The translations under genes and the position numbers were made by a program. DNA of 64,000 nt from Lentisphaeria bacterium (GTDB lineage Bacteria > Verrucomicrobiota > Lentisphaeria > Victivallales > UBA1829), in contig JAFVTF010000082.1 of assembly GCA_017503375.1 (NCBI GenBank), positions 62,001-126,000 on the forward strand. Direction: 5' to 3'. Within the stretch, counting starts at the first letter, position 1. Every line of letters begins with the position of its first letter. Below are positions 1 through 64,000 of this stretch, piece by piece. The notes beneath the pieces were generated by a model. The model was not told the origin of the DNA. It made no database searches and saw only the letters and a list, made by a program, of their open reading frames with translations.

Positions 1-2
1 GT

Positions 3-1424
3 GTCAAAAGCGGACTTTCCCATAATATCGTAACGATCAATGGAAAAGCCCCCAGCGAACATGGCGGGGCAGGGCTGGTCAATGGTCAGGTCACCGGAAA
101 ATTTGCTATGCTTTATGCTGTTGATGCATTCGATGCATGGAACAGAAAAGTAGCTTACAGCAGCCGTATGACTGAAACTCCCTCCGTCACAAAGGCGGAA
201 CGGAACTTTGCTGTCATGCCGCCCGATGCAAAAAATAAAATTCCGGGCTATATGATTGTTGCTGACTCCATCCGTTCTCTGAATCCGAATGCAACCTATG
301 AATTCCGTTTGCAGCAGGAATCTTTCAATAACATTACGACCGGAAAAAATACGGCAGAAATTCTTGTCGGAACCGGAGCCGCAACAGATTTGAAGAAAAA
401 AACAGTCAAACTGAAAGTTGCTCAGGCGGGAACCTATGATCTTTATTTGCTTGCAGCCGGAAAAAGTCAGCTTTTCACAAAAGCAAACGGTAAGGGCGTC
501 GGTAAGTTCTGGTTTACAACACCTCTTCCGTTCCGGTTCATGTGGCATTGTATTGCAAAGAAAGTAGCGTTGAAAGCAGGTGAGAACGCCATTGAATTGG
601 ATGCGGTGAACGGATTGAAGGCTGCATATCTTCATGCCGGAAACATCAAACCTGTCTTTGGTATTCCTGAAGAGAATTCAATTGCTTTGAATTCAAAAAA
701 TCTGAAAACAACTGTCTGGTTTGCTTCTCCCAAAAATGTGACAATGAAAGTCGCAGATGTAAAACAGAAAGCTGATTTTCAGAATCACCGTACATTAACG
801 GCGGAAAGCAAGATTGGAGAATTCCTGACGGTTCTCCTTCCGGATGCTGTTCAGCCTGTCCGGAAAGAGTTGAACAACTGGTATGGCTTTACCCATTCTC
901 TGGAATGGAAAAATGCTGTTGATTTCTTTGCGATGGGTGTTGCTCCGAAATCTCCGGCGGCACCGCTTCAGCCTCAGTTGAAACTGATCCGTGTTCCCCG
1001 GAAAGCTCTTGGCGCATTCCCTAAAGTTCTGCCCTCTGATTTGAAATATTTCATTGCAGGCGGCGGAGACCTGAAACTGCATACAAATGTTGTTTTTGAA
1101 GCAAAAGAAGCACAGGGGGATAAACAGATGATTACGTATCCCCGTGTTGCAATTCAGGCCTGGGTCGTGAATGATGGGGATTCTTTGACGATGGATCTCC
1201 GTTTGGAACGCAGATCTAATGCATATTCCCGTAAAATTCTTGTAAAAGCATTTGCACCGAACGCAAAGACGGTGTATTGTAATGGGAAAGCGGTAAATTT
1301 CCGGAAAGAGGGGAAATATATTCTTTTCACCGTCATGCCCGAAGCCTCCAGGGTTCCGGGAGTTTGGCAGAAAGCCGCTCAAACACGTTTTACAGAAGAA
1401 TTTTATCAGGAAACTGAAAAATGA
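3..1424 (+). CDS. Heparinase II/III-like protein, C-terminal part (5' truncated by window edge)
   Basis: The frame is open to the left edge of the window, so only the last 473 residues are visible; an internal ATG at 108 is not the true start. The first visible residues (HNIVTINGK, then a glycine-rich turn and FAMLYAVDAFDAW) resemble the beta-sandwich part that follows the toroid domain in heparinase II/III-like polysaccharide lyases. Residues after about 100 form a second beta-rich region without a family I can name. The catalytic alpha/alpha toroid would lie outside the window, so activity cannot be checked. The stop overlaps the start of the next gene (ATGA), which points to translational coupling with the larger heparinase-like fusion. 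Family call is moderate; expected role is breakdown of an acidic polysaccharide. Confidence 0.6.
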   Translation, partial: VKSGLSHNIVTINGKAPSEHGGAGLVNGQVTGKFAMLYAVDAFDAWNRKVAYSSRMTETPSVTKAERNFAVMPPDAKNKIPGYMIVADSIRSLNPNATYEFRLQQESFNNITTGKNTAEILVGTGAATDLKKKTVKLKVAQAGTYDLYLLAAGKSQLFTKANGKGVGKFWFTTPLPFRFMWHCIAKKVALKAGENAIELDAVNGLKAAYLHAGNIKPVFGIPEENSIALNSKNLKTTVWFASPKNVTMKVADVKQKADFQNHRTLTAESKIGEFLTVLLPDAVQPVRKELNNWYGFTHSLEWKNAVDFFAMGVAPKSPAAPLQPQLKLIRVPRKALGAFPKVLPSDLKYFIAGGGDLKLHTNVVFEAKEAQGDKQMITYPRVAIQAWVVNDGDSLTMDLRLERRSNAYSRKILVKAFAPNAKTVYCNGKAVNFRKEGKYILFTVMPEASRVPGVWQKAAQTRFTEEFYQETEK

Positions 1425-4400
1425 ATAAAACAATCTGCTCAGCCTTGTTTGCGGTGATCGGTTTATTGCCGGTTACGCTGAATGCAAAGCTGGTTTATGG
1501 GACAGATGCCCGGGATGCTTCCGGGCGTCCTGTCAGAATTATTGAACAGATCAATACCGATGGCTCAGGGCGGAAACAGTTGATTTCCTCTGATTTCAAA
1601 GGGGAGAATTTCTGGCCCGGATATCGCGGATTCGGGCCGACTCAATTTGAATACTCTGATATGAATGATCAGGGCGATTTGATTTTTACCAATACTTATA
1701 ATTTCTTTGTTATTCCATCCGGTGGGAATGTTATTTACAATCTGACCCGTTTCACCCGGGAAAAATATCAGCCGCGCTGGTCCCCTTGCGGGAAAAGAAT
1801 CGCTTTTGTGACAGATTTGAACAACAACTGCGAAATTTTTGTAATGAATTCCGATGGCACAGGAATGAAAAATATCTCCTGGAACAAAGCCACTCATCTC
1901 TCTCCTTCCTGGTCTCCCGACGGAAAATATATTTCTTTCATCAGCAACCGGAGCGGAAAATATGAACTTTATATTTCCGATGCTGAAGGTATCGCGCAGA
2001 AGAAGATTCTCTCCTTGCCGGAAGATATCCGTGAACCAGATTGGGGCCGCAATAACAGAATTATTTTTTCCGTGGTGAAAGCCGATGGTTCTGCGGAAGT
2101 GATGAGTGTCAATGCCGATGGAAAAGATTTGAAAAAACATTTTGCGACTTCAGCCTGGAGCGGACATGTCAGCTGGTCTCCGGATTGTGCAAAAATCGCC
2201 TATTCCTCCCAGCGTTCCGGTAATGCGGATATCTGGATTTATGATTTGAAAACAGGCAAACACTCCAATGTCACAAAGACACCTTTCAAGCAGGATTATT
2301 TCCCCCGCTGGGTGAAACCTGCCAAGTCCGCACGAACCAATAATTGGCAGCCGGATACTCAAGTGATAGCGGATTCCAAACTGACCATGGATGGCAGAAC
2401 CGGAGAAAAACCGACTCTATCCATGCCGATCGTGATTCCCCCGGTGAAATTGGAACGTCCGCGTATTCTCTTTACGGCCAAAGATTTGCCGGTAATACGA
2501 AAGCGTTTTGAACAGGAACCCTACAAGACATACTGGACGAGGTTTTTGAAAAAATGCGATGGATTCCTGATTGATCCGAAAGTGGAAGCTTCTCTGAAAA
2601 AGATTCCATCCGATCCTTTGCGGAAAAAATATGCAATTCCTGCATTTGCAGAACTTTATTACCGGGAATTGTGGGTGGACGCAATGATGTCTCTAGCCTT
2701 TGCCCGTCAGATCACTGGAAAGGAAAAATACGGCAAACGTGCCGTGGAAATTCTGCTGAAAGCAGCTGAGATTTACCGTTATGCTTATGGTGTCATGCAT
2801 TCCGATTACCGGACAGCCTGCACTTATGACTGGGTCTATGATCTCATTCCGAAAAAAGATTTGAAAGCATTGAATGTGCTTTTGAAAGTTTCCATGGATG
2901 GGAAAAAAGATACTTGTCTGAATCATCATTGCGGGGTTTACGGTGCAGCTCCCGGCAATGGGAATTATGCCGTTTACTTTGCCGCATCTCTCGGTCCCAT
3001 GGGCTTTGCCATGATGGGCGAAGAAGGGATTTCTGATGATTATAAACTCATAGCGGAACGTCTCTCTCTGCTTGCCCTTAATAAATGGATCGGAGAAAAT
3101 GGCGATGCGGAAGAAGGGTTCTCCTATTTCCATCACCCGGTCGGAGAGCTGACACCTTTCCTTGTAACATTGAAAAAACATAATCAGGCTGGTGCTCTTT
3201 TGGACTCCAACCTGAAAAAGATTCCCGGTTGGATGGCTGTTTCTGCCATGAAGGGCGGAACGGAAACTCCGGCGATCGACGATGCGGATTATCTTGCCAT
3301 GAGATTGCCGACTGGGTTACTGGAACTCTATCCCGAAGATCAGATTCTGAAGAAAGTCTGGAACAGTGTTCCCCGCAAACCTTCTGAATTGACTTCTGTT
3401 CTTGGCTTACTCTGGTGGCAGCCGTCGGAAGGAAAACTGCAGAACTGGGGGAAAGGCGGATTGCCGGACTATGGATTCTATCCCCATCAGGGCTATGCAG
3501 TCCTCCGAACCGGGGAGAAACTGGAAGATTCCGTCTTGACTGTTTCTGCTCCGCAGGGGTCCGGTCATGCTCATCTGACCTATGGCGCGCTATCCCTGAC
3601 CTCCCGAGGACTGCGGCTTTTGACTGAGCCCGGACAAGCGGTTCCAATGAGTGAATATCACAGTCAAATCCTTGTCAACGGGGAAGGGCGCAACCGCAGT
3701 TCATTGTCAAGACCCATGTTGAAAAAGCCTGTCTCTGATGGCAAAACTGTATCCGTTTCTGTTGATTTTACGGAGGCCTTTGCTGTATCTTTCTTCGGGG
3801 CTCCCGGTTATTCCGGAATTCCCTGCGGCAGGGCAGGAATAAAAGAAGGGAAGCGGATTGTGACCATGGTCAAAGCTGCAGATGGAATTCCTGCATATTA
3901 TCTGGTTTATGATAAAGTCGATGCCGGAAAAAAAGTGAAAGTTGAACAGCTTTTTACAGCAGATCAGGGAATGAATGCAGGTGTCAGAGCTTCATCCAGA
4001 CAGACAAGTCTGGTGATTGATGACGCCTTTACCAAGGGGTATTATCAAAGTTCAGATTCCAAAGATCAGGCTGAATGGACCATTCAGGTTCCGAAGAAAG
4101 GGAAATGGTATCTTCATCTTTATGCCCGGGATGGAGCTCCGGTTTCCTTGGAAATCGACGGCAAAAAATATGCCGTGACCTACATGCATCCCTATTCCCG
4201 TCCGGACACTTGGCAGTGGCGGCATTTCCGGATGAAAAACAAACCGTTCTTTGTAGAACTTGAGGCTGGAGAACATAAAATAACCCTGCGGTCCAAGGCA
4301 AAGATTTATGCCGTTGCCCTCTCTGAAAAAAGTGATATCTATTTAGGCGCAGATCCGAAGAAAGAGCTGATTATGAAACTTTCCGATGCCAGACGGACCG

Positions 4401-4708
4401 GTACAGGATGGAAATGGATGGAATCGGAACAGACAAAACTTCATTTGATTCCAATGATCGGGAAACCGGAGCTTCAGATTACCCGGAAGATTTTCAATAC
4501 CCGGTTCCACGGACAGCTTCAAGTCAGTCTGCCTCAGGGGAGCTTTTCTCAAAACGGCGAAAAGGTGGAATTCCTGACATTTGTTTATCCTGCCGCTCCG
4601 GGAATGGAACTGCCGGAAATCAAAGATGGTAAAATCATCTGGAAGAATGCTGTTGACCATGTTGTTATTGAAAAAGATCATATAAAAATAAGGAGAGTTC
4701 AGAAGTGA
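1421..4708 (+). CDS. Secreted TolB-type propeller / heparinase II/III-like fusion protein
   Basis: This 1095-residue protein begins with a signal peptide (MNKTICSALFAVIGLLPVTLNA). Residues about 20-300 carry PD40/TolB-type propeller repeats, visible as RWSPCGKRIAF, SWSPDGKYISF and SWSPDCAKIAY with aromatic/NxxIW partners. From about residue 345 (RPRILFTAKDLPVI) it reads as a heparinase II/III or DUF4962-type lyase: helical toroid with NHHCGVYGAAPGNGNY near 503-518, then a beta-sandwich with GYAVLRTG and GSGHAHLTYGALSL. The histidines and tyrosine in these motifs are plausible catalytic or substrate contacts by family analogy. It overlaps the upstream gene by 4 nt and the downstream gene by 4 nt, so it is the middle of an operon. 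The propeller may bind substrate. The exact glycan cannot be read from the sequence; uronic-acid-containing polymers are typical for the family. Confidence 0.75.
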   Translation: MNKTICSALFAVIGLLPVTLNAKLVYGTDARDASGRPVRIIEQINTDGSGRKQLISSDFKGENFWPGYRGFGPTQFEYSDMNDQGDLIFTNTYNFFVIPSGGNVIYNLTRFTREKYQPRWSPCGKRIAFVTDLNNNCEIFVMNSDGTGMKNISWNKATHLSPSWSPDGKYISFISNRSGKYELYISDAEGIAQKKILSLPEDIREPDWGRNNRIIFSVVKADGSAEVMSVNADGKDLKKHFATSAWSGHVSWSPDCAKIAYSSQRSGNADIWIYDLKTGKHSNVTKTPFKQDYFPRWVKPAKSARTNNWQPDTQVIADSKLTMDGRTGEKPTLSMPIVIPPVKLERPRILFTAKDLPVIRKRFEQEPYKTYWTRFLKKCDGFLIDPKVEASLKKIPSDPLRKKYAIPAFAELYYRELWVDAMMSLAFARQITGKEKYGKRAVEILLKAAEIYRYAYGVMHSDYRTACTYDWVYDLIPKKDLKALNVLLKVSMDGKKDTCLNHHCGVYGAAPGNGNYAVYFAASLGPMGFAMMGEEGISDDYKLIAERLSLLALNKWIGENGDAEEGFSYFHHPVGELTPFLVTLKKHNQAGALLDSNLKKIPGWMAVSAMKGGTETPAIDDADYLAMRLPTGLLELYPEDQILKKVWNSVPRKPSELTSVLGLLWWQPSEGKLQNWGKGGLPDYGFYPHQGYAVLRTGEKLEDSVLTVSAPQGSGHAHLTYGALSLTSRGLRLLTEPGQAVPMSEYHSQILVNGEGRNRSSLSRPMLKKPVSDGKTVSVSVDFTEAFAVSFFGAPGYSGIPCGRAGIKEGKRIVTMVKAADGIPAYYLVYDKVDAGKKVKVEQLFTADQGMNAGVRASSRQTSLVIDDAFTKGYYQSSDSKDQAEWTIQVPKKGKWYLHLYARDGAPVSLEIDGKKYAVTYMHPYSRPDTWQWRHFRMKNKPFFVELEAGEHKITLRSKAKIYAVALSEKSDIYLGADPKKELIMKLSDARRTGTGWKWMESEQTKLHLIPMIGKPELQITRKIFNTRFHGQLQVSLPQGSFSQNGEKVEFLTFVYPAAPGMELPEIKDGKIIWKNAVDHVVIEKDHIKIRRVQK

Positions 4709-5511
4709 ATATGCGTGATAAGTTTTGGATGTGGGGATATACTCAGGAAGTTCCCGGTTCAAATATTCCGTTTATCGGAAGTTTGAAAAGCCATTGCAGC
4801 CTGGAAACTGCTGCTGATTATTTCGGAATGAACAACACTGTTTTCATGAACAGTATGCATACATTGGACCGTCTGGAAGAAAATCTGGAACTGGTCAAAG
4901 GTTCCAACCAGATTCTGTGCGGATTGCCCCACGGCGAAAAAAATGCTGTGGAAGGTGCAAAAATCCTCAGTGAAATGTCCTTGAAATATCCGAATATCAA
5001 AGGGATCGTGCTTGATGATTTTCTTCAGCTTTCCGGACATCCGACCACACCGGAGCTTGTGAAAGCTGTCCGCGATAATCTCCGTTCCGCCAATCCGGAA
5101 CTGGAAATTTATGTGGTGATTTATTCTGATTTGAATCATCTGGATATTACACCGTATCTGGATTTGATTGATGGGATCATTCTCTGGCGATGGGTTTCCA
5201 CGGAACATTTCTGGAAAGCAGAATTCGGTTCTCTGATTCATCGCTTCAAGGAAATTTACAAGAAGAAACTTCTGCATGGACTTTATATTCAGAATTATGG
5301 GGAATACTCTTCCGGAGCGCATCCCATTGACTTTGAACTCTGGAAACTTCAGTGCATGAAGGTGCTTTGCGCCATGCGCGGAAAATATGCGTTTCTGGAT
5401 GGATGTGTTCTGCTTCAGAACGGCTGGGTGGCAAATCCGGAATTCCGGGATCATGTTGTCTGGCTGAAAGAAACGATTGATTGGTTCTGCGGAACCACGA
5501 CCATACGATAA
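4705..5511 (+). CDS. Conserved-looking cytoplasmic protein of unknown function, barrel-like
   Basis: 268 residues, no signal peptide and no membrane segment. I do not recognise the family. The alternation of hydrophobic strands and amphipathic helices (IKGIVLDDFLQL, LEIYVVIYSDL, LIDGIILWRW, LLHGLYIQNYGEY) suggests a TIM-barrel fold, and the acidic LDDF and aromatic ends of strands could form a sugar site. The start is taken as GTG at 4705, 8 nt after AGGAGA; the next ATG at 4711 is possible but further from the ribosome binding site. It overlaps the preceding lyase gene by 4 nt and is followed after 13 nt by an oxidoreductase gene, so it probably acts on monosaccharide products of the lyase operon. 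This role is inference only. Confidence 0.6.
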   Translation: MNMRDKFWMWGYTQEVPGSNIPFIGSLKSHCSLETAADYFGMNNTVFMNSMHTLDRLEENLELVKGSNQILCGLPHGEKNAVEGAKILSEMSLKYPNIKGIVLDDFLQLSGHPTTPELVKAVRDNLRSANPELEIYVVIYSDLNHLDITPYLDLIDGIILWRWVSTEHFWKAEFGSLIHRFKEIYKKKLLHGLYIQNYGEYSSGAHPIDFELWKLQCMKVLCAMRGKYAFLDGCVLLQNGWVANPEFRDHVVWLKETIDWFCGTTTIR

Positions 5512-5524
5512 GGAGATCTTGAAA

Positions 5525-6514
5525 ATGTTGAAACTTGCAATGCTGGGCAGCCGCGGACATTTCAATTATGTTTTTATGGATGCCGATGCTCTCAAAAAAA
5601 TGGCGGATATTACCTGTCTTTCCAGCGGGTGCGAAGATTCTCCCCAGCGGTTGATCGACCGTTGTGCGGAGTTCGGATTTCAGCCGAAAGTCTATGATGA
5701 CTGGAAAGAGATGCTTGATACAGAAAAGCCCGATGTGGTTTGTGTTGACGGCCCCTTTGAAAAACATGCGGAAATGAGTGCTTATGCTCTCCGGAAAAAT
5801 ATTCATGTTTTTTGCGAAAAGCCCATTGCTCTGACTTATGAACAGCTTGATCTTGTTAAAGATGCTCTGAAAGTCAGCAAAGCACGGATCATTTCCATGG
5901 TGGGAATCCGTTACATGACACCGTTCTATCAGGCAGCTCAAATGGTTCGTCAGGGGGCGATCGGAAAGATCAAACTGATCAGAACCCAGAAATCATACAA
6001 ACTGGGAACCCGCCCTCCGTTTTACAGCAGCCGTGCAACATACGGCGGAACCATCGGCTGGGTGGGAAGTCATGCACTGGACTGGATCATGTATTTCACC
6101 CAGGATACTTTTGAATCTGTCAGCGCCATTCAGACTTCAGAAGACAACTTCGGCAATGGTGAAATGGAAATTGCAGCAAGCTGTCAGCTGCGGATGAAAT
6201 CCGGAATTCTTGTGAGTGCCACAATGGAATTTCTGCGTCCCTGGGCAGCTCCGACCTGGGGTGATGACCGGATCCGTCTGGCTGGAACCGAAGGTGTTCT
6301 GGAAATCCGTGATGAAAAAATCCATCTGATCGACAAGGACGGAGCCCGTGTGATTGAGCCGGAAGATACCGGTATGACGATTTTTGCCGATTACATGGAA
6401 GAACTCTCCGGAGGAAAACCGGCAATCGTCACAACAGAAGAAACAATCGAACTTACCAATGCCTGTTTGAAAGCGCAGGAAGCTGCTGATACAGGTAAAA
6501 TCATTTATTTTTGA
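5525..6514 (+). CDS. Gfo/Idh/MocA family oxidoreductase
   Basis: 329 residues. The N-terminal Rossmann part (LKLAMLGSRGHFNYVF) is followed by the CVDGPFEKHAEMSAYAL and HVFCEKPIALTYEQLDLV stretch; the EKP motif near residue 98 is diagnostic of the Gfo/Idh/MocA family. The C-terminal half contains GGTIGWVGSHALDWI and the beta-sheet dimer domain. The family oxidises or reduces sugars, inositols and related polyols with NAD(P). The dinucleotide motif is GSRGH rather than the common GxGxxG, so cofactor preference is unclear. The ATG at 5525 is chosen because AGGAG lies 9 nt upstream; an in-frame ATG at 5477 would overlap the previous gene and lacks such a site. The next gene encodes a second, divergent member of the family. 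Confidence 0.88.
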   Translation: MLKLAMLGSRGHFNYVFMDADALKKMADITCLSSGCEDSPQRLIDRCAEFGFQPKVYDDWKEMLDTEKPDVVCVDGPFEKHAEMSAYALRKNIHVFCEKPIALTYEQLDLVKDALKVSKARIISMVGIRYMTPFYQAAQMVRQGAIGKIKLIRTQKSYKLGTRPPFYSSRATYGGTIGWVGSHALDWIMYFTQDTFESVSAIQTSEDNFGNGEMEIAASCQLRMKSGILVSATMEFLRPWAAPTWGDDRIRLAGTEGVLEIRDEKIHLIDKDGARVIEPEDTGMTIFADYMEELSGGKPAIVTTEETIELTNACLKAQEAADTGKIIYF

Positions 6515-6524
6515 GGTGTGAAAA

Positions 6525-7676
6525 ATGGCAGTTAAAGTAGGATTGATCGGTGTTTCCGGTTACAGCAGTGTTCATTTTGGCTTGCTTGAGCCGCTGATTG
6601 AAAACGGAACAGCAGAACTTCTTGCATGTGTTTGTATCAACCCGGAGCAGGTTGCAGATAAGCTGGAAAAACTGAAAGCCATGGGAGTTAAAATTTATCC
6701 GTCCACAGACGCTATGTATGCCGAATGGTCCGGAAAACTGGACCTGGTTTGTATTCCCACCGGCATTGCATGGCATGAAAGAATGACTGTTGAAGCTCTG
6801 AAACATGGGGCAAACGTTCTGGTTGAAAAGCCTGTTACCAGTTCCAATGAATCCGTTGTCCGCATGATCAAAGCGGAAGAAGAAAGCAATGGTAAATTTG
6901 TGGCCGTCGGTTTCCAGCATACTTATGCCAGAGAAATCCAGTTTATCAAACAGTATCTTCTCAGCGGACGCCTCGGAAAAATCAAACAGGTCGTCTGTTC
7001 CGGTGTCTGGCCCCGGAATGATGCCTATTATTCAAGAAATAACTGGGCAGGAAAACTGTATGCCGCTGATGGCACACCCATTTGGGATTCTCCCATCAAC
7101 AACGCATTCGCTCATTATCTGAACATTGAACTTTTCCTTTCCGGAAAAGCGTTTGATGAATCTGCCCATGTGGTCACTGTTGAAGGAAATCTTTATCGTG
7201 CCAGAGAAAATATTGAAACCTTTGATACCTGTGCGCTCCGCTTTACAACCGAAAGCGGAATTGAAATCCTGACCATGCTGACTCATGCAGGCTCCGAAGG
7301 TACAAATGTCGATATCCGTCTGGAATGTGAAAAAGGTAAAGTGTACTGGAATTCCGGAGATGGATGGAAGATCGTTTCTGAAGATGGAAAGGTGCTTTTC
7401 TCCGGTATCTGTGAATTGCCTCAAACTGATATGTATCAGGATGTCATGCAGAAAGTTTCCGGAAAACAGGTCTTCTGCTGTACACTGAAAATTGCAGGCG
7501 AACACGCAAACTGTGTCGATATGCTGACCAGACAGATCACACCGATCGTTGTAAAGGAAACTGTTTCCCGGTTGCCTGAAAACGGTCAATATGTGATGGA
7601 TAACATCAACAAGGTGTTTGAAGAATGTAATAAGCTGGGTAAATTACCTGCTGAAATCGGCGTTGTCTGGAAGTAA
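6525..7676 (+). CDS. Gfo/Idh/MocA family oxidoreductase
   Basis: 383 residues. It starts with a Rossmann fold (VKVGLIGVSGYSSVHFGLL), has HERMTVEALKHGANVLVEKPVTSS with the family EKP motif near residue 105, and a C-terminal domain beginning near IKQVVCSGVWPRNDAYYSRNNW. It lies 10 nt after the previous oxidoreductase and is the last gene of the operon. Two such enzymes in tandem after lyase genes suggest sequential oxidation/reduction at a sugar carbon, as in keto-sugar based glycoside cleavage or epimerisation routes; the substrate is not visible. A group II intron remnant lies directly behind the stop codon. Confidence 0.88.
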   Translation: MAVKVGLIGVSGYSSVHFGLLEPLIENGTAELLACVCINPEQVADKLEKLKAMGVKIYPSTDAMYAEWSGKLDLVCIPTGIAWHERMTVEALKHGANVLVEKPVTSSNESVVRMIKAEEESNGKFVAVGFQHTYAREIQFIKQYLLSGRLGKIKQVVCSGVWPRNDAYYSRNNWAGKLYAADGTPIWDSPINNAFAHYLNIELFLSGKAFDESAHVVTVEGNLYRARENIETFDTCALRFTTESGIEILTMLTHAGSEGTNVDIRLECEKGKVYWNSGDGWKIVSEDGKVLFSGICELPQTDMYQDVMQKVSGKQVFCCTLKIAGEHANCVDMLTRQITPIVVKETVSRLPENGQYVMDNINKVFEECNKLGKLPAEIGVVWK

Positions 7677-7681
7677 TATAA

Positions 7682-7845
7682 AAGCAGGAACTGTCAGCGA
7701 AAGCCAAGGGTGTCCATCGTGAGGTGGAATCTGAAAGAAGTCAATAGCAAAATCCCGGTCTATTGCTGAACCGCTGTATGCCGAACGGCACGTACGCGGT
7801 ATGAGAGGATGGTTGCTCCAATAAGGAGCAATCTCCAGCTCGATT
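7682..7845 (+). mobile_element. Group II intron remnant (part of domain I joined to domains V and VI)
   Basis: No protein is encoded here. The 3' part matches a group II intron end: 7770-7774 pairs with 7796-7800, 7776-7778 with 7793-7795, and 7779-7782 with 7787-7790 around the loop GAAC, leaving the two-base CG bulge at 7791-7792 that is typical of domain V. A single unpaired T at 7775 breaks the lower stem. Domain VI follows as a perfect 7-bp hairpin (7813-7819 with 7825-7831), then CTCGAT at the likely 3' end. The upstream part (about 7684-7745, with GTGAGGTGGAATCTGAAAGAAG) resembles the 5' region of bacterial group II introns as I remember them. The reverse transcriptase and domains between are missing, so it should be immobile alone. 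Confidence 0.75.
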
Positions 7846-7872
7846 GCATGGGAAAACAGATTTTAACTTCAG

Positions 7873-10359
7873 TTAATCCGTTATTACGCCCATATTTCCC
7901 GGCTGATAGAAGATCATATTCAAGCGCGGCGGCAGAAAAACTTTCTGTTCCGGCCAGGAATAACGTGTATTATACATGTCTGTCAGACGGAGAATGTTGA
8001 ATCTCAGCGGACGTCTTGCAGAATAATCATCCGGATTGAAGATTACGGAAAGTTTCCAGCCATCTTTTCCCGGTGTGACGCTGCACTCGGCGAAATCAGG
8101 CTGTCTGTAAATTCTGCCGTTCTGTTCCGCATGGAGCAGGGCAGGGAACTTGACTCCCCCGTCATCAAACGCAAAACTGATTTCATCCATTCCGGAAAGG
8201 TGCCCGTCCATTTCCGCTTCCAGAGATAATTTTCCGTTTTCCAGTCGGTCAATTCTCCAGCGGTAATTTTCCACAGTTATCCATCCGGAACCGATTTTGT
8301 AACGGCTGTCGTTCCCTTTTCCGGCGGAAAGCTGTTTCAATCGCCACTGAAGTTTTTCCGGATAATATTTATAACCTTCTGCTTCAGAATGGAATCCCAG
8401 ACGGTTATCCATTTCTGTAAGAGTGAGCATTTGAACTGTATTTTCAATCTCTTTTTCCCGGAGAGAAAACATCTGATTTCTCAAATAATAAAACTGCATG
8501 ATATTGAATGCAGAATTAAACTGAATATCAAGGGCTTTGGCAAGATTGATATCCAGTATTCTATCCATGTTTCCGGAAAACGATTTTCTCAGAGATTCAT
8601 ATTTGACCTGTCCTTTGTGCCACAGCTTTGAAAGTTTTTTCATCTGCAGAATTGCATCTTCCAATTCCATTTCCATGAGACATTCTGTGATGTTATCCCC
8701 GTTTACTTCCGGATCAAGCAGCCAGGTCGGCGTCAATCCCTGATTATGGTCTTCCATATAAAGCGGCCATGAGATTCCATCTGCAACAGGACCGTAATAC
8801 TGGAACATATTTGTTGCCGGATAATTCATATAAGCTTGACTGAAAATTTTCCATGCTTCTGCTGCTTTCCGGGCATGTTTTCCCCATTCCGGTGTGGCAA
8901 GCCGCTCAAGAAATTCTTCTTCCGTATCTTCAAATGTTTCAAATGCCAACTGACCGGCAGCAGTATTCATCAAGCCGGGATAATTCCCGAAATACCAGCA
9001 CTGCATTACCGTGGAAACATTCAGTTCTTTCAGTTGTTTGTATTTCCGGTAAAGGATTCCCGGAACAGGAACGAATGGAACAGTTGCCACTTCATGAGAA
9101 CAGCCGACCTGCAGTTTTGCAGAGACTGGGATCTTGTATTTTTCTGCAATTTCTGCAAAACGGATAAAGTTTTCACTTGGCGTATCAGTTGAAAGCCAGT
9201 AGTCTCCTATCCGGTATTTTTTTCCATTCTGTTCAATGATGGAACCGGATTCACAGTTCAGCTGAACGATCACTCTTTCGGGAGCCCCCTCAAGCAGCGT
9301 GTAAACCTTTTCGTCCAAAGGTTTCGGTTCCGGAAGATAAAGCCAGCAGATCAATTCAGCATCCGGATTGCCATAATCCATTCCTTTGCGCATGGCACGC
9401 CATACCTGGTGGAGAATTTCTTTCCATTCCACTTTGGAACATCTCGGACACAATGTGTGATCCGCACTGGCACAAGTTGTAATGCTTTCTCCCAGCGTGA
9501 TGTTGAGAATTCCGCCCAGGTGCTTGATGGAGGTGAAAATATTCCGGCAGACCTCTTCAAGATACATTTTTCCTTCCTTTGACGAAGGACAGAATGTTCC
9601 TTTTCCGTAAATTTCAAACCCGCGCATTTCCGGATATTTCTGATACACCGGATCATTGAACGGCCGGGCTGTCGGTCCATTCATCTGTAAAAAGATTCTG
9701 ATTCCGTAACGGCGGCATTTATCAACTGTTTCCTGAAGTTTTGCAACACGTCTTTTCACAGTTTCATCTGCTTCACCTGTAAAAGATGAACCGGAAAGCT
9801 GTTCAAATTCTGCGCTGACCCACAGCCCGTTGATTCCGGAGGATGCCAGTCGGTCCAGATAAGACTCCGGATAATAATCGACATCATCCAGCAATTCATC
9901 CCGGTTGGCAGGCGGGCGGTTGATCGGGGAAAAGAAACAGCGGGAAATCCGGTTTTTCAGCCAGGGGGATTTCCGGATTTTCTGTTTTGGCAATTCCGGA
10001 CGGGATAACCCTTTCCATAAATTGATCAGATGGTAAATCCCACGGCGCAGTCCTTCCGGATCGCAAGCGGAAATTTCAGCAGAACGGCTTTCCGTTTTCA
10101 GCTCATAACTTTCCGTTTTCCAATCTTTTTTCAGAAGTTTGAGTTTTACCGGACAGCTGAATGGAATCGCTTCTTTCATAAAATTTTTCAGAGAGTCGAC
10201 TGCCGAACAAAGCAAACCTTCCGGGTCTTCAAAACAGCAAATAATTTCCGGTTCAATTTTCGTTTCCGGTTTTTCCCATTGCAGATAAAGTTTCTGCGGT
10301 TTTTGCAAATCTTCGATAAACCCCCATTCTGCGGGTTGCTTAAAACTGTTTTCCATCAT
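7873..10359 (-). CDS. GH20-like glycoside hydrolase-type protein (paralogue of 40417-43014)
   Basis: 828 residues without an obvious signal peptide. The first ~120 residues end in EGLRRGIYHLINL, the arrangement of the N-terminal alpha/beta domain placed before the barrel in GH20, GH67 and related families. The barrel entry has RISRCFFSPINRPPANRDEL and YLDRLASSGINGLWV. Around residue 302 there is a CPRC pair within a loop after GGILNITLGESITTC. The C-terminal ~120 residues look like a beta-sandwich binding domain. A second copy with the same architecture is at 40417. The start may be 10359 or the adjacent ATG at 10356; GGGAG lies 5 or 8 nt upstream. It follows a PIG-L deacetylase gene by 15 nt, which hints at an N-acetylated sugar substrate. 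The precise activity is unknown. Confidence 0.6.
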   Translation of the reverse strand: MMENSFKQPAEWGFIEDLQKPQKLYLQWEKPETKIEPEIICCFEDPEGLLCSAVDSLKNFMKEAIPFSCPVKLKLLKKDWKTESYELKTESRSAEISACDPEGLRRGIYHLINLWKGLSRPELPKQKIRKSPWLKNRISRCFFSPINRPPANRDELLDDVDYYPESYLDRLASSGINGLWVSAEFEQLSGSSFTGEADETVKRRVAKLQETVDKCRRYGIRIFLQMNGPTARPFNDPVYQKYPEMRGFEIYGKGTFCPSSKEGKMYLEEVCRNIFTSIKHLGGILNITLGESITTCASADHTLCPRCSKVEWKEILHQVWRAMRKGMDYGNPDAELICWLYLPEPKPLDEKVYTLLEGAPERVIVQLNCESGSIIEQNGKKYRIGDYWLSTDTPSENFIRFAEIAEKYKIPVSAKLQVGCSHEVATVPFVPVPGILYRKYKQLKELNVSTVMQCWYFGNYPGLMNTAAGQLAFETFEDTEEEFLERLATPEWGKHARKAAEAWKIFSQAYMNYPATNMFQYYGPVADGISWPLYMEDHNQGLTPTWLLDPEVNGDNITECLMEMELEDAILQMKKLSKLWHKGQVKYESLRKSFSGNMDRILDINLAKALDIQFNSAFNIMQFYYLRNQMFSLREKEIENTVQMLTLTEMDNRLGFHSEAEGYKYYPEKLQWRLKQLSAGKGNDSRYKIGSGWITVENYRWRIDRLENGKLSLEAEMDGHLSGMDEISFAFDDGGVKFPALLHAEQNGRIYRQPDFAECSVTPGKDGWKLSVIFNPDDYSARRPLRFNILRLTDMYNTRYSWPEQKVFLPPRLNMIFYQPGNMGVITD

Positions 10360-10374
10360 TCTTTCTCCCAGATT

Positions 10375-11163
10375 TTACAGATCAAACAAGGCTTGAAATT
10401 CTTCCTGAGATGCTTTTCTTCCATAGGGAGAATATTCAAAAATTTCTGCATATTTTTCGGATCTTCCATTGGTCATGGATGCCTGAATTTTGAACCTCCA
10501 GCCCCAATGCTTGTCAATGAATGCCATCTTTTCTTCCCAGCTCCAGCCCTCTGCTGAGAAATTTTTCTCATCAAGATCCACCCAGGGAAGCCATTCGTAA
10601 AATTGAGACTTGTGACAATCAACCAAACGATATTTTTCTTCTATGCAATCGGATATATCAACAAATGCATCCATCCGGACCGGGCGCGGATCGGTAAAGG
10701 TATCAAAAGAGTGGGCAAAAACAGGATTTTTCGGCGGAACCGGTGCTTCCGGACAAAAATGGGGAACCCTCAGTAAAAATGATGTATCCAATACCAGCTG
10801 AGAGGTGATCCGGTGATCCGGATGATAATCACAGAGACGGTGTGTGATGACAACATCCGGAAGAAATTCTCTGATAATCCGGGTGATATCTTCACGGTTC
10901 TTTAAAGTGTTTTCCAATCTGCCATCCGGATTATTCATGATTTGATACTCTTCCAAACCAAGAATTTCAGCCGAAGCCTGAGCCTCCTGATAACGTCTGG
11001 GAATCAATTCCTGTTCGGAAAGAATATGATGTCCTGCACAACCGTTGGTAACGGAAACAAATTTGACGGCATGACCGGCTTTTATAAGTTTCAATGCAGC
11101 TCCGCCGAACATGAGATCCGGATCATCAGGATGAGCTCCGAAGACAAGAAATCGCTTTTGCAT
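10375..11163 (-). CDS. PIG-L family (LmbE-like) zinc-dependent deacetylase
   Basis: 262 residues. The family signature is clear: FGAHPDDPDLMFGGAAL at residues 8-24 supplies the His-Pro-Asp-Asp zinc and catalytic residues, and DYHPDHRITSQLV near residue 113 supplies the later histidine pair. Members remove acetyl groups from N-acetylglucosamine-type sugars or release other amide-linked groups. No signal peptide is seen, so it acts in the cytoplasm. It is the first gene of a two-gene operon, 15 nt before the GH20-like gene, under a readable promoter at 11213-11240. Together they suggest use of an N-acetylated oligosaccharide; the substrate is inferred. Confidence 0.88.
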   Translation of the reverse strand: MQKRFLVFGAHPDDPDLMFGGAALKLIKAGHAVKFVSVTNGCAGHHILSEQELIPRRYQEAQASAEILGLEEYQIMNNPDGRLENTLKNREDITRIIREFLPDVVITHRLCDYHPDHRITSQLVLDTSFLLRVPHFCPEAPVPPKNPVFAHSFDTFTDPRPVRMDAFVDISDCIEEKYRLVDCHKSQFYEWLPWVDLDEKNFSAEGWSWEEKMAFIDKHWGWRFKIQASMTNGRSEKYAEIFEYSPYGRKASQEEFQALFDL

Positions 11164-11212
11164 AGGATCTTCCTTTTTATTTATACGACTCTGATGATAA
11201 AGAAAACATCTT

Positions 11213-11240
11213 AATATAGCATAGAATAATAAGATTTCAA
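11213..11240 (-). promoter_or_regulatory. Sigma70-like promoter of the deacetylase / GH20-like operon
   Basis: Read on the minus strand: TTGAAA (11240-11235), 16 bp, TATATT (11218-11213). It is placed about 50 bp before the deacetylase start and matches the TTGnnn/TATATT style of other promoters in this window. Confidence 0.6.
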
Positions 11241-11278
11241 GATCGGGTTGATTTTATGCATACCATCTTAAAAATTTT

Positions 11279-11479
11279 AGCGATGTTCCCCATACAGGTT
11301 GGTAAATCCTTCTGCTATTTCAACTTTAAGATGGCATTTCGATTTTTACATCGTAAAAATCGGAATGCCGCAAAAAGGTTTGGAAAAAAGGGGTGGAGTT
11401 TGAGGAGGGGAAAAAGGACCTTTCCTGAAAAGGGCTTTTTCCCCTCCTCAAGTAACAACCTTTATTGGGAACAGAGCTT
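11279..11479 (-). repeat. Short inverted-repeat element, family A, copy 1 (MITE-like)
   Basis: About 201 bp with imperfect 25-bp terminal inverted repeats (20 of 25 positions agree): AGCGATGTTCCCCATA at the left and, as reverse complement of the right end, AGCTCTGTTCCCAATA. The interior matches copies at 14481-14680 and 51688-51888 in the opposite orientation (shared segments: TTTAAGATGGCATTT, GGAATGCCGCAAAAAGGTTTG). No coding capacity. It ends 7 nt behind the pdxR stop codon. Flanks are AT-rich with no clean target duplication. It fills most of the gap 11164-11486; the rest holds the promoter at 11213. Confidence 0.85.
11402..11449 (-). terminator. Perfect 15-bp hairpin in element A copy 1, likely pdxR terminator
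   Basis: 11402-11416 is exactly complementary to 11435-11449 (GAGGAGGGGAAAAAG against its reverse complement), with an 18-nt loop. Transcripts leaving pdxR run through it. The T-run lies inside the stem rather than after it, so efficiency is uncertain. Confidence 0.5.
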
Positions 11480-11486
11480 TATTTTT

Positions 11487-12866
11487 TCAAATTCCGCTGA
11501 ACAGAGAATGTTTCACGATTTCAAGCCCCTGCTGCAACCGTAGATCATTTTCCGCACTGGAAATGGAAATCCGCAGAAACGTTTCTTTTGCCTGTTTATG
11601 TACAGAGAACCGTTCGGAATGGTGAACGGAAACCCCTTCTTCTGTCAGAAGTTTTTCGATTTGCATGCCATCCATTTTCATGTTGGCAAGCGGAAGACAG
11701 CGGAAGAAAGCGTACTGTTTTCCGGGATCAGCACATTCCGGAAAGACGGAATCAAAGATGCTGTTTGCTTTTTGAGCCAGTTCCCGTTTTTCCCGGAGGA
11801 TCTGATCAGCTTTTCCGCTCATGATCAGCTCTGTCATGATTTCGGCATCAAGAGAGGAGGTTTTAATACTCAGGAGATGCAGACCGTTGAGGAGCCGTTC
11901 CCGGAACCGTTCCGGAAATGCGGCAAAGGTCACACGCAAACCGCTGCACAACCCTTTGGTGGAACCGCAGATATAAACAGTCTGTTCCGGAAGATAGGAA
12001 TAAAGGGAATGACCATCACTGTTCCGCAATGCTCCATCGTGATCATCTTCAATAAGAATCAAATCAAATTTCCGGATGACTTTTGCCAAATCCCGTTTTC
12101 TCTCTTCCGGCAGCGTGATGGTTGTGGGGTTGGAACAGTTCGGCATGAGAAAAATTCCGGATATCTTATTGTTTCTGCACACTTTTTCCAGTTCATCGGG
12201 CATCATACCGTTTTGATCGCCGGGAACAGGAACAAGAGGAATATGCATCATCCGGGCCGTTCCGATCAGGTTGGCATAGGTGAAAAAATCGGTTGCGATT
12301 TTGTCTCCGAGTTTGAAAAGGGAGAGCAACGCGGCACTGATCACGTTCTGGGCGCCGGAAAAAATTGCGGTATGAGAAATATCAGTCTGCACATCCAGTT
12401 GAGCCATCCAGCGGACTCCGGCTGCCCGCTGATGAATATGTCCGGACGGTTCAGCATAAGAATAAAGCTGTTCCAGATAACCTTTTTTCAGTACATTTTC
12501 AGTTGCTTCAATTACCGGTTTCCGGACGGAATCAAAACCATTGACAATCCCCAGTTCAATCACATTTTTCCCGGATTGTTTCAACTGTTTTCCAGGAAGG
12601 GAAGATACAAAAGAACCGCGCCCTGTGACACCGTAAATCAGATTCCGTTCTTTGCAAAGATCGTAAGCGCGTGTAACAGTTGTAAAGTTAACTCCCAGAT
12701 AATCAGCGAGTTCCCGCTGCGGCGGAAGCTGGGTTCCCGGAGCAAGATTGCCAGACAGGATGTCGTTTTCCAGCAGGTTTGCAAGGGACAGATAGTATGG
12801 ACGGCTCAGTTTCTCCCTGTCCGGACTCCAGCTTAAAAAGTAATGTTCAAATGAATTTACGCTCAT
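11487..12866 (-). CDS. pdxR: MocR/GntR-type transcriptional regulator with aminotransferase-like domain (PdxR)
   Basis: 459 residues. An N-terminal winged helix-turn-helix of GntR type (LPPQRELADYLGVNFTTVTRAYDLCKERNLIYGVTGRGSFV, about residues 46-86, shown by the PPxRxLA and TVxRAY blocks) is followed by a fold-type I aminotransferase-like domain. YICGSTKGLCSGLRVTF near residue 305 contains the lysine that would bind pyridoxal phosphate. The gene diverges from pdxS, and the shared control region contains palindromic operators, the standard arrangement for PdxR, which activates vitamin B6 synthesis and represses itself according to PLP level. The start at 12866 lies beside the first operator, consistent with self-regulation. 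Assignment rests on family plus context. Confidence 0.88.
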   Translation of the reverse strand: MSVNSFEHYFLSWSPDREKLSRPYYLSLANLLENDILSGNLAPGTQLPPQRELADYLGVNFTTVTRAYDLCKERNLIYGVTGRGSFVSSLPGKQLKQSGKNVIELGIVNGFDSVRKPVIEATENVLKKGYLEQLYSYAEPSGHIHQRAAGVRWMAQLDVQTDISHTAIFSGAQNVISAALLSLFKLGDKIATDFFTYANLIGTARMMHIPLVPVPGDQNGMMPDELEKVCRNNKISGIFLMPNCSNPTTITLPEERKRDLAKVIRKFDLILIEDDHDGALRNSDGHSLYSYLPEQTVYICGSTKGLCSGLRVTFAAFPERFRERLLNGLHLLSIKTSSLDAEIMTELIMSGKADQILREKRELAQKANSIFDSVFPECADPGKQYAFFRCLPLANMKMDGMQIEKLLTEEGVSVHHSERFSVHKQAKETFLRISISSAENDLRLQQGLEIVKHSLFSGI

Positions 12867-12867
12867 G

Positions 12868-12936
12868 ATTGTATTCCATACAATTTTATGGTTTGCTTAT
12901 TGTAATCCATACAATTAAAGGATTTGTATTTACAAT
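12868..12936. promoter_or_regulatory. PdxR operator region: two full palindromes plus a shortened third
   Basis: ATTGTATTCCATACAAT (12868-12884) and ATTGTAATCCATACAAT (12899-12915) are nearly identical 17-bp palindromes, 31 bp centre to centre, about three helical turns. A third related site, TTGTATTTACAA (12924-12935), has a shorter spacer and overlaps the pdxS -35 element. The arrangement fits a dimeric MocR regulator that binds two sites on one face of DNA. Confidence 0.85.
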
Positions 12937-12957
12937 ATCCCCGTTTTATATTAAAAT
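12929..12957 (+). promoter_or_regulatory. pdxST promoter
   Basis: TTTACA (12929-12934), 17 bp, TAAAAT (12952-12957), 39 bp before the pdxS start. The -35 box overlaps the third PdxR-like site, so binding there could block or position RNA polymerase. Confidence 0.6.
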
Positions 12958-12996
12958 CAAGTTTTAACCTCAAAAAAAACAGAAGGAAATTTTTTT

Positions 12997-13872
12997 ATGG
13001 ACGCAACTCAAGCAGAACTGAACCGTAATCTTGCCCAGATGCTGAAAGGCGGAGTCATTATGGATGTCACAACCCCCGAACAAGCAAGGATCGCTGAAGA
13101 TGCAGGTGCATGTGCAGTCATGGCATTGGAACGGATTCCCGCAGATATCCGCGCAGCCGGCGGTGTTTCCAGAATGAGCGATCCGGAAATGATCAAAGGA
13201 ATCCAGGAAGCTGTTTCCATTCCTGTTATGGCAAAATGCCGGATCGGACACTTTGCAGAAGCTCAGATTCTTCAGGCGATCGAAATTGATTACATCGACG
13301 AAAGCGAAGTTCTTTCTCCCGCAGATGATCTTTATCACATCAACAAGCATGAGTTCAAAGTTCCCTTTGTTTGCGGTGCAAGAGACCTGGGCGAAGCTCT
13401 CCGCAGAATTCAGGAAGGTGCTGCAATGATCCGTACAAAAGGCGAACCCGGCACCGGTGATGTCGTTCAGGCTGTCCGTCACATGCGGAAAATGAATGCT
13501 GAGATCCGCCGTGTGGCAAATATGCGGGAAGATGAACTGTTTGAAGCAGCAAAAGAACTGGCTGTTTCTTATGATCTGATCCGTTATGTTCATGACAATG
13601 GAAAGCTGCCCGTGGTCAACTTTGCTGCTGGCGGTGTTGCAACTCCCGCAGATGCTTCACTGATGATGCAGCTTGGTGCAGAAGGGGTATTTGTCGGTTC
13701 CGGAATCTTCAAGAGCGGTGATCCGGCAAAACGCGCAAAAGCCATTGTGAAAGCTGTCACCAACTATCAGGATGCCGCCATGGTTGCAGAACTTTCCTGC
13801 GGACTTGGTGAAGCAATGGTCGGAATCAACCCGGAAGAAATCCGGATCATCATGGAAGAACGCGGTAAATAA
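12997..13872 (+). CDS. pdxS: Pyridoxal 5'-phosphate synthase, synthase subunit PdxS
   Basis: 291 residues, the usual length. PdxS condenses ribose 5-phosphate, glyceraldehyde 3-phosphate and ammonia to PLP. The family is unmistakable: [20 protein letters not shown] with the N-terminal aspartate, [37 protein letters not shown] with the Schiff-base lysine near residue 78, [26 protein letters not shown] with the second active-site lysine near 146, and [18 protein letters not shown] lies upstream of the ATG. pdxT follows after 24 nt, giving the normal S/T pair; this is the DXP-independent route. Confidence 0.98.
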
Positions 13873-13896
13873 GCTGCAGATATCAGGAACTGAACC

Positions 13897-14475
13897 ATGA
13901 AAAAAAGAGTAGCAGTCCTTGCATTGCAGGGAGATTTTGCTGAGCATGAAGATTCTCTCCGGAAATGTGGCGCTGAAACATTCCAGATCCGTCAGAAAGC
14001 GGATCTGGAACAGCAGTTCGATGCCCTTGTTATCCCCGGCGGGGAAAGTACCGTTATCGGAAAACTGCTCCGGGAACTGGACCTTTTTGCACCTTTGCAG
14101 GAGAAAATCAGAAACGGTCTGCCTGTCCTGGCGACTTGTGCCGGGTTGATCCTGCTGGCGGATAAAATCGAAAATGACTCAAAAGAGCACTTCCGGACGT
14201 TGAATGTAACCGTCAAGCGGAACGCCTACGGACGTCAGTTGGGAAGTTTCTGTACCACCGGGAAATTTGCTGATATGGAGAATGTTCCCATGTCATTTAT
14301 CCGGGCTCCTTCCATCGAATCTGCGGGAACAGGTGTAACGGTTCTTTCTGAGTTCAACGGAAAGGCAACTGCTGTAATGCAGGGGAAACAGGTCGCTCTT
14401 GCCTATCATCCGGAATTGCTGGAAGATTGCAGAATCTATCAGTGGTTTCTTGACTGCATTGTTTCCGGAAAATAA
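13897..14475 (+). CDS. pdxT: Pyridoxal 5'-phosphate synthase, glutaminase subunit PdxT
   Basis: 192 residues. PdxT hydrolyses glutamine and channels ammonia to PdxS. Motifs are complete: VLALQGDFAEHE at the start, PGGEST near residue 47, the nucleophile cysteine in LATCAGLILLA near residue 79, GSFCTTGKF in the interface region, and the His/Glu pair in AYHPEL near 170. It is the second gene of the pdxST operon. Its stop codon is followed after 5 nt by a family A repeat whose hairpin probably ends the transcript. Confidence 0.97.
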   Translation: MKKRVAVLALQGDFAEHEDSLRKCGAETFQIRQKADLEQQFDALVIPGGESTVIGKLLRELDLFAPLQEKIRNGLPVLATCAGLILLADKIENDSKEHFRTLNVTVKRNAYGRQLGSFCTTGKFADMENVPMSFIRAPSIESAGTGVTVLSEFNGKATAVMQGKQVALAYHPELLEDCRIYQWFLDCIVSGK

Positions 14476-14480
14476 TTTTT

Positions 14481-14680
14481 GGCTCTGTTCCCAATATGGG
14501 TTATTTTGTGATCGGGGAAGAAGGGAAAAAATTTTAAGGAAATTTTTTCCCTTCTTCCCCGAACCCCATCATCCTTTTTCAAACCTTTTTGCGGCATTCC
14601 GATTTTTGCAGCGCAAAAATCAAAATGCCATCTTAAAGTTAAGTGGAAGGATTTACCAACACATACAAGGAACAGAGCTT
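14481..14680 (+). repeat. Short inverted-repeat element, family A, copy 2 (MITE-like)
   Basis: 200 bp. The left end GGCTCTGTTCCCAATA and the reverse complement of the right end (AAGCTCTGTTCCTTGTA) are inverted repeats. Interior: a hairpin at 14513-14561, then CCTTTTTCAAACCTTTTTGC and an imperfect stem formed by GGCATTCCGATTTTTG and CAAAAATCAAAATGCC (about 14592-14628). Same orientation as the copy at 51688. Flanks share TAATTTTT on both sides, a possible 8-bp target duplication. No coding capacity. Confidence 0.88.
14513..14561 (+). terminator. Perfect 21-bp hairpin in element A copy 2, likely pdxST terminator
   Basis: 14513-14533 pairs without mismatch with 14541-14561 around a 7-nt loop. 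The stem has G-rich then A-rich arms, so it could terminate transcription from either side. It lies 37 nt behind the pdxT stop codon. Confidence 0.6.
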
Positions 14681-14691
14681 AATTTTTTTAC

Positions 14692-14720
14692 TTGAAAAAT
14701 CCCGTTCTCCGATGTATAAT
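14692..14720 (+). promoter_or_regulatory. Promoter of the DUF4186 gene
   Basis: TTGAAA (14692-14697), 17 bp, TATAAT (14715-14720), 28 bp before the start codon. It begins only 12 bp after the family A repeat. Confidence 0.65.
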
Positions 14721-14748
14721 TATCCTGTTCTGTTGAAAGGGAGAAATT

Positions 14749-15147
14749 ATGAATCGTGACGAACAATGGGAACAACTGAAAATACGGCTGGCACAATCCA
14801 AATTCCGGTCCCGGTTCCGCTTGAAAGAAAAAGAGTTGAAGATCATAGCAGAACGGGGCTTGACGGAAGTGGAACACCAGAGCCGTCAGATTCTGCTCCG
14901 GCGGCTGGCTCCGGCATTTCCGGAGAATGACGGCAAGCAGACTCCCATGCGTGGACATCCCTGTTTTGTGGCTCAGCACGCCACCGGGATCTGCTGCCGC
15001 AGCTGTCTGGAAAAATGGCACGGAATTCCAGGGGGGCGAGCCTTAACAGATTCAGAAGTGGACACTTTGACACATATCCTCATGAGCTGGATACGGGAAC
15101 ATTCTTCCGGAGCAGAAAAAATCCCGCATACTCCTGATTTATTTTGA
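14749..15147 (+). CDS. DUF4186 family protein
   Basis: 132 residues with no signal peptide. The C-terminal half carries the family's recognisable block: RGHPCFVAQHATGICCRSCL then EKWHGIPGGRALT, with cysteines near residues 84-88 that could bind a metal, and a final helix LTHILMSWI. The function of DUF4186 is not known. The gene is monocistronic, between a family A repeat upstream and a family B repeat that starts 6 nt after its stop codon. Confidence 0.8.
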   Translation: MNRDEQWEQLKIRLAQSKFRSRFRLKEKELKIIAERGLTEVEHQSRQILLRRLAPAFPENDGKQTPMRGHPCFVAQHATGICCRSCLEKWHGIPGGRALTDSEVDTLTHILMSWIREHSSGAEKIPHTPDLF

Positions 15148-15153
15148 TTATGT

Positions 15154-15317
15154 GAGGCAATTTCAAAAGTCTTCAAAAATGTCTGAAAATGGAGCGTTTT
15201 CGGCTTGTCCTCCGGAGTTTTAACGAAGGAGGATGGAAAGCCACGCTCAAACTACCATTTCCATCTCATCAGCAATCTCTTTTCAGCCAAATTTTGCCGG
15301 ACTTTTGAAATTACCTC
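15154..15317 (+). repeat. Short inverted-repeat element, family B, copy 1 (MITE-like)
   Basis: 164 bp with terminal inverted repeats GAGGCAATTTCAAAAGTC and, at the right end, GACTTTTGAAATTACCTC. It is flanked by a direct 5-bp repeat TATGT (15149-15153 and 15318-15322), a likely target duplication. The interior is nearly identical to the reverse complement of 35897-36080 but lacks a short block there that is bounded by TCTGAAAA. No coding capacity. It fills most of the 302-bp gap before the regulator gene. Confidence 0.9.
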
Positions 15318-15365
15318 TATGTGAAAAAAAATCTGTTTTTTTCCGCAGTTTTTACTTTTTTTACC

Positions 15366-15394
15366 TTGCATTTTTCTTCCCTGCGGGATATATT
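15366..15394 (+). promoter_or_regulatory. Promoter of the GntR-led glycan operon
   Basis: TTGCAT (15366-15371), 17 bp, TATATT (15389-15394), about 55 bp before the chosen start of the regulator gene. Confidence 0.6.
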
Positions 15395-15449
15395 GAGGAA
15401 GAATGAATAAATTGAACACTTGAACAGTAGAAACAGGAAAAATCTTTCC

Positions 15450-16508
15450 ATGGTCAAAATCAAAGAAGCGATCCGACGTGATATCACGCTCGGGAAATAC
15501 GCCTCCACAGGACGTTTGCCCGGAGTGCGCGAGCTTGCTTTGCGCTATGATTGCAGCAGAGGAACTATTTCTAACGCTCTGAAAGAACTTTCCAATCAGG
15601 GGCTTATCCATACAAAACATGGGAAAGGAACTTTTCTTTCCGAAAGCAGTAAGACATTTATCCATCAATCCAGCCGTATGGTCGGAGCCGCTCTCCTGCG
15701 GAACAGCTGGATGGAATATATGGAAAAACTCCGGGATGAATATCTCCGGGACGGCTGGTTCATTTCTCTCTACTGTTCTTCCGATGATATGCAGAATCCG
15801 GAAGCGGAACGGCATTTTCTGGAATTGGCATTGCGGCAGAATTTTGCAGGTGTGATTCTCACCGGAACTCCGCTGGAACCGCTCAACAGTGATCTCTACC
15901 TGAAACTGCGGCAGGCGGGAATGAAAATCATGCATCTCACCAATTACAAAACAGATATGTCCGGAAATGCCACAATCCTGCCCGATTACCGTATGGCAGG
16001 TGCTATGGCATGTTCTGTCGCAGCCGCCGGAGGGAAAAAAAGAATCGTTCTCATTACAACCGCAGGAAATCATCCTCCGAGTACAGTGTTGCGGATGGAG
16101 GGGCTTTCTCTCATGAACCGGGCTTTGGGAATGGAACGGCTCCCGGATTTGCTCCTGGCAGAAGGGGACCGGATTACACCTGCGGTTGAAAAGCAGCTCC
16201 ATGAATTTTTCAAGACATGCGGCAGCTGCAGCGATCTGGCGTTTCTGGCTGACGATTGTGCAACCCTGTGGGATCTTCAGCAATGGATGAAACAAAATGA
16301 AATTTGTTCTGAAAAATCCCCGTTCATGCTCTCCATGTCTGACACACATCCGACCAAAAGGTTTATCAATTACATCGGATTCAACTATGAGCAAAGTCTC
16401 AGACTTGCCATGGAATACATTGCAGATGACTCGATCCGGCCTCTTGATCCGTTTCACAGAATGCTCGAACCGTTTCTGCACCTTCACCCCGAACAACAAT
16501 GCAATTAA
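15450..16508 (+). CDS. GntR-type regulator with LacI-like ligand-binding domain
   Basis: 352 residues. The N-terminus is a winged helix-turn-helix (KIKEAIRRDITLGKYA, LPGVRELALRYDCSRGTISN, LIHTKHGKGTFLS, residues about 3-66). The rest resembles the periplasmic-binding-protein-like sensor of LacI/GalR regulators (FAGVILTGTPLEPL, GGKKRIVLITTAG, DLAFLADDCATLWDL), the AraR-like arrangement that senses sugars. ATG 15450 is preferred because AGGAAA lies 9 nt upstream; a TTG at 15420 would add ten residues. It heads an operon of glycan genes 17 nt downstream and probably controls it and itself; the sensed sugar is unknown. Confidence 0.82.
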   Translation: MVKIKEAIRRDITLGKYASTGRLPGVRELALRYDCSRGTISNALKELSNQGLIHTKHGKGTFLSESSKTFIHQSSRMVGAALLRNSWMEYMEKLRDEYLRDGWFISLYCSSDDMQNPEAERHFLELALRQNFAGVILTGTPLEPLNSDLYLKLRQAGMKIMHLTNYKTDMSGNATILPDYRMAGAMACSVAAAGGKKRIVLITTAGNHPPSTVLRMEGLSLMNRALGMERLPDLLLAEGDRITPAVEKQLHEFFKTCGSCSDLAFLADDCATLWDLQQWMKQNEICSEKSPFMLSMSDTHPTKRFINYIGFNYEQSLRLAMEYIADDSIRPLDPFHRMLEPFLHLHPEQQCN

Positions 16509-16525
16509 TATAAAGGAAAAAAATC

Positions 16526-17473
16526 ATGAGCAAACTCAAATTTACAGTTTTCTCCGACTTGCACCACCATCCGGCATGGTATAAATCCGATGCTCCGGAA
16601 CGGTTGGCGGCGATCCAGAAACGCGCTCTGGAAAGCGGTTCTGAACTGATTCTTCACATAGGAGACTTCTCTCACAAGCCTTCCGCATGTCCGGAACTGA
16701 TCAAACAGTATAAAGAGTTCCAGATCCCCGGTTACTTTGTGCTTGGAAACCATGAATTCGATATTGATTCCTATGAAACCGTTCTGAAAACCATGGGTTT
16801 GGAAAACGGTTATTATTTCTTCGATCACGGCGGATTCCGTTTTGTGATCATGGATGAAAACTGGTTCCGTGATTTCCCCGGCTGTTATTTCCATTATTCC
16901 GAACGGAACTATTTTGACCATCCCGGTTTCCGCGACTGGATGCCGCCGGAAGAGATCGAATGGGTCCGCGAAACCGTTCTGAATTCTCCTTATCCCTGTA
17001 TTCTGGCAAGTCACGCACCTGTTTCCTACGGTCCGAATCCGAAAGCCGGAATGAAACAGGAATGTAAAGAAGCGATCGAAGCGATCATCCGTGAATCCCA
17101 GGGAAAACCCGGACAGGTCGTTCTCTGTCTGAACGGACATTACCACCGCAGCGGGATTGATGTTATCGAAGGCGTTCCCCGTCTGGATGTGAACTCCGCA
17201 ACATTCAACTGGATTCCGAAACCCCATGATCTTTTCCCGGAAAAAGAGTGGTACAAGGAATATGAATGTATCGGAAACATGGTGATTTACGAAAAACCGG
17301 TCAGCGCAGAAGTGATCATTGATACCTGTGAACAGACTGTTGAGGTCATCGGCTGTGAAGGCAACTTCCTCCATGATGTTTCCACAGAAGCAAGCGGAAA
17401 CGTTTCCGGGTCCCGTCTTTCCACAGCGGATATGGTTTCTGCAAAGGTGAAATACGGAATTGAAAATAACTGA
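16526..17473 (+). CDS. Calcineurin-like metallophosphoesterase
   Basis: 315 residues, no signal peptide. All metal-binding blocks are present: VFSDLHHHP (D-x-H) at residues 8-16, HIGDFSHKP near 46, LGNHEFD near 74 (the GNHE motif), LASHAPVSYGP near 170 and LNGHYHRSG (the GHxH motif) near 206. The enzyme should hydrolyse a phosphomonoester or phosphodiester using two metal ions. Position between a sugar-sensing regulator and secreted LamG proteins suggests a phosphorylated glycan or sugar, but that is inference from context. Confidence 0.9.
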   Translation: MSKLKFTVFSDLHHHPAWYKSDAPERLAAIQKRALESGSELILHIGDFSHKPSACPELIKQYKEFQIPGYFVLGNHEFDIDSYETVLKTMGLENGYYFFDHGGFRFVIMDENWFRDFPGCYFHYSERNYFDHPGFRDWMPPEEIEWVRETVLNSPYPCILASHAPVSYGPNPKAGMKQECKEAIEAIIRESQGKPGQVVLCLNGHYHRSGIDVIEGVPRLDVNSATFNWIPKPHDLFPEKEWYKEYECIGNMVIYEKPVSAEVIIDTCEQTVEVIGCEGNFLHDVSTEASGNVSGSRLSTADMVSAKVKYGIENN

Positions 17474-17485
17474 GGAGATTCTTCA

Positions 17486-18223
17486 ATGAAACGTTATGCA
17501 CATTTTACTCTGATCGAATTGCTTGTTGTGATTGCAATTATTGCAATCCTCGCCGGAATGCTGCTGCCTGCCCTGAACTCTTCCAGAGAAAAGGCACGGA
17601 GTACCAATTGCCTTTCCAACATGAAACAGACCATTCAGGCTTACATGATGTATCCCTCTGATAATGACGGCTGGCTGTTAAATGCGTATTCTCAAACAGA
17701 TGGTGGAAACTGGGGAGACCGTTTGATTATAGGAAAATATTTGCATAACAAGAAATCTCTGCTTTGCCCCAGCGGTCTGGCTGCTCCAATCAACTTCACT
17801 TCAGGTAAAAAAATGCCTGGAGAAGGGGGGAACTATGGGATCGGTTTGAACTATGGATCTTTCGGGCTGACTTTCAACGTTGCCGAGTTAGGCACCAAAT
17901 GGGTCATGGTGAAAGATGCCTCCATTTCTAAATTCAACAACAATTCCAATCTGGTTACATTCATTGATACTCCCATGGCAACGGAAGCTAAAAACTGCAA
18001 CAGTTACTACGGAAAAGTATTTCAGGGGATCTTTGAAACTACGAAAAACAAAGAAGCCTATCACATGATCAGTATCCGCCACAATATGTCCGCAAATGTG
18101 GCATTCTATGATGGTCATGCCGGCTCATTGAGAGAAATGGAAGTCCGCAAGAAAGTTCACTGGAATCCGGAACATAATGATTCAACTGACCAGTTTACCT
18201 TCACCAATACAGGGAGCTTCTGA
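17486..18223 (+). CDS. Pseudopilin-like protein with type IV prepilin N-terminus
   Basis: 245 residues. A short positive leader (MKRYAH) precedes [18 protein letters not shown]: the prepilin peptidase site, the conserved glutamate at mature position 5 and the hydrophobic stem helix. The C-terminal domain ends with [13 protein letters not shown], the DGHxxxLR signature common to all four such proteins in this window and typical of DUF1559-like pseudopilins of the PVC group. It is placed 12 nt after the phosphoesterase gene and 2 nt before a LamG protein, so it belongs to the operon. Likely an inner-membrane pseudopilin that helps export or present the secreted enzymes; this role is inferred. 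Confidence 0.85.
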
Positions 18224-18225
18224 TC

Positions 18226-18927
18226 ATGAAACATACTGTTATTGCTCTTTTTGCTGTTCTGACAGCCTCCGTTTTTGCTGTTGAACCCGCTGCAATATAT
18301 GACTTTGAAGGAACGACCGGATTGCCGGAATCTGCCCTCAAAGGAAAAGGAAAAATTGAATTTGTTGACGGTGTCAAAGGGAAAGCCGTCAAGATGGCGG
18401 ATAATACTTTGAATATTCCCTGTCCGGAAGGTGTCACCGGAGAAACCGGAAGTGTCGCGCTCTGGATCAAGCCCGTCAACTGGGATCACTCCACCAAAGA
18501 GTTTGTCTCTTTCCTGTTCAATCAGAACAAATCTGTCACCGGACGGATGCACATTTACAAATACCGTGAACCAGATGGCCTCGGGATTACTTTCTGGTAC
18601 GGCAACACCAAGAATGACAAGTTGAAGACTGTGACAGCATACCGCAAGGCGGACTATCAGCAGGGCGAATGGTTTTTCTTCGTTATGACCTGGGATAAAA
18701 AGAGCAATCTGACCAGTCTTTATTACAACGGTAAACGTGTTACCGGAAGCAGACCCGGTCAGGCTGTCTTTTACAAAGAACTCGGGGATTTTATACTGAA
18801 TGCAGTCCCCTTCAATCCCGGAAACCGCGGCAACACAACTGTTTATGATCTGGTTCGCTTCTACAAAACTCCGCTGAGTGCTTCCGAAGTTGCAAAGATG
18901 TACGAATCAGAAAAGCCTGCCAAGTAA
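18226..18927 (+). CDS. Secreted LamG (concanavalin A-like) domain protein
   Basis: 233 residues. Signal peptide MKHTVIALFAVLTASVFA, then a single LamG/laminin-G-like jelly roll: IYDFEGTTGLP, a glycine-rich strand, GSVALWIKPVNWD, WFFFVMTWDKKSNLTSLYYNGK, and VYDLVRFYKTPLSASEVAKMY at the end. It is clearly a duplicate of the N-terminal domain of the next protein (same VNWD, DFILN and LSxxExxKxY positions). It probably binds polysaccharide and has no catalytic residues that I can identify. It starts 2 nt after the pseudopilin stop codon. Confidence 0.82.
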   Translation: MKHTVIALFAVLTASVFAVEPAAIYDFEGTTGLPESALKGKGKIEFVDGVKGKAVKMADNTLNIPCPEGVTGETGSVALWIKPVNWDHSTKEFVSFLFNQNKSVTGRMHIYKYREPDGLGITFWYGNTKNDKLKTVTAYRKADYQQGEWFFFVMTWDKKSNLTSLYYNGKRVTGSRPGQAVFYKELGDFILNAVPFNPGNRGNTTVYDLVRFYKTPLSASEVAKMYESEKPAK

Positions 18928-18938
18928 CGGAGATTTGA

Positions 18939-21900
18939 ATGAGAAAGTTTTTATTGCTGCTCTTATGGGCAGGACTGGGAAGTGTTTTTGCCGCAAAACC
19001 CGTTGTGCAGTATGATTTCAACGGAAAAACCGGACTTCCTGCAAAGGCTTTGAAAGGGAAGGCTGAATTTGTTCAGGGAATCCGGGGACAGGCTTTGAAA
19101 CTGGCGGATTCGACTCTGACCATCCCCTGTCCGAAAAAAGTCACCCCTGCAGAAGGAACAGTTGCATTCTGGATGAAACCGGTCAACTGGGATAGTACCA
19201 AAGATGAATTTCTCTTTTTCCTCCGCAGCGACAGCAAGGAGAAGAACGGACGGTTCATTTTTTACAAATACTCCGGGAAAACCGGACTGGGAACAACATT
19301 CTATTTTGGAAATCCCAACGGAAAACATGGCACCAGCTACTGCTATGCCGCCACCCGCCGCAAAGATGATATGAAGCAGGGCGAATGGATTTTTGCTGCT
19401 GCAACATGGAGCAAAAAAGCCAATCTCATTCGGGTTTATCTCAACGGAAAAGAGGTTTGCAGCTATGAATGTAAAGCCCAAATGTTCAACTGGAACTTCG
19501 GGGATTTTATTCTGAATCCGCGCCCCTTTGGGAAACCAAACCGTTCTTATGAAACAGCATTCGATCTTTTAAGATTTTATTCAGAACCACTTTCTGAAAA
19601 AGAGCTGAAAAAGATCTATGATGAGGAATCCAAACCCGTTTTGGAGATTCCCATTGAATCCAGTAAACCCACCTTTCTGACAATTCCTGTCATGAAAAAT
19701 CCGCCGAAGATCGACGGTAATTTTGTGGATACGGAATGGCTTTCCGCAGCAAAAATGGGCGGTTTCATCGAACTGCGCAATCCCAGACTGCAAATCGATC
19801 CCGATACAGAAGCGTTCATGGGAACCGATAAAAAGAATCTCTATTTCTGTTTTGTCGGAAAAATCCCCGGAGCAACATCTCTCAAAAACATCCAGACAAA
19901 GCGCGACAGCGATGTTTATACTGATGATGCTTATGAGATTTATCTGAGACCTCCCCACATGGATATGGGATTCTATCAGGGGATCTTCAACTATGGCGGC
20001 GCGATATTTGATACCTGCAACTCCCGCAAAGAGTGGAACGGAAAATGGACGATCAAAAACGGGATCTATGAAGGACACTGGATCTGTGAGATTTCCATTC
20101 CTCTTTCCGAATTAAAATCGCCCTTCCGGGAAAATTCTCTCTGGAAATTCAATATCTGCCGGGATAGACAGCTGGAACCGGATATTATTTTCTCTTCCGT
20201 TTCCCCTTCCGGAATGCCGTACAGAGCATGGTTCGCTGATTTCAGACTCAGTGAACAGGGCGCGTTCGGGCGGCTGACTCTGAATTATGAACGTTTGTTT
20301 GAACGGAAATTGGATTTTGATCTTGAAATCATCAACCAGTCCGCCAAACAGAAAAACGTGGTTCTCACCATTGAATTTCTTGACCCGGATGGACGGGAAA
20401 CCGGGAAGAAAATTCTGAAGGCCGCAATTCCCGGAAAGAAAGCTCATACGTTCAAATATACAGATCCGCTCTCCGGTTTCCGGGCTGGAATCGTTCGGCT
20501 CAATGCTGTTGCTGACAACGGAGAACGCATTTTTGCTCAGGATATTCCGCTGGTCTTTAAAGATGAAGTCGCCGTAACAACAGAAACAGATCTCGCAAAA
20601 GGAAAACTCTCTTTTGAAGTCGACCTGAAAAGTCATTACAAACTGGCGGGAACCAATAAGGTTCTGGCTGTGATCAAATCCAAAGATGGAAAAACTCTTT
20701 CCTGCAATGCAGTCGGGCGCCCCGTGGCAAAAGGGGAATTCGATCTGAAAAAACTGACACCCGGCGATTGTACCATCACATTCACGTTCCTGAACAAGAA
20801 CGGACAGGAACTCCTGAAAGTCGATCAGTTTTACAATCACATCGGCCAGCCGAAATGGCTGACGGAAAAACCCGGGACCAATGCCGGAGTTCTTTATCCC
20901 TACACACCCATCAAACGGAATGGAAACACTCTTTCCGTCATTGGAAGAGATCATGTTTTCGGGAAAAGCCTTCTTCCGGAACAGATCACCTCTCAGGGAA
21001 TCAAACTCTTTGCAAAAGCTCCGGTTTTCAAGGGAAAAATCAACGGGAAACCCGTGGTTTTCAACAACTTCAAATTCAAAACAGTCAAGGCTGCCGATGA
21101 TGCAGTTACCATGAATTTCACCGCTGATGCAGGCGGACTGAAACTCACGGGAACCATGGTCATGGAATTTGACGGTTTCCTCTGGTACACGGTCAAAGCT
21201 GATAAAACAGCACTCCGGCTGGATGAACTGTTTCTGGAAATGGAAATGCCTTCTGCTATTGCGGAATTTTTCAACGGACACTTTTTCTCCCGGGAAAATT
21301 ATGTGGGCAAAATCAAAGCTCCCATGGAAGTGCGCCGGGTTCCCTCTCTCTGGGTGGGGAATGTCGATGTCGGATTATCCTTTATCGCGGAATCCTTTGA
21401 ATACTGGAACAATGCGGACCCTCTGAAAGCCCACCGGTATTTCAAACGGAACGGAAACACCGTCTGGCAGGTTCGTTTTATTGATAAAGCTGTTAATCTT
21501 GCGAAGAAAGGGCTGAATCTGGAATTCGGGATCGAAGCCAACCCCGTAAAACCTGCCCCGAAAGATTTCCGCAGCTGGAGAGTTCACGCTCACAAACCTG
21601 CAAACATCTGCCATCCGTCTCAGGTGACAAGAGACATCCGAAAATATCCGGGATACAATGGCGGTTTTACGCCGGAATTCAAATCACTGGAAGCCTTCAA
21701 GGCAGAGGTAAAACGGTTCCGCGACAAAGGCGTTGAAATGTCTCTTTACATCAACCCAACCCTGACCAGTCCGGATACAACTGAGTATAAGATTTTCCGT
21801 CAGCAGTGGCGGAACCCGTACAATGTTTATCCGCAATGTCCGGCATCCACGCTGGCTGATTTGACGATCTGGCAGATCGACTATCTGATCCGGAAAGGCG

Positions 21901-22718
21901 GATTGAAAGTAGTTTATATTGACAGTCTCGGTGCGGTGAACTGTGCCAATCCGCTTCATGGCTGCGGTTACATTGATGAATCCGGAGCCCAGCAGCTGAC
22001 GTTCCCGATCCGTGCCACACGGGAATATGTGAAACGGCTTTATGCTCTGATTCACGCTCCCGGAACCAATCCGAAGACAAACTTCCTCTGGGGACACATG
22101 TCTGCCAGAACCAGTGCGCCAATCAATGCGTTTATGGACTTCCAGTGTTCCGGAGAGGAACTGGAAACGGTCATCGCCGGAAACCAGAATTATCTGGAAC
22201 TGTATGGTCTGGATGAGTATCAGTGTTATTATCTGAACAGTTCCGGTGTGATGCCCATGCTGCTGCCGAATCTGGGGCGTGTCGGCTCCAAAGAAGCCCG
22301 CTGGATGCCGAAATACAACGATCAGCTTCTGGCATTGGTGATGCTTCATGATTCCATGCTGTGGGTCTGCTGGTGCGATACCGATTATATTCTGAAGTTC
22401 TATAAAATCTTCGATGAGTTCGGTTTGAAAGATGAAAATCTGCAATTCATGTCTTACCGCAAGCAGAAAGCTGTTGTTTCTCCTGACAAAGATATTTATG
22501 TCAGCGTTTACAAACTGAAAAACAAGGCTATGGCTGTTGTGGTGAACAAACAGAAAACAGAACGGACAGTCAATGTGAATATCGACTGGAAGAAACTGGG
22601 GATCGCTCCGGGTGCGGCATTGAAAGATATGCGTAGCGGAAAAGCATTGCCCAAAGGCAGCAGCATAACTGTGAAGATCCCCGGTTATAACTTTGCTTTA
22701 ATCCAGATTGGAGAATAA
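18939..22718 (+). CDS. Large secreted LamG - CBM9-like - glycoside hydrolase-type protein
   Basis: 1259 residues with signal peptide (MRKFLLLLLWAGLGSVFA). Residues 20-235 form a LamG domain like the preceding protein. Residues about 245-440 look like a family 9-type carbohydrate-binding module (PPKIDGNFVDTEWLSAAKMG, DDAYEIYLRPP, ICEISIPLSEL). A beta-rich region leads to a catalytic-looking barrel from about 800 (RRVPSLWVGNVDVGLSFIAE, VEMSLYINPTLTSPD, GGLKVVYIDSLGAVNC near 989), resembling DUF6067-type hydrolases. The aspartate in YIDS is a candidate catalytic residue. The C-terminus ends in a small beta domain. Substrate unknown; operon context suggests the target shared by the phosphoesterase and EEP proteins. 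Confidence 0.7.
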   Translation: MRKFLLLLLWAGLGSVFAAKPVVQYDFNGKTGLPAKALKGKAEFVQGIRGQALKLADSTLTIPCPKKVTPAEGTVAFWMKPVNWDSTKDEFLFFLRSDSKEKNGRFIFYKYSGKTGLGTTFYFGNPNGKHGTSYCYAATRRKDDMKQGEWIFAAATWSKKANLIRVYLNGKEVCSYECKAQMFNWNFGDFILNPRPFGKPNRSYETAFDLLRFYSEPLSEKELKKIYDEESKPVLEIPIESSKPTFLTIPVMKNPPKIDGNFVDTEWLSAAKMGGFIELRNPRLQIDPDTEAFMGTDKKNLYFCFVGKIPGATSLKNIQTKRDSDVYTDDAYEIYLRPPHMDMGFYQGIFNYGGAIFDTCNSRKEWNGKWTIKNGIYEGHWICEISIPLSELKSPFRENSLWKFNICRDRQLEPDIIFSSVSPSGMPYRAWFADFRLSEQGAFGRLTLNYERLFERKLDFDLEIINQSAKQKNVVLTIEFLDPDGRETGKKILKAAIPGKKAHTFKYTDPLSGFRAGIVRLNAVADNGERIFAQDIPLVFKDEVAVTTETDLAKGKLSFEVDLKSHYKLAGTNKVLAVIKSKDGKTLSCNAVGRPVAKGEFDLKKLTPGDCTITFTFLNKNGQELLKVDQFYNHIGQPKWLTEKPGTNAGVLYPYTPIKRNGNTLSVIGRDHVFGKSLLPEQITSQGIKLFAKAPVFKGKINGKPVVFNNFKFKTVKAADDAVTMNFTADAGGLKLTGTMVMEFDGFLWYTVKADKTALRLDELFLEMEMPSAIAEFFNGHFFSRENYVGKIKAPMEVRRVPSLWVGNVDVGLSFIAESFEYWNNADPLKAHRYFKRNGNTVWQVRFIDKAVNLAKKGLNLEFGIEANPVKPAPKDFRSWRVHAHKPANICHPSQVTRDIRKYPGYNGGFTPEFKSLEAFKAEVKRFRDKGVEMSLYINPTLTSPDTTEYKIFRQQWRNPYNVYPQCPASTLADLTIWQIDYLIRKGGLKVVYIDSLGAVNCANPLHGCGYIDESGAQQLTFPIRATREYVKRLYALIHAPGTNPKTNFLWGHMSARTSAPINAFMDFQCSGEELETVIAGNQNYLELYGLDEYQCYYLNSSGVMPMLLPNLGRVGSKEARWMPKYNDQLLALVMLHDSMLWVCWCDTDYILKFYKIFDEFGLKDENLQFMSYRKQKAVVSPDKDIYVSVYKLKNKAMAVVVNKQKTERTVNVNIDWKKLGIAPGAALKDMRSGKALPKGSSITVKIPGYNFALIQIGE

Positions 22719-22721
22719 AAA

Positions 22722-23507
22722 ATGAGAGTTTTAAGCTGCAATATCCGTTTTGCTTCATCGGGGAACGACCGCGGTCCCCGGCAATGGGTAAACCGGAAAG
22801 ATCTGTGTATCAACACGATCATGAAACGGAATCCGGACATTATCTGTCTTCAGGAATGTCACAACGATCAGTTTGCTGATTTTGTGGAGGCGATCGGAGA
22901 TAAATTTGATTATTATTTCGGCATTTCCTACCCAAACAACTATTTTCCGGAAAATGCGATTTTTTACCGGAAAGGCAAGTTCCGCTGTCTGGGAACAGGA
23001 GCCTGGCATCTGTCGGAAAAACCCCATGTCTGCGGAACAAAAGGCTGGGGAAGTGAATGTGTCCGTTTTGTGAACTGGGTACTTCTTGACGGACCGTTCG
23101 GACGGGTTCGGGTTATCAATACACATTTCGATCATGCATCCCAGCTTGCACGGGAAAAAGCGGCGGAAATGATCAATGAAGATATGGCTGTCTGGGGTGA
23201 CGGATATCCTCAGATCCTGACCGGGGATTTGAATTGTGACCCTGCAAACAAAGCAATTCAGATTCTGGAAGACGCCGGCTGGAAAGATTCCATGCCGGAA
23301 AAGGACCGTTTCACGCTCACCTGTCATGAGTTTCTGGGGGTCCGGGACAGTTACGATTTCGGAATCTGCGGACAGGGGCGCATGGATTATGTGTTCACCC
23401 ACGGAAATTTGAAAGCACGCGACGGAGAGATCATATATGATGCAGAAGGGGATATGTTCCCCAGCGATCATTATTTTATTTCCGCTGATATAGATTACGT
23501 TTTTTAA
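22722..23507 (+). CDS. Endonuclease/exonuclease/phosphatase (EEP) family hydrolase
   Basis: 261 residues, no signal peptide. EEP motifs: LSCNIRFAS at the start, DIICLQECH (metal-binding glutamate) near residue 47, VINTHFDHAS (near 129), ILTGDLNCDP (catalytic Asp/Asn) near 167, RMDYVFTHG near 224 and PSDHYFISADI at the end (catalytic histidine). Such enzymes cleave phosphodiesters of nucleic acids, phospholipids or inositol phosphates. Within this sugar operon a phosphorylated glycan or lipid-linked product is more plausible than DNA. It follows the LamG-hydrolase gene by 3 nt. Confidence 0.88.
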   Translation: MRVLSCNIRFASSGNDRGPRQWVNRKDLCINTIMKRNPDIICLQECHNDQFADFVEAIGDKFDYYFGISYPNNYFPENAIFYRKGKFRCLGTGAWHLSEKPHVCGTKGWGSECVRFVNWVLLDGPFGRVRVINTHFDHASQLAREKAAEMINEDMAVWGDGYPQILTGDLNCDPANKAIQILEDAGWKDSMPEKDRFTLTCHEFLGVRDSYDFGICGQGRMDYVFTHGNLKARDGEIIYDAEGDMFPSDHYFISADIDYVF

Positions 23508-23538
23508 CCAAACTAAAAGCATATAAGGAGTCAGAATT

Positions 23539-25272
23539 ATGCGTTTCGGTTATTTCAAACATTGGCATCAACCCGAATTCCCCTGCCAGGAATTTATGAA
23601 AGAACAAGGGTTCGACGTAAAACAGATCGACTATTCCCAGCCCAGATATCTGGAGGATTTCGATGTTGCGATCGTGGAACAGAACGGTTTCAATGATTAC
23701 ATTGAAAATGATGAAGAATACATTGCCGGCTGGGTCAAACGCGGCGGTATCCTGCTTTTCATGCACCAGGATTATCAGCGCTGGGCTCCCTATTTTCTCC
23801 CTCAGGAAGTCGGTTATACACAGCTCATCCACCGTCACATCCCCACCATCGGCGATGCAACAAAATATGGTGATGAACCGTATTACATCTACATGATGCC
23901 CTGGATCGAAAAAGAAGGAAAAGGTCTTTTCAATGTCCCGGAAAAAATCACTCCGGATGAAATGATCGACTGGCGCGTCTGCTCCAACACCTTCCGTATC
24001 ATCAGACAGTATGCCTCCACTCCCGCAGAAATGCTGCGCACCGCTGCACAGTCCTGCTATCTGGCAAACGGAAACTGGGAAATCCTCGGTTCCTATATGG
24101 ATCCCGGTGTGCGTGACGGAGCTTTGATCCTCCGTGCTAAATACGGAAAAGGAATGTTCTTCCTGAACCAGCTTCTTTTCCCTGAAAAGAGACCCGCTGA
24201 AGGAGACCGCTGTCTCGCATTCTGGAAAAAATATCTCAAAAACCTGCAGGCTTATTTTGAACGGTTCAAAAACGGCGAACCCGAACCCGTCATCGAAGAA
24301 AAGAAAGAACTTCCTGTCAAGAAAAATTACAAACTCAACATTCACATGCATTCTCTTGACTGGTACGGCTGCGACTCCGCACCCGGAACCATTAATGCAA
24401 TGATGCGCTATCTCGGATTCGATATCTGCGGTCTGGCTGTCAAAGATGTCGGCCCCTACGCAGGAAAACTCGACCCCGCAAAATATTCCGATGATAAGGT
24501 TCTGTTCCTTGACGGTCAGGAATATCACCCCTTCAACTGGCAGACTTGCACCGATAATGTCGGTCACAACAACTATCACATGCTGCCCATCGGAATCGAC
24601 CCGGATGCTTACACTCCGGAATTCACCCGCAGTCTTTACGGCGATGAAGAAGTGGATGCATATCTGAAAAAAGCCATCAACTACGTCCATGAAAAACACG
24701 GCGCAGTCTGCGCAACACACCCTGTCCGTGTTGATTACTGGACCAAATATGATTTCGATGCAGTGGATGAAGAACCGCTGATCCCCCTGGCAGGTACCAC
24801 CATTGAAAAATACTGGCTCGACGGCGGAAGAATTGCCATTATGAACTCTGTTGACCTTTTCGGATTCCGCCGGATCCTGGATAACCCCGCAGTCAACTTC
24901 GTCTACCTGAACGGTGAAAAGCCCTGCCGTGACAGCGTTGTCAAAGCGGTCAGAAATCATCACACCATTGCAGCAGCATGGTTCAATGAGGCTGATGTTA
25001 CACTTGACAAACATCTCCCCGGCGATGTGATCACAAAAGAAGAAGCGGAGAACGGGGTTGTTTCCATCTCTGCAGAAATCGCAGTCGGAACCATCACAGA
25101 AGTCCGTGTCTACTCCGGAGCTGAAGTTGTCTTCAAGGCAAATCCCGGAACCAAGACCATCAATCTGGAAGTTCCGCTGAAAGGAATCAAAGCAGATAAA
25201 TTCATCCGTGTTGAAGCAGAAGGCGAAAATAAACACAAAGTTATGGTTTCCACCCCGTTCTTTGTGGAATAA
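23539..25272 (+). CDS. Amidotransferase-like / PHP-domain fusion protein
   Basis: 577 residues, cytoplasmic. The first ~235 residues resemble a ThuA-like or glutamine-amidotransferase-like alpha/beta domain (FDVAIVEQNGF, GGILLFMHQDYQRWAPYF, YGKGMFFLNQLLFP). The second part is a PHP-type metal-dependent domain: NIHMHSLDWYG near 267 (His-x-His), FLDGQEYHP near 324 and CATHPVRVDYW near 392. A small beta domain closes the protein. PHP domains act as phosphoesterases, again matching the phospho-hydrolase theme of this operon. It is the last gene; a strong terminator follows 20 nt later. Codons are richer in C-ending forms than in neighbouring genes. Confidence 0.7.
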   Translation: MRFGYFKHWHQPEFPCQEFMKEQGFDVKQIDYSQPRYLEDFDVAIVEQNGFNDYIENDEEYIAGWVKRGGILLFMHQDYQRWAPYFLPQEVGYTQLIHRHIPTIGDATKYGDEPYYIYMMPWIEKEGKGLFNVPEKITPDEMIDWRVCSNTFRIIRQYASTPAEMLRTAAQSCYLANGNWEILGSYMDPGVRDGALILRAKYGKGMFFLNQLLFPEKRPAEGDRCLAFWKKYLKNLQAYFERFKNGEPEPVIEEKKELPVKKNYKLNIHMHSLDWYGCDSAPGTINAMMRYLGFDICGLAVKDVGPYAGKLDPAKYSDDKVLFLDGQEYHPFNWQTCTDNVGHNNYHMLPIGIDPDAYTPEFTRSLYGDEEVDAYLKKAINYVHEKHGAVCATHPVRVDYWTKYDFDAVDEEPLIPLAGTTIEKYWLDGGRIAIMNSVDLFGFRRILDNPAVNFVYLNGEKPCRDSVVKAVRNHHTIAAAWFNEADVTLDKHLPGDVITKEEAENGVVSISAEIAVGTITEVRVYSGAEVVFKANPGTKTINLEVPLKGIKADKFIRVEAEGENKHKVMVSTPFFVE

Positions 25273-25291
25273 AGAAACGCTGTTTCAATTC

Positions 25292-25328
25292 AGCCGGGAT
25301 CGGGATTTCCCCTTTCCCGGCTTTTTTA
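25292..25328 (+). terminator. Rho-independent terminator of the GntR-led operon
   Basis: AGCCGGGA (25292-25299) pairs with TCCCGGCT (25315-25322), followed by a T-run. It lies 20 nt after the stop of the PHP gene. Confidence 0.85.
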
Positions 25329-25404
25329 ACGGCTCTGTTTACCAGCCGGATTTAAAGCTCTGTTCCCAATACGGGTTGGTAAAGTAAACTTTGTTTGATT
25401 TTTT

Positions 25405-26772
25405 TCAAAAATCATTTAACATTTTCGTCTTTTGTGCTAACTCCATATTTTCTAAATAGCGCTTCAGCAAGAAGGCGCAAAAATAGGGAAATGTTGTAAT
25501 GGTTTCGGTTTTTCCAATGTTTGAATGTGCAAATTTTATCCCATGCTGTATTGCCGGATAATGTTCCGAAGTAATCAAATTACGCAGAGAACGGGAAACA
25601 TTGCTGCCTGCTTTGACTTCAACCGGCAGTAATTCACTGGCTGTCCGCACAAAAAAATCTTCTTCCAGAGAGCCGTCTTCACGACGGTAATAGTAAAGAT
25701 CATATCCGGATTTAGAGAGAGCTTCTGCTATAAAATTTTCATACAGAGCACCTTTATAGACACCAAGGTTTTTATTTCTTCTTAAATCCATTCCGGCTTC
25801 TTCATCCAGCATTGCGATCAGGAGTCCGGTATCAGCAACATAGAGTTTGTATTTCGATTCATCATAATTCCCTTTTAACGGTAATTCAGGGAAATTCAAA
25901 CAATAACAAATAGAAATGACTCCGGCATCCAGCAGCCATTCCACACAACCGAAATACTCTCTTGATCTTGCTCCTTTTCCAACCTTTGTAAGCTGAAATT
26001 TTTTATTTTCTTTTGCCAGCTGCGGTGCGATATGGTTAAAAACAGCTTGTATTCTGGTTTGATCCAATCCTTCTGCATATTTCCGTATATCTTCCTGGTA
26101 ATCCAGCAAAAGCTGCTGTTGAATCTGCAATGTCCTTTCAAAAGTTTTATTCTGGACAAAATCTTTTATGACGGCCGGCATTCCGCCAACTAAAATATAA
26201 TCCATAAACAGCGAGGAATATTTTACCATTTCTGCGTTAGAAAACGGCTGAATATTTTTCATATGGGAAAGCATGTCATTTGTAATATCATCAGAATAAC
26301 CGACCGCCCACAGGAATTCTTCAAAATCAAAAGAACGCATGTCATAATCTGTTTTATAGCCCACACTGTAAGAAGAAACTTTTTTATAATGGATCCCCAA
26401 TAATGAACCGCTGCAAATAACATCATATTTTTCATCTTGTTTAAAGAATTTCAATGATGTTGCAATTTCGGGAAAGTCTTGAATTTCATCGAAGAAAATC
26501 AATGTTTTTCCAGGAACAAACTGAAAGCCAGGATTGATCCGGGAGAGCAGTTTGATGATCTTCTCCGGATGGAAACCCTCTTCCACGATTGCTTTATATT
26601 GGGGCAGTTCCACAAAGTTTATTTCGACGACATTTTCATAGTTTAAGTTTGCAAAATGCCGGATCGCTTCTGTTTTTCCAACCTGTCTGGCACCACGGAT
26701 AACTAACGGTAAGCGATTTATGTCCTTATGCCATTTTTCTAAAAAAACATCTATTTTACGTCTGAAATACAT
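25405..26772 (-). CDS. AAA family ATPase with C-terminal DUF4143
   Basis: 455 residues from the ATG at 26772, chosen because GGAG lies 6 nt upstream; an ATG four codons earlier has no good site. Walker A is VIRGARQVGKTEAI near residue 26, Walker B is TLIFFDEIQDFPE, and the sensor region CSGSLLG follows. The C-terminal DUF4143 part contains YVADTGLLIAMLD and the restriction-nuclease-like fold motif LYENFIAEAL..YYYRREDGSLEEDFFV..LLPVEVKAGSN, where E-x-K may form a nuclease-like site. This family is common, often multicopy, and its cellular role is unresolved. The gene has AT-rich codon use unlike its neighbours and is enclosed by inverted repeats, both hints of transfer. Confidence 0.92.
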   Translation of the reverse strand: MYFRRKIDVFLEKWHKDINRLPLVIRGARQVGKTEAIRHFANLNYENVVEINFVELPQYKAIVEEGFHPEKIIKLLSRINPGFQFVPGKTLIFFDEIQDFPEIATSLKFFKQDEKYDVICSGSLLGIHYKKVSSYSVGYKTDYDMRSFDFEEFLWAVGYSDDITNDMLSHMKNIQPFSNAEMVKYSSLFMDYILVGGMPAVIKDFVQNKTFERTLQIQQQLLLDYQEDIRKYAEGLDQTRIQAVFNHIAPQLAKENKKFQLTKVGKGARSREYFGCVEWLLDAGVISICYCLNFPELPLKGNYDESKYKLYVADTGLLIAMLDEEAGMDLRRNKNLGVYKGALYENFIAEALSKSGYDLYYYRREDGSLEEDFFVRTASELLPVEVKAGSNVSRSLRNLITSEHYPAIQHGIKFAHSNIGKTETITTFPYFCAFLLKRYLENMELAQKTKMLNDF

Positions 26773-26839
26773 CTTGATCTCCATTCTCTATACCATCGTT
26801 GAATAATATAATTTTATAAAAGGTGTTTTCAAGTTCAAA

Positions 26840-26935
26840 ATCACAAAATTCGGAGTTTTTTCTTTCGTTTTATCACAAAATTCGGAGTTTTTTCTTTCGT
26901 TTTATCACAAAATTCGGAGTTTTTTCTTTCGTTTT
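26840..26935 (-). repeat. Three perfect tandem 32-bp repeats in the ATPase leader
   Basis: Units 26840-26871, 26872-26903 and 26904-26935 are identical, each containing ACAAAATTCGGAG followed by a T-rich tract. They have no spacers, so this is not a CRISPR array. They lie 68 bp before the ATPase start and 10 bp from the right inverted end, and could be binding sites for the ATPase, a control protein or a transposase. The rest of the 317-bp gap 26773-27089 holds the right end (to 26968) and the GH78 promoter. Confidence 0.95.
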
Positions 26936-27028
26936 AAGACTCTTGCCAACCCATATGGGGAACCGAGCCTATCTTTATTATCTGCATATTACGGCAGACA
27001 CGAAAAAGAAAACTTTTTTTTCTTCCGC

Positions 27029-27057
27029 TTGACACGCGGGAACAACCGTGTTATATT
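27029..27057 (+). promoter_or_regulatory. Promoter of the alpha-L-rhamnosidase gene
   Basis: TTGACA (27029-27034), 17 bp, TATATT (27052-27057): a near-consensus sigma70 promoter 32 bp before the start codon. Confidence 0.8.
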
Positions 27058-27089
27058 AGCCGGAAATTTTAAAAGAAGGATGATCTGTC

Positions 27090-29300
27090 ATGAAAAAAAC
27101 ACCCGGGACTGCTGCAAAACATACTTTCTCCGGATATTGGATCAGCATTGGAAAAACAATGATGGTTCCCACTCCAAACACTGGAAATGCACCCGTTTTC
27201 CGGAAAGTCTTCACCGTAAACGAAACAGTTGAATCTGCTAAAGTCTTCCTCTGCGGTCTCGGTTGGCATGAACTTTATATCAACGGAACAAAGGCGGATG
27301 ACAGCGAGCTTGTTCCCGCAGTTTCCCGGTTTGAAGTCCGGGCAAATTATATTGTCTATGATGTCAGACATCTTTTGAAGCCGGGCAGAAACTGTATCGC
27401 CGTGATTCTGGGAAATGGATGGTACAACTGCCAATCCACGCAGAAATTCAGTTTTGACAAGGCTCCGTGGCGGGATTACCCGAAATTGATCTGTGATGTC
27501 GTTGTCAATGAAAAAACAGCTGCCGTTTCCGATGAAAGCTGGAAATTCACAGATTCTCCCATTACTTATGATGCATTGCGCAGCGGAGAACAGTATGATG
27601 CCCGCGCTGAAGTTCCCGGATTTGCTGATGCTGAAACAGATGATTCCGCATGGAAATCTGCAAAAAGATGTTTTCCGCCGGGCGGCGATATTGAAGAAGA
27701 GATCATCGAACCTTGCCGGATCATGCAAAGAATCAAGCCGGTCGGTGTTACAAAACTGTTTCCGCATGTGGCAATCTATGATTTCGGCGTGTGTCTCACC
27801 GGATGGTGCGAAATCACCGTCACCGGAAAAGCCGGAGATATCGTTACCATTGATTATTCAGAAAAAATCCGGGCAAACGGCGATATCGACAATGCGGAAA
27901 ACGGAATGTACATCACAGAAACTCCGTTCCAGCATGACAGTTATACGCTCAAGGGCGATGGAACTGAAGTCTGGCATCCGCGGTTCACTTATCACGGGTT
28001 CCGTTATGCAAAGGTTGTTTCACGCGGAGTAACTGTCAACGCAATCGAAGCGCATTTTGTTCATACATCATTCCCGGAAGCCGGCTCATTTCAGACGGAC
28101 AGTCCTTATCTGAACAAACTTCATGAAAATATCATCAGAAGCTACCTTGCGAATTACACCGGAATTCCCACAGATTGTCCGCACCGGGAAAAAAACGGCT
28201 GGACAGGTGATGCTCACCTTGGATGTCTCGTTGGAATGTGGAATTTTGATCCGGAACGGGCGTATCATCATTTCCTGAGAATCCTGACGGATTGTCAGCG
28301 GAAAAACGGACAGCTGCCGTGCATTGCGCCCACGGGAGGAACTTACGGATTCAATTGGGGGGCAGGTCCCGTTTTTGACTTCATGCTCTTTGAAGGAGTC
28401 TGGCAGCTCTGGAGATTTTACGGAAATACAGATGTGATCGAAGAGTTTTATGACAATATGGTCCGATATCTCGATTTCTGTCTTTCCATGGAAACAGATC
28501 ACCTTGTCAGTTTCGGATTGACGGACTGGGCGCATCCGGTTGATGTTTATGCCATCCCCCTGAATGTCACCTCCACCAGTTTCTATTACAACTGTCTGCA
28601 ATATATGATCAAGTTTGCAGAAGTCACCGGGCGCGCCGATGATGCTGCAGAATATCAGAAACGCGCAGACCGGGTGAAACTTGCGTTCCGGAAAGCCTTC
28701 TGCCGTCCGGATGGCAGCTGCAGTGAAAATTCCATGACTGAACTGGCATGTGCCCTTTATTACAAATTCACAGATACACCGGAAAAAACGGCGGAACTGC
28801 TTGTTCAGAAATGCCGGGAATCCGGACACCGGGCGATTTTCGGGATCGCCGGAGCGAAACTCGTTCCCAGAGTGTTGTCCGATCACGGTTATGTGGAAGA
28901 TGCATATAAAATCGTCACTCAGGAGGAGTTTCCCGGCTGGGGTTATTCCATCAAACAGGGTGCAACCACCCTTTGGGAACAGTGGAACGGAATCAATTCC
29001 CATTGTCATATCATGTACGGCAGCATAGATGCCTGGATGTATGAATATCTGGCAGGAATCAATATTGAAGAACCGGCATTCAAAGTGATACGGTTTGCCC
29101 CCTGCTTTGTCAAAGGATTGAATCACGTCGAAGCATCCCGCAAGCTCAGCAATGGAACCGTTTTGGCAAAATGGACCCGCTCCGGAAATGAAATCGTATT
29201 TGAATGTCAAATCCCCGAAGGTTCCACGGCGATCCTTGAATGGAATGGAACAACGGAAGCCGGACTGACAGGTTTCCAGAAGCGGATTATCAAAGAGTAA
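27090..29300 (+). CDS. GH78 alpha-L-rhamnosidase
   Basis: 736 residues, no signal peptide, so probably intracellular and acting on imported oligosaccharides. The N-terminal beta domain has APVFRKVFTV, LGWHELYINGTKAD and GRNCIAVILGNGWYN, typical of bacterial GH78. The (alpha/alpha)6 catalytic domain begins near residue 340; PTDCPHREKNGWTGDAH (about 360-376) is the family block carrying the general-acid glutamate region, and TTLWEQWNG with SHCHIMYGSIDAWMYEYLAGI near the end supplies the second acidic residue and the barrel close. The enzyme releases terminal alpha-L-rhamnose from pectin-like or other rhamnosides by inversion. It converges with the AraC regulator gene (4 bp between stops) and belongs with rhaA beyond it. 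Confidence 0.93.
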   Translation: MKKTPGTAAKHTFSGYWISIGKTMMVPTPNTGNAPVFRKVFTVNETVESAKVFLCGLGWHELYINGTKADDSELVPAVSRFEVRANYIVYDVRHLLKPGRNCIAVILGNGWYNCQSTQKFSFDKAPWRDYPKLICDVVVNEKTAAVSDESWKFTDSPITYDALRSGEQYDARAEVPGFADAETDDSAWKSAKRCFPPGGDIEEEIIEPCRIMQRIKPVGVTKLFPHVAIYDFGVCLTGWCEITVTGKAGDIVTIDYSEKIRANGDIDNAENGMYITETPFQHDSYTLKGDGTEVWHPRFTYHGFRYAKVVSRGVTVNAIEAHFVHTSFPEAGSFQTDSPYLNKLHENIIRSYLANYTGIPTDCPHREKNGWTGDAHLGCLVGMWNFDPERAYHHFLRILTDCQRKNGQLPCIAPTGGTYGFNWGAGPVFDFMLFEGVWQLWRFYGNTDVIEEFYDNMVRYLDFCLSMETDHLVSFGLTDWAHPVDVYAIPLNVTSTSFYYNCLQYMIKFAEVTGRADDAAEYQKRADRVKLAFRKAFCRPDGSCSENSMTELACALYYKFTDTPEKTAELLVQKCRESGHRAIFGIAGAKLVPRVLSDHGYVEDAYKIVTQEEFPGWGYSIKQGATTLWEQWNGINSHCHIMYGSIDAWMYEYLAGINIEEPAFKVIRFAPCFVKGLNHVEASRKLSNGTVLAKWTRSGNEIVFECQIPEGSTAILEWNGTTEAGLTGFQKRIIKE

Positions 29301-29304
29301 AACG

Positions 29305-30168
29305 TTACTTTACTCTGTAATCCTGTGGCGATTTGTGATAAATCAGACGGAACATTCTGCAAAAGTAACTGGTGTTATTGAACCCGCACATCTGGGAGAT
29401 TTCTTTCACGGAATAGGTTGTACTCACCAGTAATTTTGCCGCGATCCCGAGCCGGAAATTCCGGATATATTCAATGGGGCCCACCCCGAAGGCTTTCCGG
29501 AAATGCCGCCGCAAGGTGCTTTCCGACATGGCAGTCAGCTTGATCAATTCCGGAATCCCGATCTCAGATGTATAATTTTCATTCAAATAACTGATGATCC
29601 GGGAAATATCCAGAGGTTTGACGGGGGCAGAAAATGCTTTTTGTGTCATTGCAATATCGCATAATCTGGAAATGATCGTCATAAACAATCCGTATTTGAT
29701 TCCGATTTTCCCCGGAAGATCCTGATTCTGGAGACGGATAAAAAGATGCAGCAGGTTTGTCAGATCATTCATATCTTCTGTTCCCGGATGCAATCGCGGA
29801 TAAAAACCGACAGATTTCCAGTAATCCCGGTCACCGGAAAACAGTTTTTTGTATTGGGGATGAGTATAGAGTTCCAGCAGTGGCACAGGGAGCTGGTCCG
29901 CTACAAACAACAGATTGATGATCAGCAAACCATTTGTTTTCTGGTATCCGTGGATTCCTCCCGGCGGAATGACCCAGATATCTCCGGCGGAAGTCGGTTC
30001 CCAGCCGTACGGTTCCGAATAATGCAATGCTTCACCTTCCAGAATAAAAGTAACCTCGCTGAACTCCTGCTGATGAGGCGGCATATCCCGCTGTTTATTG
30101 AACATACAGCGCAGCGGAAACTGTTTATCCTTGGAAAACAATGATTTATTGGTCAGGATCAATTCCAT
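29305..30168 (-). CDS. AraC family regulator with cupin sensor domain, likely of rhamnose genes
   Basis: 287 residues. Residues ~20-160 look like a cupin sensor (PPHQQEFSEVTFILEGEA, GDIWVIPPGGIHGYQ). The C-terminal pair of helix-turn-helix motifs is plain: IPELIKLTAMSESTLRRHFRKAFG and YSVKEISQMCGFNNTSYFCRMF (given here as blocks ISELxxxSxSTLRRHF-type and VKEIxxxCGFxxxSYF-type), ending KSPQDYRVK. It sits between GH78 and rhaA and is divergent from rhaA; paired direct repeats are found in the shared region. Most likely it activates rhaA and perhaps GH78 in response to rhamnose. The ligand is inferred from neighbours. Confidence 0.87.
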   Translation of the reverse strand: MELILTNKSLFSKDKQFPLRCMFNKQRDMPPHQQEFSEVTFILEGEALHYSEPYGWEPTSAGDIWVIPPGGIHGYQKTNGLLIINLLFVADQLPVPLLELYTHPQYKKLFSGDRDYWKSVGFYPRLHPGTEDMNDLTNLLHLFIRLQNQDLPGKIGIKYGLFMTIISRLCDIAMTQKAFSAPVKPLDISRIISYLNENYTSEIGIPELIKLTAMSESTLRRHFRKAFGVGPIEYIRNFRLGIAAKLLVSTTYSVKEISQMCGFNNTSYFCRMFRLIYHKSPQDYRVK

Positions 30169-30236
30169 AAAAAAACTCCTGTTCTACATTCTTTTTTTTT
30201 ACAGTATCACTGATTTTTTTAAATGCAAATCCCTTT

Positions 30237-30272
30237 TGACTTTTTTGTTTTATAAATGACTGTTTTGTGATA
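30237..30272 (+). promoter_or_regulatory. Candidate AraC-type operator: direct repeats beside the rhaA -35 box
   Basis: TGACTTTTTTGTTTTA (30237-30252) and TGACTGTTTTGTGATA (30257-30272) agree at 13 of 16 positions with a 20-bp period, about two helical turns, and end directly at the rhaA -35 box. This is the normal arrangement for activation by an AraC-family dimer. Confidence 0.55.
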
Positions 30273-30301
30273 TTGTCAAATGATGCCTTTTTTGCTATAT
30301 T
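30273..30301 (+). promoter_or_regulatory. rhaA promoter
   Basis: TTGTCA (30273-30278), 17 bp, TATATT (30296-30301), about 40 bp before the rhaA start. Confidence 0.65.
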
Positions 30302-30342
30302 ATCCAAAAAAGAAGCAATTATAAATGAAGGGCAGTATTATC

Positions 30343-31602
30343 ATGAATCGTACAGAACGGGCATTTGAAATCGCATGTGAAGTTTACCGGGAACACAATG
30401 TGGATCCGGTGAAAGCTGTTGAAACTTTAAAAACAATCCCTGTATCCATCCACGCCTGGCAGGGCGATGATGTGGTCGGTTTTGAACAGTTTGACTCTGC
30501 CCTGACCGGAGGTTGTCAAGTCACCGGAAATTATCCCGGCAGAGCAAGAAATTCTGAAGAACTCCGGAAAGATCTAGATGCGGCTCTGCGCCTGATTCCC
30601 GGAAAGAAAAAAATCTGTCTGCAGGGACATCAGGTTGACCGGATGTTCCCCGGCGTGGATCGTGATGCGTTTACCATTGACAACTTTTCCGGCTGGCTGG
30701 ATTGGGCAAAACAGAATCAGCTGGGAATGGATATCGCTCCGGCTTTCTATTCCCATCCGAAACTGGATCATGGTTTTTCCCTTTCCCATCCTGATGCGGG
30801 AATCCGGAAATTCTGGATCGATCATGCCGTTGCCTGCCGTCATATCGGGGCTGAATTCGGAAGAACACTGGGAACGCCTGCTGTCTGCAATGTCTGGGTT
30901 CCGGATGGATTCAAGGATATTCCTGCGGACCGTTTTGCTCCGCGGAAACGTTTGACAGAATCGCTGGATACTGTTTTTGCAGAAAAAATTGATGAATCAG
31001 TTCTGCTGGATGCGGTGGAATCGAAACTTTTCGGTATCGGCGTGGAATCCTGTACCATCGGTTCAAATGATTTTTACCTGATGTATGCCGCAAAAAACAA
31101 TAAGCTCATCTGTTTTGACTCCGGACATTTCCATCCGACAGAATCCATAGCTGACAAACTCAGTGCAGTAATTGCCCAGCAGGGACGGATTCTGCTTCAT
31201 GTAAGCCGCGGAGTCCGCTGGGACAGCGATCACGTGATCCTGCTCAATGATGAACTGCTTTCCATTGCCCGGGAAGCGACGGTTTACGGTTATCTTGATA
31301 AAATCCACTTCTGTCTGGATTACTTCGACGCCAGTATCAACCGTCTGGCTGCATGGGTCATCGGTTCCCGGAACATGCAGAAAGCACTTCTGATTGCGCT
31401 TCTGGAACCCAAAGGCCTTGCCTGTGCGGAAGAAAATGCCTGGGATTTCTCCGGAAGACTTGCCCGTCTGGAAGAGTTTAAAACCCTTCCCTGGGGAAGT
31501 ATCTGGAACTACTATTGCGAACAGTCCGGCATGCCGGATGATTATCATTTCATGAACGAGATCCGCAGCTATGAAAAGGCGGAACTTCTGAAACGCGGAT
31601 AA
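30343..31602 (+). CDS. rhaA: L-rhamnose isomerase
   Basis: 419 residues from ATG 30343, close to the normal length of about 420; an ATG at 30325 would add six residues. RhaA converts L-rhamnose to L-rhamnulose with two divalent metal ions. Recognisable blocks: PVSIHAWQGDDVVGFE, SGGCQxTGNYPGRA-type segment near residue 60, GVESCTIGSNDFY, LICFDSGHFHPTES (metal ligands Asp and His) and LLHVSRGVRWDSDHV (Asp ligand), then YGYLDKIHFCLDYFDASINR. No rhaB kinase or rhaD aldolase is in the window. It heads a transcript with a pseudopilin 23 nt downstream and a secreted barrel protein. Confidence 0.95.
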   Translation: MNRTERAFEIACEVYREHNVDPVKAVETLKTIPVSIHAWQGDDVVGFEQFDSALTGGCQVTGNYPGRARNSEELRKDLDAALRLIPGKKKICLQGHQVDRMFPGVDRDAFTIDNFSGWLDWAKQNQLGMDIAPAFYSHPKLDHGFSLSHPDAGIRKFWIDHAVACRHIGAEFGRTLGTPAVCNVWVPDGFKDIPADRFAPRKRLTESLDTVFAEKIDESVLLDAVESKLFGIGVESCTIGSNDFYLMYAAKNNKLICFDSGHFHPTESIADKLSAVIAQQGRILLHVSRGVRWDSDHVILLNDELLSIAREATVYGYLDKIHFCLDYFDASINRLAAWVIGSRNMQKALLIALLEPKGLACAEENAWDFSGRLARLEEFKTLPWGSIWNYYCEQSGMPDDYHFMNEIRSYEKAELLKRG

Positions 31603-31625
31603 CAAATACAAAACAAGGAACTTGA

Positions 31626-32315
31626 ATGAAAAAACATTTTACTCTTATTGAATTGCTGGTTGTGATCGCAATCATTGCAATTCTTGCCGGAATGCTTCTG
31701 CCCGCATTGAATAATGCCAGAAAATCTGCAAAAACCTCTCAATGCACCAACAATATAAAGCAGCTCATGCTTTATCTGAATCATTATTCCGATGATAATG
31801 ACGGATTTATGTCATGTTCTATCATTAAGGATGGTTATTACGACAGCAATGAGATCACACCCGACTGGATGACTGCGGTTTATTCCTATAATCAAAACAG
31901 AATCAAAAAGCAGCAGACAAACAATATCTTCAGCTGTCCTTCCAATAAACAGGATAATTCCATCGGATTCCGGGGATACAGTTACAGCTATGCCGTGAAT
32001 GTCAGCAGTTTTATCTATGTTGACAGTGCAGCAAAGAAAACCACGAGGAACAAACGGATAACGATCAGGCAGCCCTCTGCATATATTTCCATTATGGATT
32101 ATGTTAACGAAATGTTAATAAATCCCGGGCTGACAGATCCCTATTATGACGGTTACGGTACGGCAGATCTTCCGTTGACGGAGGTGCTTGCACGACATAA
32201 TATGAAAGCTGTTACAGGTCATGCTGACGGCCATGTGGGAAATCTCCGTCTTCCTGCAAGAAAATGCTCATCTGATCTTTTTGTATGGTTCAGAACCGGT
32301 GTCAGATACTATTAA
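31626..32315 (+). CDS. Pseudopilin-like protein with type IV prepilin N-terminus
   Basis: 229 residues. MKKH precedes [18 protein letters not shown], with Glu at mature position 5 and a cleavage site before Phe. The body has [24 protein letters not shown], a CPSN motif and the C-terminal [10 protein letters not shown] block. The region after the stem helix starts very like that of the protein at 17486 (NCLSNMKQ versus QCTNNIKQ), while the middle parts differ. It lies 23 nt after rhaA and 14 nt before the start of a 1161-residue secreted protein, so enzyme and pseudopilin share a transcript. Likely role: pseudopilin for export or surface display; inferred. Confidence 0.85.
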
Positions 32316-32329
32316 TGCGAGGTGTGAAA

Positions 32330-35300
32330 ATGAAAATGTTGTATCTGGCTGTTTTAAGCTTGTTTACTCTTGCAGTTTCTGCTCAAACAGGCAATATCAA
32401 AACAATTCAGGCGGACGTATTTCCCATGACGGAATTTCCTGCGGCATACGGTTACAGAGTTCTCACAAAGGGAAATGACTCTGCTCCGAAATCCTGGGGA
32501 TTGACTGTCACAAGAGCAAGTTTTTCCGGGAAACCGATGATCACTTACCGGAATCAGAAAGGAAAATTCTTTTCCGTTCAAAAAGAGTTGACTCCGTTCC
32601 AGCTCAACCGGATCACGGTCTGCTTTGACAATGGAAAAGCAACCATGTATCTGAACGGCGAAGTGATCGGAGAAAGTACAACCACGATTCCGCCGGAAGA
32701 GAATAACTATGCTCTGAAAGTCGGAGCTTATACAAACGGAGCGTTCAAGTTCCCCGGAAAAGTTACCAATGTTCTGGTCCTTGACAAAGTTGTCGTTCCC
32801 GCAAAGATCAAACCGGAAGAAACTGTTACAAAACATTTTTCCTTCCTTTCCACAGATGTCAAAAAACCGATTCCGTTCAAAGTTGTCAATGGCAATTGGA
32901 AAAAGAGTGCATGGGGCTTCGGGGAATTCTCCGATAATCCTGATATGAAAGCTTTTGCAGTACTCGATCAGGTTTTCCCGGAAAGTTTCATCTTGACAGC
33001 CAGAGTCGGAACTCTTGACAACGCCGGAAATATCAGTCTGGAATTCTGCCGTCAGGATGACAAAAACGGATATAAAATGCTTCTTCAGGCGAACAGCGTT
33101 CAGCGTGCGGTTTATCTCTATAAGAAAGTCAATGGAGTTGAAACACTTCTGAATAAAGTGACTTCTGATAAAGTAAAGATCCCGCATACAGGAAACCGTT
33201 TCAATCCCCTCACAATTTCCATTGGAAGACATGAAGGCATGATTCATGTCCGTTTCAACGGAGTTGAGATTTTGAATGCTTTTGACACTACCTTCAAAAA
33301 GGGTTCTGTCGGTCTCGGAGTTCATGAAAGACGCGCCAAGTTCCGGGAAGTAACTGTTACATCCTATTCCGGATATTGCGTTGATAATAAGCCCGTTGCA
33401 AAACCGGATCAGGAATTGATTCTGAATACAAAATCAATGAGAACCGTTTTTTTCCGTGATGAAAAAATCGTTCTGAACACGGAATTCATCAACCGGGAAT
33501 CCAAAGAGTTTCCGGCAGAAGCAGTTACTTTTTCTTTCGATGGAAAGAAACAGAGCTGGAATCCGGGAAAAATCCCTGCACTGAGTTCCCGCAGCCATGA
33601 ATTTATCTTCGATGGAAAAGAACTGTGTGACGGAGAATATACTGTCAGTGTGAAGAGCGGAAAACAGACTTCTGATTTCAAGATCACGCTCGTTACCCGT
33701 CCGCCGGAAGACCTTTATACCTTTTACAACTGGTCCGATGGAAAACTGGATCAGATGAATGCCAATCATTTTAACGGCATAACTTTGTCCATTTATCCGA
33801 AAGATGATCTTCAGGAATTGAAACAGGCGTTGGCAAAAAGAAATGACTATGCCATGAAACATCAGATGGCGTTGGGTGTTCACATCCCCATGCTTTCCCA
33901 GGTTCCCGCCGGCGGAAAAGATATGACCATTGTCAGAAAAGACGGGTCAAGAGGAAGACTGAACGGCAGAAATGAAAAAGCACAGGCGTATTTGAAAAAA
34001 CGTGTTGCGGAAATCATGGAATTTCTCAAAGATTATCCGGCAATCAACCGGATTCTGCTGGATTCGGAAATCGAAAATTTCATCGAACTCAGTTACGGCA
34101 AAGATGATATTGCCCGTGCAAAAAAAGAACTCGGATTCGATCCGCCTATGGCTGATACTTCCGATGTGGAACTGGATGGTACAAAAGGAAGACGTGTTTC
34201 TCTTCCCGCAAGCGTGAAAAAGAAAACACCGGCAGTTTTTCCGGTCAATGATAAAAATTACCGTTTCATGCTCTGGTACTGGGAACGTGGCGCAGGGGAT
34301 AATCTCGTCCGTGCAATGATCGCTCCCATTATCAGAAAATTCCGTCCGGATATCAAAATCCATCATGATCCCTACCGCGACGTTCCTCTCTCTTCCCGTA
34401 TGAAAGGCATGGATTTTCCGGGAACATGGTACTATATTCATCCGGACGCCGGAGAAACCTTCATGTCAGTGGAATCACAGCTTTCCTGCTGCCGTGCGGG
34501 AAATATGCCGGAACGGTTCCAGCTTGATCCCAGTCTCTGGCTTTACAGTCAGCGGATCGGACCTGCCAGAGATATCTGGGCAGGGGTTCAGCCCGCAAAT
34601 CTTTATCTGACAGCTCTGCATCTCGGATTTGCCGCAAAACCGGAAATGATTCAGATTTTCAGCCTCAATTACCTGATGCCGGATTCCAAACCGCAATTCC
34701 GGGAAAAACATATCAGAGCCGAAATCAGCAATTTTGCAAAAAATTTTGTCAGACCTCTCTGGAGTGCAACCCGGAAACTCGACCGTGAACAGCCGAAAAC
34801 CGCATTGATCCTTTCTTTCGGTTCCCAGATTTTCAGTTCTTCCCATTGGGGCGGTTACGGCTGTTCCGATGCCAATACGATCCTGAATCTCTTCTGGAAG
34901 GCAAATATTCCAACAGCGATCATCACGGAAGAAAATATCCGTCAGGGCGAACTTGCCAAATACGATCAGCTGCTCCTTTACCGTACCTCTCATCTCCCTC
35001 AGGATGTATTTGATAAGATAAAAGATTATGCGGCAAAAGGCGGAAACGTTCTGACTGAACCGGATTCCCCCTGGGCAAAGCTGATCCCAAGTACAATCAA
35101 GTTCCCGATCAAGACAGAAAAAATGACTAATTCAACCTATTATCACGTGACCCGCAAGGGTGGATATACTTCTGATATCGTTTATGCGGAACAGCAGAAA
35201 TACGCAAAAGAGCTGAGGAAATTCCGGAAAGACGGTGTCTCTTTCGCAGATTCAAACTCTACTGAACTGTACATCAGAACGCTTCAGAAAGATAACTGCA

Positions 35301-35815
35301 AATATGTGTTCCTGATGAATGACAGACGGACTTTCGGGGATTATTTCGGTAAAAAATATAAATCTGTCTATGATGCAGGACTTCCCTTGACTGCAGAGAT
35401 CACTCTGAAATCAAGCGGGACTGTTTATGAATTCCCTGCAAAGAAAAAACATGTTCTGAAAACCGGAAAGCTTTCCCTTGATTTCAAGCCGGTGGAAGGA
35501 AAACTCCTGATCGTTTATCCTGATGCAGTCGGATCAGTGAAAATTGACACCGTTCCAACATTCCGGGCAGGGGAAAAAGCTGTTTTCAAGATTCATATTC
35601 TCTCTGAAAAACAGAAAAATTTACAGGGAATCCAGCCTGTTCGCGTGACGTTAACAGCGCCAGATGGAAGAAAGACAGAAGTCTTTACCTCTGCTGAAAA
35701 CGGCACAGCACTTTTCACATATCTGCCCGGCAGAAATGAACCGGCAGGAAAATGGAAACTTGAAGCGGAAGAATTGGCGTCCGGAATCAAAACCATTCAT
35801 GAATGGACCAAATAA
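32330..35815 (+). CDS. Large secreted beta-sandwich / TIM-barrel glycoside hydrolase-type protein
   Basis: 1161 residues from ATG 32330, where a typical signal peptide begins (MKMLYLAVLSLFTLAVSAQ) after GAGGTG; an upstream in-frame ATG at 32285 lies inside the pseudopilin gene. Two concanavalin-like beta-sandwich regions (about 20-170 and 180-340; ISLEFCRQDDKNGYKM, IHVRFNGVEILNAF) precede a barrel from about 450 (FNGITLSIYPKDDLQEL, HQMALGVHIPML, INRILLDSEIENF). LLDSEIEN near 575 could hold catalytic acids. Around 815-930 there is an amidotransferase-like fold as in beta-galactosidase trimerisation domains (LAKYDQLLLYRTSHLP, AAKGGNVLTEPDSP). The family is not one I can name; rhamnose-containing glycans are the likely target from context. 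Confidence 0.65.
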   Translation: MKMLYLAVLSLFTLAVSAQTGNIKTIQADVFPMTEFPAAYGYRVLTKGNDSAPKSWGLTVTRASFSGKPMITYRNQKGKFFSVQKELTPFQLNRITVCFDNGKATMYLNGEVIGESTTTIPPEENNYALKVGAYTNGAFKFPGKVTNVLVLDKVVVPAKIKPEETVTKHFSFLSTDVKKPIPFKVVNGNWKKSAWGFGEFSDNPDMKAFAVLDQVFPESFILTARVGTLDNAGNISLEFCRQDDKNGYKMLLQANSVQRAVYLYKKVNGVETLLNKVTSDKVKIPHTGNRFNPLTISIGRHEGMIHVRFNGVEILNAFDTTFKKGSVGLGVHERRAKFREVTVTSYSGYCVDNKPVAKPDQELILNTKSMRTVFFRDEKIVLNTEFINRESKEFPAEAVTFSFDGKKQSWNPGKIPALSSRSHEFIFDGKELCDGEYTVSVKSGKQTSDFKITLVTRPPEDLYTFYNWSDGKLDQMNANHFNGITLSIYPKDDLQELKQALAKRNDYAMKHQMALGVHIPMLSQVPAGGKDMTIVRKDGSRGRLNGRNEKAQAYLKKRVAEIMEFLKDYPAINRILLDSEIENFIELSYGKDDIARAKKELGFDPPMADTSDVELDGTKGRRVSLPASVKKKTPAVFPVNDKNYRFMLWYWERGAGDNLVRAMIAPIIRKFRPDIKIHHDPYRDVPLSSRMKGMDFPGTWYYIHPDAGETFMSVESQLSCCRAGNMPERFQLDPSLWLYSQRIGPARDIWAGVQPANLYLTALHLGFAAKPEMIQIFSLNYLMPDSKPQFREKHIRAEISNFAKNFVRPLWSATRKLDREQPKTALILSFGSQIFSSSHWGGYGCSDANTILNLFWKANIPTAIITEENIRQGELAKYDQLLLYRTSHLPQDVFDKIKDYAAKGGNVLTEPDSPWAKLIPSTIKFPIKTEKMTNSTYYHVTRKGGYTSDIVYAEQQKYAKELRKFRKDGVSFADSNSTELYIRTLQKDNCKYVFLMNDRRTFGDYFGKKYKSVYDAGLPLTAEITLKSSGTVYEFPAKKKHVLKTGKLSLDFKPVEGKLLIVYPDAVGSVKIDTVPTFRAGEKAVFKIHILSEKQKNLQGIQPVRVTLTAPDGRKTEVFTSAENGTALFTYLPGRNEPAGKWKLEAEELASGIKTIHEWTK

Positions 35816-35839
35816 ATCCTCGTATTATGATACGCTTAC

Positions 35840-35874
35840 CGGGACTGTTTTCGCAACAGCCCCGATTTTTTTTT
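35840..35874 (+). terminator. Rho-independent terminator of the rhaA operon
   Basis: CGGGACTGTT (35840-35849) pairs with AACAG-CCCCG (35855-35864) apart from one mismatch, followed by nine T residues. It lies 24 nt after the stop codon. Confidence 0.85.
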
Positions 35875-35896
35875 GCTCATCACGGTAATTTCTGTC

Positions 35897-36080
35897 GAGG
35901 TAATTTCAAAAATCCGGCAAAATTTGGCTGAAAAGAGATTGCTGATGAGATGGAAATGGTAGTTTGAGTGTGGCTTTCCATCCTCCTTCGTTAAAACTCC
36001 GGAGGACAAGCCGAAAACGCTCCATTTTCAGATCTCTGCAAGAATTTTCAGACATTTTTGAAGACTTTTGAAATTGCCTC
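35897..36080 (-). repeat. Short inverted-repeat element, family B, copy 2 (MITE-like)
   Basis: 184 bp, ends GAGGTAATTTCAAAAATCC and (right, reverse complement) GAGGCAATTTCAAAAGTC. It is an inverted copy of 15154-15317 with only a few substitutions and an additional block of about 20 bp (around 36030-36050). TGTC follows the right end and precedes the left end (35893-35896, 36081-36084), a possible target duplication. With the terminator before it and the promoter after it, it explains the 394-bp gap 35816-36209. Confidence 0.9.
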
Positions 36081-36106
36081 TGTCGACAAAAATAAATCAT
36101 TGGAAT

Positions 36107-36135
36107 TTGTATTTTACTGAAAAACGTGCTATATT
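36107..36135 (+). promoter_or_regulatory. Promoter of the DUF4838 operon
   Basis: TTGTAT (36107-36112), 17 bp, TATATT (36130-36135). It begins 26 bp after the family B repeat. Confidence 0.55.
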
Positions 36136-36209
36136 TCATGACACAGTTTCCGTAACTGTCAAATGATCAAAAACAAATGAGAAAAAAATATTACAAGGAG
36201 TTGTCCAAC

Positions 36210-39200
36210 ATGATGAAAGCGATCCTTTCGATCGTCCTTCTGAATCTCTTCTTTCTGCTCTCAGCGGTAGAAGAACTGGTTTTGATTCAGAAAGGAAAAC
36301 CGTGCTGCGAAATTATTGTGGGAGATAAACCGGTACGTTCCGCACAGTTTGCCGCAATGGAACTGCAGTATGCTCTGAAAAAAATTGCATCTGCAACAGT
36401 GGAAATCCGTTCCACACCATCCGGAAAACAGAACGTTCTGATTTATATCGGTCAGTCCTCTGAAAGCCGCAAGAAAGGATTCCCCAACAAGGAACTGAAG
36501 AAAGAATATTATCTTGTGGATTACAACGGAAACGATATCTTTCTTATGGGGAACGACAATGAAGATTACGGGAAAGTCGATTATGCCAACTGGCTCACCT
36601 TTCCGAAACGGGATTATTATTACCGTTCCACAACCTACGCCGTTTATGACTTCATCGAAGATGCACTGAATGTCCGCTATTACGGTCCCGGTGACATTGG
36701 AATGACCTTCACCCAGCGGGATACTGTCACAGTGAAACCGTTCCGCCGTTACCGTGCGCCTGATTTTGATGCATTCCGTTCCATTGCCAATTATAAAATC
36801 GAAAAGGGAATGAAGCGCGACTTTGAAATCATGTTCCTGCGCTGGAGATTGAATACGATGTACGGAATCGCCAACCACAGTACCTGGGGAATCTTCTTCC
36901 GGTACTGGGGCAAAGCAAAATCCAAAGATAAGGCAGTTCTGTTCAAGGAAAAACGGCATGAACTGTTCGCTCAGGGATATAAAGGACGTCTTGCAGCAGT
37001 CATCGGAAAAGAATATCCGGATGACCTTGATCTTCCGCCACAGCTCTGTCTGACTCAGAAAGGGACTTTGGATTATTTCATCTGGGAAGCCACTGAATCG
37101 CTCAAAGGAGTCCGTGTTCCCGGAAGTTACGGCTGGCGTCCGAGAATGAAAGATCAGCCCTATTACTACATCTTTCAGGAAGATGACAATAACTATTTCT
37201 GCAAATGCGCCACCTGTCAGGCGTATCTCAAAAAGAAACCGTATGTGGAACTCCGCTATGAATTCATCAACCGTCTTGCTGAAGCGATTTCAAAGAAAGA
37301 TCCCAATGCGGGGATCACCACTCTCTGTTACAGCGGCGGCGGAACATATCCGGACATAAAACTGCATCCTTCCGTAGCAATCCAAATCTGTTTGAGTCTG
37401 CAGTCATACTACCACCCCGGAATCTATGCGCGTCAGCATGAACTTTACAAGACCTGGGTCAAAAAAGAGATCAAAAACCGTCCGCTGATGGTTTATACTT
37501 ACATGCTGAACCCGGCTGCAGAGGCAACGACACTTTACCGTTATAATAAGTTTTTCCCGTTCCTCTATCCCTGGAAAACAGCGGAATATTTCAAAGAGTT
37601 TGCACAGGATGGAATCAAAGGATGGTTCGGGGAAATCAACCTTCAGCAGCACATGCTGGAATGTTATCTTGCCACACGGATCACTTACGATGCTTCTGTA
37701 AATACAGATGAAATCATCGAAGATTACTTCCGCAGCTACTACGGCAAGGCAGGTCCCGCAATGAAGAAATTCTATACCCAGCTGGAAAAGATCTGCTGGA
37801 ACCCCGCAAATATGAGCGAATCCTCCCGTAACAAAGTGATCAAAGGTTCTTATATTTACGGCTATCATACCGAACGCCGGAACTGGCATTACGGCACTCC
37901 GGAACGGATGAAGATGTTCCAGGGATATGTGGAAGAAGCCTTGAAAGCCGCCTCCACACCCATGGAACGCGCCAGAGTGGAACGCTTCAATAATCAGATA
38001 TGGAAACAGGCTATGGAGGGGCGTAAAGAGTTTGAACGCCGGGAAATGAACCGGAACAAACCCATCTCCCAGACTTTGACAAAACGGATTCCTTCCTGTA
38101 ACGGAGATCTTTCCAAAGTTCCCTTTGACCAGGCTGCTCCTTTGCAGGAATGGCGGACACTGGATGGCGGAAACGTCAATTGGAAACCGGATATCCGCAT
38201 GCTGTCAGATGACAAATATCTTTATATCCGCTATGTGGAAAAGAATACAACTGCTCTGAAAAATTCAGAACGGACACCTTTCTGGGAAAATAGTATGGAA
38301 ATTTTCCTTGCCAAACGGGCAGGTTCCGATTACTTCCAGATCGCTGCTGCTCCCTCCGGAAAATGTGAGATCAATGTAAGAACCGTGGTCAACGGCTCCC
38401 GCAGAAATGAATCTGTAAAACCCGGTCTGATCAAGATCGAAAATACCCGGAATGGAGATCAGTGGACCGTCAGGGTTTGTGTTCCTTACGGTGCTATTCC
38501 CGGATTCGGTCCGGCAGTGAAAGCCGGAGAAAGTATCTGCGGTAATATTTACAGAACAGATTACAGGAGACTTGTCAGTTTGAATGCTTATTCCTGGAGT
38601 CCGATCTATACAAACGATTACCACGAAGGTATGTTGAAACCCGGTTTGATTTTCATCTCCGGTGAAACAAAAAAGGAAACGGTCGATGTGAATGGTTCTT
38701 TCCGTGTATTGCCCGGAGAAACACTCCCGGAACATTGGAGAGAATTGAAAAAGAAAGAGGAGAAAAATTCTCTTTCTGTCAAAGACGGAATCGTGGATTT
38801 CGGGAAAAACGCAGAGGATTTGAAGCGGTACAGATATCTTCTCCACAAGAAAATGTATTCCTGTCAGGAAGGCGATAAAGTGATTGTCCGCTATGCGGTC
38901 AAAGGAAAAGGACTTTTTGCTCCCGGAATGTATTTCTACTACAACGAAGCAATGGGATATTCTTTCCTGGAACACAAACGCACAAACCTGAATTCTCCGG
39001 ATAAATTCGTGGAAATGGAAACAGCTTTCATTGCAAAAAGCCGTCCGGGAAAGATTCCTGCAAAATTCATGCCCATGTTCTATGCTTTCCCCGGCACAAA
39101 ACTGGAATTGAAAAATGTAACTGTCTCTGTGGAACCCCCTGCCGCAGCAAAAGTTGAAACAAAGAAAGAAACGGACACGAAAAAAGAAATCGTTGAAGTA

Positions 39201-39656
39201 AACGGTTCTTTCCGCGTTCTGTCCGGGAAAAAGCTCCCGGATCAGTGGAAAGAGTTGAAAAAGAAAGAGGAAAAAGAATCACTTTCCGCAAAAGACGGAA
39301 TCGTGGATTTCGGGAAAAACGCAGAGGATCTGAAGCGGTACAGATACCTTTTGCAGACAAAGCGGTTCCCGTGCAAAGACGGTGATACTGTCACTGTCCG
39401 TTACTCTGTCAAAGGAAAAGGTCTCTTTGCTCCCGGAATGTATTTCTACTATGACAATGTACAGGGCCGTTATATTCTGGAACACAAACGCACAACCTTG
39501 AATTCCCCGGATAAATTCACCGATATGGAAATCGTATTCCCTGTGAAAAACAGTCCGGGAAAGAAATTTGAAAGATTTGTCCCCATGTTTTATGCCTTCC
39601 CCGGCACAAAACTGGAATTGAAAAACGTAACTGTAACAATCGAACACGCAAAGTGA
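36210..39656 (+). CDS. Secreted DUF4838-type glycoside hydrolase-like protein with duplicated C-terminal module
   Basis: 1148 residues from ATG 36210 (AAGGAG 9 nt upstream); the start gives a signal peptide MMKAILSIVLLNLFFLLSA. Residues about 25-130 form a GH20/GH67-like N-terminal domain (RSAQFAAMELQYALKKI). The barrel region (about 190-600) matches DUF4838-type proteins; YFCKCATCQAYL near 330 holds a CxxC pair. Residues about 623-820 look like a CBM9-type module (MEIFLAKRAG). Then come two ~150-residue modules, 824-978 and 993-1148, that are near-duplicates down to DNA level, joined by a Lys/Glu/Thr linker. These probably bind sugar. The next gene, a pseudopilin, starts 9 nt after the stop. 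Confidence 0.75.
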   Translation: MMKAILSIVLLNLFFLLSAVEELVLIQKGKPCCEIIVGDKPVRSAQFAAMELQYALKKIASATVEIRSTPSGKQNVLIYIGQSSESRKKGFPNKELKKEYYLVDYNGNDIFLMGNDNEDYGKVDYANWLTFPKRDYYYRSTTYAVYDFIEDALNVRYYGPGDIGMTFTQRDTVTVKPFRRYRAPDFDAFRSIANYKIEKGMKRDFEIMFLRWRLNTMYGIANHSTWGIFFRYWGKAKSKDKAVLFKEKRHELFAQGYKGRLAAVIGKEYPDDLDLPPQLCLTQKGTLDYFIWEATESLKGVRVPGSYGWRPRMKDQPYYYIFQEDDNNYFCKCATCQAYLKKKPYVELRYEFINRLAEAISKKDPNAGITTLCYSGGGTYPDIKLHPSVAIQICLSLQSYYHPGIYARQHELYKTWVKKEIKNRPLMVYTYMLNPAAEATTLYRYNKFFPFLYPWKTAEYFKEFAQDGIKGWFGEINLQQHMLECYLATRITYDASVNTDEIIEDYFRSYYGKAGPAMKKFYTQLEKICWNPANMSESSRNKVIKGSYIYGYHTERRNWHYGTPERMKMFQGYVEEALKAASTPMERARVERFNNQIWKQAMEGRKEFERREMNRNKPISQTLTKRIPSCNGDLSKVPFDQAAPLQEWRTLDGGNVNWKPDIRMLSDDKYLYIRYVEKNTTALKNSERTPFWENSMEIFLAKRAGSDYFQIAAAPSGKCEINVRTVVNGSRRNESVKPGLIKIENTRNGDQWTVRVCVPYGAIPGFGPAVKAGESICGNIYRTDYRRLVSLNAYSWSPIYTNDYHEGMLKPGLIFISGETKKETVDVNGSFRVLPGETLPEHWRELKKKEEKNSLSVKDGIVDFGKNAEDLKRYRYLLHKKMYSCQEGDKVIVRYAVKGKGLFAPGMYFYYNEAMGYSFLEHKRTNLNSPDKFVEMETAFIAKSRPGKIPAKFMPMFYAFPGTKLELKNVTVSVEPPAAAKVETKKETDTKKEIVEVNGSFRVLSGKKLPDQWKELKKKEEKESLSAKDGIVDFGKNAEDLKRYRYLLQTKRFPCKDGDTVTVRYSVKGKGLFAPGMYFYYDNVQGRYILEHKRTTLNSPDKFTDMEIVFPVKNSPGKKFERFVPMFYAFPGTKLELKNVTVTIEHAK

Positions 39657-39665
39657 AAGGTTTTT

Positions 39666-40379
39666 ATGAAAATGAACTCTCGCAAAACAAATTTCACCCT
39701 TATTGAGCTTCTTGTTGTGATTGCGATCATCGCAATTCTTGCAGGTATGCTGCTCCCCGCATTGAACAGATCTCTGATCTCAGCCAGAAAAACATCCTGT
39801 GCCGGAAATCTCAAGCAGTTGAATCTGGCAGCAATGATGTATGTCAAAGATTTCAATGAATATCTGCCAAACAATCTTTCTCCATATTATCATGAAAGAA
39901 TCATGACATATCTGGGAAGTACGAAAGTATTAACGGAGTGCAGAACCGTGAATGCTCCCGAAAGCTACGATCACGGAGCCTGGGGTGGAGATCATGGAAC
40001 TTATAATATGTCTTACGGTGCTTCGCTCTATTCATTGAATTTGCATGCGACAGTGCATAAAAAAATAAGCAATGTCACCCGTCCGGGGCAGAAAATTATT
40101 TTCGGTGACAGCCAGACATACAAACAGTCCGGAGCGACTTCCGGTCAGTCAAATAATGCTGCAATCATTACTTACACCGGACAATATTCTCCGGACTTCC
40201 GTCATGGAGATTCTGCAAACTTTGTTTTCTTCGATGGACATGTAAGAAACCTGCGTAAAATTTTAAGTACAGAAAAACAGGGATATTGGTATTTCTGGGC
40301 GCATTTTATCGGAATATCAGAAATTTTCAGCAACACCAATTCCGGATATTATGACCAATTTTTGATCAGCGGACTTTGA
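39666..40379 (+). CDS. Pseudopilin-like protein with type IV prepilin N-terminus
   Basis: 237 residues. MKMNSRKTN leads to [18 protein letters not shown] with the peptidase site and Glu5. The body has [23 protein letters not shown] and the C-terminal [13 protein letters not shown] signature. Its middle region ([14 protein letters not shown]) matches the style of the protein at 54109 ([15 protein letters not shown]). It lies 9 nt after the DUF4838 gene and 37 nt before the GH20-like gene in the same direction, so it is the middle gene of the operon. Role as pseudopilin for enzyme export is inferred. Confidence 0.85.
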
Positions 40380-40416
40380 TTTTTTGCAAACATGATTTAA
40401 GTATCGGAAAGTTCTT

Positions 40417-43014
40417 ATGACAGATATTATCACCCCCATTCCGCTTCCCGCTCAGGATAACTGGCAATTTGTGGAAGAATTGAAAAAGGCAGAGAAACGC
40501 TCTTTTGCCATTGCAGGAAAGAGTGTGAAAAATCCGGTATCTCTTGCCAATGGCGTAAAAGTCATTGAAGATGCTGCCGATGAAAAGGGGACTCTCCGGA
40601 CCGCTTATGAAGATTTGAATTCCTTTTTCAAGGAAGTGGGGATTCCGGCCGGAGATTATCCGATCATCACCCGGATCAAAGATTGCGGACCATACGATTC
40701 CTTTGAGATTGAAATTACCGCAGAACAGTGCATTATTTACGGTTCAAGCCTTGAAGGGATCCGGCGCGGAATCTGTTATCTTGAAGATTTGATTCTGGGC
40801 AACGGTGAAGCGGTTTTGGAAGCCGGAACTGTCCGTAAAAAGGCTTGGGTGAAACAACGTATCTCCCGCTGCTTCTTCGGTCCGATCCGGCGTCCGCCTC
40901 ACAACCGGGATGAACTTCTGGATGAATATGATTATTATCCGGATGCTTATCTGAATCGGCTGGCCCACGAAGGGATCAACGGTTTGTGGCTCACGGTCAC
41001 ATTCAAAGATCTCTGCCGGACATCTTTTGCTCCTGATTATGGGAAAGATGCTCCCAAACGGCTGGCAAAGTTGCGCCGTACAGCGGAACAGTGTCTGCGT
41101 TACGGAATCAAAACCTATATTTTCACCATTGAGCCGTGCAGCTGGGATGCCAATGATCCCATCATAAAAAATTTCCCGGAACTTGCCGGAGCAAAACTTC
41201 CGGGAGGTCGTTTCTGTTTCTGTCCGACTTCAGAAACTGCCCGGAGATATCTTTATGAATCCGTGAATTATATTTTTTCCGCAGTTCCGGAACTGGGTGG
41301 GATGATCAACATTTCCATTGGAGAACGCAGCACAACCTGTCTGAGTTCCATCCACTCTGAGATAGAATGGTCAAAAGAGGAAGGAACGGAAGTAAAGTGT
41401 CCGCGCTGCGGTCATCTGCCCCATAATGAGATCATTTTCAATTCCGTCTCTGCCATGACAGCTGGGATGCGTGCAGCCTCTTCCGAAGCGGAATTCATCA
41501 GCTGGAATTATATTCCAAATGCCTTTGAACAGCAGGATTGGGCTTATACATTAAGCAAAATGCCGGAAGGCGCCACTCCCATGTGGAACTTTGAATCCGG
41601 CGGAACGGAAGAACAGCTCGGCAAGAAACGTATTGGCGGGGATTACTGGCTTTCTTACGTGGGCCCTTCTGAACGGTTTATCCGTTTTGCGGAACAGTGT
41701 CCGGAAGGTGTCAAACCCGGAGCAAAACTGCAGGTCGGCTGTTCCCATGAACTTGCCACTGTGCCATACGTTCCGGTCCCGGGATTGCTTTACCGGAAGT
41801 ATCGGGAAATGTATAAACTCGGTGTTGATACGGTCATGCAGTGCTGGTATTTCGGGAATTATCCCGGAATCATGAACAAAGCTGCCGGATTATTGAGTTT
41901 TGAAGACTTTTCTTCTGATGAATATGCCTTTTTATCGGAACTCCTGCGGCCGGAATGGGGAAAATATACTGATACCGTCGCAGAAGTTTATCAGAAATGC
42001 AGCGAAGCGTACAGCAATTATCCTCTTTCAAATATGATTCAGTATTACGGACCGTTCCACGATGGCGTTGTCTGGCCCCTTTACTGCAACGAACAGAATC
42101 TGCCTCTTGCGCCCACCTGGCAGACAAACTATCCTGTCAGCGGAGATACCATCGGTGAAGCTCTGGAAAACCATACTCTGGAAGAAGTCACCGAACTTTC
42201 CCGCCGTTTGAGTTCCGGATGGAGTGACGCTGTTGCAAAACTGCTGTCATTGAAACAGGTATTTTCTCCTTATCCGGAACGGCTCCGGGATATTGACTTG
42301 CTTCATGTGCTTGAACTGCATTTTATTGCCGGATATGATATCTTCCAATTTTACAGTGAACGGAGTAAAAATTGCGGAGTAACACCCCTGATGCGGGAAA
42401 TTCTTCAGCGTCAGATCAAAGTTTCACGAGAAGTTGCGGAACTCTGCCGGAAAGATTCCCGTATCGGTTTCCATTCCGAAGCGGAAAACTATAAGTATTT
42501 CCCGGAAAAGCTCGAAGCAAGAGCTCTTATGCTGAAACAGGAACTCATTTCACCTGAGCCGGAATGTTCCACTCTTGTTCCTGCCGGAGACGGAAGAACA
42601 GAACATAAAGCAGACGGTTTCAGCTGGCATTTGGAATATGAAGAAAATGATCTTCTGATAGAGGTCGATCTTTACGGAAAATCAGATTCCGATCAAATCA
42701 TGGTAACGCTGCGGGAAAACTGTTATGTGCCGCTGATGCTTCTGGATCTCAGCAGGAAAGGATCATTCTTCCCGAATTTTATCGGAAGTTCTTTCAAGAT
42801 AACAGATATCAGCGAAGATCACTGGCATATCTCATTCCGGGTTCCTTACAAGCTCTTCACTTCCGATCCGAACTGCTTCCGAATCGCTTTCGGGCGTTAC
42901 CGGCATCTTAACGGAAAAACGGAAGTCAGCTGTGATCCGGTCAATTCTGCTGCCGGTTACCGTCTGTGGCTCGGCGTATATCAGCCGCAGTATATGTACC
43001 GGATCAGCAGATAA
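40417..43014 (+). CDS. GH20-like glycoside hydrolase-type protein (paralogue of 7873-10359)
   Basis: 865 residues, no signal peptide. It shares the full plan of the protein at 7873-10359: N-terminal domain ending EGIRRGICYLEDL, barrel entry RISRCFFGPIRRPPHNRDEL and LNRLAHEGINGLWLTV, a CPRCGHLPHNE block near residue 326 after GGMINISIGERSTTC, a KLQVGCSHELATVPYVPVPG strand, VMQCWYFGNYPGIMNKAAG, and a C-terminal beta-sandwich. The retained GLWL/SIGE positions suggest an active enzyme. Being cytoplasmic, it would act on oligosaccharides released by the secreted DUF4838 protein. Exact specificity is not visible. Confidence 0.62.
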   Translation: MTDIITPIPLPAQDNWQFVEELKKAEKRSFAIAGKSVKNPVSLANGVKVIEDAADEKGTLRTAYEDLNSFFKEVGIPAGDYPIITRIKDCGPYDSFEIEITAEQCIIYGSSLEGIRRGICYLEDLILGNGEAVLEAGTVRKKAWVKQRISRCFFGPIRRPPHNRDELLDEYDYYPDAYLNRLAHEGINGLWLTVTFKDLCRTSFAPDYGKDAPKRLAKLRRTAEQCLRYGIKTYIFTIEPCSWDANDPIIKNFPELAGAKLPGGRFCFCPTSETARRYLYESVNYIFSAVPELGGMINISIGERSTTCLSSIHSEIEWSKEEGTEVKCPRCGHLPHNEIIFNSVSAMTAGMRAASSEAEFISWNYIPNAFEQQDWAYTLSKMPEGATPMWNFESGGTEEQLGKKRIGGDYWLSYVGPSERFIRFAEQCPEGVKPGAKLQVGCSHELATVPYVPVPGLLYRKYREMYKLGVDTVMQCWYFGNYPGIMNKAAGLLSFEDFSSDEYAFLSELLRPEWGKYTDTVAEVYQKCSEAYSNYPLSNMIQYYGPFHDGVVWPLYCNEQNLPLAPTWQTNYPVSGDTIGEALENHTLEEVTELSRRLSSGWSDAVAKLLSLKQVFSPYPERLRDIDLLHVLELHFIAGYDIFQFYSERSKNCGVTPLMREILQRQIKVSREVAELCRKDSRIGFHSEAENYKYFPEKLEARALMLKQELISPEPECSTLVPAGDGRTEHKADGFSWHLEYEENDLLIEVDLYGKSDSDQIMVTLRENCYVPLMLLDLSRKGSFFPNFIGSSFKITDISEDHWHISFRVPYKLFTSDPNCFRIAFGRYRHLNGKTEVSCDPVNSAAGYRLWLGVYQPQYMYRISR

Positions 43015-43041
43015 ATCTCTGCGTCAGTTCTGTTTCTCTTT

Positions 43042-43079
43042 AAAAAAAACACAAGACCGCTATTCAGCAGCCTTGTGTT
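43042..43079 (-). terminator. Rho-independent terminator of the kdgK operon
   Basis: On the minus strand ACACAAG (43078-43072) pairs with CTTGTGT (43055-43049), followed by a run of T (43049-43042). It also serves as the boundary with the converging GH20-like gene. Confidence 0.8.
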
Positions 43080-43101
43080 TGAAAGATCTTTTTCAGATTA
43101 A

Positions 43102-44199
43102 TTACCGGTCAACACGGGCACTGCCGCCGCCAACCAGCTTTTCAACTTCTTTCAAAGTTGCCATACTGGTATCGCCGGGGGTGGTCATTGCCAATGCACC
43201 GTGTGCAGCACCGAAGTTCACTGCAACTTCCGGATCATCCTTTTCCATGAGTCCGTAAATCAAACCGGATGCGAAGCTGTCGCCGCCGCCGACACGGTCA
43301 TAGATTTCAAGTCCGTCACGCTGAGCTGCTTTGTAGAATTCGCCGTTTGTCCAGAGAATGGCACTCCAATCGTTGACGGTTGCGGTCTTCACTGTTCTCA
43401 GTGTGGTTCCGACAGCCTTGAAGTTGGGATATTTTGCAACAGCTGTCTTGATCATGTTCTTGAATCCGTCAATGGGAAGAACGGTCAGATTCTTGTCAGC
43501 TCCGGCAACTTCCAGACCGAGACATGCGGTGAAGTCTTCTTCGTTTCCGATCATGACGTCAACATATTTCGCGATTTCGCAGTTGACTTCGCGGGCACGT
43601 TCGATACCGCCGATTCCCTTCCAGAGAGAAGCACGGTAGTTCAGGTCATAACTGGTGATGGTACCATATTTTTTAGCTGCTTTAAGAGCTTCAATGGCAA
43701 CTTCCGGAGTGGTATCGGAAAGAGCAGCAAAGATTCCGCCTGTATGGAACCAGCGGGAACCGAGTGTTCCGAAAATGTAATCCCAGTCGATGTCACCTTT
43801 TTTGAGCTGGGAGACAGCAGTATTTCCACGGTCGGCGCAGCTGAGAGCTCCGCGGACACCGAATCCTTTTTCCACAAAGTTCAAACCGTTGCGGACATTT
43901 CTTCCGATTCCGTCATAGGAAACCCAGCGGATCAGAGAGGTGTCAACACCGCCCTGAAGAATGAAATCTTCAACCAGGCGTCCAACCGGGTTATCAGCAA
44001 AAGCGGTGACAACACCGGCACGTTTGCCGAAGCAGCGGCGCATACCGCGTGCCACATTGTATTCCCCGCCGCCTTCCCAGACGCGGAATTCACGGGAAGT
44101 GTGGATTCTGGAATCACCGGGATCAAGACGGAGCATGATTTCTCCGAGAGAGATAATATCGTATTTGCAATCTTCAGGTTTTCTTGTTTCGATAATCAT
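43102..44199 (-). CDS. kdgK: PfkB family sugar kinase, probable 2-keto-3-deoxygluconate kinase
   Basis: 365 residues. PfkB signs: LGEIMLRLDPGD at the start, a GGGEYNVARGMRRCFG substrate block, SYDLNYRASLWKG with the DxNxR motif, and GLEIYDRVGGGDSFASGLIYGL near 305 with the catalytic aspartate of GGGDS. The product would be 2-keto-3-deoxy-6-phosphogluconate, cleaved by the aldolase encoded 12 nt upstream. The pairing with eda is the main argument for KDG as substrate. It completes hexuronate breakdown, consistent with lyase genes elsewhere in the window. Confidence 0.9.
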   Translation of the reverse strand: MIIETRKPEDCKYDIISLGEIMLRLDPGDSRIHTSREFRVWEGGGEYNVARGMRRCFGKRAGVVTAFADNPVGRLVEDFILQGGVDTSLIRWVSYDGIGRNVRNGLNFVEKGFGVRGALSCADRGNTAVSQLKKGDIDWDYIFGTLGSRWFHTGGIFAALSDTTPEVAIEALKAAKKYGTITSYDLNYRASLWKGIGGIERAREVNCEIAKYVDVMIGNEEDFTACLGLEVAGADKNLTVLPIDGFKNMIKTAVAKYPNFKAVGTTLRTVKTATVNDWSAILWTNGEFYKAAQRDGLEIYDRVGGGDSFASGLIYGLMEKDDPEVAVNFGAAHGALAMTTPGDTSMATLKEVEKLVGGGSARVDR

Positions 44200-44211
44200 T
44201 TGAATGACTCC

Positions 44212-44823
44212 TTATTTTTTGAACTGAGCTGCCAGTTCGACTGCTGCTTTGATGGTTTCGTCATCGGTCTTGTTCAGCCAGGTTCCGCCGACACATGCGA
44301 TTTCCGGGATGGCAAGATATTCTGCCGCATTGGAGGGTTTGACTCCGCCTGTGGGCATGAAACGGACACCGAGATGCTTGTAAGGTGCTGCAAGAGATTT
44401 CAGGAAGGGAATTCCGCCTGCTGCTTCTGCAGGGAAGAATTTCAGAAATTTGCAGCCGAGTTCCATTGCCTGTTCACATTCACTGGGAGTGCAGACACCG
44501 GGAGCAAAGGTGAAATTATTTGCCATTGCTTCTTTCACGACAGTGGGATTGAATCCGGGAGCAACCGCAAATTTTGCACCTGCATCAAAAGCTCTGTGAA
44601 GGTCTTTCACATTCAGAACTGTTCCGGCTCCGATGAACATTTCAGGAAACTCTTTGGAGGCTTCACGAATCACATCTTCTGCAGCAGCTGTACGGAAAGT
44701 GATTTCTGCAGCAGGAAGTCCGCAGCGGCAAAGCTGTTCGCAAACCTGCAAACCTTCTTTCAAATCGTTAAGCACCAGCACCGGAACGATCCGGATCGAT
44801 TCCATTTTTGCAATAATATCCAT
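44212..44823 (-). CDS. eda: 2-keto-3-deoxy-6-phosphogluconate / 4-hydroxy-2-oxoglutarate aldolase
   Basis: 203 residues, the usual length. Class I aldolase: IVPVLVLNDLKEGL, AAEITFRTAAAED (Glu of the active site), GAGTVLNVKDLHRAFDAGAKFAVAPG, KFLKFFPAEAAGG with the Schiff-base lysine near residue 130, and FMPTGGVKPSNAAEYL for phosphate binding. It splits KDPG into pyruvate and glyceraldehyde 3-phosphate. It is second in a three-gene operon, 20 nt after the aminotransferase gene and 12 nt before kdgK. Confidence 0.95.
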   Translation of the reverse strand: MDIIAKMESIRIVPVLVLNDLKEGLQVCEQLCRCGLPAAEITFRTAAAEDVIREASKEFPEMFIGAGTVLNVKDLHRAFDAGAKFAVAPGFNPTVVKEAMANNFTFAPGVCTPSECEQAMELGCKFLKFFPAEAAGGIPFLKSLAAPYKHLGVRFMPTGGVKPSNAAEYLAIPEIACVGGTWLNKTDDETIKAAVELAAQFKK

Positions 44824-44843
44824 AATTTTTCTCCTTAAAAGGG

Positions 44844-46034
44844 TTATTTGTATTTTTCCATGACTTTCTTGAACGCATCCGCAGATGCAGAAATCACTTT
44901 TTCACTGACACAGAATGTCAGGCGGATATATCCCGGACAGCCGAATCCTCTGCCGGGAACTGCAAGAACACAGGCTTCTGCCAGTTCTTTCACAAATTCC
45001 GTTTCATCCGCAATGGGAGATTTCACAAAGAAATAGAACGCTCCGCGGGGAAGCGTGAATTCCAATCCGGCTTCTGCCAGAACTTTTGCCATCACTGCTC
45101 TGCGCTGACGGTATACTTCAAGATCAACCTGTGCATTGATACAGGTGCGGAGAAGCTGCTGTCCGATACAGGGAGCATTCACCGTTCCCAGAATACGGGT
45201 TGTCATAGTGATCGCTGCCATGAATTTTTCCAGATCATACATCTTCGGATTGACCGCAATGTAGCCCATACGTTCCCCCGCAAGAGAGAGATTCTTGGAA
45301 TAGGAACCGATCACCACACTATTGTCGTAATAAGAGAAGACAGAGGGAATTTCCACATTGTCAAAGTTCAGGAAACGGTAGGGTTCATCGGAAATCAGAC
45401 AAATCTTTGTGCCGAATTTTTCTTCTGCGGCATGAAGAGCATCACAGAGAGATTTGATTTCAGCGGCAGAATAAATCTGTCCGGTGGGGTTGTTGGGGGA
45501 GTTGATAATCACCGCTTTTGTCTTTTCGTTGACAGCAGCGGCAATGGCAGGAACATCCAGTTCAAAGGTAAAATCTTTGGATTTGACGGGAACAAGTTTT
45601 CCGCCGAAGTTTCCGGTATAGAAACCATATTCCACGAAATAAGGGGAGGGACAGATCACTTCAGAACCGGGAGTCAGGATCGCACGGAAAAGGGCGTTCA
45701 GACCGCCTGCAGCACCGCAGGACATGATGAGTTCATTTGCGCTGATGGTCACACCCTGTTCTTCGGAAACTTTTGCAGCCACGATCGCACGCACATCCGG
45801 ATAACCGCCGTTGGGCATATATCCGAGAGCAAAAGGTTGGTCTGCTTTATCTGCTATTTCATGAAGGGCCGTTTTCACTTCAGCGGGCGGAGGAAGATCG
45901 GGATTACCCAGACTGAAATCATAAACTTTATCGGCACCATATTTTTTCTTGAGTTCCACACCGGCTTCAAACATTTTCCGGATCATGGAAGAATTTGCAA
46001 GAAATCCGGCAACTTCTGCGCTTAACATTTCCAT
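44844..46034 (-). CDS. PLP-dependent aminotransferase, class I (aspartate aminotransferase type)
   Basis: 396 residues. Fold-type I landmarks: YDFSLGNPDLPPP near 40, MPNGGYPDVRAIVA, SCGAAGGLNALFRAIL, INSPNNPTGQIYS near 180, LISDEPYRFLNF near 210 (PLP-ring aspartate), SYSKNLSLAGERMGYIA near 245 (the Schiff-base lysine), and GYIRLTFCVS at the C-terminus (substrate-binding arginine). Substrate cannot be fixed; aspartate or aromatic acids are typical. It heads the operon with eda and kdgK, an unusual association that might recycle pyruvate to alanine. Confidence 0.9.
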   Translation of the reverse strand: MEMLSAEVAGFLANSSMIRKMFEAGVELKKKYGADKVYDFSLGNPDLPPPAEVKTALHEIADKADQPFALGYMPNGGYPDVRAIVAAKVSEEQGVTISANELIMSCGAAGGLNALFRAILTPGSEVICPSPYFVEYGFYTGNFGGKLVPVKSKDFTFELDVPAIAAAVNEKTKAVIINSPNNPTGQIYSAAEIKSLCDALHAAEEKFGTKICLISDEPYRFLNFDNVEIPSVFSYYDNSVVIGSYSKNLSLAGERMGYIAVNPKMYDLEKFMAAITMTTRILGTVNAPCIGQQLLRTCINAQVDLEVYRQRRAVMAKVLAEAGLEFTLPRGAFYFFVKSPIADETEFVKELAEACVLAVPGRGFGCPGYIRLTFCVSEKVISASADAFKKVMEKYK

Positions 46035-46103
46035 AAAAAACTCTCTCTCTTCTTCTTATGTAAATTTTATCTATTATGTAATTTCAAGGATTGTAAAAAA
46101 GGA

Positions 46104-46125
46104 AAGCCGAGGCTGCCCCCGGCTT
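46104..46125 (-). terminator. Rho-independent terminator of the ferredoxin gene
   Basis: On the minus strand AAGCCG (46125-46120) pairs with CGGCTT (46109-46104), followed by CCTTTTTT (about 46102-46095). It lies about 70 nt after the ferredoxin stop codon and ahead of the aminotransferase gene. Confidence 0.7.
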
Positions 46126-46195
46126 ATTCCTCCTGCGGCAAACCGCTTTCCAAAAAAAACGGACACCGTCAAACTGGCGAAGTGATATTACTCAA

Positions 46196-46366
46196 TTACT
46201 GAGCAATTGCTTCAACGGGGCATGTACCAACGCATGCACCGCAATCAATGCAATCACCTTCGCTGACCTGTGCTTTACCATCGGCCATTGCGATAGCGGA
46301 GACAGGGCATGCACCAACGCAGGATTCGCATCCAACGCACTTTTCAGCATCAACTTTAGCTGCCAT
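46196..46366 (-). CDS. Small 2[4Fe-4S] ferredoxin
   Basis: 56 residues (MAAKVDAEKCVGCESCVGAC in the first twenty). Two complete CxxCxxCxxxCP clusters are present: cysteines at 10, 13, 16, 20 and at 39, 42, 45, 49. This is the clostridial-type low-potential electron carrier used by anaerobes for pyruvate oxidation and hydrogenases. AGGAGG lies just upstream of the ATG, and the strong promoter and terminator suggest high expression as a single gene. An adjacent redox partner is not seen. Confidence 0.96.
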   Translation of the reverse strand: MAAKVDAEKCVGCESCVGACPVSAIAMADGKAQVSEGDCIDCGACVGTCPVEAIAQ

Positions 46367-46422
46367 TTTTCTTTCCTCCTAAAAAAATATTTCCGGATTC
46401 AAAAAATGAATCCATTCCCTGT

Positions 46423-46450
46423 AATATAAACCTTACTCCGGATTTTTCAA
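46423..46450 (-). promoter_or_regulatory. Ferredoxin gene promoter
   Basis: Minus strand: TTGAAA (46450-46445), 16 bp, TATATT (46428-46423). The leader then forms a small hairpin (GGATTC 46395-46400 with GAATCC 46408-46413) before the ribosome binding site. Confidence 0.65.
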
Positions 46451-46489
46451 GTCTCTCTCAGAAAAAATCAGGAAAAGAGCTTACACAAA

Positions 46490-47371
46490 TTATTTAACAA
46501 AACACAAAAATACTGAGAAAATCACAGAGTTCAGCAGCAGACTGTCAACCAAATCAAACACTCCGCCGATTCCTGGAAGTGTATGCCCGGAATCTTTTAT
46601 CTTGCAGACTCGCTTGATACAGGACTCCGCTAAATCTCCGGCAGCTCCGAAGATGAACAGAACGATTCCAAGCACGATCGGAAGCCAGATCCCATACTGA
46701 ACTTCCGGAAATGCCCAGCCGAACAGACTGACCGCAAATACAACAGATGCCAACATTCCGCCCGCTGCACCTTCCCAGGATTTTCCGGGACTGATGGACG
46801 GTATCATCTTATGATTGCCGCCCGGAAGAAGCTTATTGGACAATGTGCCGAACACATAAGCTCCTATATCGCCAATCTTGGTGCCGAGAATGAAAAACAA
46901 AAAAACATTCACTCCCTCAATAAAATAGATGGATTCCAAAAGAAAAAACGGAGGAATAAAGAGAAAACCAACACCGATACTGTTAAAAATCCGTTCCAAA
47001 CCCCCTTCTTTTCCAATGATAAAAAGCAAAAACAGCCACGGAAGAGCAAGAAAAAGAATGATTATCAGATATACAGCTATCTGTATTGCAATTACACTGA
47101 AAACGGTTTCATGATTATGATAAAAAAATGCAGCATACCCTGCAAGAAAGGTAAGAAGAATCAATGAGGAAATTAATTTTCCGAAGACCGGTTTTCCTGC
47201 CTGTTTCAGCATATTGCAGGTTTCGTAAGGTACAAAATAAGAGAGAAATCCCCCGAAAATCAGGAATGCTATTTTGGAAACAAGCGGTGTTCCAAACATC
47301 TTTTCTCCAAAGATGATACATGAAAAAATAGCCAAAAGGATAACTGTACTGAACAAGCGCTTGAAAAACAT
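46490..47371 (-). CDS. cdsA: Phosphatidate cytidylyltransferase
   Basis: 293 residues from ATG 47371, which follows GGAGG at a suitable distance and lies one base after the uppS stop; an earlier in-frame ATG would lie inside uppS. The protein is a multi-helix membrane enzyme that makes CDP-diacylglycerol for phospholipid synthesis. The C-terminal signature is present: GKSWEGAAGGM, then AAGDLAESCIKRVCKIKDSG, then LPGIGGVFDLVDSLL, with the metal-binding aspartates. The usual DRxD of the signature reads DLVD here. It ends the gmhA-uppS-cdsA operon. Confidence 0.94.
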   Translation of the reverse strand: MFFKRLFSTVILLAIFSCIIFGEKMFGTPLVSKIAFLIFGGFLSYFVPYETCNMLKQAGKPVFGKLISSLILLTFLAGYAAFFYHNHETVFSVIAIQIAVYLIIILFLALPWLFLLFIIGKEGGLERIFNSIGVGFLFIPPFFLLESIYFIEGVNVFLFFILGTKIGDIGAYVFGTLSNKLLPGGNHKMIPSISPGKSWEGAAGGMLASVVFAVSLFGWAFPEVQYGIWLPIVLGIVLFIFGAAGDLAESCIKRVCKIKDSGHTLPGIGGVFDLVDSLLLNSVIFSVFLCFVK

Positions 47372-47372
47372 T

Positions 47373-48083
47373 TTACTTTCTACCTCCGAAACGTCTGTCT
47401 CTTTTACCAAAGTTTTCTAAAATTCTGCGGAATTCCTCTTCATTGAAATCAGGCCAGAGAGTATCTGTCACGAAAATTTCAGAATAAGAGAGTTCCCACA
47501 GGAGGAAATTACTCAACCGCAGTTCCCCGCTTGTCCGGATCATCAATTCCGGATCGGGGACATCCGGCAGATAAAGATACTGCCTGAAAGCTGCTTCGTC
47601 AAGTGAATCCGGAGAAATTTTTCCGGAAATGCATGCTTCAGCAAATTTTTTTGCTGCATCCACTATCTCCGCCCTGCCGCCATAATTCAAAGCAAGGATC
47701 AGAGTATACTCATAATCTTTTGCAGTTTCTTCCATTACCTTATAGATGGAATCAGCAATTTCTTTCGGAAGACCGTCGATTCTTCCTGTCACCCGTAACC
47801 GTATCTTGTTATCCAGCATCTGCTGCCTTTTATCTTCCAGAAAAAAAGCAAGCAGAGACATAAGAGCAGAAACTTCTTCCTCAGACCTCTTCCAGTTTTC
47901 TGTGCTGAACGCATAAAGGGTCAAATATTTTACGCCATACTTACCGATATAATTGATAAGATTTTCGACTGTTTCGGCACCTTTTTTATGACCTTCCACT
48001 CTGGGGAGATCATGTTTTTTTGCCCACCTTCCATTGCCATCCATAATGATGGCTACATGCTGAACCTGAGGGAGACCACTCAT
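47373..48083 (-). CDS. uppS: Isoprenyl transferase (undecaprenyl diphosphate synthase)
   Basis: 236 residues. It adds isoprene units to farnesyl diphosphate for the cell-wall lipid carrier. Motifs are typical: VAIIMDGNGRWAKKHDLPR near residue 9 with catalytic Asp, GHKKGAETVENLI, TLYAFSTENWKRSEEEV, ALNYGGRAEIVDA and the C-terminal PELMIRTSGELRLSNFLLWE with DxLWPDF. It overlaps the end of gmhA by 4 nt (ATGA) and is followed by cdsA after one base. Confidence 0.97.
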   Translation of the reverse strand: MSGLPQVQHVAIIMDGNGRWAKKHDLPRVEGHKKGAETVENLINYIGKYGVKYLTLYAFSTENWKRSEEEVSALMSLLAFFLEDKRQQMLDNKIRLRVTGRIDGLPKEIADSIYKVMEETAKDYEYTLILALNYGGRAEIVDAAKKFAEACISGKISPDSLDEAAFRQYLYLPDVPDPELMIRTSGELRLSNFLLWELSYSEIFVTDTLWPDFNEEEFRRILENFGKRDRRFGGRK

Positions 48084-48733
48084 TTTTTACCGAAAAACCT
48101 TTCTTCAATCATCATGCAAAGGGTATGATAGATGGGAAGATGATATTCCTGAACCCGGAACGTTTCCTTTGCCGGGACATGGATGATACAATCGGCATAA
48201 GCTGCACATTTTCCATTTCCTTCGCCTGTGAGGAGAATCCGTTTGATTCCCAGACCGCCGGCAACTTTGAAAGCGTTCAGGATATTCTGAGCATTTCCGG
48301 AAGTGGAGATACCGAGGATACAATCGCCTTCGGAGCCCATAGCGAAGAGCTGCTGGGCATAACAGAGCATGGGATCCACATCATTGGTAAACGCAGTTGA
48401 AAGAGCCTGATGTGCGCTCAGAACCATTGCTTTCAACCCCATTTGAAGTTTGCAGGTGATGTCATTCATATTTTCCCCGAGCCGCTCATTCATCTGTGTC
48501 TTCAGCTCTTCCGGGAGTTCCCTTTTCAACAGAAAACCTTTGGAAAGTTCGCCTGTAATATGCTCTGCATCAGCGGCACTTCCGCCATTTCCGCAAATAA
48601 ATAATATTTTTGACTTGAAAAATGCATTTTCTATGATACTGTAAGCCTGGAAAATGCTTTCAGAGGCTGGAAGCAGTTCCGGATGCCTCCGGAAAAGGTC
48701 TTCAGCATATTCTTGAACTTTTGTGTTTTCCAT
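48080..48733 (-). CDS. gmhA: Sedoheptulose 7-phosphate isomerase-like SIS protein (GmhA)
   Basis: 217 residues from ATG 48733; an ATG 28 codons earlier lies upstream of a poorer site and would extend past the usual length. Single SIS domain with FICGNGGSAADAEHITGELS near residue 53, ALSTAFTNDVDPML, ILGISTSGNAQNILNAFKVA and the C-terminal QEYHLPIYHTLCMMIEERFF. GmhA turns sedoheptulose 7-phosphate into heptose 7-phosphate for lipopolysaccharide core; gmhB lies on the other side of dnaN-recF. It is first in the operon with uppS and cdsA. A DiaA-like role is possible but less likely. Confidence 0.82.
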   Translation of the reverse strand: MENTKVQEYAEDLFRRHPELLPASESIFQAYSIIENAFFKSKILFICGNGGSAADAEHITGELSKGFLLKRELPEELKTQMNERLGENMNDITCKLQMGLKAMVLSAHQALSTAFTNDVDPMLCYAQQLFAMGSEGDCILGISTSGNAQNILNAFKVAGGLGIKRILLTGEGNGKCAAYADCIIHVPAKETFRVQEYHLPIYHTLCMMIEERFFGKK

Positions 48734-48788
48734 GTTGATAACCTTGTTTATGAATTGTTCGCAATTTTGTTGGTAACTTTTCTTTATT

Positions 48789-48817
48789 AATAAAGCACCG
48801 TTTTCCAACAAAGTCAA
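48789..48817 (-). promoter_or_regulatory. Promoter of gmhA-uppS-cdsA
   Basis: Minus strand: TTGACT (48817-48812), 17 bp, TTTATT (48794-48789), about 56 bp before the gmhA start. Confidence 0.55.
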
Positions 48818-48876
48818 AACATTTTATGAACATTCTTTAAAGTTTTTTTTGAATAAAAAAGAAAACCTTATTGACA

Positions 48877-48904
48877 TTTTCAACATTGCATACTACTGTA
48901 TAAT
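48877..48904 (+). promoter_or_regulatory. Candidate dnaN promoter
   Basis: TATAAT (48899-48904) is perfect, with TTTTCA (48877-48882) 16 bp upstream. The TTGACA at 48871-48876 is 22 bp away, too far to pair with it. No cluster of DnaA boxes is seen here. Confidence 0.35.
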
Positions 48905-48980
48905 ATAATTTAAATACAGAATATGATAACAACCGCTCCGTGGCAAAATGTCAACAAGCCATGAGCAAAGGAGAATTTCT

Positions 48981-50075
48981 ATGAAAGTAAATGTAAAAAG
49001 AGATGTCCTTCTGAAAGGACTCCAGAGGGTCTGCAACATCATCGGCTCCAGAACAACAATCCCTGTTCTTGCAAATATTGTCATGGAAGCCAATGATGGT
49101 TATATTCACATGACTACCACTGACCTGGAACTCAGAATTTCCACAAAACTTCCCGCTGAAGTCCAGGAACCCGGAACTACAACCATTCCGGCAAAACGTC
49201 TTCTCGGTCTTGTATCCAAATTCAAAGCCGATGATGTCATCATGGATTCCGATGAAAGTTTCAACGTAAAAATCAACTGCGGAACAGCTGATTTCAAACT
49301 TCTCGGTCTCGATCCGAAAGACTTCCCGGAAGCAGTGGAATTCACTCCCCTCAGAAAATTCAAACTCAAACAGGCTGATTTTGCAAGACTGATTGACAGA
49401 ATTTCCTATGCTGTCAGCCTTGATGATTCCAGAAAGGTTCTTCACGGAATCCTCGTTTCCATCAAAGAAGGTGTTCTCACCACAGTTGCAACCGATGGAA
49501 AACGTCTTGCTCTTTCTGAAAAATTGCTGGACGAACCCTGTGAAGGAACCGAAGGCGATGTGATCATCACTCTGAAATCCGCTACTGAAGCTAAGAGAAT
49601 TCTGGAAAAAGAAGGGGAAATCTTCATCGAGATCGGTGAAAATCTGGTTTCCTTCAAGATCGGTGATACAGAAATCGTTTCCAAACTGATCGAAGGAAAT
49701 TATCCTCAGTACCGTGCTGTGATCCCACAGAACTTCTCCAAGTCTGTTGCAATCCCCTGCGGTGATTTCAGCGATGCTCTGGATATCGTCAGTATCCCGC
49801 TCTCCGATTCTTCTTCCTATGTCAAACTCACCTTTGCTGATAATCAGTTGAAGTTTGAAGCAAACAGCAATGTCGGAGAAGGCCGTGAAGTGATGCCTGT
49901 TGAATATGGTTTTGAAGAAGTTGCAGTTTCCTTCAATCCCCAGTTCCTGGCTGACCCGTTCCGCCATCTGGATGTGGAAAATGTCACTCTCAATATGAAT
50001 GATTCCTTCAGCCCCATCGAATTGGTCAGCGGTGACGGATTCATTTATATCATCATGCCCATGCGCAAGAGCTGA
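48981..50075 (+). CDS. dnaN: DNA polymerase III beta subunit (sliding clamp)
   Basis: 364 residues from ATG 48981, preceded by AAGGAG at 9 nt; an upstream in-frame ATG at 48948 would add 11 unrelated residues. The clamp's threefold repeated domain structure is evident: MKVNVKRDVLLKGLQRVCNI, TTIPVLANIVMEA, SYAVSLDDSRKVLHGILVS, TVATDGKRLALSE, and the C-terminal YIIMPMRKS, which matches the usual MPxR end. It forms a ring that tethers polymerase III to DNA. recF overlaps its stop by one base. Confidence 0.97.
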   Translation: MKVNVKRDVLLKGLQRVCNIIGSRTTIPVLANIVMEANDGYIHMTTTDLELRISTKLPAEVQEPGTTTIPAKRLLGLVSKFKADDVIMDSDESFNVKINCGTADFKLLGLDPKDFPEAVEFTPLRKFKLKQADFARLIDRISYAVSLDDSRKVLHGILVSIKEGVLTTVATDGKRLALSEKLLDEPCEGTEGDVIITLKSATEAKRILEKEGEIFIEIGENLVSFKIGDTEIVSKLIEGNYPQYRAVIPQNFSKSVAIPCGDFSDALDIVSIPLSDSSSYVKLTFADNQLKFEANSNVGEGREVMPVEYGFEEVAVSFNPQFLADPFRHLDVENVTLNMNDSFSPIELVSGDGFIYIIMPMRKS

Positions 50076-51130
50076 TGTTATCTGAACTCAGATTACATCA
50101 TTTCAGAAACTTTGAGACAGCAGAATTTGATCTTTCTGCTGTCGTTTCTGTGTTTACAGGAAAGAACGGAACCGGAAAAAGCAGTATTCTTGAAGCGATT
50201 TATCTCTTTTCCACACTCCGTTCTTTCCGGACATTTACACTTTCCGAATTGAAAAAGATCGGAACACCCGGCTATACAGCGGAACTGGATCTTTCGGTCC
50301 GCGGCGGCTGGGATACCACTTTGCGGATCACTGATATGGAAGTCCGCTCTCTTTTTATGGATGGAAAACAAATCCGGAAAGCCAGCCAGTTTGCAGGATG
50401 TTTCAAAACTGTTGCTTTTCTTCCGGATGATTCTGATCTGATCACGGAAGGTCCGGCTTACAGAAGACGCTTTCTGGACCGCTTTCTCTGTATGACCGAT
50501 CCGGTTTATTACAGTTCCATTCAGCAGTATCAGACTGCACTGAAGCATTATAACACGCTGCTGAAAAAGAATATATCAGACAAACTTTCCTATACAGCTT
50601 ATGCTTCGATTCTGGCAGATGAAGCGGCTGTGATTCTGCCGAAACGGGAGGCTGCAATCCGTTCCCTCTCTGAAAAAACAGCCGGAATTTTACAGGAAAT
50701 GCGTCCGGAACTTGCCGGGTTTCAGATGGATTATCATTTTGATCCGAAACTGATGGATAAGGATTTCTTTCTGGCAAAACTGGAATCCAACTTTGAACGG
50801 AACCGTTTACGCGGAACATTGAATATTGGACCGCATCATGATGAATTGGATATAGCAGTATCCGGAAAGGTTTTGCGGAATTACGGGTCACGGGGACAAT
50901 GCCGGATTTCCGCTCTTTCCATGAAACTGGCGGAACTGGAATTGATCTCCGAACAGTTCGGCAGTTTCACTGTTCTGGTTGACGATGCCTTTTCCGATCT
51001 TGATATTCCCGCAAAAAAAGCTTTTCTGCGGAGAGTTTCAAAAGCAGAACAAATTTATTATGCATTTACAGAATTGCCGGTCGAAAAGGAATTTGACGGG
51101 GCAAATATTATAACTCTGGGAGAAGAATGA
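50075..51130 (+). CDS. recF: DNA replication and repair protein RecF
   Basis: 351 residues. SMC-like ATPase: LRLHHFRNFETAEF at the start, Walker A TGKNGTGKSSILEAI near residue 30, FLPDDSDLITEGPAYRRRFLD, a GPHHDELDI block near 250, signature SRGQCRISALSMKLA and Walker B VLVDDAFSDLD near 312. It loads RecA at gapped DNA with RecO/RecR. Its start overlaps the dnaN stop and its stop overlaps the gmhB start, giving a tightly coupled operon. Confidence 0.96.
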   Translation: MLSELRLHHFRNFETAEFDLSAVVSVFTGKNGTGKSSILEAIYLFSTLRSFRTFTLSELKKIGTPGYTAELDLSVRGGWDTTLRITDMEVRSLFMDGKQIRKASQFAGCFKTVAFLPDDSDLITEGPAYRRRFLDRFLCMTDPVYYSSIQQYQTALKHYNTLLKKNISDKLSYTAYASILADEAAVILPKREAAIRSLSEKTAGILQEMRPELAGFQMDYHFDPKLMDKDFFLAKLESNFERNRLRGTLNIGPHHDELDIAVSGKVLRNYGSRGQCRISALSMKLAELELISEQFGSFTVLVDDAFSDLDIPAKKAFLRRVSKAEQIYYAFTELPVEKEFDGANIITLGEE

Positions 51131-51711
51131 TGAAAAAAGTTTTTTTTCTTGACCGTGACGGCGTGATCATTGAAGATGCCAATTACCTGAGTTCTCCGGA
51201 ACAGGTCGTTCTCTGTCCGGGAACTCCGGAAGCGTTCCGGATGATCAAAGCCGCCGGTTATGAAATCGTGGTTGTTTCCAATCAATCCGGAATCGCAAGA
51301 GGATATTTTACATACGATGATCTTGCAAAGGTTGAAAAACACATAGAAAACTGTCTGACAGATGCCGGAGCTCCATTGCCGGCAGGATGGTATTACTGTC
51401 CGCATCACAAGAAAGGCTCTGTTGCGGAATATGCTGTTGACTGTGATTGCCGGAAACCGAAACCGGGATTACTGCTTGCAGCAAAGAAAGAATTGGATAT
51501 TGACTGCGGGGAATCTTTCATTATCGGAGATAAAGTTTCCGATCTGGAATCCGGTTTTGCGGCTGGCTGTAAAGCAGGAGTTCTGGTCTTGACCGGACAT
51601 GGGACGGAACAGGAACTGAAACCTTTGGAAAAACCTTATGAAACAGCTCCGGAAATTCTTGAAGCTGTGAAACTTCTGTTAAAAAAAGGCTCTGTTCCAA
51701 ATAAAGGTTGA
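51127..51711 (+). CDS. gmhB: D-glycero-beta-D-manno-heptose 1,7-bisphosphate 7-phosphatase
   Basis: 194 residues. HAD-family: FFLDRDGVIIED near residue 6 with the nucleophile aspartate, VVVSNQSGIARGYF, the zinc-binding CPHHKKG...DCDCRKPKPG loop near 97-118, and FIIGDKVSDLESGFAAGC. It removes phosphate from heptose bisphosphate in lipopolysaccharide precursor synthesis, complementing gmhA. The last seven codons (GSVPNKG) and the stop are made by the left end of a family A repeat starting at 51688, so the natural C-terminus was altered by an insertion. Confidence 0.92.
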   Translation: MMKKVFFLDRDGVIIEDANYLSSPEQVVLCPGTPEAFRMIKAAGYEIVVVSNQSGIARGYFTYDDLAKVEKHIENCLTDAGAPLPAGWYYCPHHKKGSVAEYAVDCDCRKPKPGLLLAAKKELDIDCGESFIIGDKVSDLESGFAAGCKAGVLVLTGHGTEQELKPLEKPYETAPEILEAVKLLLKKGSVPNKG

Positions 51712-51888
51712 TTTTAGATCGGGGAAGAAGGAAAAAATTCCTCAAAAGTTTTTCCCTTTTTCCCTGAACCTCATCATCCTTTTTCAAACCTTTTTGCGGC
51801 ATTCCGATTTTGCAACGAAAAAAATCAAAATGCCATCATAAAGTTTTAATAGTAGAATGATTTACCAATCCTTATGGGAAACAGAGCT
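51688..51888 (+). repeat. Short inverted-repeat element, family A, copy 3 (MITE-like)
   Basis: 201 bp, left end GGCTCTGTTCCAAATAAAGG and right end (reverse complement) TAGCTCTGTTTCCCATAAGG. Same orientation as copy 2 and shares CATCCTTTTTCAAACC and GGCATTCCGATTTT inside. The hairpin region (about 51720-51767) is imperfect here. The element starts inside the gmhB coding region. Flanks share TAAAAAAA on both sides. Together with the promoter at 51906 it explains the 256-bp gap to the next gene. Confidence 0.88.
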
Positions 51889-51905
51889 AAAAAAATAACT
51901 TCCGT

Positions 51906-51950
51906 TTGACAAAGTAAATATAAGGTTGTATATTAGTTCCCGGAAACTAA
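51906..51950 (+). promoter_or_regulatory. Promoter with overlapping palindrome before the sialidase-like operon
   Basis: TTGACA (51906-51911), 17 bp, TATATT (51929-51934): close to consensus. An inverted repeat TTAGTT (51933-51938) / AACTAA (51945-51950) around CCCGGA covers the expected start of transcription and could be an operator. Confidence 0.7.
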
Positions 51951-51967
51951 AAAAAAGAGTTTGTTTT

Positions 51968-53029
51968 ATGGAATTTTTTTACAAAAGTCTTATTGGAAAT
52001 TTAAAGATATCCGCTGAGGAACTTTATGTGGATAACAAGTCACGCGAACGGAGCGGTCACATGAGTCATGCTATGGTGGAATATGCTCCGGGAAAAGTGA
52101 TTGCATTCAATTCCAATTGTTCTGCAAGACGTCTTTCCGGACATTCCGCTCACGGATGGATCGAATACCGCTATTCTGAAGACGGCGGAAAAAACTGGTC
52201 GGAAATTCATGAAATGCCTTATTCCAAAGAGGTTCTCCTTGAGGGAGTTTTTACTATTTCCATTGAAAAAGCTGTTTTTCAGGATGGCGTTCTTACCTGC
52301 TTTGCTGTTCGCAATTCCCAGTATACGGAAATTTGCTGCGAACCGTGGGATACTCCCCTGGTGATCCAAAGTTATGATCTTGGAAAAACATGGGAAAAAC
52401 CTGTAGAATTTTCTTCTTACAAAGGAAGAATTTATGATGCAAAAATCAAGGACGGTGTGATTTATGCATTGGAAACTTGTGATAAGGATTTTCTTTCAGA
52501 AATAAAAGAACCCAGATACCGTCTGTTTACCAGTCACGATAACGGAAAAAGTTTTCAGGAAAAAAGTATTGTTGATTTTGATTCTTATAAACGCGGCTAC
52601 GGAGCATTACAATTCCGTCCGGATGGTGTTTTGCTGGCATACGCCTGCAATATAGAATACGGCTATTCTCTGGAAGTAAGTTTGAGCCGCGATAATGGGG
52701 AGACCTGGGAAAAACAGCAGCCCATTTCTTTGAAATATGGAATGAGAAATGTTCAGATAGCTCCTTTGGAAAAAGGATATGTCATGCACGGTAGAGCCTG
52801 GATCAACGAAGGAGGCTGCGGAAAAGGTCAGGTCATTTATACTTCTGTGGACGGGTTGAATTGGGATGACGGAATCCTGCTTGAAACGGAGAAAATGGTT
52901 TGTTACTATTCCAATATGCTCCCTCTGAAAGATGAAAACGGAAAGGAATATGTTCTTTTGCAATATTCCGATCTTTTTTCAGAAAGTGCACAGGTAAATG
53001 TTATGCATCGCTTTTTGAGTATAGAATAA
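51968..53029 (+). CDS. Sialidase-like (BNR/Asp-box) beta-propeller protein
   Basis: 353 residues from ATG 51968; an in-frame ATG at 51926 lies within the promoter. Four Asp-box-like repeats mark a six-bladed propeller: YSEDGGKNWSE, SYDLGKTWEK, SHDNGKSFQE and SRDNGETWEK. A signal peptide is not evident. The fold is that of GH33 sialidases and several other exo-glycosidases. Catalytic arginines and the Tyr/Glu pair cannot be assigned confidently, so activity could be another glycan hydrolase. It is the first gene of an operon leading to CBM9-like, pseudopilin and GH42-like genes. Confidence 0.72.
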   Translation: MEFFYKSLIGNLKISAEELYVDNKSRERSGHMSHAMVEYAPGKVIAFNSNCSARRLSGHSAHGWIEYRYSEDGGKNWSEIHEMPYSKEVLLEGVFTISIEKAVFQDGVLTCFAVRNSQYTEICCEPWDTPLVIQSYDLGKTWEKPVEFSSYKGRIYDAKIKDGVIYALETCDKDFLSEIKEPRYRLFTSHDNGKSFQEKSIVDFDSYKRGYGALQFRPDGVLLAYACNIEYGYSLEVSLSRDNGETWEKQQPISLKYGMRNVQIAPLEKGYVMHGRAWINEGGCGKGQVIYTSVDGLNWDDGILLETEKMVCYYSNMLPLKDENGKEYVLLQYSDLFSESAQVNVMHRFLSIE

Positions 53030-53056
53030 ACATCGAAATAAAAGAAAGAGAGCATT

Positions 53057-54112
53057 ATGAAGAAAAAATTACTTGCGGCAGGCTTGTTGTTCTGTACAAT
53101 AGCGGGACTTCATGCAAATATGCGGGAGGTCTCGTTTTATTGTGCGAGACCCGCAAAGACAGCTCCGGTTCTTGATGGAAATCTGGATGATCCCTGTTGG
53201 AAAAATGTTCAGGAATTTACTTCTACCTATGAATATTTTAAACCGAATCCGGGTCCCGGAAAATTGAAAAATTCCATCCGGATCGTTTATACGGACCAGG
53301 GACTTTACATGGGGATCATTCATTATGTGGATAATGTGAAAGAGATCCGTGCAACCGTGACAGACAGAGATAACGGAGCCCTGTGGACGGATGACTGTAC
53401 AGAGATTTACATTGATGCAGATGCTCAGGCGATCGGCTGGCGGAAATTTGTGGTGAATACCCTCAATACCGTTTCCGATATCTGGAGAATCGACTCTGCT
53501 GTTTTGCGTCCGGACTGGACTGCTGACGGCTGGGAAGTCAAGACGAAAGTAACAAATAACAGCTGGAATCTGGAAACTTTTTTCCCGTGGTCCGTCTTTA
53601 ATAAAAAAGCGGTTCCGGGAGATACCTGGATGTATTGTCATATCCGTTATGCCTGGGGCGGTGGAAAATTCACCGGAACGACTTCTTCTCCCGGCGGAAA
53701 TTATGCAGCTTCCGGAAATTTCGGATATCTTTATTTTGCGAAAGCAGATCAGAAAATAGATTTGAACGGCATTGCAAAAATGCTTGGCAACAGGATTGCA
53801 CCTCCGTGGTGTATCGGAGCAGATCAGGAAGTGATCGTTAATGAAGGAAACGGATTGAAAAAGATTACTTTAAATTCCATGATCGACCGTGAAAAAAAAC
53901 AAATTGAATCTGATCTTTCCACTCAGAATGTTCCCAAAAAATATGCTGCTGAAAAAGCAAAACTTCAGAAAGAATATGAAACAATTCTGAAAACGATGAA
54001 ACCTTCCATACAGCTTGCCCGTTCACTGAATACGCTCAGCGGTAAGACTGGCGAATTCAAATGGGGTGTCATGCTTGAAAATAATTTTAACACGATAAAG
54101 AGAAAGAAATGA
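53057..54112 (+). CDS. Secreted protein with CBM9-like carbohydrate-binding module
   Basis: 351 residues. Signal peptide [20 protein letters not shown]. Residues about 35-230 read as a family 9-type module: [54 protein letters not shown], and [16 protein letters not shown], the typical start-to-end pattern of CBM9-like domains. The C-terminal 100 residues are charged and helical ([20 protein letters not shown]). No catalytic domain is seen; it probably binds glycan at the surface. Its stop overlaps the start of the pseudopilin gene (ATGA), so the two are translationally coupled. Confidence 0.8.
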
Positions 54113-54843
54113 AAAGATTTACTTTGATTGAACTTCTTGTTGTGATTGCGATCATTGCGATTCTTGCAGGAATGTTATTGCCGGCGTTGAACAACTCCCG
54201 TGAAAAAGGAATTGCCAGCCAGTGTATCGGAAACATGAAACAGATGTCTCAGGCTGCTTTGCTTTATGCACAGGAATATGATGATCAGATTCCCAGCATT
54301 CACAGTGCGTATCGCGCAGCAAATAACACCGCAGATTATCATTGGCAGCGGAAGCTGACTCAGGATTATGTTGGAAAAGACCATAATACACTGCGGGTCT
54401 GTCCGAAAATGTTACATATCTATAAAGTAAAATCCGGCGGAAGATACTGGAGTCAGACGACTTACGGAATGAATGATGCTGCGGCATATGGTCTCAGTTA
54501 CGGAAATGCAAGTCTTTATCCCATCGGCGGAAGAAAATTGAGTCACATGAAAATGCTTTCCCGCGGTTCCATGTTTGTGGAAAATCATGGACATTGTTCC
54601 TGGTCCGCAACAAATACGGCTCTTGCAAGTATTGAAAATAATACAGAAACACAGAATCCTGCTTTTATACATCATGATAAAGTCAATGTGGTTTATATGG
54701 ATGGACATTCCGCAACATTGAGAAAAATGCAGGTTCCCTGTTTAGAATCTTATCCGGATCAGGCTCAGGCAAAAAGGGTGAATACTATTTTTGTCCGTGC
54801 GGAAACACGGAATCCGAATTATCCGACAATCGAAGGCTTGTAA
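54109..54843 (+). CDS. Pseudopilin-like protein with type IV prepilin N-terminus
   Basis: 244 residues. The leader is only MKR before [18 protein letters not shown] (shortest of the four). The body has [39 protein letters not shown], and the C-terminal [13 protein letters not shown] signature. It overlaps by 4 nt the gene for a secreted CBM9-like protein, which strongly supports a joint function. The next gene, 21 nt downstream, is the large GH42-like protein. Confidence 0.86.
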
Positions 54844-54864
54844 TTAACAAGAGAGGTAAAAAAT

Positions 54865-57800
54865 ATGAACAAATTCACCACAATTCTGCTTTCAGCGGCA
54901 ATGGTTCTTCCGTTGTTTGCAAAACATGACAGCGCGTACCTGAACAAAGTATCCCGGGAATATGTGACTCCTCATTACAAATTCCAGCAGAAAGATGATG
55001 CAAAGCCCATCAAACCTCTGTTTATTCTCATGCGTTCCGGCACAAGAGATGCCGTGGAAGTCGTTCAGCGGATGAATATGAACGATTCTCATTTTCTGGT
55101 TGCAGGAAGATTTCTTTTTGCGATCGAAGATATGTACGAAAGTACCCATGAAGGAACCAGCAAATTTGAAAAGGAAAAAGAACTTTCCGCAACGCTTTCC
55201 AAAGATTATGATGTTTATATTGTCGGACAATTTGAATTTACAAAATTGCCTAAAATGGCGCAGTTCCAGATTCTGAATGCAGTCAATAACGGAAAATCTC
55301 TGATCGTTGTTAAATCCGGAAAAGTAGGAAAACTGCCCTACCGTAAACTTTATGCGAATCCCATCGAATTCCCGAAAGAATTGAAAACATTCACCAAACC
55401 TGTGAAACGCGCTCTGGTTCAGGCTTATCAGATGGGAAAAGGAAAATTCATTACCCTTTCCTGGAATATTCAGGAAAATATTGTAGGCAGAAGTATTCTT
55501 CCCGGAATTCCTTATGATAACAAATGGAAGACAGCACATGAAAACGCTTCTGCATTTTTCGGCTTGCTCTGCCGTTACGCGGCAGGCCGTGATCTGACCG
55601 TGACCAATCCGAAAATCCGGATCCGCGATGCATGGAACAAAGATGTGACCAATGTCAAAAATCTTCCCGGCGGAATTTATTACAGAGACCGCATCGGCGA
55701 TAACGGTTCTTTCCATGTGGAAGACTTCAAAGTGACTTCTCCCATCGGAAAAGTTACAATGGATCTGAAAGATGAAGCCGATAAGAAACTTCCGGTCAAA
55801 GGCAGTGCTGAAATCGAAAATCCTGCGAAACAGGCAATGACAATGACAGTTGAACTTTATGATTCTCCCTATGAACGGATCTGGTACCGTCAGAATGTAA
55901 AAGTTCCTGCCAATGCAAAAAAGGTTGATTTTGAACTGAAAAATTATTATATGCCGACTCTTGCCGGATATGTCCGCTTGACGTTCAAAGGATCTGATAA
56001 TAAATTGAAACAGGTTGTTGATCAGCTTGTATTCTTCCCCGACCGTTCTCTGGATGATTACCGTCAGATCGGTTGGGATGGAGTAAACGAATTTATGGGG
56101 GAACTTCTTGCTCCGCAGATGAATGAACGGTTCGGCTGGAATCTGATGCTTTCCCATCCCACAAAAGATGGATACAATGCCCGTGTTGCAGCCATGCTGA
56201 ATATGAAATTTGTTCCTTATATGGTTCGTATCGGAATTCAGAAATCCCCCATCGGCGGAGTGAAACAGCAGTGGTTCTTCATTCCTCCCAATCTTCGGAA
56301 AGAACAGAAAGCAGTGGAAGGGGATGAATGTTTTTACCGTCCGGAAGTGAAAAGATTGTGGGCGGAAGGAATCAAGCACCGGATCAAGAATCTGCCGAAA
56401 TACAGTGCGGCAATTTATAATCTCGGTGATGAAAACGGTTTGAACAGAGAAAGCTGTTATGGTCCCAGTGATGAAAAATATTTCCGGGAATTCCTGAAAC
56501 AGAAATATAAGACGATCAAGAATCTGAATTACAATTACGGTTCTGATTACAAAAGTTTTGATGAAGTTCCGCACATGAAACTTGCGGATGCCAAGAAAGC
56601 CGGAAAATTCTCCGCATGGCTCGATCATCGTGCTTACGTGGAAAAAATGTATGCCGATATCCACGCATTCCTGCGGGATGAGATACGGAAATATGATCCG
56701 GGTGCAGTTGTCGGTGCAGAAGGTTCCGAACCCGGAGATTTGGAATTGACCATGGGTCCGCTGGAATTCTGGGGTCCTTATTCCAATCTGGTGGGTGATG
56801 AACTTCTCCGCAGTTTCGGACCGGAAAAGATCCGTTCTCTCTGGTGGGGCGGTTATCCCGGAAGTCACAGCGGACGCGGAAAACATGTTGTTCCGCTGAA
56901 CAAAGATTTGCTCCTCGGTTCTGTTAACGGAAATGCCTGGTTCTCCTGTCATCCGGGAAGCAATCACGGTTCCTTTGCGTGTGACTTCAGTATCCCGGCA
57001 TACGTGAAAAACTATATGGCAGACCTTGACCGTTTGAAAGACGGTTCCGCACAGCTGATGATCCGCAATCCCATGGATTTCACAGGAATCTCCTTCTATT
57101 GGAGTCATTCCTCCACAGCAGCGGCTTATCTGGATAAAAAATGCGTGAACCCCCATGACGGTTTGCCGTCCCTGATCCGGGCTGCTTACCGCACCGGTTA
57201 CGGTTTTGAGTTTGTTTCTGAACGGACCATTGACCGTTTGAAAAAGACAAAGATCCTGTTCATGTGCGGTACTTCCGCATTGAGTAATAAAGAGTGTAAA
57301 GCGATTCTGGATTATGTGAAGAACGGCGGTATTGTGATTGCAGACTTCAACCCGGCGATCATGAATGAAAATCTGAGGATCAACGAAACCAATCCTCTGA
57401 AAGATCTCTTCGGAAATGTCACGTTCAAAAATGCAAAAGATACTGTATTCAAACCGCTGAATCTCAAAGGATTCAAAGCTGCCCGTGTTCCTCAGGCAGG
57501 CGATAAAGTCTTTGTGGAACGGAAATACGGCAAAGGGAAAGCAATTCTCTGCAACTTCAGTTTTGCTTCTGCCTGCAACACGGCTCTTCCCGCCGGATCT
57601 TTTGACGGATGGATCAATTCTCTGCTGAAAACAGCCGGAGCAGAACCTTCCTTCAAAGTCGGAAAAGTGGAAGAAACCACAATGATCCGTATCCGTCATA
57701 ACAAAGATTTTTCGCTTGTCGGTGTGATGCAGCTGCCTCAGCACATGAACAAACCTGTGGAAATCGATCTCAAGGGAAGTTATCATGTTTATGAAGCGGA

Positions 57801-58149
57801 TGGAAAATATCTCGGGAAAAAGAATAAAATCCGGGCGGAATTCAAGAACTCTCCGCTGCAGCTGTTTGCTGTCTTCAAGGAAAAACAGAAAGCTCCGGTT
57901 CTGGCAGTTTCCAATGTCAGAAAAGGGGAATTCCTGACATTCAGATTGCCGGTTCTCCGGGATGGAAGAGTTTACCGTCTGGAACTGAACGATCCCAGCG
58001 GAAAAGAAGTCTGTCAGTGTGTGTTTGACCGGAAAGAGATCGCACCGCGCCGTGCCATAGCTTATACGGATAAAGCCGGAAAGTGGACAGCGAAACTGAC
58101 AGACATAGCGACAGGACTTTCAACAACAACAACATTTGAGGTGAAATAA
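54865..58149 (+). CDS. Large secreted GH42-like glycoside hydrolase-type protein
   Basis: 1094 residues. Signal peptide MNKFTTILLSAAMVLPLFA. After a beta-rich N-terminal half (to about 400) there is a barrel with the GH42-like block YNLGDENGLNRESCYGPSDEKYFREFLKQKYKTIKNLNYNYG near 518-560 (described here by its parts: GDENG, FREFLKQKY, LNYNYGSDY, SFDEV), then VVGAEGSEPGDLELTMGPLE near 615. The glutamates in GDEN and AEGSE are candidate catalytic pair. Residues about 790-850 form a beta-galactosidase-trimerisation-like, amidotransferase-type domain (KTKILFMCGTSALS, VKNGGIVIADFNP). Probably acts on beta-galactosides or a related linkage; not certain. The next gene starts on its last base. Confidence 0.68.
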   Translation: MNKFTTILLSAAMVLPLFAKHDSAYLNKVSREYVTPHYKFQQKDDAKPIKPLFILMRSGTRDAVEVVQRMNMNDSHFLVAGRFLFAIEDMYESTHEGTSKFEKEKELSATLSKDYDVYIVGQFEFTKLPKMAQFQILNAVNNGKSLIVVKSGKVGKLPYRKLYANPIEFPKELKTFTKPVKRALVQAYQMGKGKFITLSWNIQENIVGRSILPGIPYDNKWKTAHENASAFFGLLCRYAAGRDLTVTNPKIRIRDAWNKDVTNVKNLPGGIYYRDRIGDNGSFHVEDFKVTSPIGKVTMDLKDEADKKLPVKGSAEIENPAKQAMTMTVELYDSPYERIWYRQNVKVPANAKKVDFELKNYYMPTLAGYVRLTFKGSDNKLKQVVDQLVFFPDRSLDDYRQIGWDGVNEFMGELLAPQMNERFGWNLMLSHPTKDGYNARVAAMLNMKFVPYMVRIGIQKSPIGGVKQQWFFIPPNLRKEQKAVEGDECFYRPEVKRLWAEGIKHRIKNLPKYSAAIYNLGDENGLNRESCYGPSDEKYFREFLKQKYKTIKNLNYNYGSDYKSFDEVPHMKLADAKKAGKFSAWLDHRAYVEKMYADIHAFLRDEIRKYDPGAVVGAEGSEPGDLELTMGPLEFWGPYSNLVGDELLRSFGPEKIRSLWWGGYPGSHSGRGKHVVPLNKDLLLGSVNGNAWFSCHPGSNHGSFACDFSIPAYVKNYMADLDRLKDGSAQLMIRNPMDFTGISFYWSHSSTAAAYLDKKCVNPHDGLPSLIRAAYRTGYGFEFVSERTIDRLKKTKILFMCGTSALSNKECKAILDYVKNGGIVIADFNPAIMNENLRINETNPLKDLFGNVTFKNAKDTVFKPLNLKGFKAARVPQAGDKVFVERKYGKGKAILCNFSFASACNTALPAGSFDGWINSLLKTAGAEPSFKVGKVEETTMIRIRHNKDFSLVGVMQLPQHMNKPVEIDLKGSYHVYEADGKYLGKKNKIRAEFKNSPLQLFAVFKEKQKAPVLAVSNVRKGEFLTFRLPVLRDGRVYRLELNDPSGKEVCQCVFDRKEIAPRRAIAYTDKAGKWTAKLTDIATGLSTTTTFEVK

Positions 58150-59216
58150 TGAAGAAACTTGCAATTTTTGCATTGACGGCGGCAGTGATCGGACTTTCTG
58201 CTGTGGAACCCCATGTGGATTTGAAAGAGATCAAATTGAAAGACGGCAGAACGACCTATGACAGAATGGTTTATTTCAATGACGGTCATCTGATCCTGAA
58301 ACACACCACTGCCGATGGTGTCAAGACTCTCAGCAAGAAATGGGGCGAAATCTTTTTCGGATTCCGTTTCGGACAGCTTCCCCGGACAAACGGAGGCTGG
58401 AGTATCTGGGACTTTTTCCGCTGCTACGAATACAATGGAAAAGTCAGCAACCTTGTCCGCGATTTTGTCCCGAGACAGGTCACGGCCAACAGCATCAACG
58501 GAATTGCAGTGATCGACATGGAATTTCCCTCTTTGAAAGGCGGAACATTGAAGATCCGCATGATGCAGTTCCCGTCCCATCCCACTTGGGTATTTATGCG
58601 TGTCACGGCAAAAGATTTCAATATATGGCGTCTTGATTTCCAGGCTTATCCCTATCAGTCCGACTTGCCGAAGGACCGGGAACGCCATTTCCGTAGCGAA
58701 AAGGGTGATTTCAATGTCAACAAGGAAAAAGTTTCCTATACACCGGAAGGATCTTACCTTGCGCTTTACAACAAATTTGTTCAGGATACAGCATCGAACT
58801 TCCTGATCATCCAGCCGGAAAAGATCAAGACGGTTGAAGTTCCGAAATGCGGAGCGGGTGTTGAAATCCGCCTTTACACAAATAAAGGTGTACAGCAGTT
58901 TGATTTTGCTGTCGGTTATCAGAACAATCATCCGGCATCCGATGCAGTGAACCGCTTCTTCGGAGAAAACGGGGATGCGATCCGCAAGTTCATGGAAGGA
59001 ATCGACTGGAACCCCAAGCTGAGTACAGCAAATTTTGACAAGAGCTATGCAGAAGCGCAGAAACTGGGAGTTGCCGCAGACAAGCTGGCTGCAGTCAAGA
59101 AGGCTTATGATGAAGCGATGAAAAAGGGCGATACCACAGCTGCAGCCAATGCCGAAAAGGAATTGGATAAGCTGAAAAAGGAAAAAGCCGCTTCCGGATT
59201 GAGCGATTTTATGTAA
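58149..59216 (+). CDS. Secreted protein of unknown function with charged C-terminal helix
   Basis: 355 residues. Signal peptide MKKLAIFALTAAVIGLSA. No family recognised. Residues about 20-290 are beta-rich (VYFNDGHLILKHTTADG, WGEIFFGFRFGQLPRTNGGWSIWDFF, VFMRVTAKDFNIWRLDFQAYP), similar in style to carbohydrate-binding beta-sandwiches. The last ~60 residues form an alanine/lysine-rich helix (KLAAVKKAYDEAMKKGD, AEKELDKLKKEK), likely a coiled coil for partner contact. Its start overlaps the previous stop by one base (TAATG), so it is coupled to the GH42-like protein and is probably a binding partner. It is the final gene of the operon. Confidence 0.7.
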   Translation: MKKLAIFALTAAVIGLSAVEPHVDLKEIKLKDGRTTYDRMVYFNDGHLILKHTTADGVKTLSKKWGEIFFGFRFGQLPRTNGGWSIWDFFRCYEYNGKVSNLVRDFVPRQVTANSINGIAVIDMEFPSLKGGTLKIRMMQFPSHPTWVFMRVTAKDFNIWRLDFQAYPYQSDLPKDRERHFRSEKGDFNVNKEKVSYTPEGSYLALYNKFVQDTASNFLIIQPEKIKTVEVPKCGAGVEIRLYTNKGVQQFDFAVGYQNNHPASDAVNRFFGENGDAIRKFMEGIDWNPKLSTANFDKSYAEAQKLGVAADKLAAVKKAYDEAMKKGDTTAAANAEKELDKLKKEKAASGLSDFM

Positions 59217-59240
59217 TTTTTTTCAAAAAAAAAGATCAAA

Positions 59241-59278
59241 AGCCTGTTTGTCAATGCTATAGACAGGCTTTTTTTTTC
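59241..59278 (+). terminator. Rho-independent terminator of the GH42-like operon
   Basis: AGCCTGT (59241-59247) pairs with ACAGGCT (59263-59269), followed by nine T residues; it lies 25 nt after the stop codon. Confidence 0.9.
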
Positions 59279-59299
59279 GCATGAAACGTTTTTTTGCAT

Positions 59300-59327
59300 T
59301 TGCAATTATGAGTTTTTCAGTTATATT
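59300..59327 (+). promoter_or_regulatory. Promoter of the Sel1-repeat gene
   Basis: TTGCAA (59300-59305), 16 bp, TATATT (59322-59327), about 78 bp before the start codon. Confidence 0.6.
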
Positions 59328-59404
59328 AACCCTTCGGATAGAGACATAGTAATCAGATCCGTGTTTTTGAAACAGAAAAAATTTATGATAACAGGAGAAG
59401 AATG

Positions 59405-60214
59405 ATGAGCTTGAGAAAAAAAATCGGAACATTTGCTGTTCTGGTAAGTCTCGCAAGCGTTTTTGCTGCAGAACAATTCACAGAAAAAGATTTTTTTGAC
59501 AATCATAAAGAATATGCAAACAGAAATGATGCTGCATCCCAGTTCAATGTCGGTTGGGGCTATGATTTCGGAAAAGGCACAAATAAAAATGCTGCACAGG
59601 CTTTGTCCTGGTATACAAAGGCTGCCAACAAGGGAAATGAAGTTGCTCAGTTCTATCTCGGAACACATTTTGAGTCAAAAGGAAATTACAAACAGGCTGT
59701 AGCCTGGTATCAGAAAGCCGCAGCAAAGAATCATGAAGGTGCTTTCTATAAGCTGGGTGAATGTTATGAATATGGCAGAGGCGTAAAGCGGTCCTGGACA
59801 GATGCAGTCAAATGGTATACAAAAGCTGCAAATAAAGGCTTGGCTCTTGCACAGTACAAGTGCGGTCTCATGGCAGCAATGGGTCAGGGCGTGAAGCAGT
59901 CCTGGGCAGATGCAGTCAAATGGTATACAAAAGCTGCAAACAACAAGATTCCGCATGTTGATGCCCAGTATAATCTGGCCTGGTGCTATGAAAAAGGTCA
60001 GGGTGTGAAGCAGTCCTGGGCAGATGCAGTCAAATGGTATACAAAAGCTGCCGATGCGCGGAATGCCAAAGCTCAGCTTATTCTGGCTGAATGTTATGCA
60101 AAAGGCCGCGGTGTGAAAGCAAACAAAGACTGGGCGGTTTACTGGTATCGCAGAGCCGCTGCAAACGGCGTTGCTCAGGCTCAGGAAGCATTGAAAGCTT
60201 ACGGTTTGAATTAA
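59405..60214 (+). CDS. Secreted Sel1-like (TPR-like) repeat protein
   Basis: 269 residues from ATG 59405 (AGGAG 7 nt upstream; the adjacent ATG at 59402 is possible). Signal peptide ending VSLASVFAA. Six Sel1-like repeats follow, each with a pattern like AAxQFNVGWGYDFGKG, ALSWYTKAANKG and DAVKWYTKAA. Sel1 repeats act as protein-binding scaffolds, often in envelope quality control or signalling. Three consecutive repeats are nearly identical at DNA level, which shows recent duplication and allows length change. It is a single gene with its own promoter and terminator. Confidence 0.88.
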   Translation: MSLRKKIGTFAVLVSLASVFAAEQFTEKDFFDNHKEYANRNDAASQFNVGWGYDFGKGTNKNAAQALSWYTKAANKGNEVAQFYLGTHFESKGNYKQAVAWYQKAAAKNHEGAFYKLGECYEYGRGVKRSWTDAVKWYTKAANKGLALAQYKCGLMAAMGQGVKQSWADAVKWYTKAANNKIPHVDAQYNLAWCYEKGQGVKQSWADAVKWYTKAADARNAKAQLILAECYAKGRGVKANKDWAVYWYRRAAANGVAQAQEALKAYGLN

Positions 60215-60235
60215 CCGTTATTTCCCCGAAGAAAA

Positions 60236-60274
60236 ATGCTGCAGAACCGGATCGGTTCGTGCAGCATTTTTTTT
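60236..60274 (+). terminator. Rho-independent terminator of the Sel1 gene
   Basis: ATGCTGCA (60236-60243) pairs with TGCAGCAT (60260-60267), the loop itself folding as GAACCG/CGGTTC, followed by eight T residues. Confidence 0.9.
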
Positions 60275-60276
60275 AT

Positions 60277-60323
60277 TCTGTTCCCAAGAAAGGTTGATTT
60301 GAGATCGGGGAAGAAGGAAAAAA
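60277..60323 (+). repeat. Fragment of inverted-repeat element family A (left end only)
   Basis: TCTGTTCCCAAGAAAGG and the following GATCGGGGAAGAAGGAAAAAA match the left ends of copies 2 and 3. The first three end bases and the rest of the element are missing. It begins immediately after the Sel1 terminator T-run. Confidence 0.75.
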
Positions 60324-60356
60324 CGCACAATGATGATAAAAAAATAAAAAGAGAGA

Positions 60357-60384
60357 TTGATTTTTTGAAAAGATGTAGTATATT
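60357..60384 (+). promoter_or_regulatory. gap promoter
   Basis: TTGATT (60357-60362), 16 bp, TATATT (60379-60384), about 58 bp before the gap start codon. Confidence 0.65.
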
Positions 60385-60423
60385 ATCCGCAATGTAAAAA
60401 GTAAGCCTACCATAAAAACCTAA

Positions 60424-61443
<1,020 letters not shown>

Positions 61444-61484
61444 GTTGAGACTTTCAACTGAAATGATCGGATTTTGATCCCCCC

Positions 61485-61528
61485 AGCCCGGAAAGTGCTC
61501 AAAACAGCTCTTGCCGGGCTTTTTTTTC
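61485..61528 (+). terminator. Terminator between gap and pgk
   Basis: AGCCCGG (61485-61491) pairs with CCGGGCT (61514-61520), followed by eight T residues. It is placed 41 nt after gap and would reduce read-through into pgk. Confidence 0.88.
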
Positions 61529-61559
61529 AAATTCATTTTTAACTCAAGGATATTACATC

Positions 61560-62813
61560 ATGGACAAAAAAACATTGCGCGATGTAGAACTCAAAGGCAA
61601 GCGCGTCATCATGCGCGTTGACTTCAACGTTCCCGTTAAAGAAGGCGTCATCAAAGACGATACCCGTATCCAGGGTGCTCTCCCCTCCATCAAGTACGTT
61701 CTCGAACAGGGCGGCAAGCTCATCCTCATGAGCCACATGGGCCGTCCCGATGAAAAAGGTATCACCGGCGATACCACAATGAAGATCGTCGCTGACTACC
61801 TCGGCAAACTCCTCGGAAAAGATATCGTTTTCGTTGATGACTGCGCAAATGCTGATGCTCAGGTTGCAGCAATGAAAGACGGCGATGTCGTCATGCTCGA
61901 AAATACCCGTTATCACAAAGAAGAACAGGCAAAGTGCAAGCAGAAAGACGGCGAATCCGACGAAGATTTCAAGGCTCGCAAAGCCGCTCTCAAGGAAGAA
62001 CAGAAAGTTCTCGCACAGAAGCTTGCTTCCTACGGCGATATCTTCTGTAACGACGCTTTCGGAACCGCACACCGTGCACACGCTTCCACAGCTGTCATCA
62101 CCAAATACATTCCCACCTCCGTTGCCGGATTCCTTCTGGAAAAAGAAATTGCATACCTCGGTAATGCAGTTGAAAAACCGGTCCGTCCCTTCGTGGCAAT
62201 CCTCGGCGGTGCTAAAGTTTCCGATAAACTCGCAGTTGTCAACAACCTTCTGACCAAAGTCAACACCCTGATCATCGGCGGCGGTATGGCTTACACCTTC
62301 CTCAAGGCAATGGGTCACAATGTCGGTAACTCCCTCTGCGAAAACGATCAGCTCGAATATGCAGCAGACATGATCAAGAAGGCAAAAGAACTCGGCGTCG
62401 ATTTCCTTCTCCCTGTCGACAACGTTGCAGCTGATAAATTCGATGCAGAAGCAAACACCCAGATCGTCGGTCAGGACATCCCCGAAGGCTGGATGGGTCT
62501 CGATATCGGTCCCAAGACTGTTGAACTCTACTCCAACGCTATCAAGGCTGCCAAGACAGTTGTCTGGAACGGACCTATGGGCTGCTTTGAAATGGAAAAA
62601 TTCAACAAGGGTACCTTCGGTGTCTGTGCAGCAGTTGCAGAAGTCAAGGCAAACGGCGGTATCTCCATCATCGGCGGCGGTGACTCTGTTGCAGCTGTCA
62701 ATAAGAGCGGTCAGGCTGCCAAGATGTCTCACATCTCCACCGGCGGCGGTGCATCTCTCGAATATCTCGAAGGCAAACAGCTCCCCGGCGTTGTTGCTCT
62801 GAACGACAAATAA
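61560..62813 (+). CDS. pgk: Phosphoglycerate kinase
   Basis: 417 residues, slightly longer than the common ~395 through a charged stretch near 120-150 ([19 protein letters not shown]). Motifs: [17 protein letters not shown] near residue 14, [36 protein letters not shown], and the nucleotide-binding end [15 protein letters not shown] and [13 protein letters not shown]. It transfers phosphate from 1,3-bisphosphoglycerate to ADP. tpiA follows after 22 nt. C-ending codons dominate as in gap. Confidence 0.98.
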
Positions 62814-62835
62814 TCCCTGAAAAGGAATTGAAAAA

Positions 62836-63597
62836 ATGGCAAGAAAGATTTTTATTGCAGGTAACTGGAAGATGAACAAGACCGCTGCAGAAGCAAAAGC
62901 TCTCTGCGAAGAACTGAAAGCCTCCTGCGCTCAGTTCGGCGATAAAGTTGAAATTGCAGTTTGCCCCACCTTCACCAGTCTCACCACCGCAGTTGAAGTC
63001 CTCAAAGGCTCCAACATCAAAGTCGGTGCTCAGAACATTCACTGGGCAGACAATGGTGCATTCACCGGTGAAATCTCCGGTGCTATGCTCCAGGAAATCG
63101 GTGTGGAATATGTTATCATCGGTCACAGCGAAAGAAGACAGTACTTCGGCGAAACCGATGAAACCGTCAACAAACGGATCATGGCTGCACTCAAGTACAA
63201 CCTGAAGCCCATCGTCTGTATCGGTGAAACTCTGGAAGAACGCGAAACCGGAACCACCAATGCAGTTCTTGATACTCAGATCAAGGGTGCTTTCGCCGGC
63301 GTTTCCGCTGACGATATGCTGAAGATCACCGTTGCTTACGAACCTGTCTGGGCAATCGGTACAGGCAAAACCGCTACCCCGGAAATGGCTCAGGAAACAC
63401 ATGAATTCATCCGCAAGACCCTGACCGATCTCTACGGCGCAGATGTTGCTGAAAAGATCACCGTTCAGTATGGCGGAAGTATGAAAGATTCCAACTCCAA
63501 AGAACTCACCGCTCAGAAAGATATTGATGGCGGTCTGATCGGCGGAGCAGCTCTGAAGGCAGATTCCTTCACAGCTCTGATCGCAAATACTCTCTGA
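62836..63597 (+). CDS. tpiA: Triosephosphate isomerase
   Basis: 253 residues. Barrel landmarks: AGNWKMNKT near residue 9 with the substrate lysine, VGAQNIHWADNGAFTGEIS, IIGHSERRQYFGE with catalytic histidine near 97, VAYEPVWAIGTGKTATPEMA with catalytic glutamate near 171, and VQYGGSMKDSNSKELT for phosphate binding. It interconverts dihydroxyacetone phosphate and glyceraldehyde 3-phosphate, both also produced by the rhamnose and KDPG routes in this window. Confidence 0.98.
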   Translation: MARKIFIAGNWKMNKTAAEAKALCEELKASCAQFGDKVEIAVCPTFTSLTTAVEVLKGSNIKVGAQNIHWADNGAFTGEISGAMLQEIGVEYVIIGHSERRQYFGETDETVNKRIMAALKYNLKPIVCIGETLEERETGTTNAVLDTQIKGAFAGVSADDMLKITVAYEPVWAIGTGKTATPEMAQETHEFIRKTLTDLYGADVAEKITVQYGGSMKDSNSKELTAQKDIDGGLIGGAALKADSFTALIANTL

Positions 63598-63620
63598 TCA
63601 TCAGAGGTTTGCATTTCTTC

Positions 63621-63654
63621 GGGAGTCTCTGGTAGAACAGGGACTCCCTTTTGT
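63621..63654 (+). terminator. Probable terminator after tpiA
   Basis: GGGAGTC (63621-63627) pairs with GACTCCC (63642-63648), followed by TTTT and a second T-rich tract. The T-run is broken, so strength is moderate. Confidence 0.6.
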
Positions 63655-63681
63655 GCTTTTTAACAACCAAAGGAGTCAACT

Positions 63682-63951
63682 ATGAGAGCAGTTGTCAGTG
63701 TTGTCGGCAGAGATGCCGTCGGAATTATTGCACAGGTCAGCAATGAATGTGCTGTATGCGGAGTGAATATTCTGGATATTTCCCAGACCGTTCTTCAGGA
63801 CTATTTCACCATGATCATGATTACGGATATCGACAAAATCAATATTCCGTTTACCGAATTTGTTGACCGCATGTCAGCCCTCGGCAGGGAAAAGAATCTG
63901 GAAATCCGTGCAATGCATGAGGATATTTTCAATTCCATGCACAGAATCTGA
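63682..63951 (+). CDS. ACT domain protein, UPF0237 family
   Basis: 89 residues forming one ACT domain: VVSVVGRDAVGIIAQVSNEC at the start, VNILDISQTVLQDYFTMIM in the middle and EIRAMHEDIFNSMHRI at the end. Such domains bind amino acids or similar small ligands and regulate a partner. It is commonly followed by a PFL-like (UPF0210/DUF711) protein, and the next reading frame here begins in that style 12 nt downstream. Confidence 0.88.
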   Translation: MRAVVSVVGRDAVGIIAQVSNECAVCGVNILDISQTVLQDYFTMIMITDIDKINIPFTEFVDRMSALGREKNLEIRAMHEDIFNSMHRI

Positions 63952-63963
63952 AGAGGTGTTTTC

Positions 63964-64000
63964 ATGGCTGATATCAATGACATTCTCGAAACACTGGGGA
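63964..64000 (+). CDS. Start of a PFL-like (UPF0210) protein, cut by window edge
   Basis: Only twelve codons are visible: MADINDILETLG. The beginning and its position 12 nt after an UPF0237 gene match the usual two-gene pair with a UPF0210/PFL family protein (DUF711). The call rests mainly on synteny. Confidence 0.6.
   Translation, partial: MADINDILETLG

What the first reader, a model, noticed from the sequence alone, without database searches (positions are those of the whole stretch)
25357..26968. AAA/DUF4143 ATPase gene enclosed by the same inverted ends as a family of short elements
The ends at 25357 and 26968 match each other inversely (20 of 24 positions) and match the terminal repeats of three short elements at 11279, 14481 and 51688. 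The only cargo is an AAA ATPase of the DUF4143 family, a widespread multicopy family with unresolved function. If the unit is mobile, it would explain how these ATPases spread, and the short elements could be its deletion derivatives or share a transposase acting in trans. The visible facts are the ends and the cargo; mobility is inference.
Basis: partly seen in the sequence, partly recalled or inferred. Interest (0 to 1): 0.75.

Follow-up and report, generated by a model that had tools for sequence, protein, structure and literature searches.

The report
Nuclease-ATPase gene with repeated promoter sites
A very common but unexplained bacterial ATPase-nuclease gene (a proposed anti-virus gene) sits here between two ends of a local short transposon family; those ends do not explain how the gene spreads, but the gene, like its relatives across many phyla, carries 3-4 repeated sites exactly 32 or 33 bases apart in its promoter, a pattern not found described in the paper library searched.

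Summary
The inverted ends are real. They belong to a large miniature-transposon (MITE) family in this genome: 255 end matches (control 0), about 200-bp elements, 8-bp target duplications. They enclose one AAA_14-DUF4143 gene. The inference that these ends mobilise the ATPase is not supported. The unit has no target duplication and is the only case in its genome. None of its six closest orthologue loci (67-79% identical, some in another family) has the ends, and no transposase with these ends was found. No clean empty site exists in congeners.

Following the gene led elsewhere. In front of it are three 32-bp repeats. Across 79 DUF4143 loci from many phyla, 56 have a significant upstream repeat, and 51 of these are spaced exactly 32 or 33 bp; among about 140 other genes 2 do. 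Cores are 94% identical while spacers are nearly random, and the motif tracks the protein. In Bacteroidales plasmids the same compact unit (array plus gene, no inverted ends) has replaced hipA with sharp edges. AlphaFold gives AAA+ / winged helix / PD-(D/E)xK.

Best reading: a transposase-less [operator array + ATPase-nuclease] cassette (PADLOC candidate defence PDC-S01), probably self-regulated, lying between MITE ends by landing or capture. Self-binding and defence are inferred.

The parts
25356..25378 (+). left inverted end (MITE-type terminal repeat)
   Evidence: homology to the 52-bp mini element of L021 continues to 25392
26947..26969 (-). right inverted end (MITE-type terminal repeat)
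   Evidence: 20 of 24 positions match the left end inversely
25405..26784 (-). AAA_14-DUF4143 ATPase-nuclease gene, 459 aa, matches PADLOC PDC-S01
   Evidence: E 6.9e-155
25837..26064 (-). winged helix-turn-helix, residues 241-316 (three helices, two-strand wing)
   Evidence: AlphaFold model pLDDT 91.3, pTM 0.91; reading of the secondary structure
25486..25830 (-). DUF4143 / PD-(D/E)xK nuclease-type domain, residues 319-433; E349, E374, D376, E389, K391
   Evidence: E349, E389 and K391 invariant in both alignments, E374 invariant or at least 90%, D376 invariant in the 14-sequence alignment
26840..26936 (-). promoter-proximal array: three tandem 32-bp units, core CTCCGAATTTTGTGAT on the gene strand
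   Evidence: the exact core occurs only these three times in the genome
26805..26832 (-). putative promoter TTGAAA-16-TATATT directly downstream of the last array copy
   Evidence: read from the sequence; not tested
11279..11478 (+). MITE of the same end family, no clear target duplication
14481..14679 (+). MITE of the same end family with 8-bp duplication TAATTTTT at 14473-14480 and 14680-14687
51688..51888 (+). MITE of the same end family, A-rich flanks

Best explanation
The region holds a compact, transposase-less gene cassette: an AAA+ ATPase with a winged helix and a PD-(D/E)xK nuclease domain, together with its own array of operator sites in the promoter. The array (3-4 sites of about 16-18 bp, centres 32 or 33 bp apart, three helical turns, on or just upstream of the promoter) is most likely bound by the gene's own product, cooperatively and on one face of the DNA, and keeps expression low until the protein is titrated or switched. 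The cassette spreads between bacteria as [array + gene] by recombination that does not need the inverted ends seen here. In this genome it lies between two ends of a lineage-specific MITE family, probably because it landed in or between such elements. Shown: ends, MITE family, array, its fixed spacing across phyla, tracking of motif with protein, sharp cassette edges in plasmids. Inferred: self-binding, repression, mode of insertion, any defence role.
For: Array generality: 56 of 79 loci from many phyla and archaea have a significant upstream direct repeat and 51 of those 56 are at spacing 32 or 33 out of 49 spacings allowed; 18 of 30 relatives from the own class, all at 32 or 33. Control genes in the same contigs: 14 of 142 significant, 3 at 32/33, one of which is itself a DUF4143 gene. 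Among 136 inter-copy distances 120 are 32 or 33. Cores 94% identical, spacers 0.32-0.47 against 0.29 random. Motif similarity follows protein identity (0 of 2000 permutations). The exact core occurs only at this gene. In 44 of 53 arrays with a -10-like hexamer the nearest copy overlaps it or ends within 35 bp upstream. Model: AAA+, winged helix, PD-(D/E)xK; Foldseek matches include Orc1/Cdc6 on origin DNA, RuvB, MalT, Avs. Cassette edges: in Bacteroidales plasmids the unit replaces hipA, left junction in hipB about 10 bp outside the array, right junction about 5 bp after the stop codon. L213: array abuts a 161-bp direct repeat, which resumes about 10 bp after the stop. Window: 10 bp from array to right end, 12 bp from stop codon to left-end homology.
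Against: No binding or expression data. About a third of the loci show no significant array by this test. The 32/33 spacing could serve a host factor rather than the ATPase; common descent alone also makes motif and protein correlate. The plasmid replacement is one clear event. The tight fit of the MITE ends around array plus gene is also what a captured, end-mobilised cassette would look like, and the window has no clean pre-insertion site.
Confidence: 0.6

Rival explanations
1. Mobile insertion cassette: the ATPase unit is a transposable cassette with MITE-type ends, mobilised in trans by the transposase that also moves the short elements.
For: Matched inward-facing ends at both sides with almost no spare sequence; MITE family active enough to leave 8-bp duplications; elements with two ends of this subtype and other contents exist (L018).
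Against: No target duplication at the unit, single copy, none of the orthologues has the ends, no transposase with these ends found, MITE targets are 87% A+T while the left flank is GGATTTAA.
Confidence: 0.2
2. Coincidence of two independent MITE insertions or remnants on either side of an ordinary horizontally acquired gene, in an intergenic region that attracts MITEs.
For: More than 250 ends in 3.6 Mb; in both congeners the region upstream of the right-hand gene also holds MITE or MITE-like pieces; ends unequal (20 of 24) and no shared duplication.
Against: Both are solo ends facing inward, of the same less common subtype, and lie within about 10 bp of array and stop codon.
Confidence: 0.2
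3. The promoter arrays are not operators for the ATPase itself but recognition sites for a host regulator, or cis sites used by the nuclease for insertion or replication (iteron-like).
For: Array is included inside the moving unit at its very edge; iteron-like form; Orc1/Cdc6-like fold matches.
Against: Motif follows protein across phyla rather than host (the window core is shared with a Lachnospiraceae locus 56% identical in protein); exact core absent elsewhere in the own genome; position on the promoter.
Confidence: 0.25

Closest known systems
PDC-S01, candidate phage defence gene (PADLOC; AAA ATPase fused to PD-(D/E)xK)
   Same: Whole-length profile match; same domain make-up; PMC12988326 reports it as the fourth most common defence across prokaryotes, with multiple transfers between domains and experimental validation pending for most candidates of this kind.
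   Different: The passages read do not mention a promoter array; defence activity is not shown for this gene.
Mobile insertion cassette (MIC231, qnrD mic element; PMC3913671)
   Same: Gene without transposase bracketed by imperfect inverted repeats; the qnrD cassette has two 24-bp repeats with six mismatches.
   Different: No target duplication, no partner insertion sequence found, homologues lack the ends.
MITEs (miniature inverted-repeat elements)
   Same: About 200-bp non-coding elements with about 22-bp terminal repeats and 8-bp duplications in A+T-rich targets.
   Different: The parent transposase is unknown; the ATPase unit shares only the ends.
Restriction-modification genes that insert with long target duplication (cited in PMC3154945)
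   Same: Several DUF4143 units are flanked by direct repeats of 34-338 bp.
   Different: Seen in a minority (9 of 96, one of them the array itself); the window unit shows none.
Orc1/Cdc6 initiators and MalT-type STAND regulators
   Same: AAA+/STAND core plus winged helix; in the Orc1/Cdc6 match the protein is bound to origin DNA.
   Different: Adds a PD-(D/E)xK domain; low whole-chain TM-scores (0.2-0.4).

Membership tests
PDC-S01 / AAA_14-DUF4143 ATPase | AAA_14 and DUF4143 domains and full-length PDC-S01 profile | tested here: met
PDC-S01 / AAA_14-DUF4143 ATPase | intact Walker motifs and PD-(D/E)xK residues | tested here: met
   G36 K37 D99 E100 E349 E389 K391 invariant; E374 invariant or at least 90%, D376 invariant in the 14-sequence alignment
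PDC-S01 / AAA_14-DUF4143 ATPase | protection against phage | not testable with these tools
   needs experiment; unvalidated in the literature read
Mobile insertion cassette | cargo bracketed by inverted repeats, no transposase inside | tested here: met
Mobile insertion cassette | duplication of the target site | tested here: not met
   GGATTTAA / TATCTTTA, 3 of 8
Mobile insertion cassette | ends shared with an insertion sequence whose transposase can act in trans | tested here: inconclusive
   ISL3 copies have other ends, IS1595 absent, other families not searched
Mobile insertion cassette | same cargo with the same ends at more than one site | tested here: not met
   only one such gene in the own genome; no orthologue with the ends
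MITE (the short elements) | terminal inverted repeats, non-coding, multicopy, fixed-length target duplication | tested here: met
Insertion with long target duplication | long direct repeats bounding the unit | tested here: not met
   not in the window; 9 of 96 relatives against 4 of 138 controls, two of those controls being ATPase genes

The most novel reading that the evidence does not exclude
The DUF4143 ATPase-nuclease is itself a transposase-less mobile element: the protein recognises its own 32/33-bp-spaced array, which marks one edge of the moving unit, and its nuclease opens the target so that [array + gene] inserts with long duplication or replaces neighbouring genes such as hipA.
Probability: 0.12. 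Interest if true: 0.9.

Novelty: new variant of a known kind. Interest (0 to 1): 0.6.

Why it matters
PDC-S01 is counted among the most common candidate defence genes of bacteria and archaea (PMC12988326), yet neither its trigger nor its regulation is known. A promoter array with invariant spacing, matched to each protein, says that these proteins probably bind DNA at their own promoter in a fixed oligomeric form. It gives a ready DNA ligand for biochemistry and a handle on specificity. It also suggests that the unit that travels is array plus gene, so annotation of such genes should include the array.

Tried and rejected
Autonomous partner of the ends: ISL3 hits exist but their ends differ; IS1595 transposase absent; other transposase families not searched for lack of searches. 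Empty site in congeners: left and right neighbours are not adjacent there, so none. Insertion of the unit into the 52-bp mini element: left end fits for 37 bp, right end does not. General flanking inverted repeats in other DUF4143 loci: at chance level in 72 loci apart from L149 and L213; L149 looks like IS605-type ends by inspection, L213 is a direct duplication. Acinetobacter and Vibrio plasmids as further filled/empty pairs: no clean empty site.

Full report
Observation. The two inverted ends at 25356-25378 and 26947-26969 are present and match at 20 of 24 positions. They belong to a family with 255 matches in the 3.6-Mb genome and none for the reversed control pattern (118 against 0 with a longer pattern). 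The family is seen in the two congeners (39 and 35 matches) and, diverged, in two other genera (11 and 23), and is otherwise essentially absent from 61 related genomes. The short elements are MITEs of about 200 bp with 8-bp target duplications, for example TAATTTTT around the 14481 element, CATTGCAA in L097 and AATGTTAA in L103. Of 56 complete elements 25% show a duplication at 7/8 or better, against 3% in shuffled pairing, and targets are 87% A+T.

The enclosed gene. The only cargo is a 459-aa AAA_14-DUF4143 protein that matches the PADLOC candidate defence profile PDC-S01 end to end. AlphaFold gives a confident model (pLDDT 91.3, pTM 0.91): an AAA+ core, a three-helix, two-strand winged helix at 241-316, and an alpha/beta domain with the E349 / E374xD376 / E389xK391 pattern expected of PD-(D/E)xK nucleases (the domain reading is mine). 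Foldseek matches include Orc1/Cdc6, RuvB, MalT and Avs proteins, all with low whole-chain TM-scores.

Are the ends the vehicle? Probably not for the family. The six closest orthologue loci (67-79% identity, two in a different family of the order) have no such ends, and neither do 23 more distant DUF4143 loci as a pair. Both congeners lack the gene. The unit has no target duplication (3 of 8 matches). ISL3 transposases in the genome have other ends and IS1595 transposases are absent. The flanking genes are not neighbours in the congeners, so there is no clean empty site; MITE or MITE-like pieces lie upstream of the right-hand gene there too. The left end continues into a sequence shared with a single 52-bp mini element. 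A trans-mobilised cassette in the sense of MIC231 remains possible but fails the target-duplication test (definition in PMC3913671).

The array. Between gene and right end are three 32-bp tandem units. The same kind of array precedes the orthologues and distant relatives, with different sequences. A scan of 18-nt windows over spacings 24-50 gave 18 of 30 loci significant, all at 32 or 33. An independent set of 79 loci from named genomes of many phyla and archaea, scanned over spacings 16-64, gave 56 significant, 51 of them at 32 or 33. Of 142 other genes in the same contigs 14 were significant and 3 were at 32/33, one of which is a DUF4143 gene. Complete plasmids agree in part: Segatella, Parabacteroides, Glaesserella, Fusobacterium and one Acinetobacter locus show 32 or 33; the Bacteroides 98-kb plasmid, R. 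albus and Vibrio loci do not pass this simple test. Of 136 distances between copies 120 are 32 or 33, and arrays mostly have 3 or 4 copies. Cores are 94% identical while the spacers are close to random, so the spacing looks kept by selection rather than left by recent tandem duplication. Motif similarity follows protein identity. The exact core occurs only three times in the own genome, all here. Arrays overlap or directly precede -10-like hexamers.

Mechanism. A protein with a winged helix whose own promoter carries matched sites with a fixed three-turn spacing is most simply an autoregulator that binds its sites as a regular oligomer. This is inference; no binding was measured.

What moves. 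In 98-kb Bacteroidales plasmids the ATPase lies where related plasmids have hipB-hipA: the left junction falls inside a truncated hipB about 10 bp outside the array, and homology resumes about 5 bp after the ATPase stop codon. In a Prevotellaceae locus (L213) the array abuts one copy of a 161-bp direct repeat and the other copy starts about 10 bp after the stop codon. Other units have direct repeats of 34-338 bp at somewhat larger distance. Overall 9 of 96 loci (one being the array itself) against 4 of 138 control genes, two of which are themselves ATPase genes, one of them DUF4143. This resembles the long target duplications reported for restriction-modification genes (cited in PMC3154945), but the excess is modest. 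In the window the same edges hold: 10 bp from array to right end, 12 bp from stop codon to left-end homology. So the compact unit [array + gene] is the recurring thing, and the MITE ends are one local setting of it.

Literature. The library holds one paper naming DUF4143, a table entry for a Thermus gene near a CRISPR locus, and three naming PDC-S01. PMC12988326 ranks PDC-S01 fourth among defences across prokaryotes, infers multiple transfers between domains and states that validation is pending for most such candidates. No description of the array was found, which covers open-licence papers only.

Noticed in passing
L002 (G000:C20), about 700-900: The second DUF4143 gene of this genome (a divergent subtype) has an inverted pair of sites, GTCGAAACTTGGTC and GATCAAGTTTCGAC, around its promoter instead of a direct array.
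   Followed up: partly
L078, L091, L213, L150, L086: Long direct repeats (34-338 bp) flank DUF4143 units, including a duplicated groEL 3' end in L078.
   Followed up: partly
L233 (NZ_CP072253.1) against L239 and L240: The ATPase unit has replaced the hipA genes of a HipBA operon on Bacteroidales plasmids, leaving a truncated hipB.
   Followed up: yes
L235 (Glaesserella parasuis plasmid) 2501-6284: A DUF4143 ATPase lies directly beside a type III restriction-modification system.
   Followed up: no
window 7713-7867: Rfam match to a group II intron domain (RF02001, E 1.2e-4).
   Followed up: no
L021 (C90:16126) and L015 (C43:32035): Very short (about 45-52 bp) elements with the same terminal repeats, apparently the smallest members of the MITE family.
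   Followed up: partly
L149 flanks: A DUF4143 gene between inverted copies of what look like IS200/IS605-type ends.
   Followed up: no
window 60280-60297: A solo partial copy of the terminal repeat (GTTCCCAAGAAAGGTTGA).
   Followed up: no
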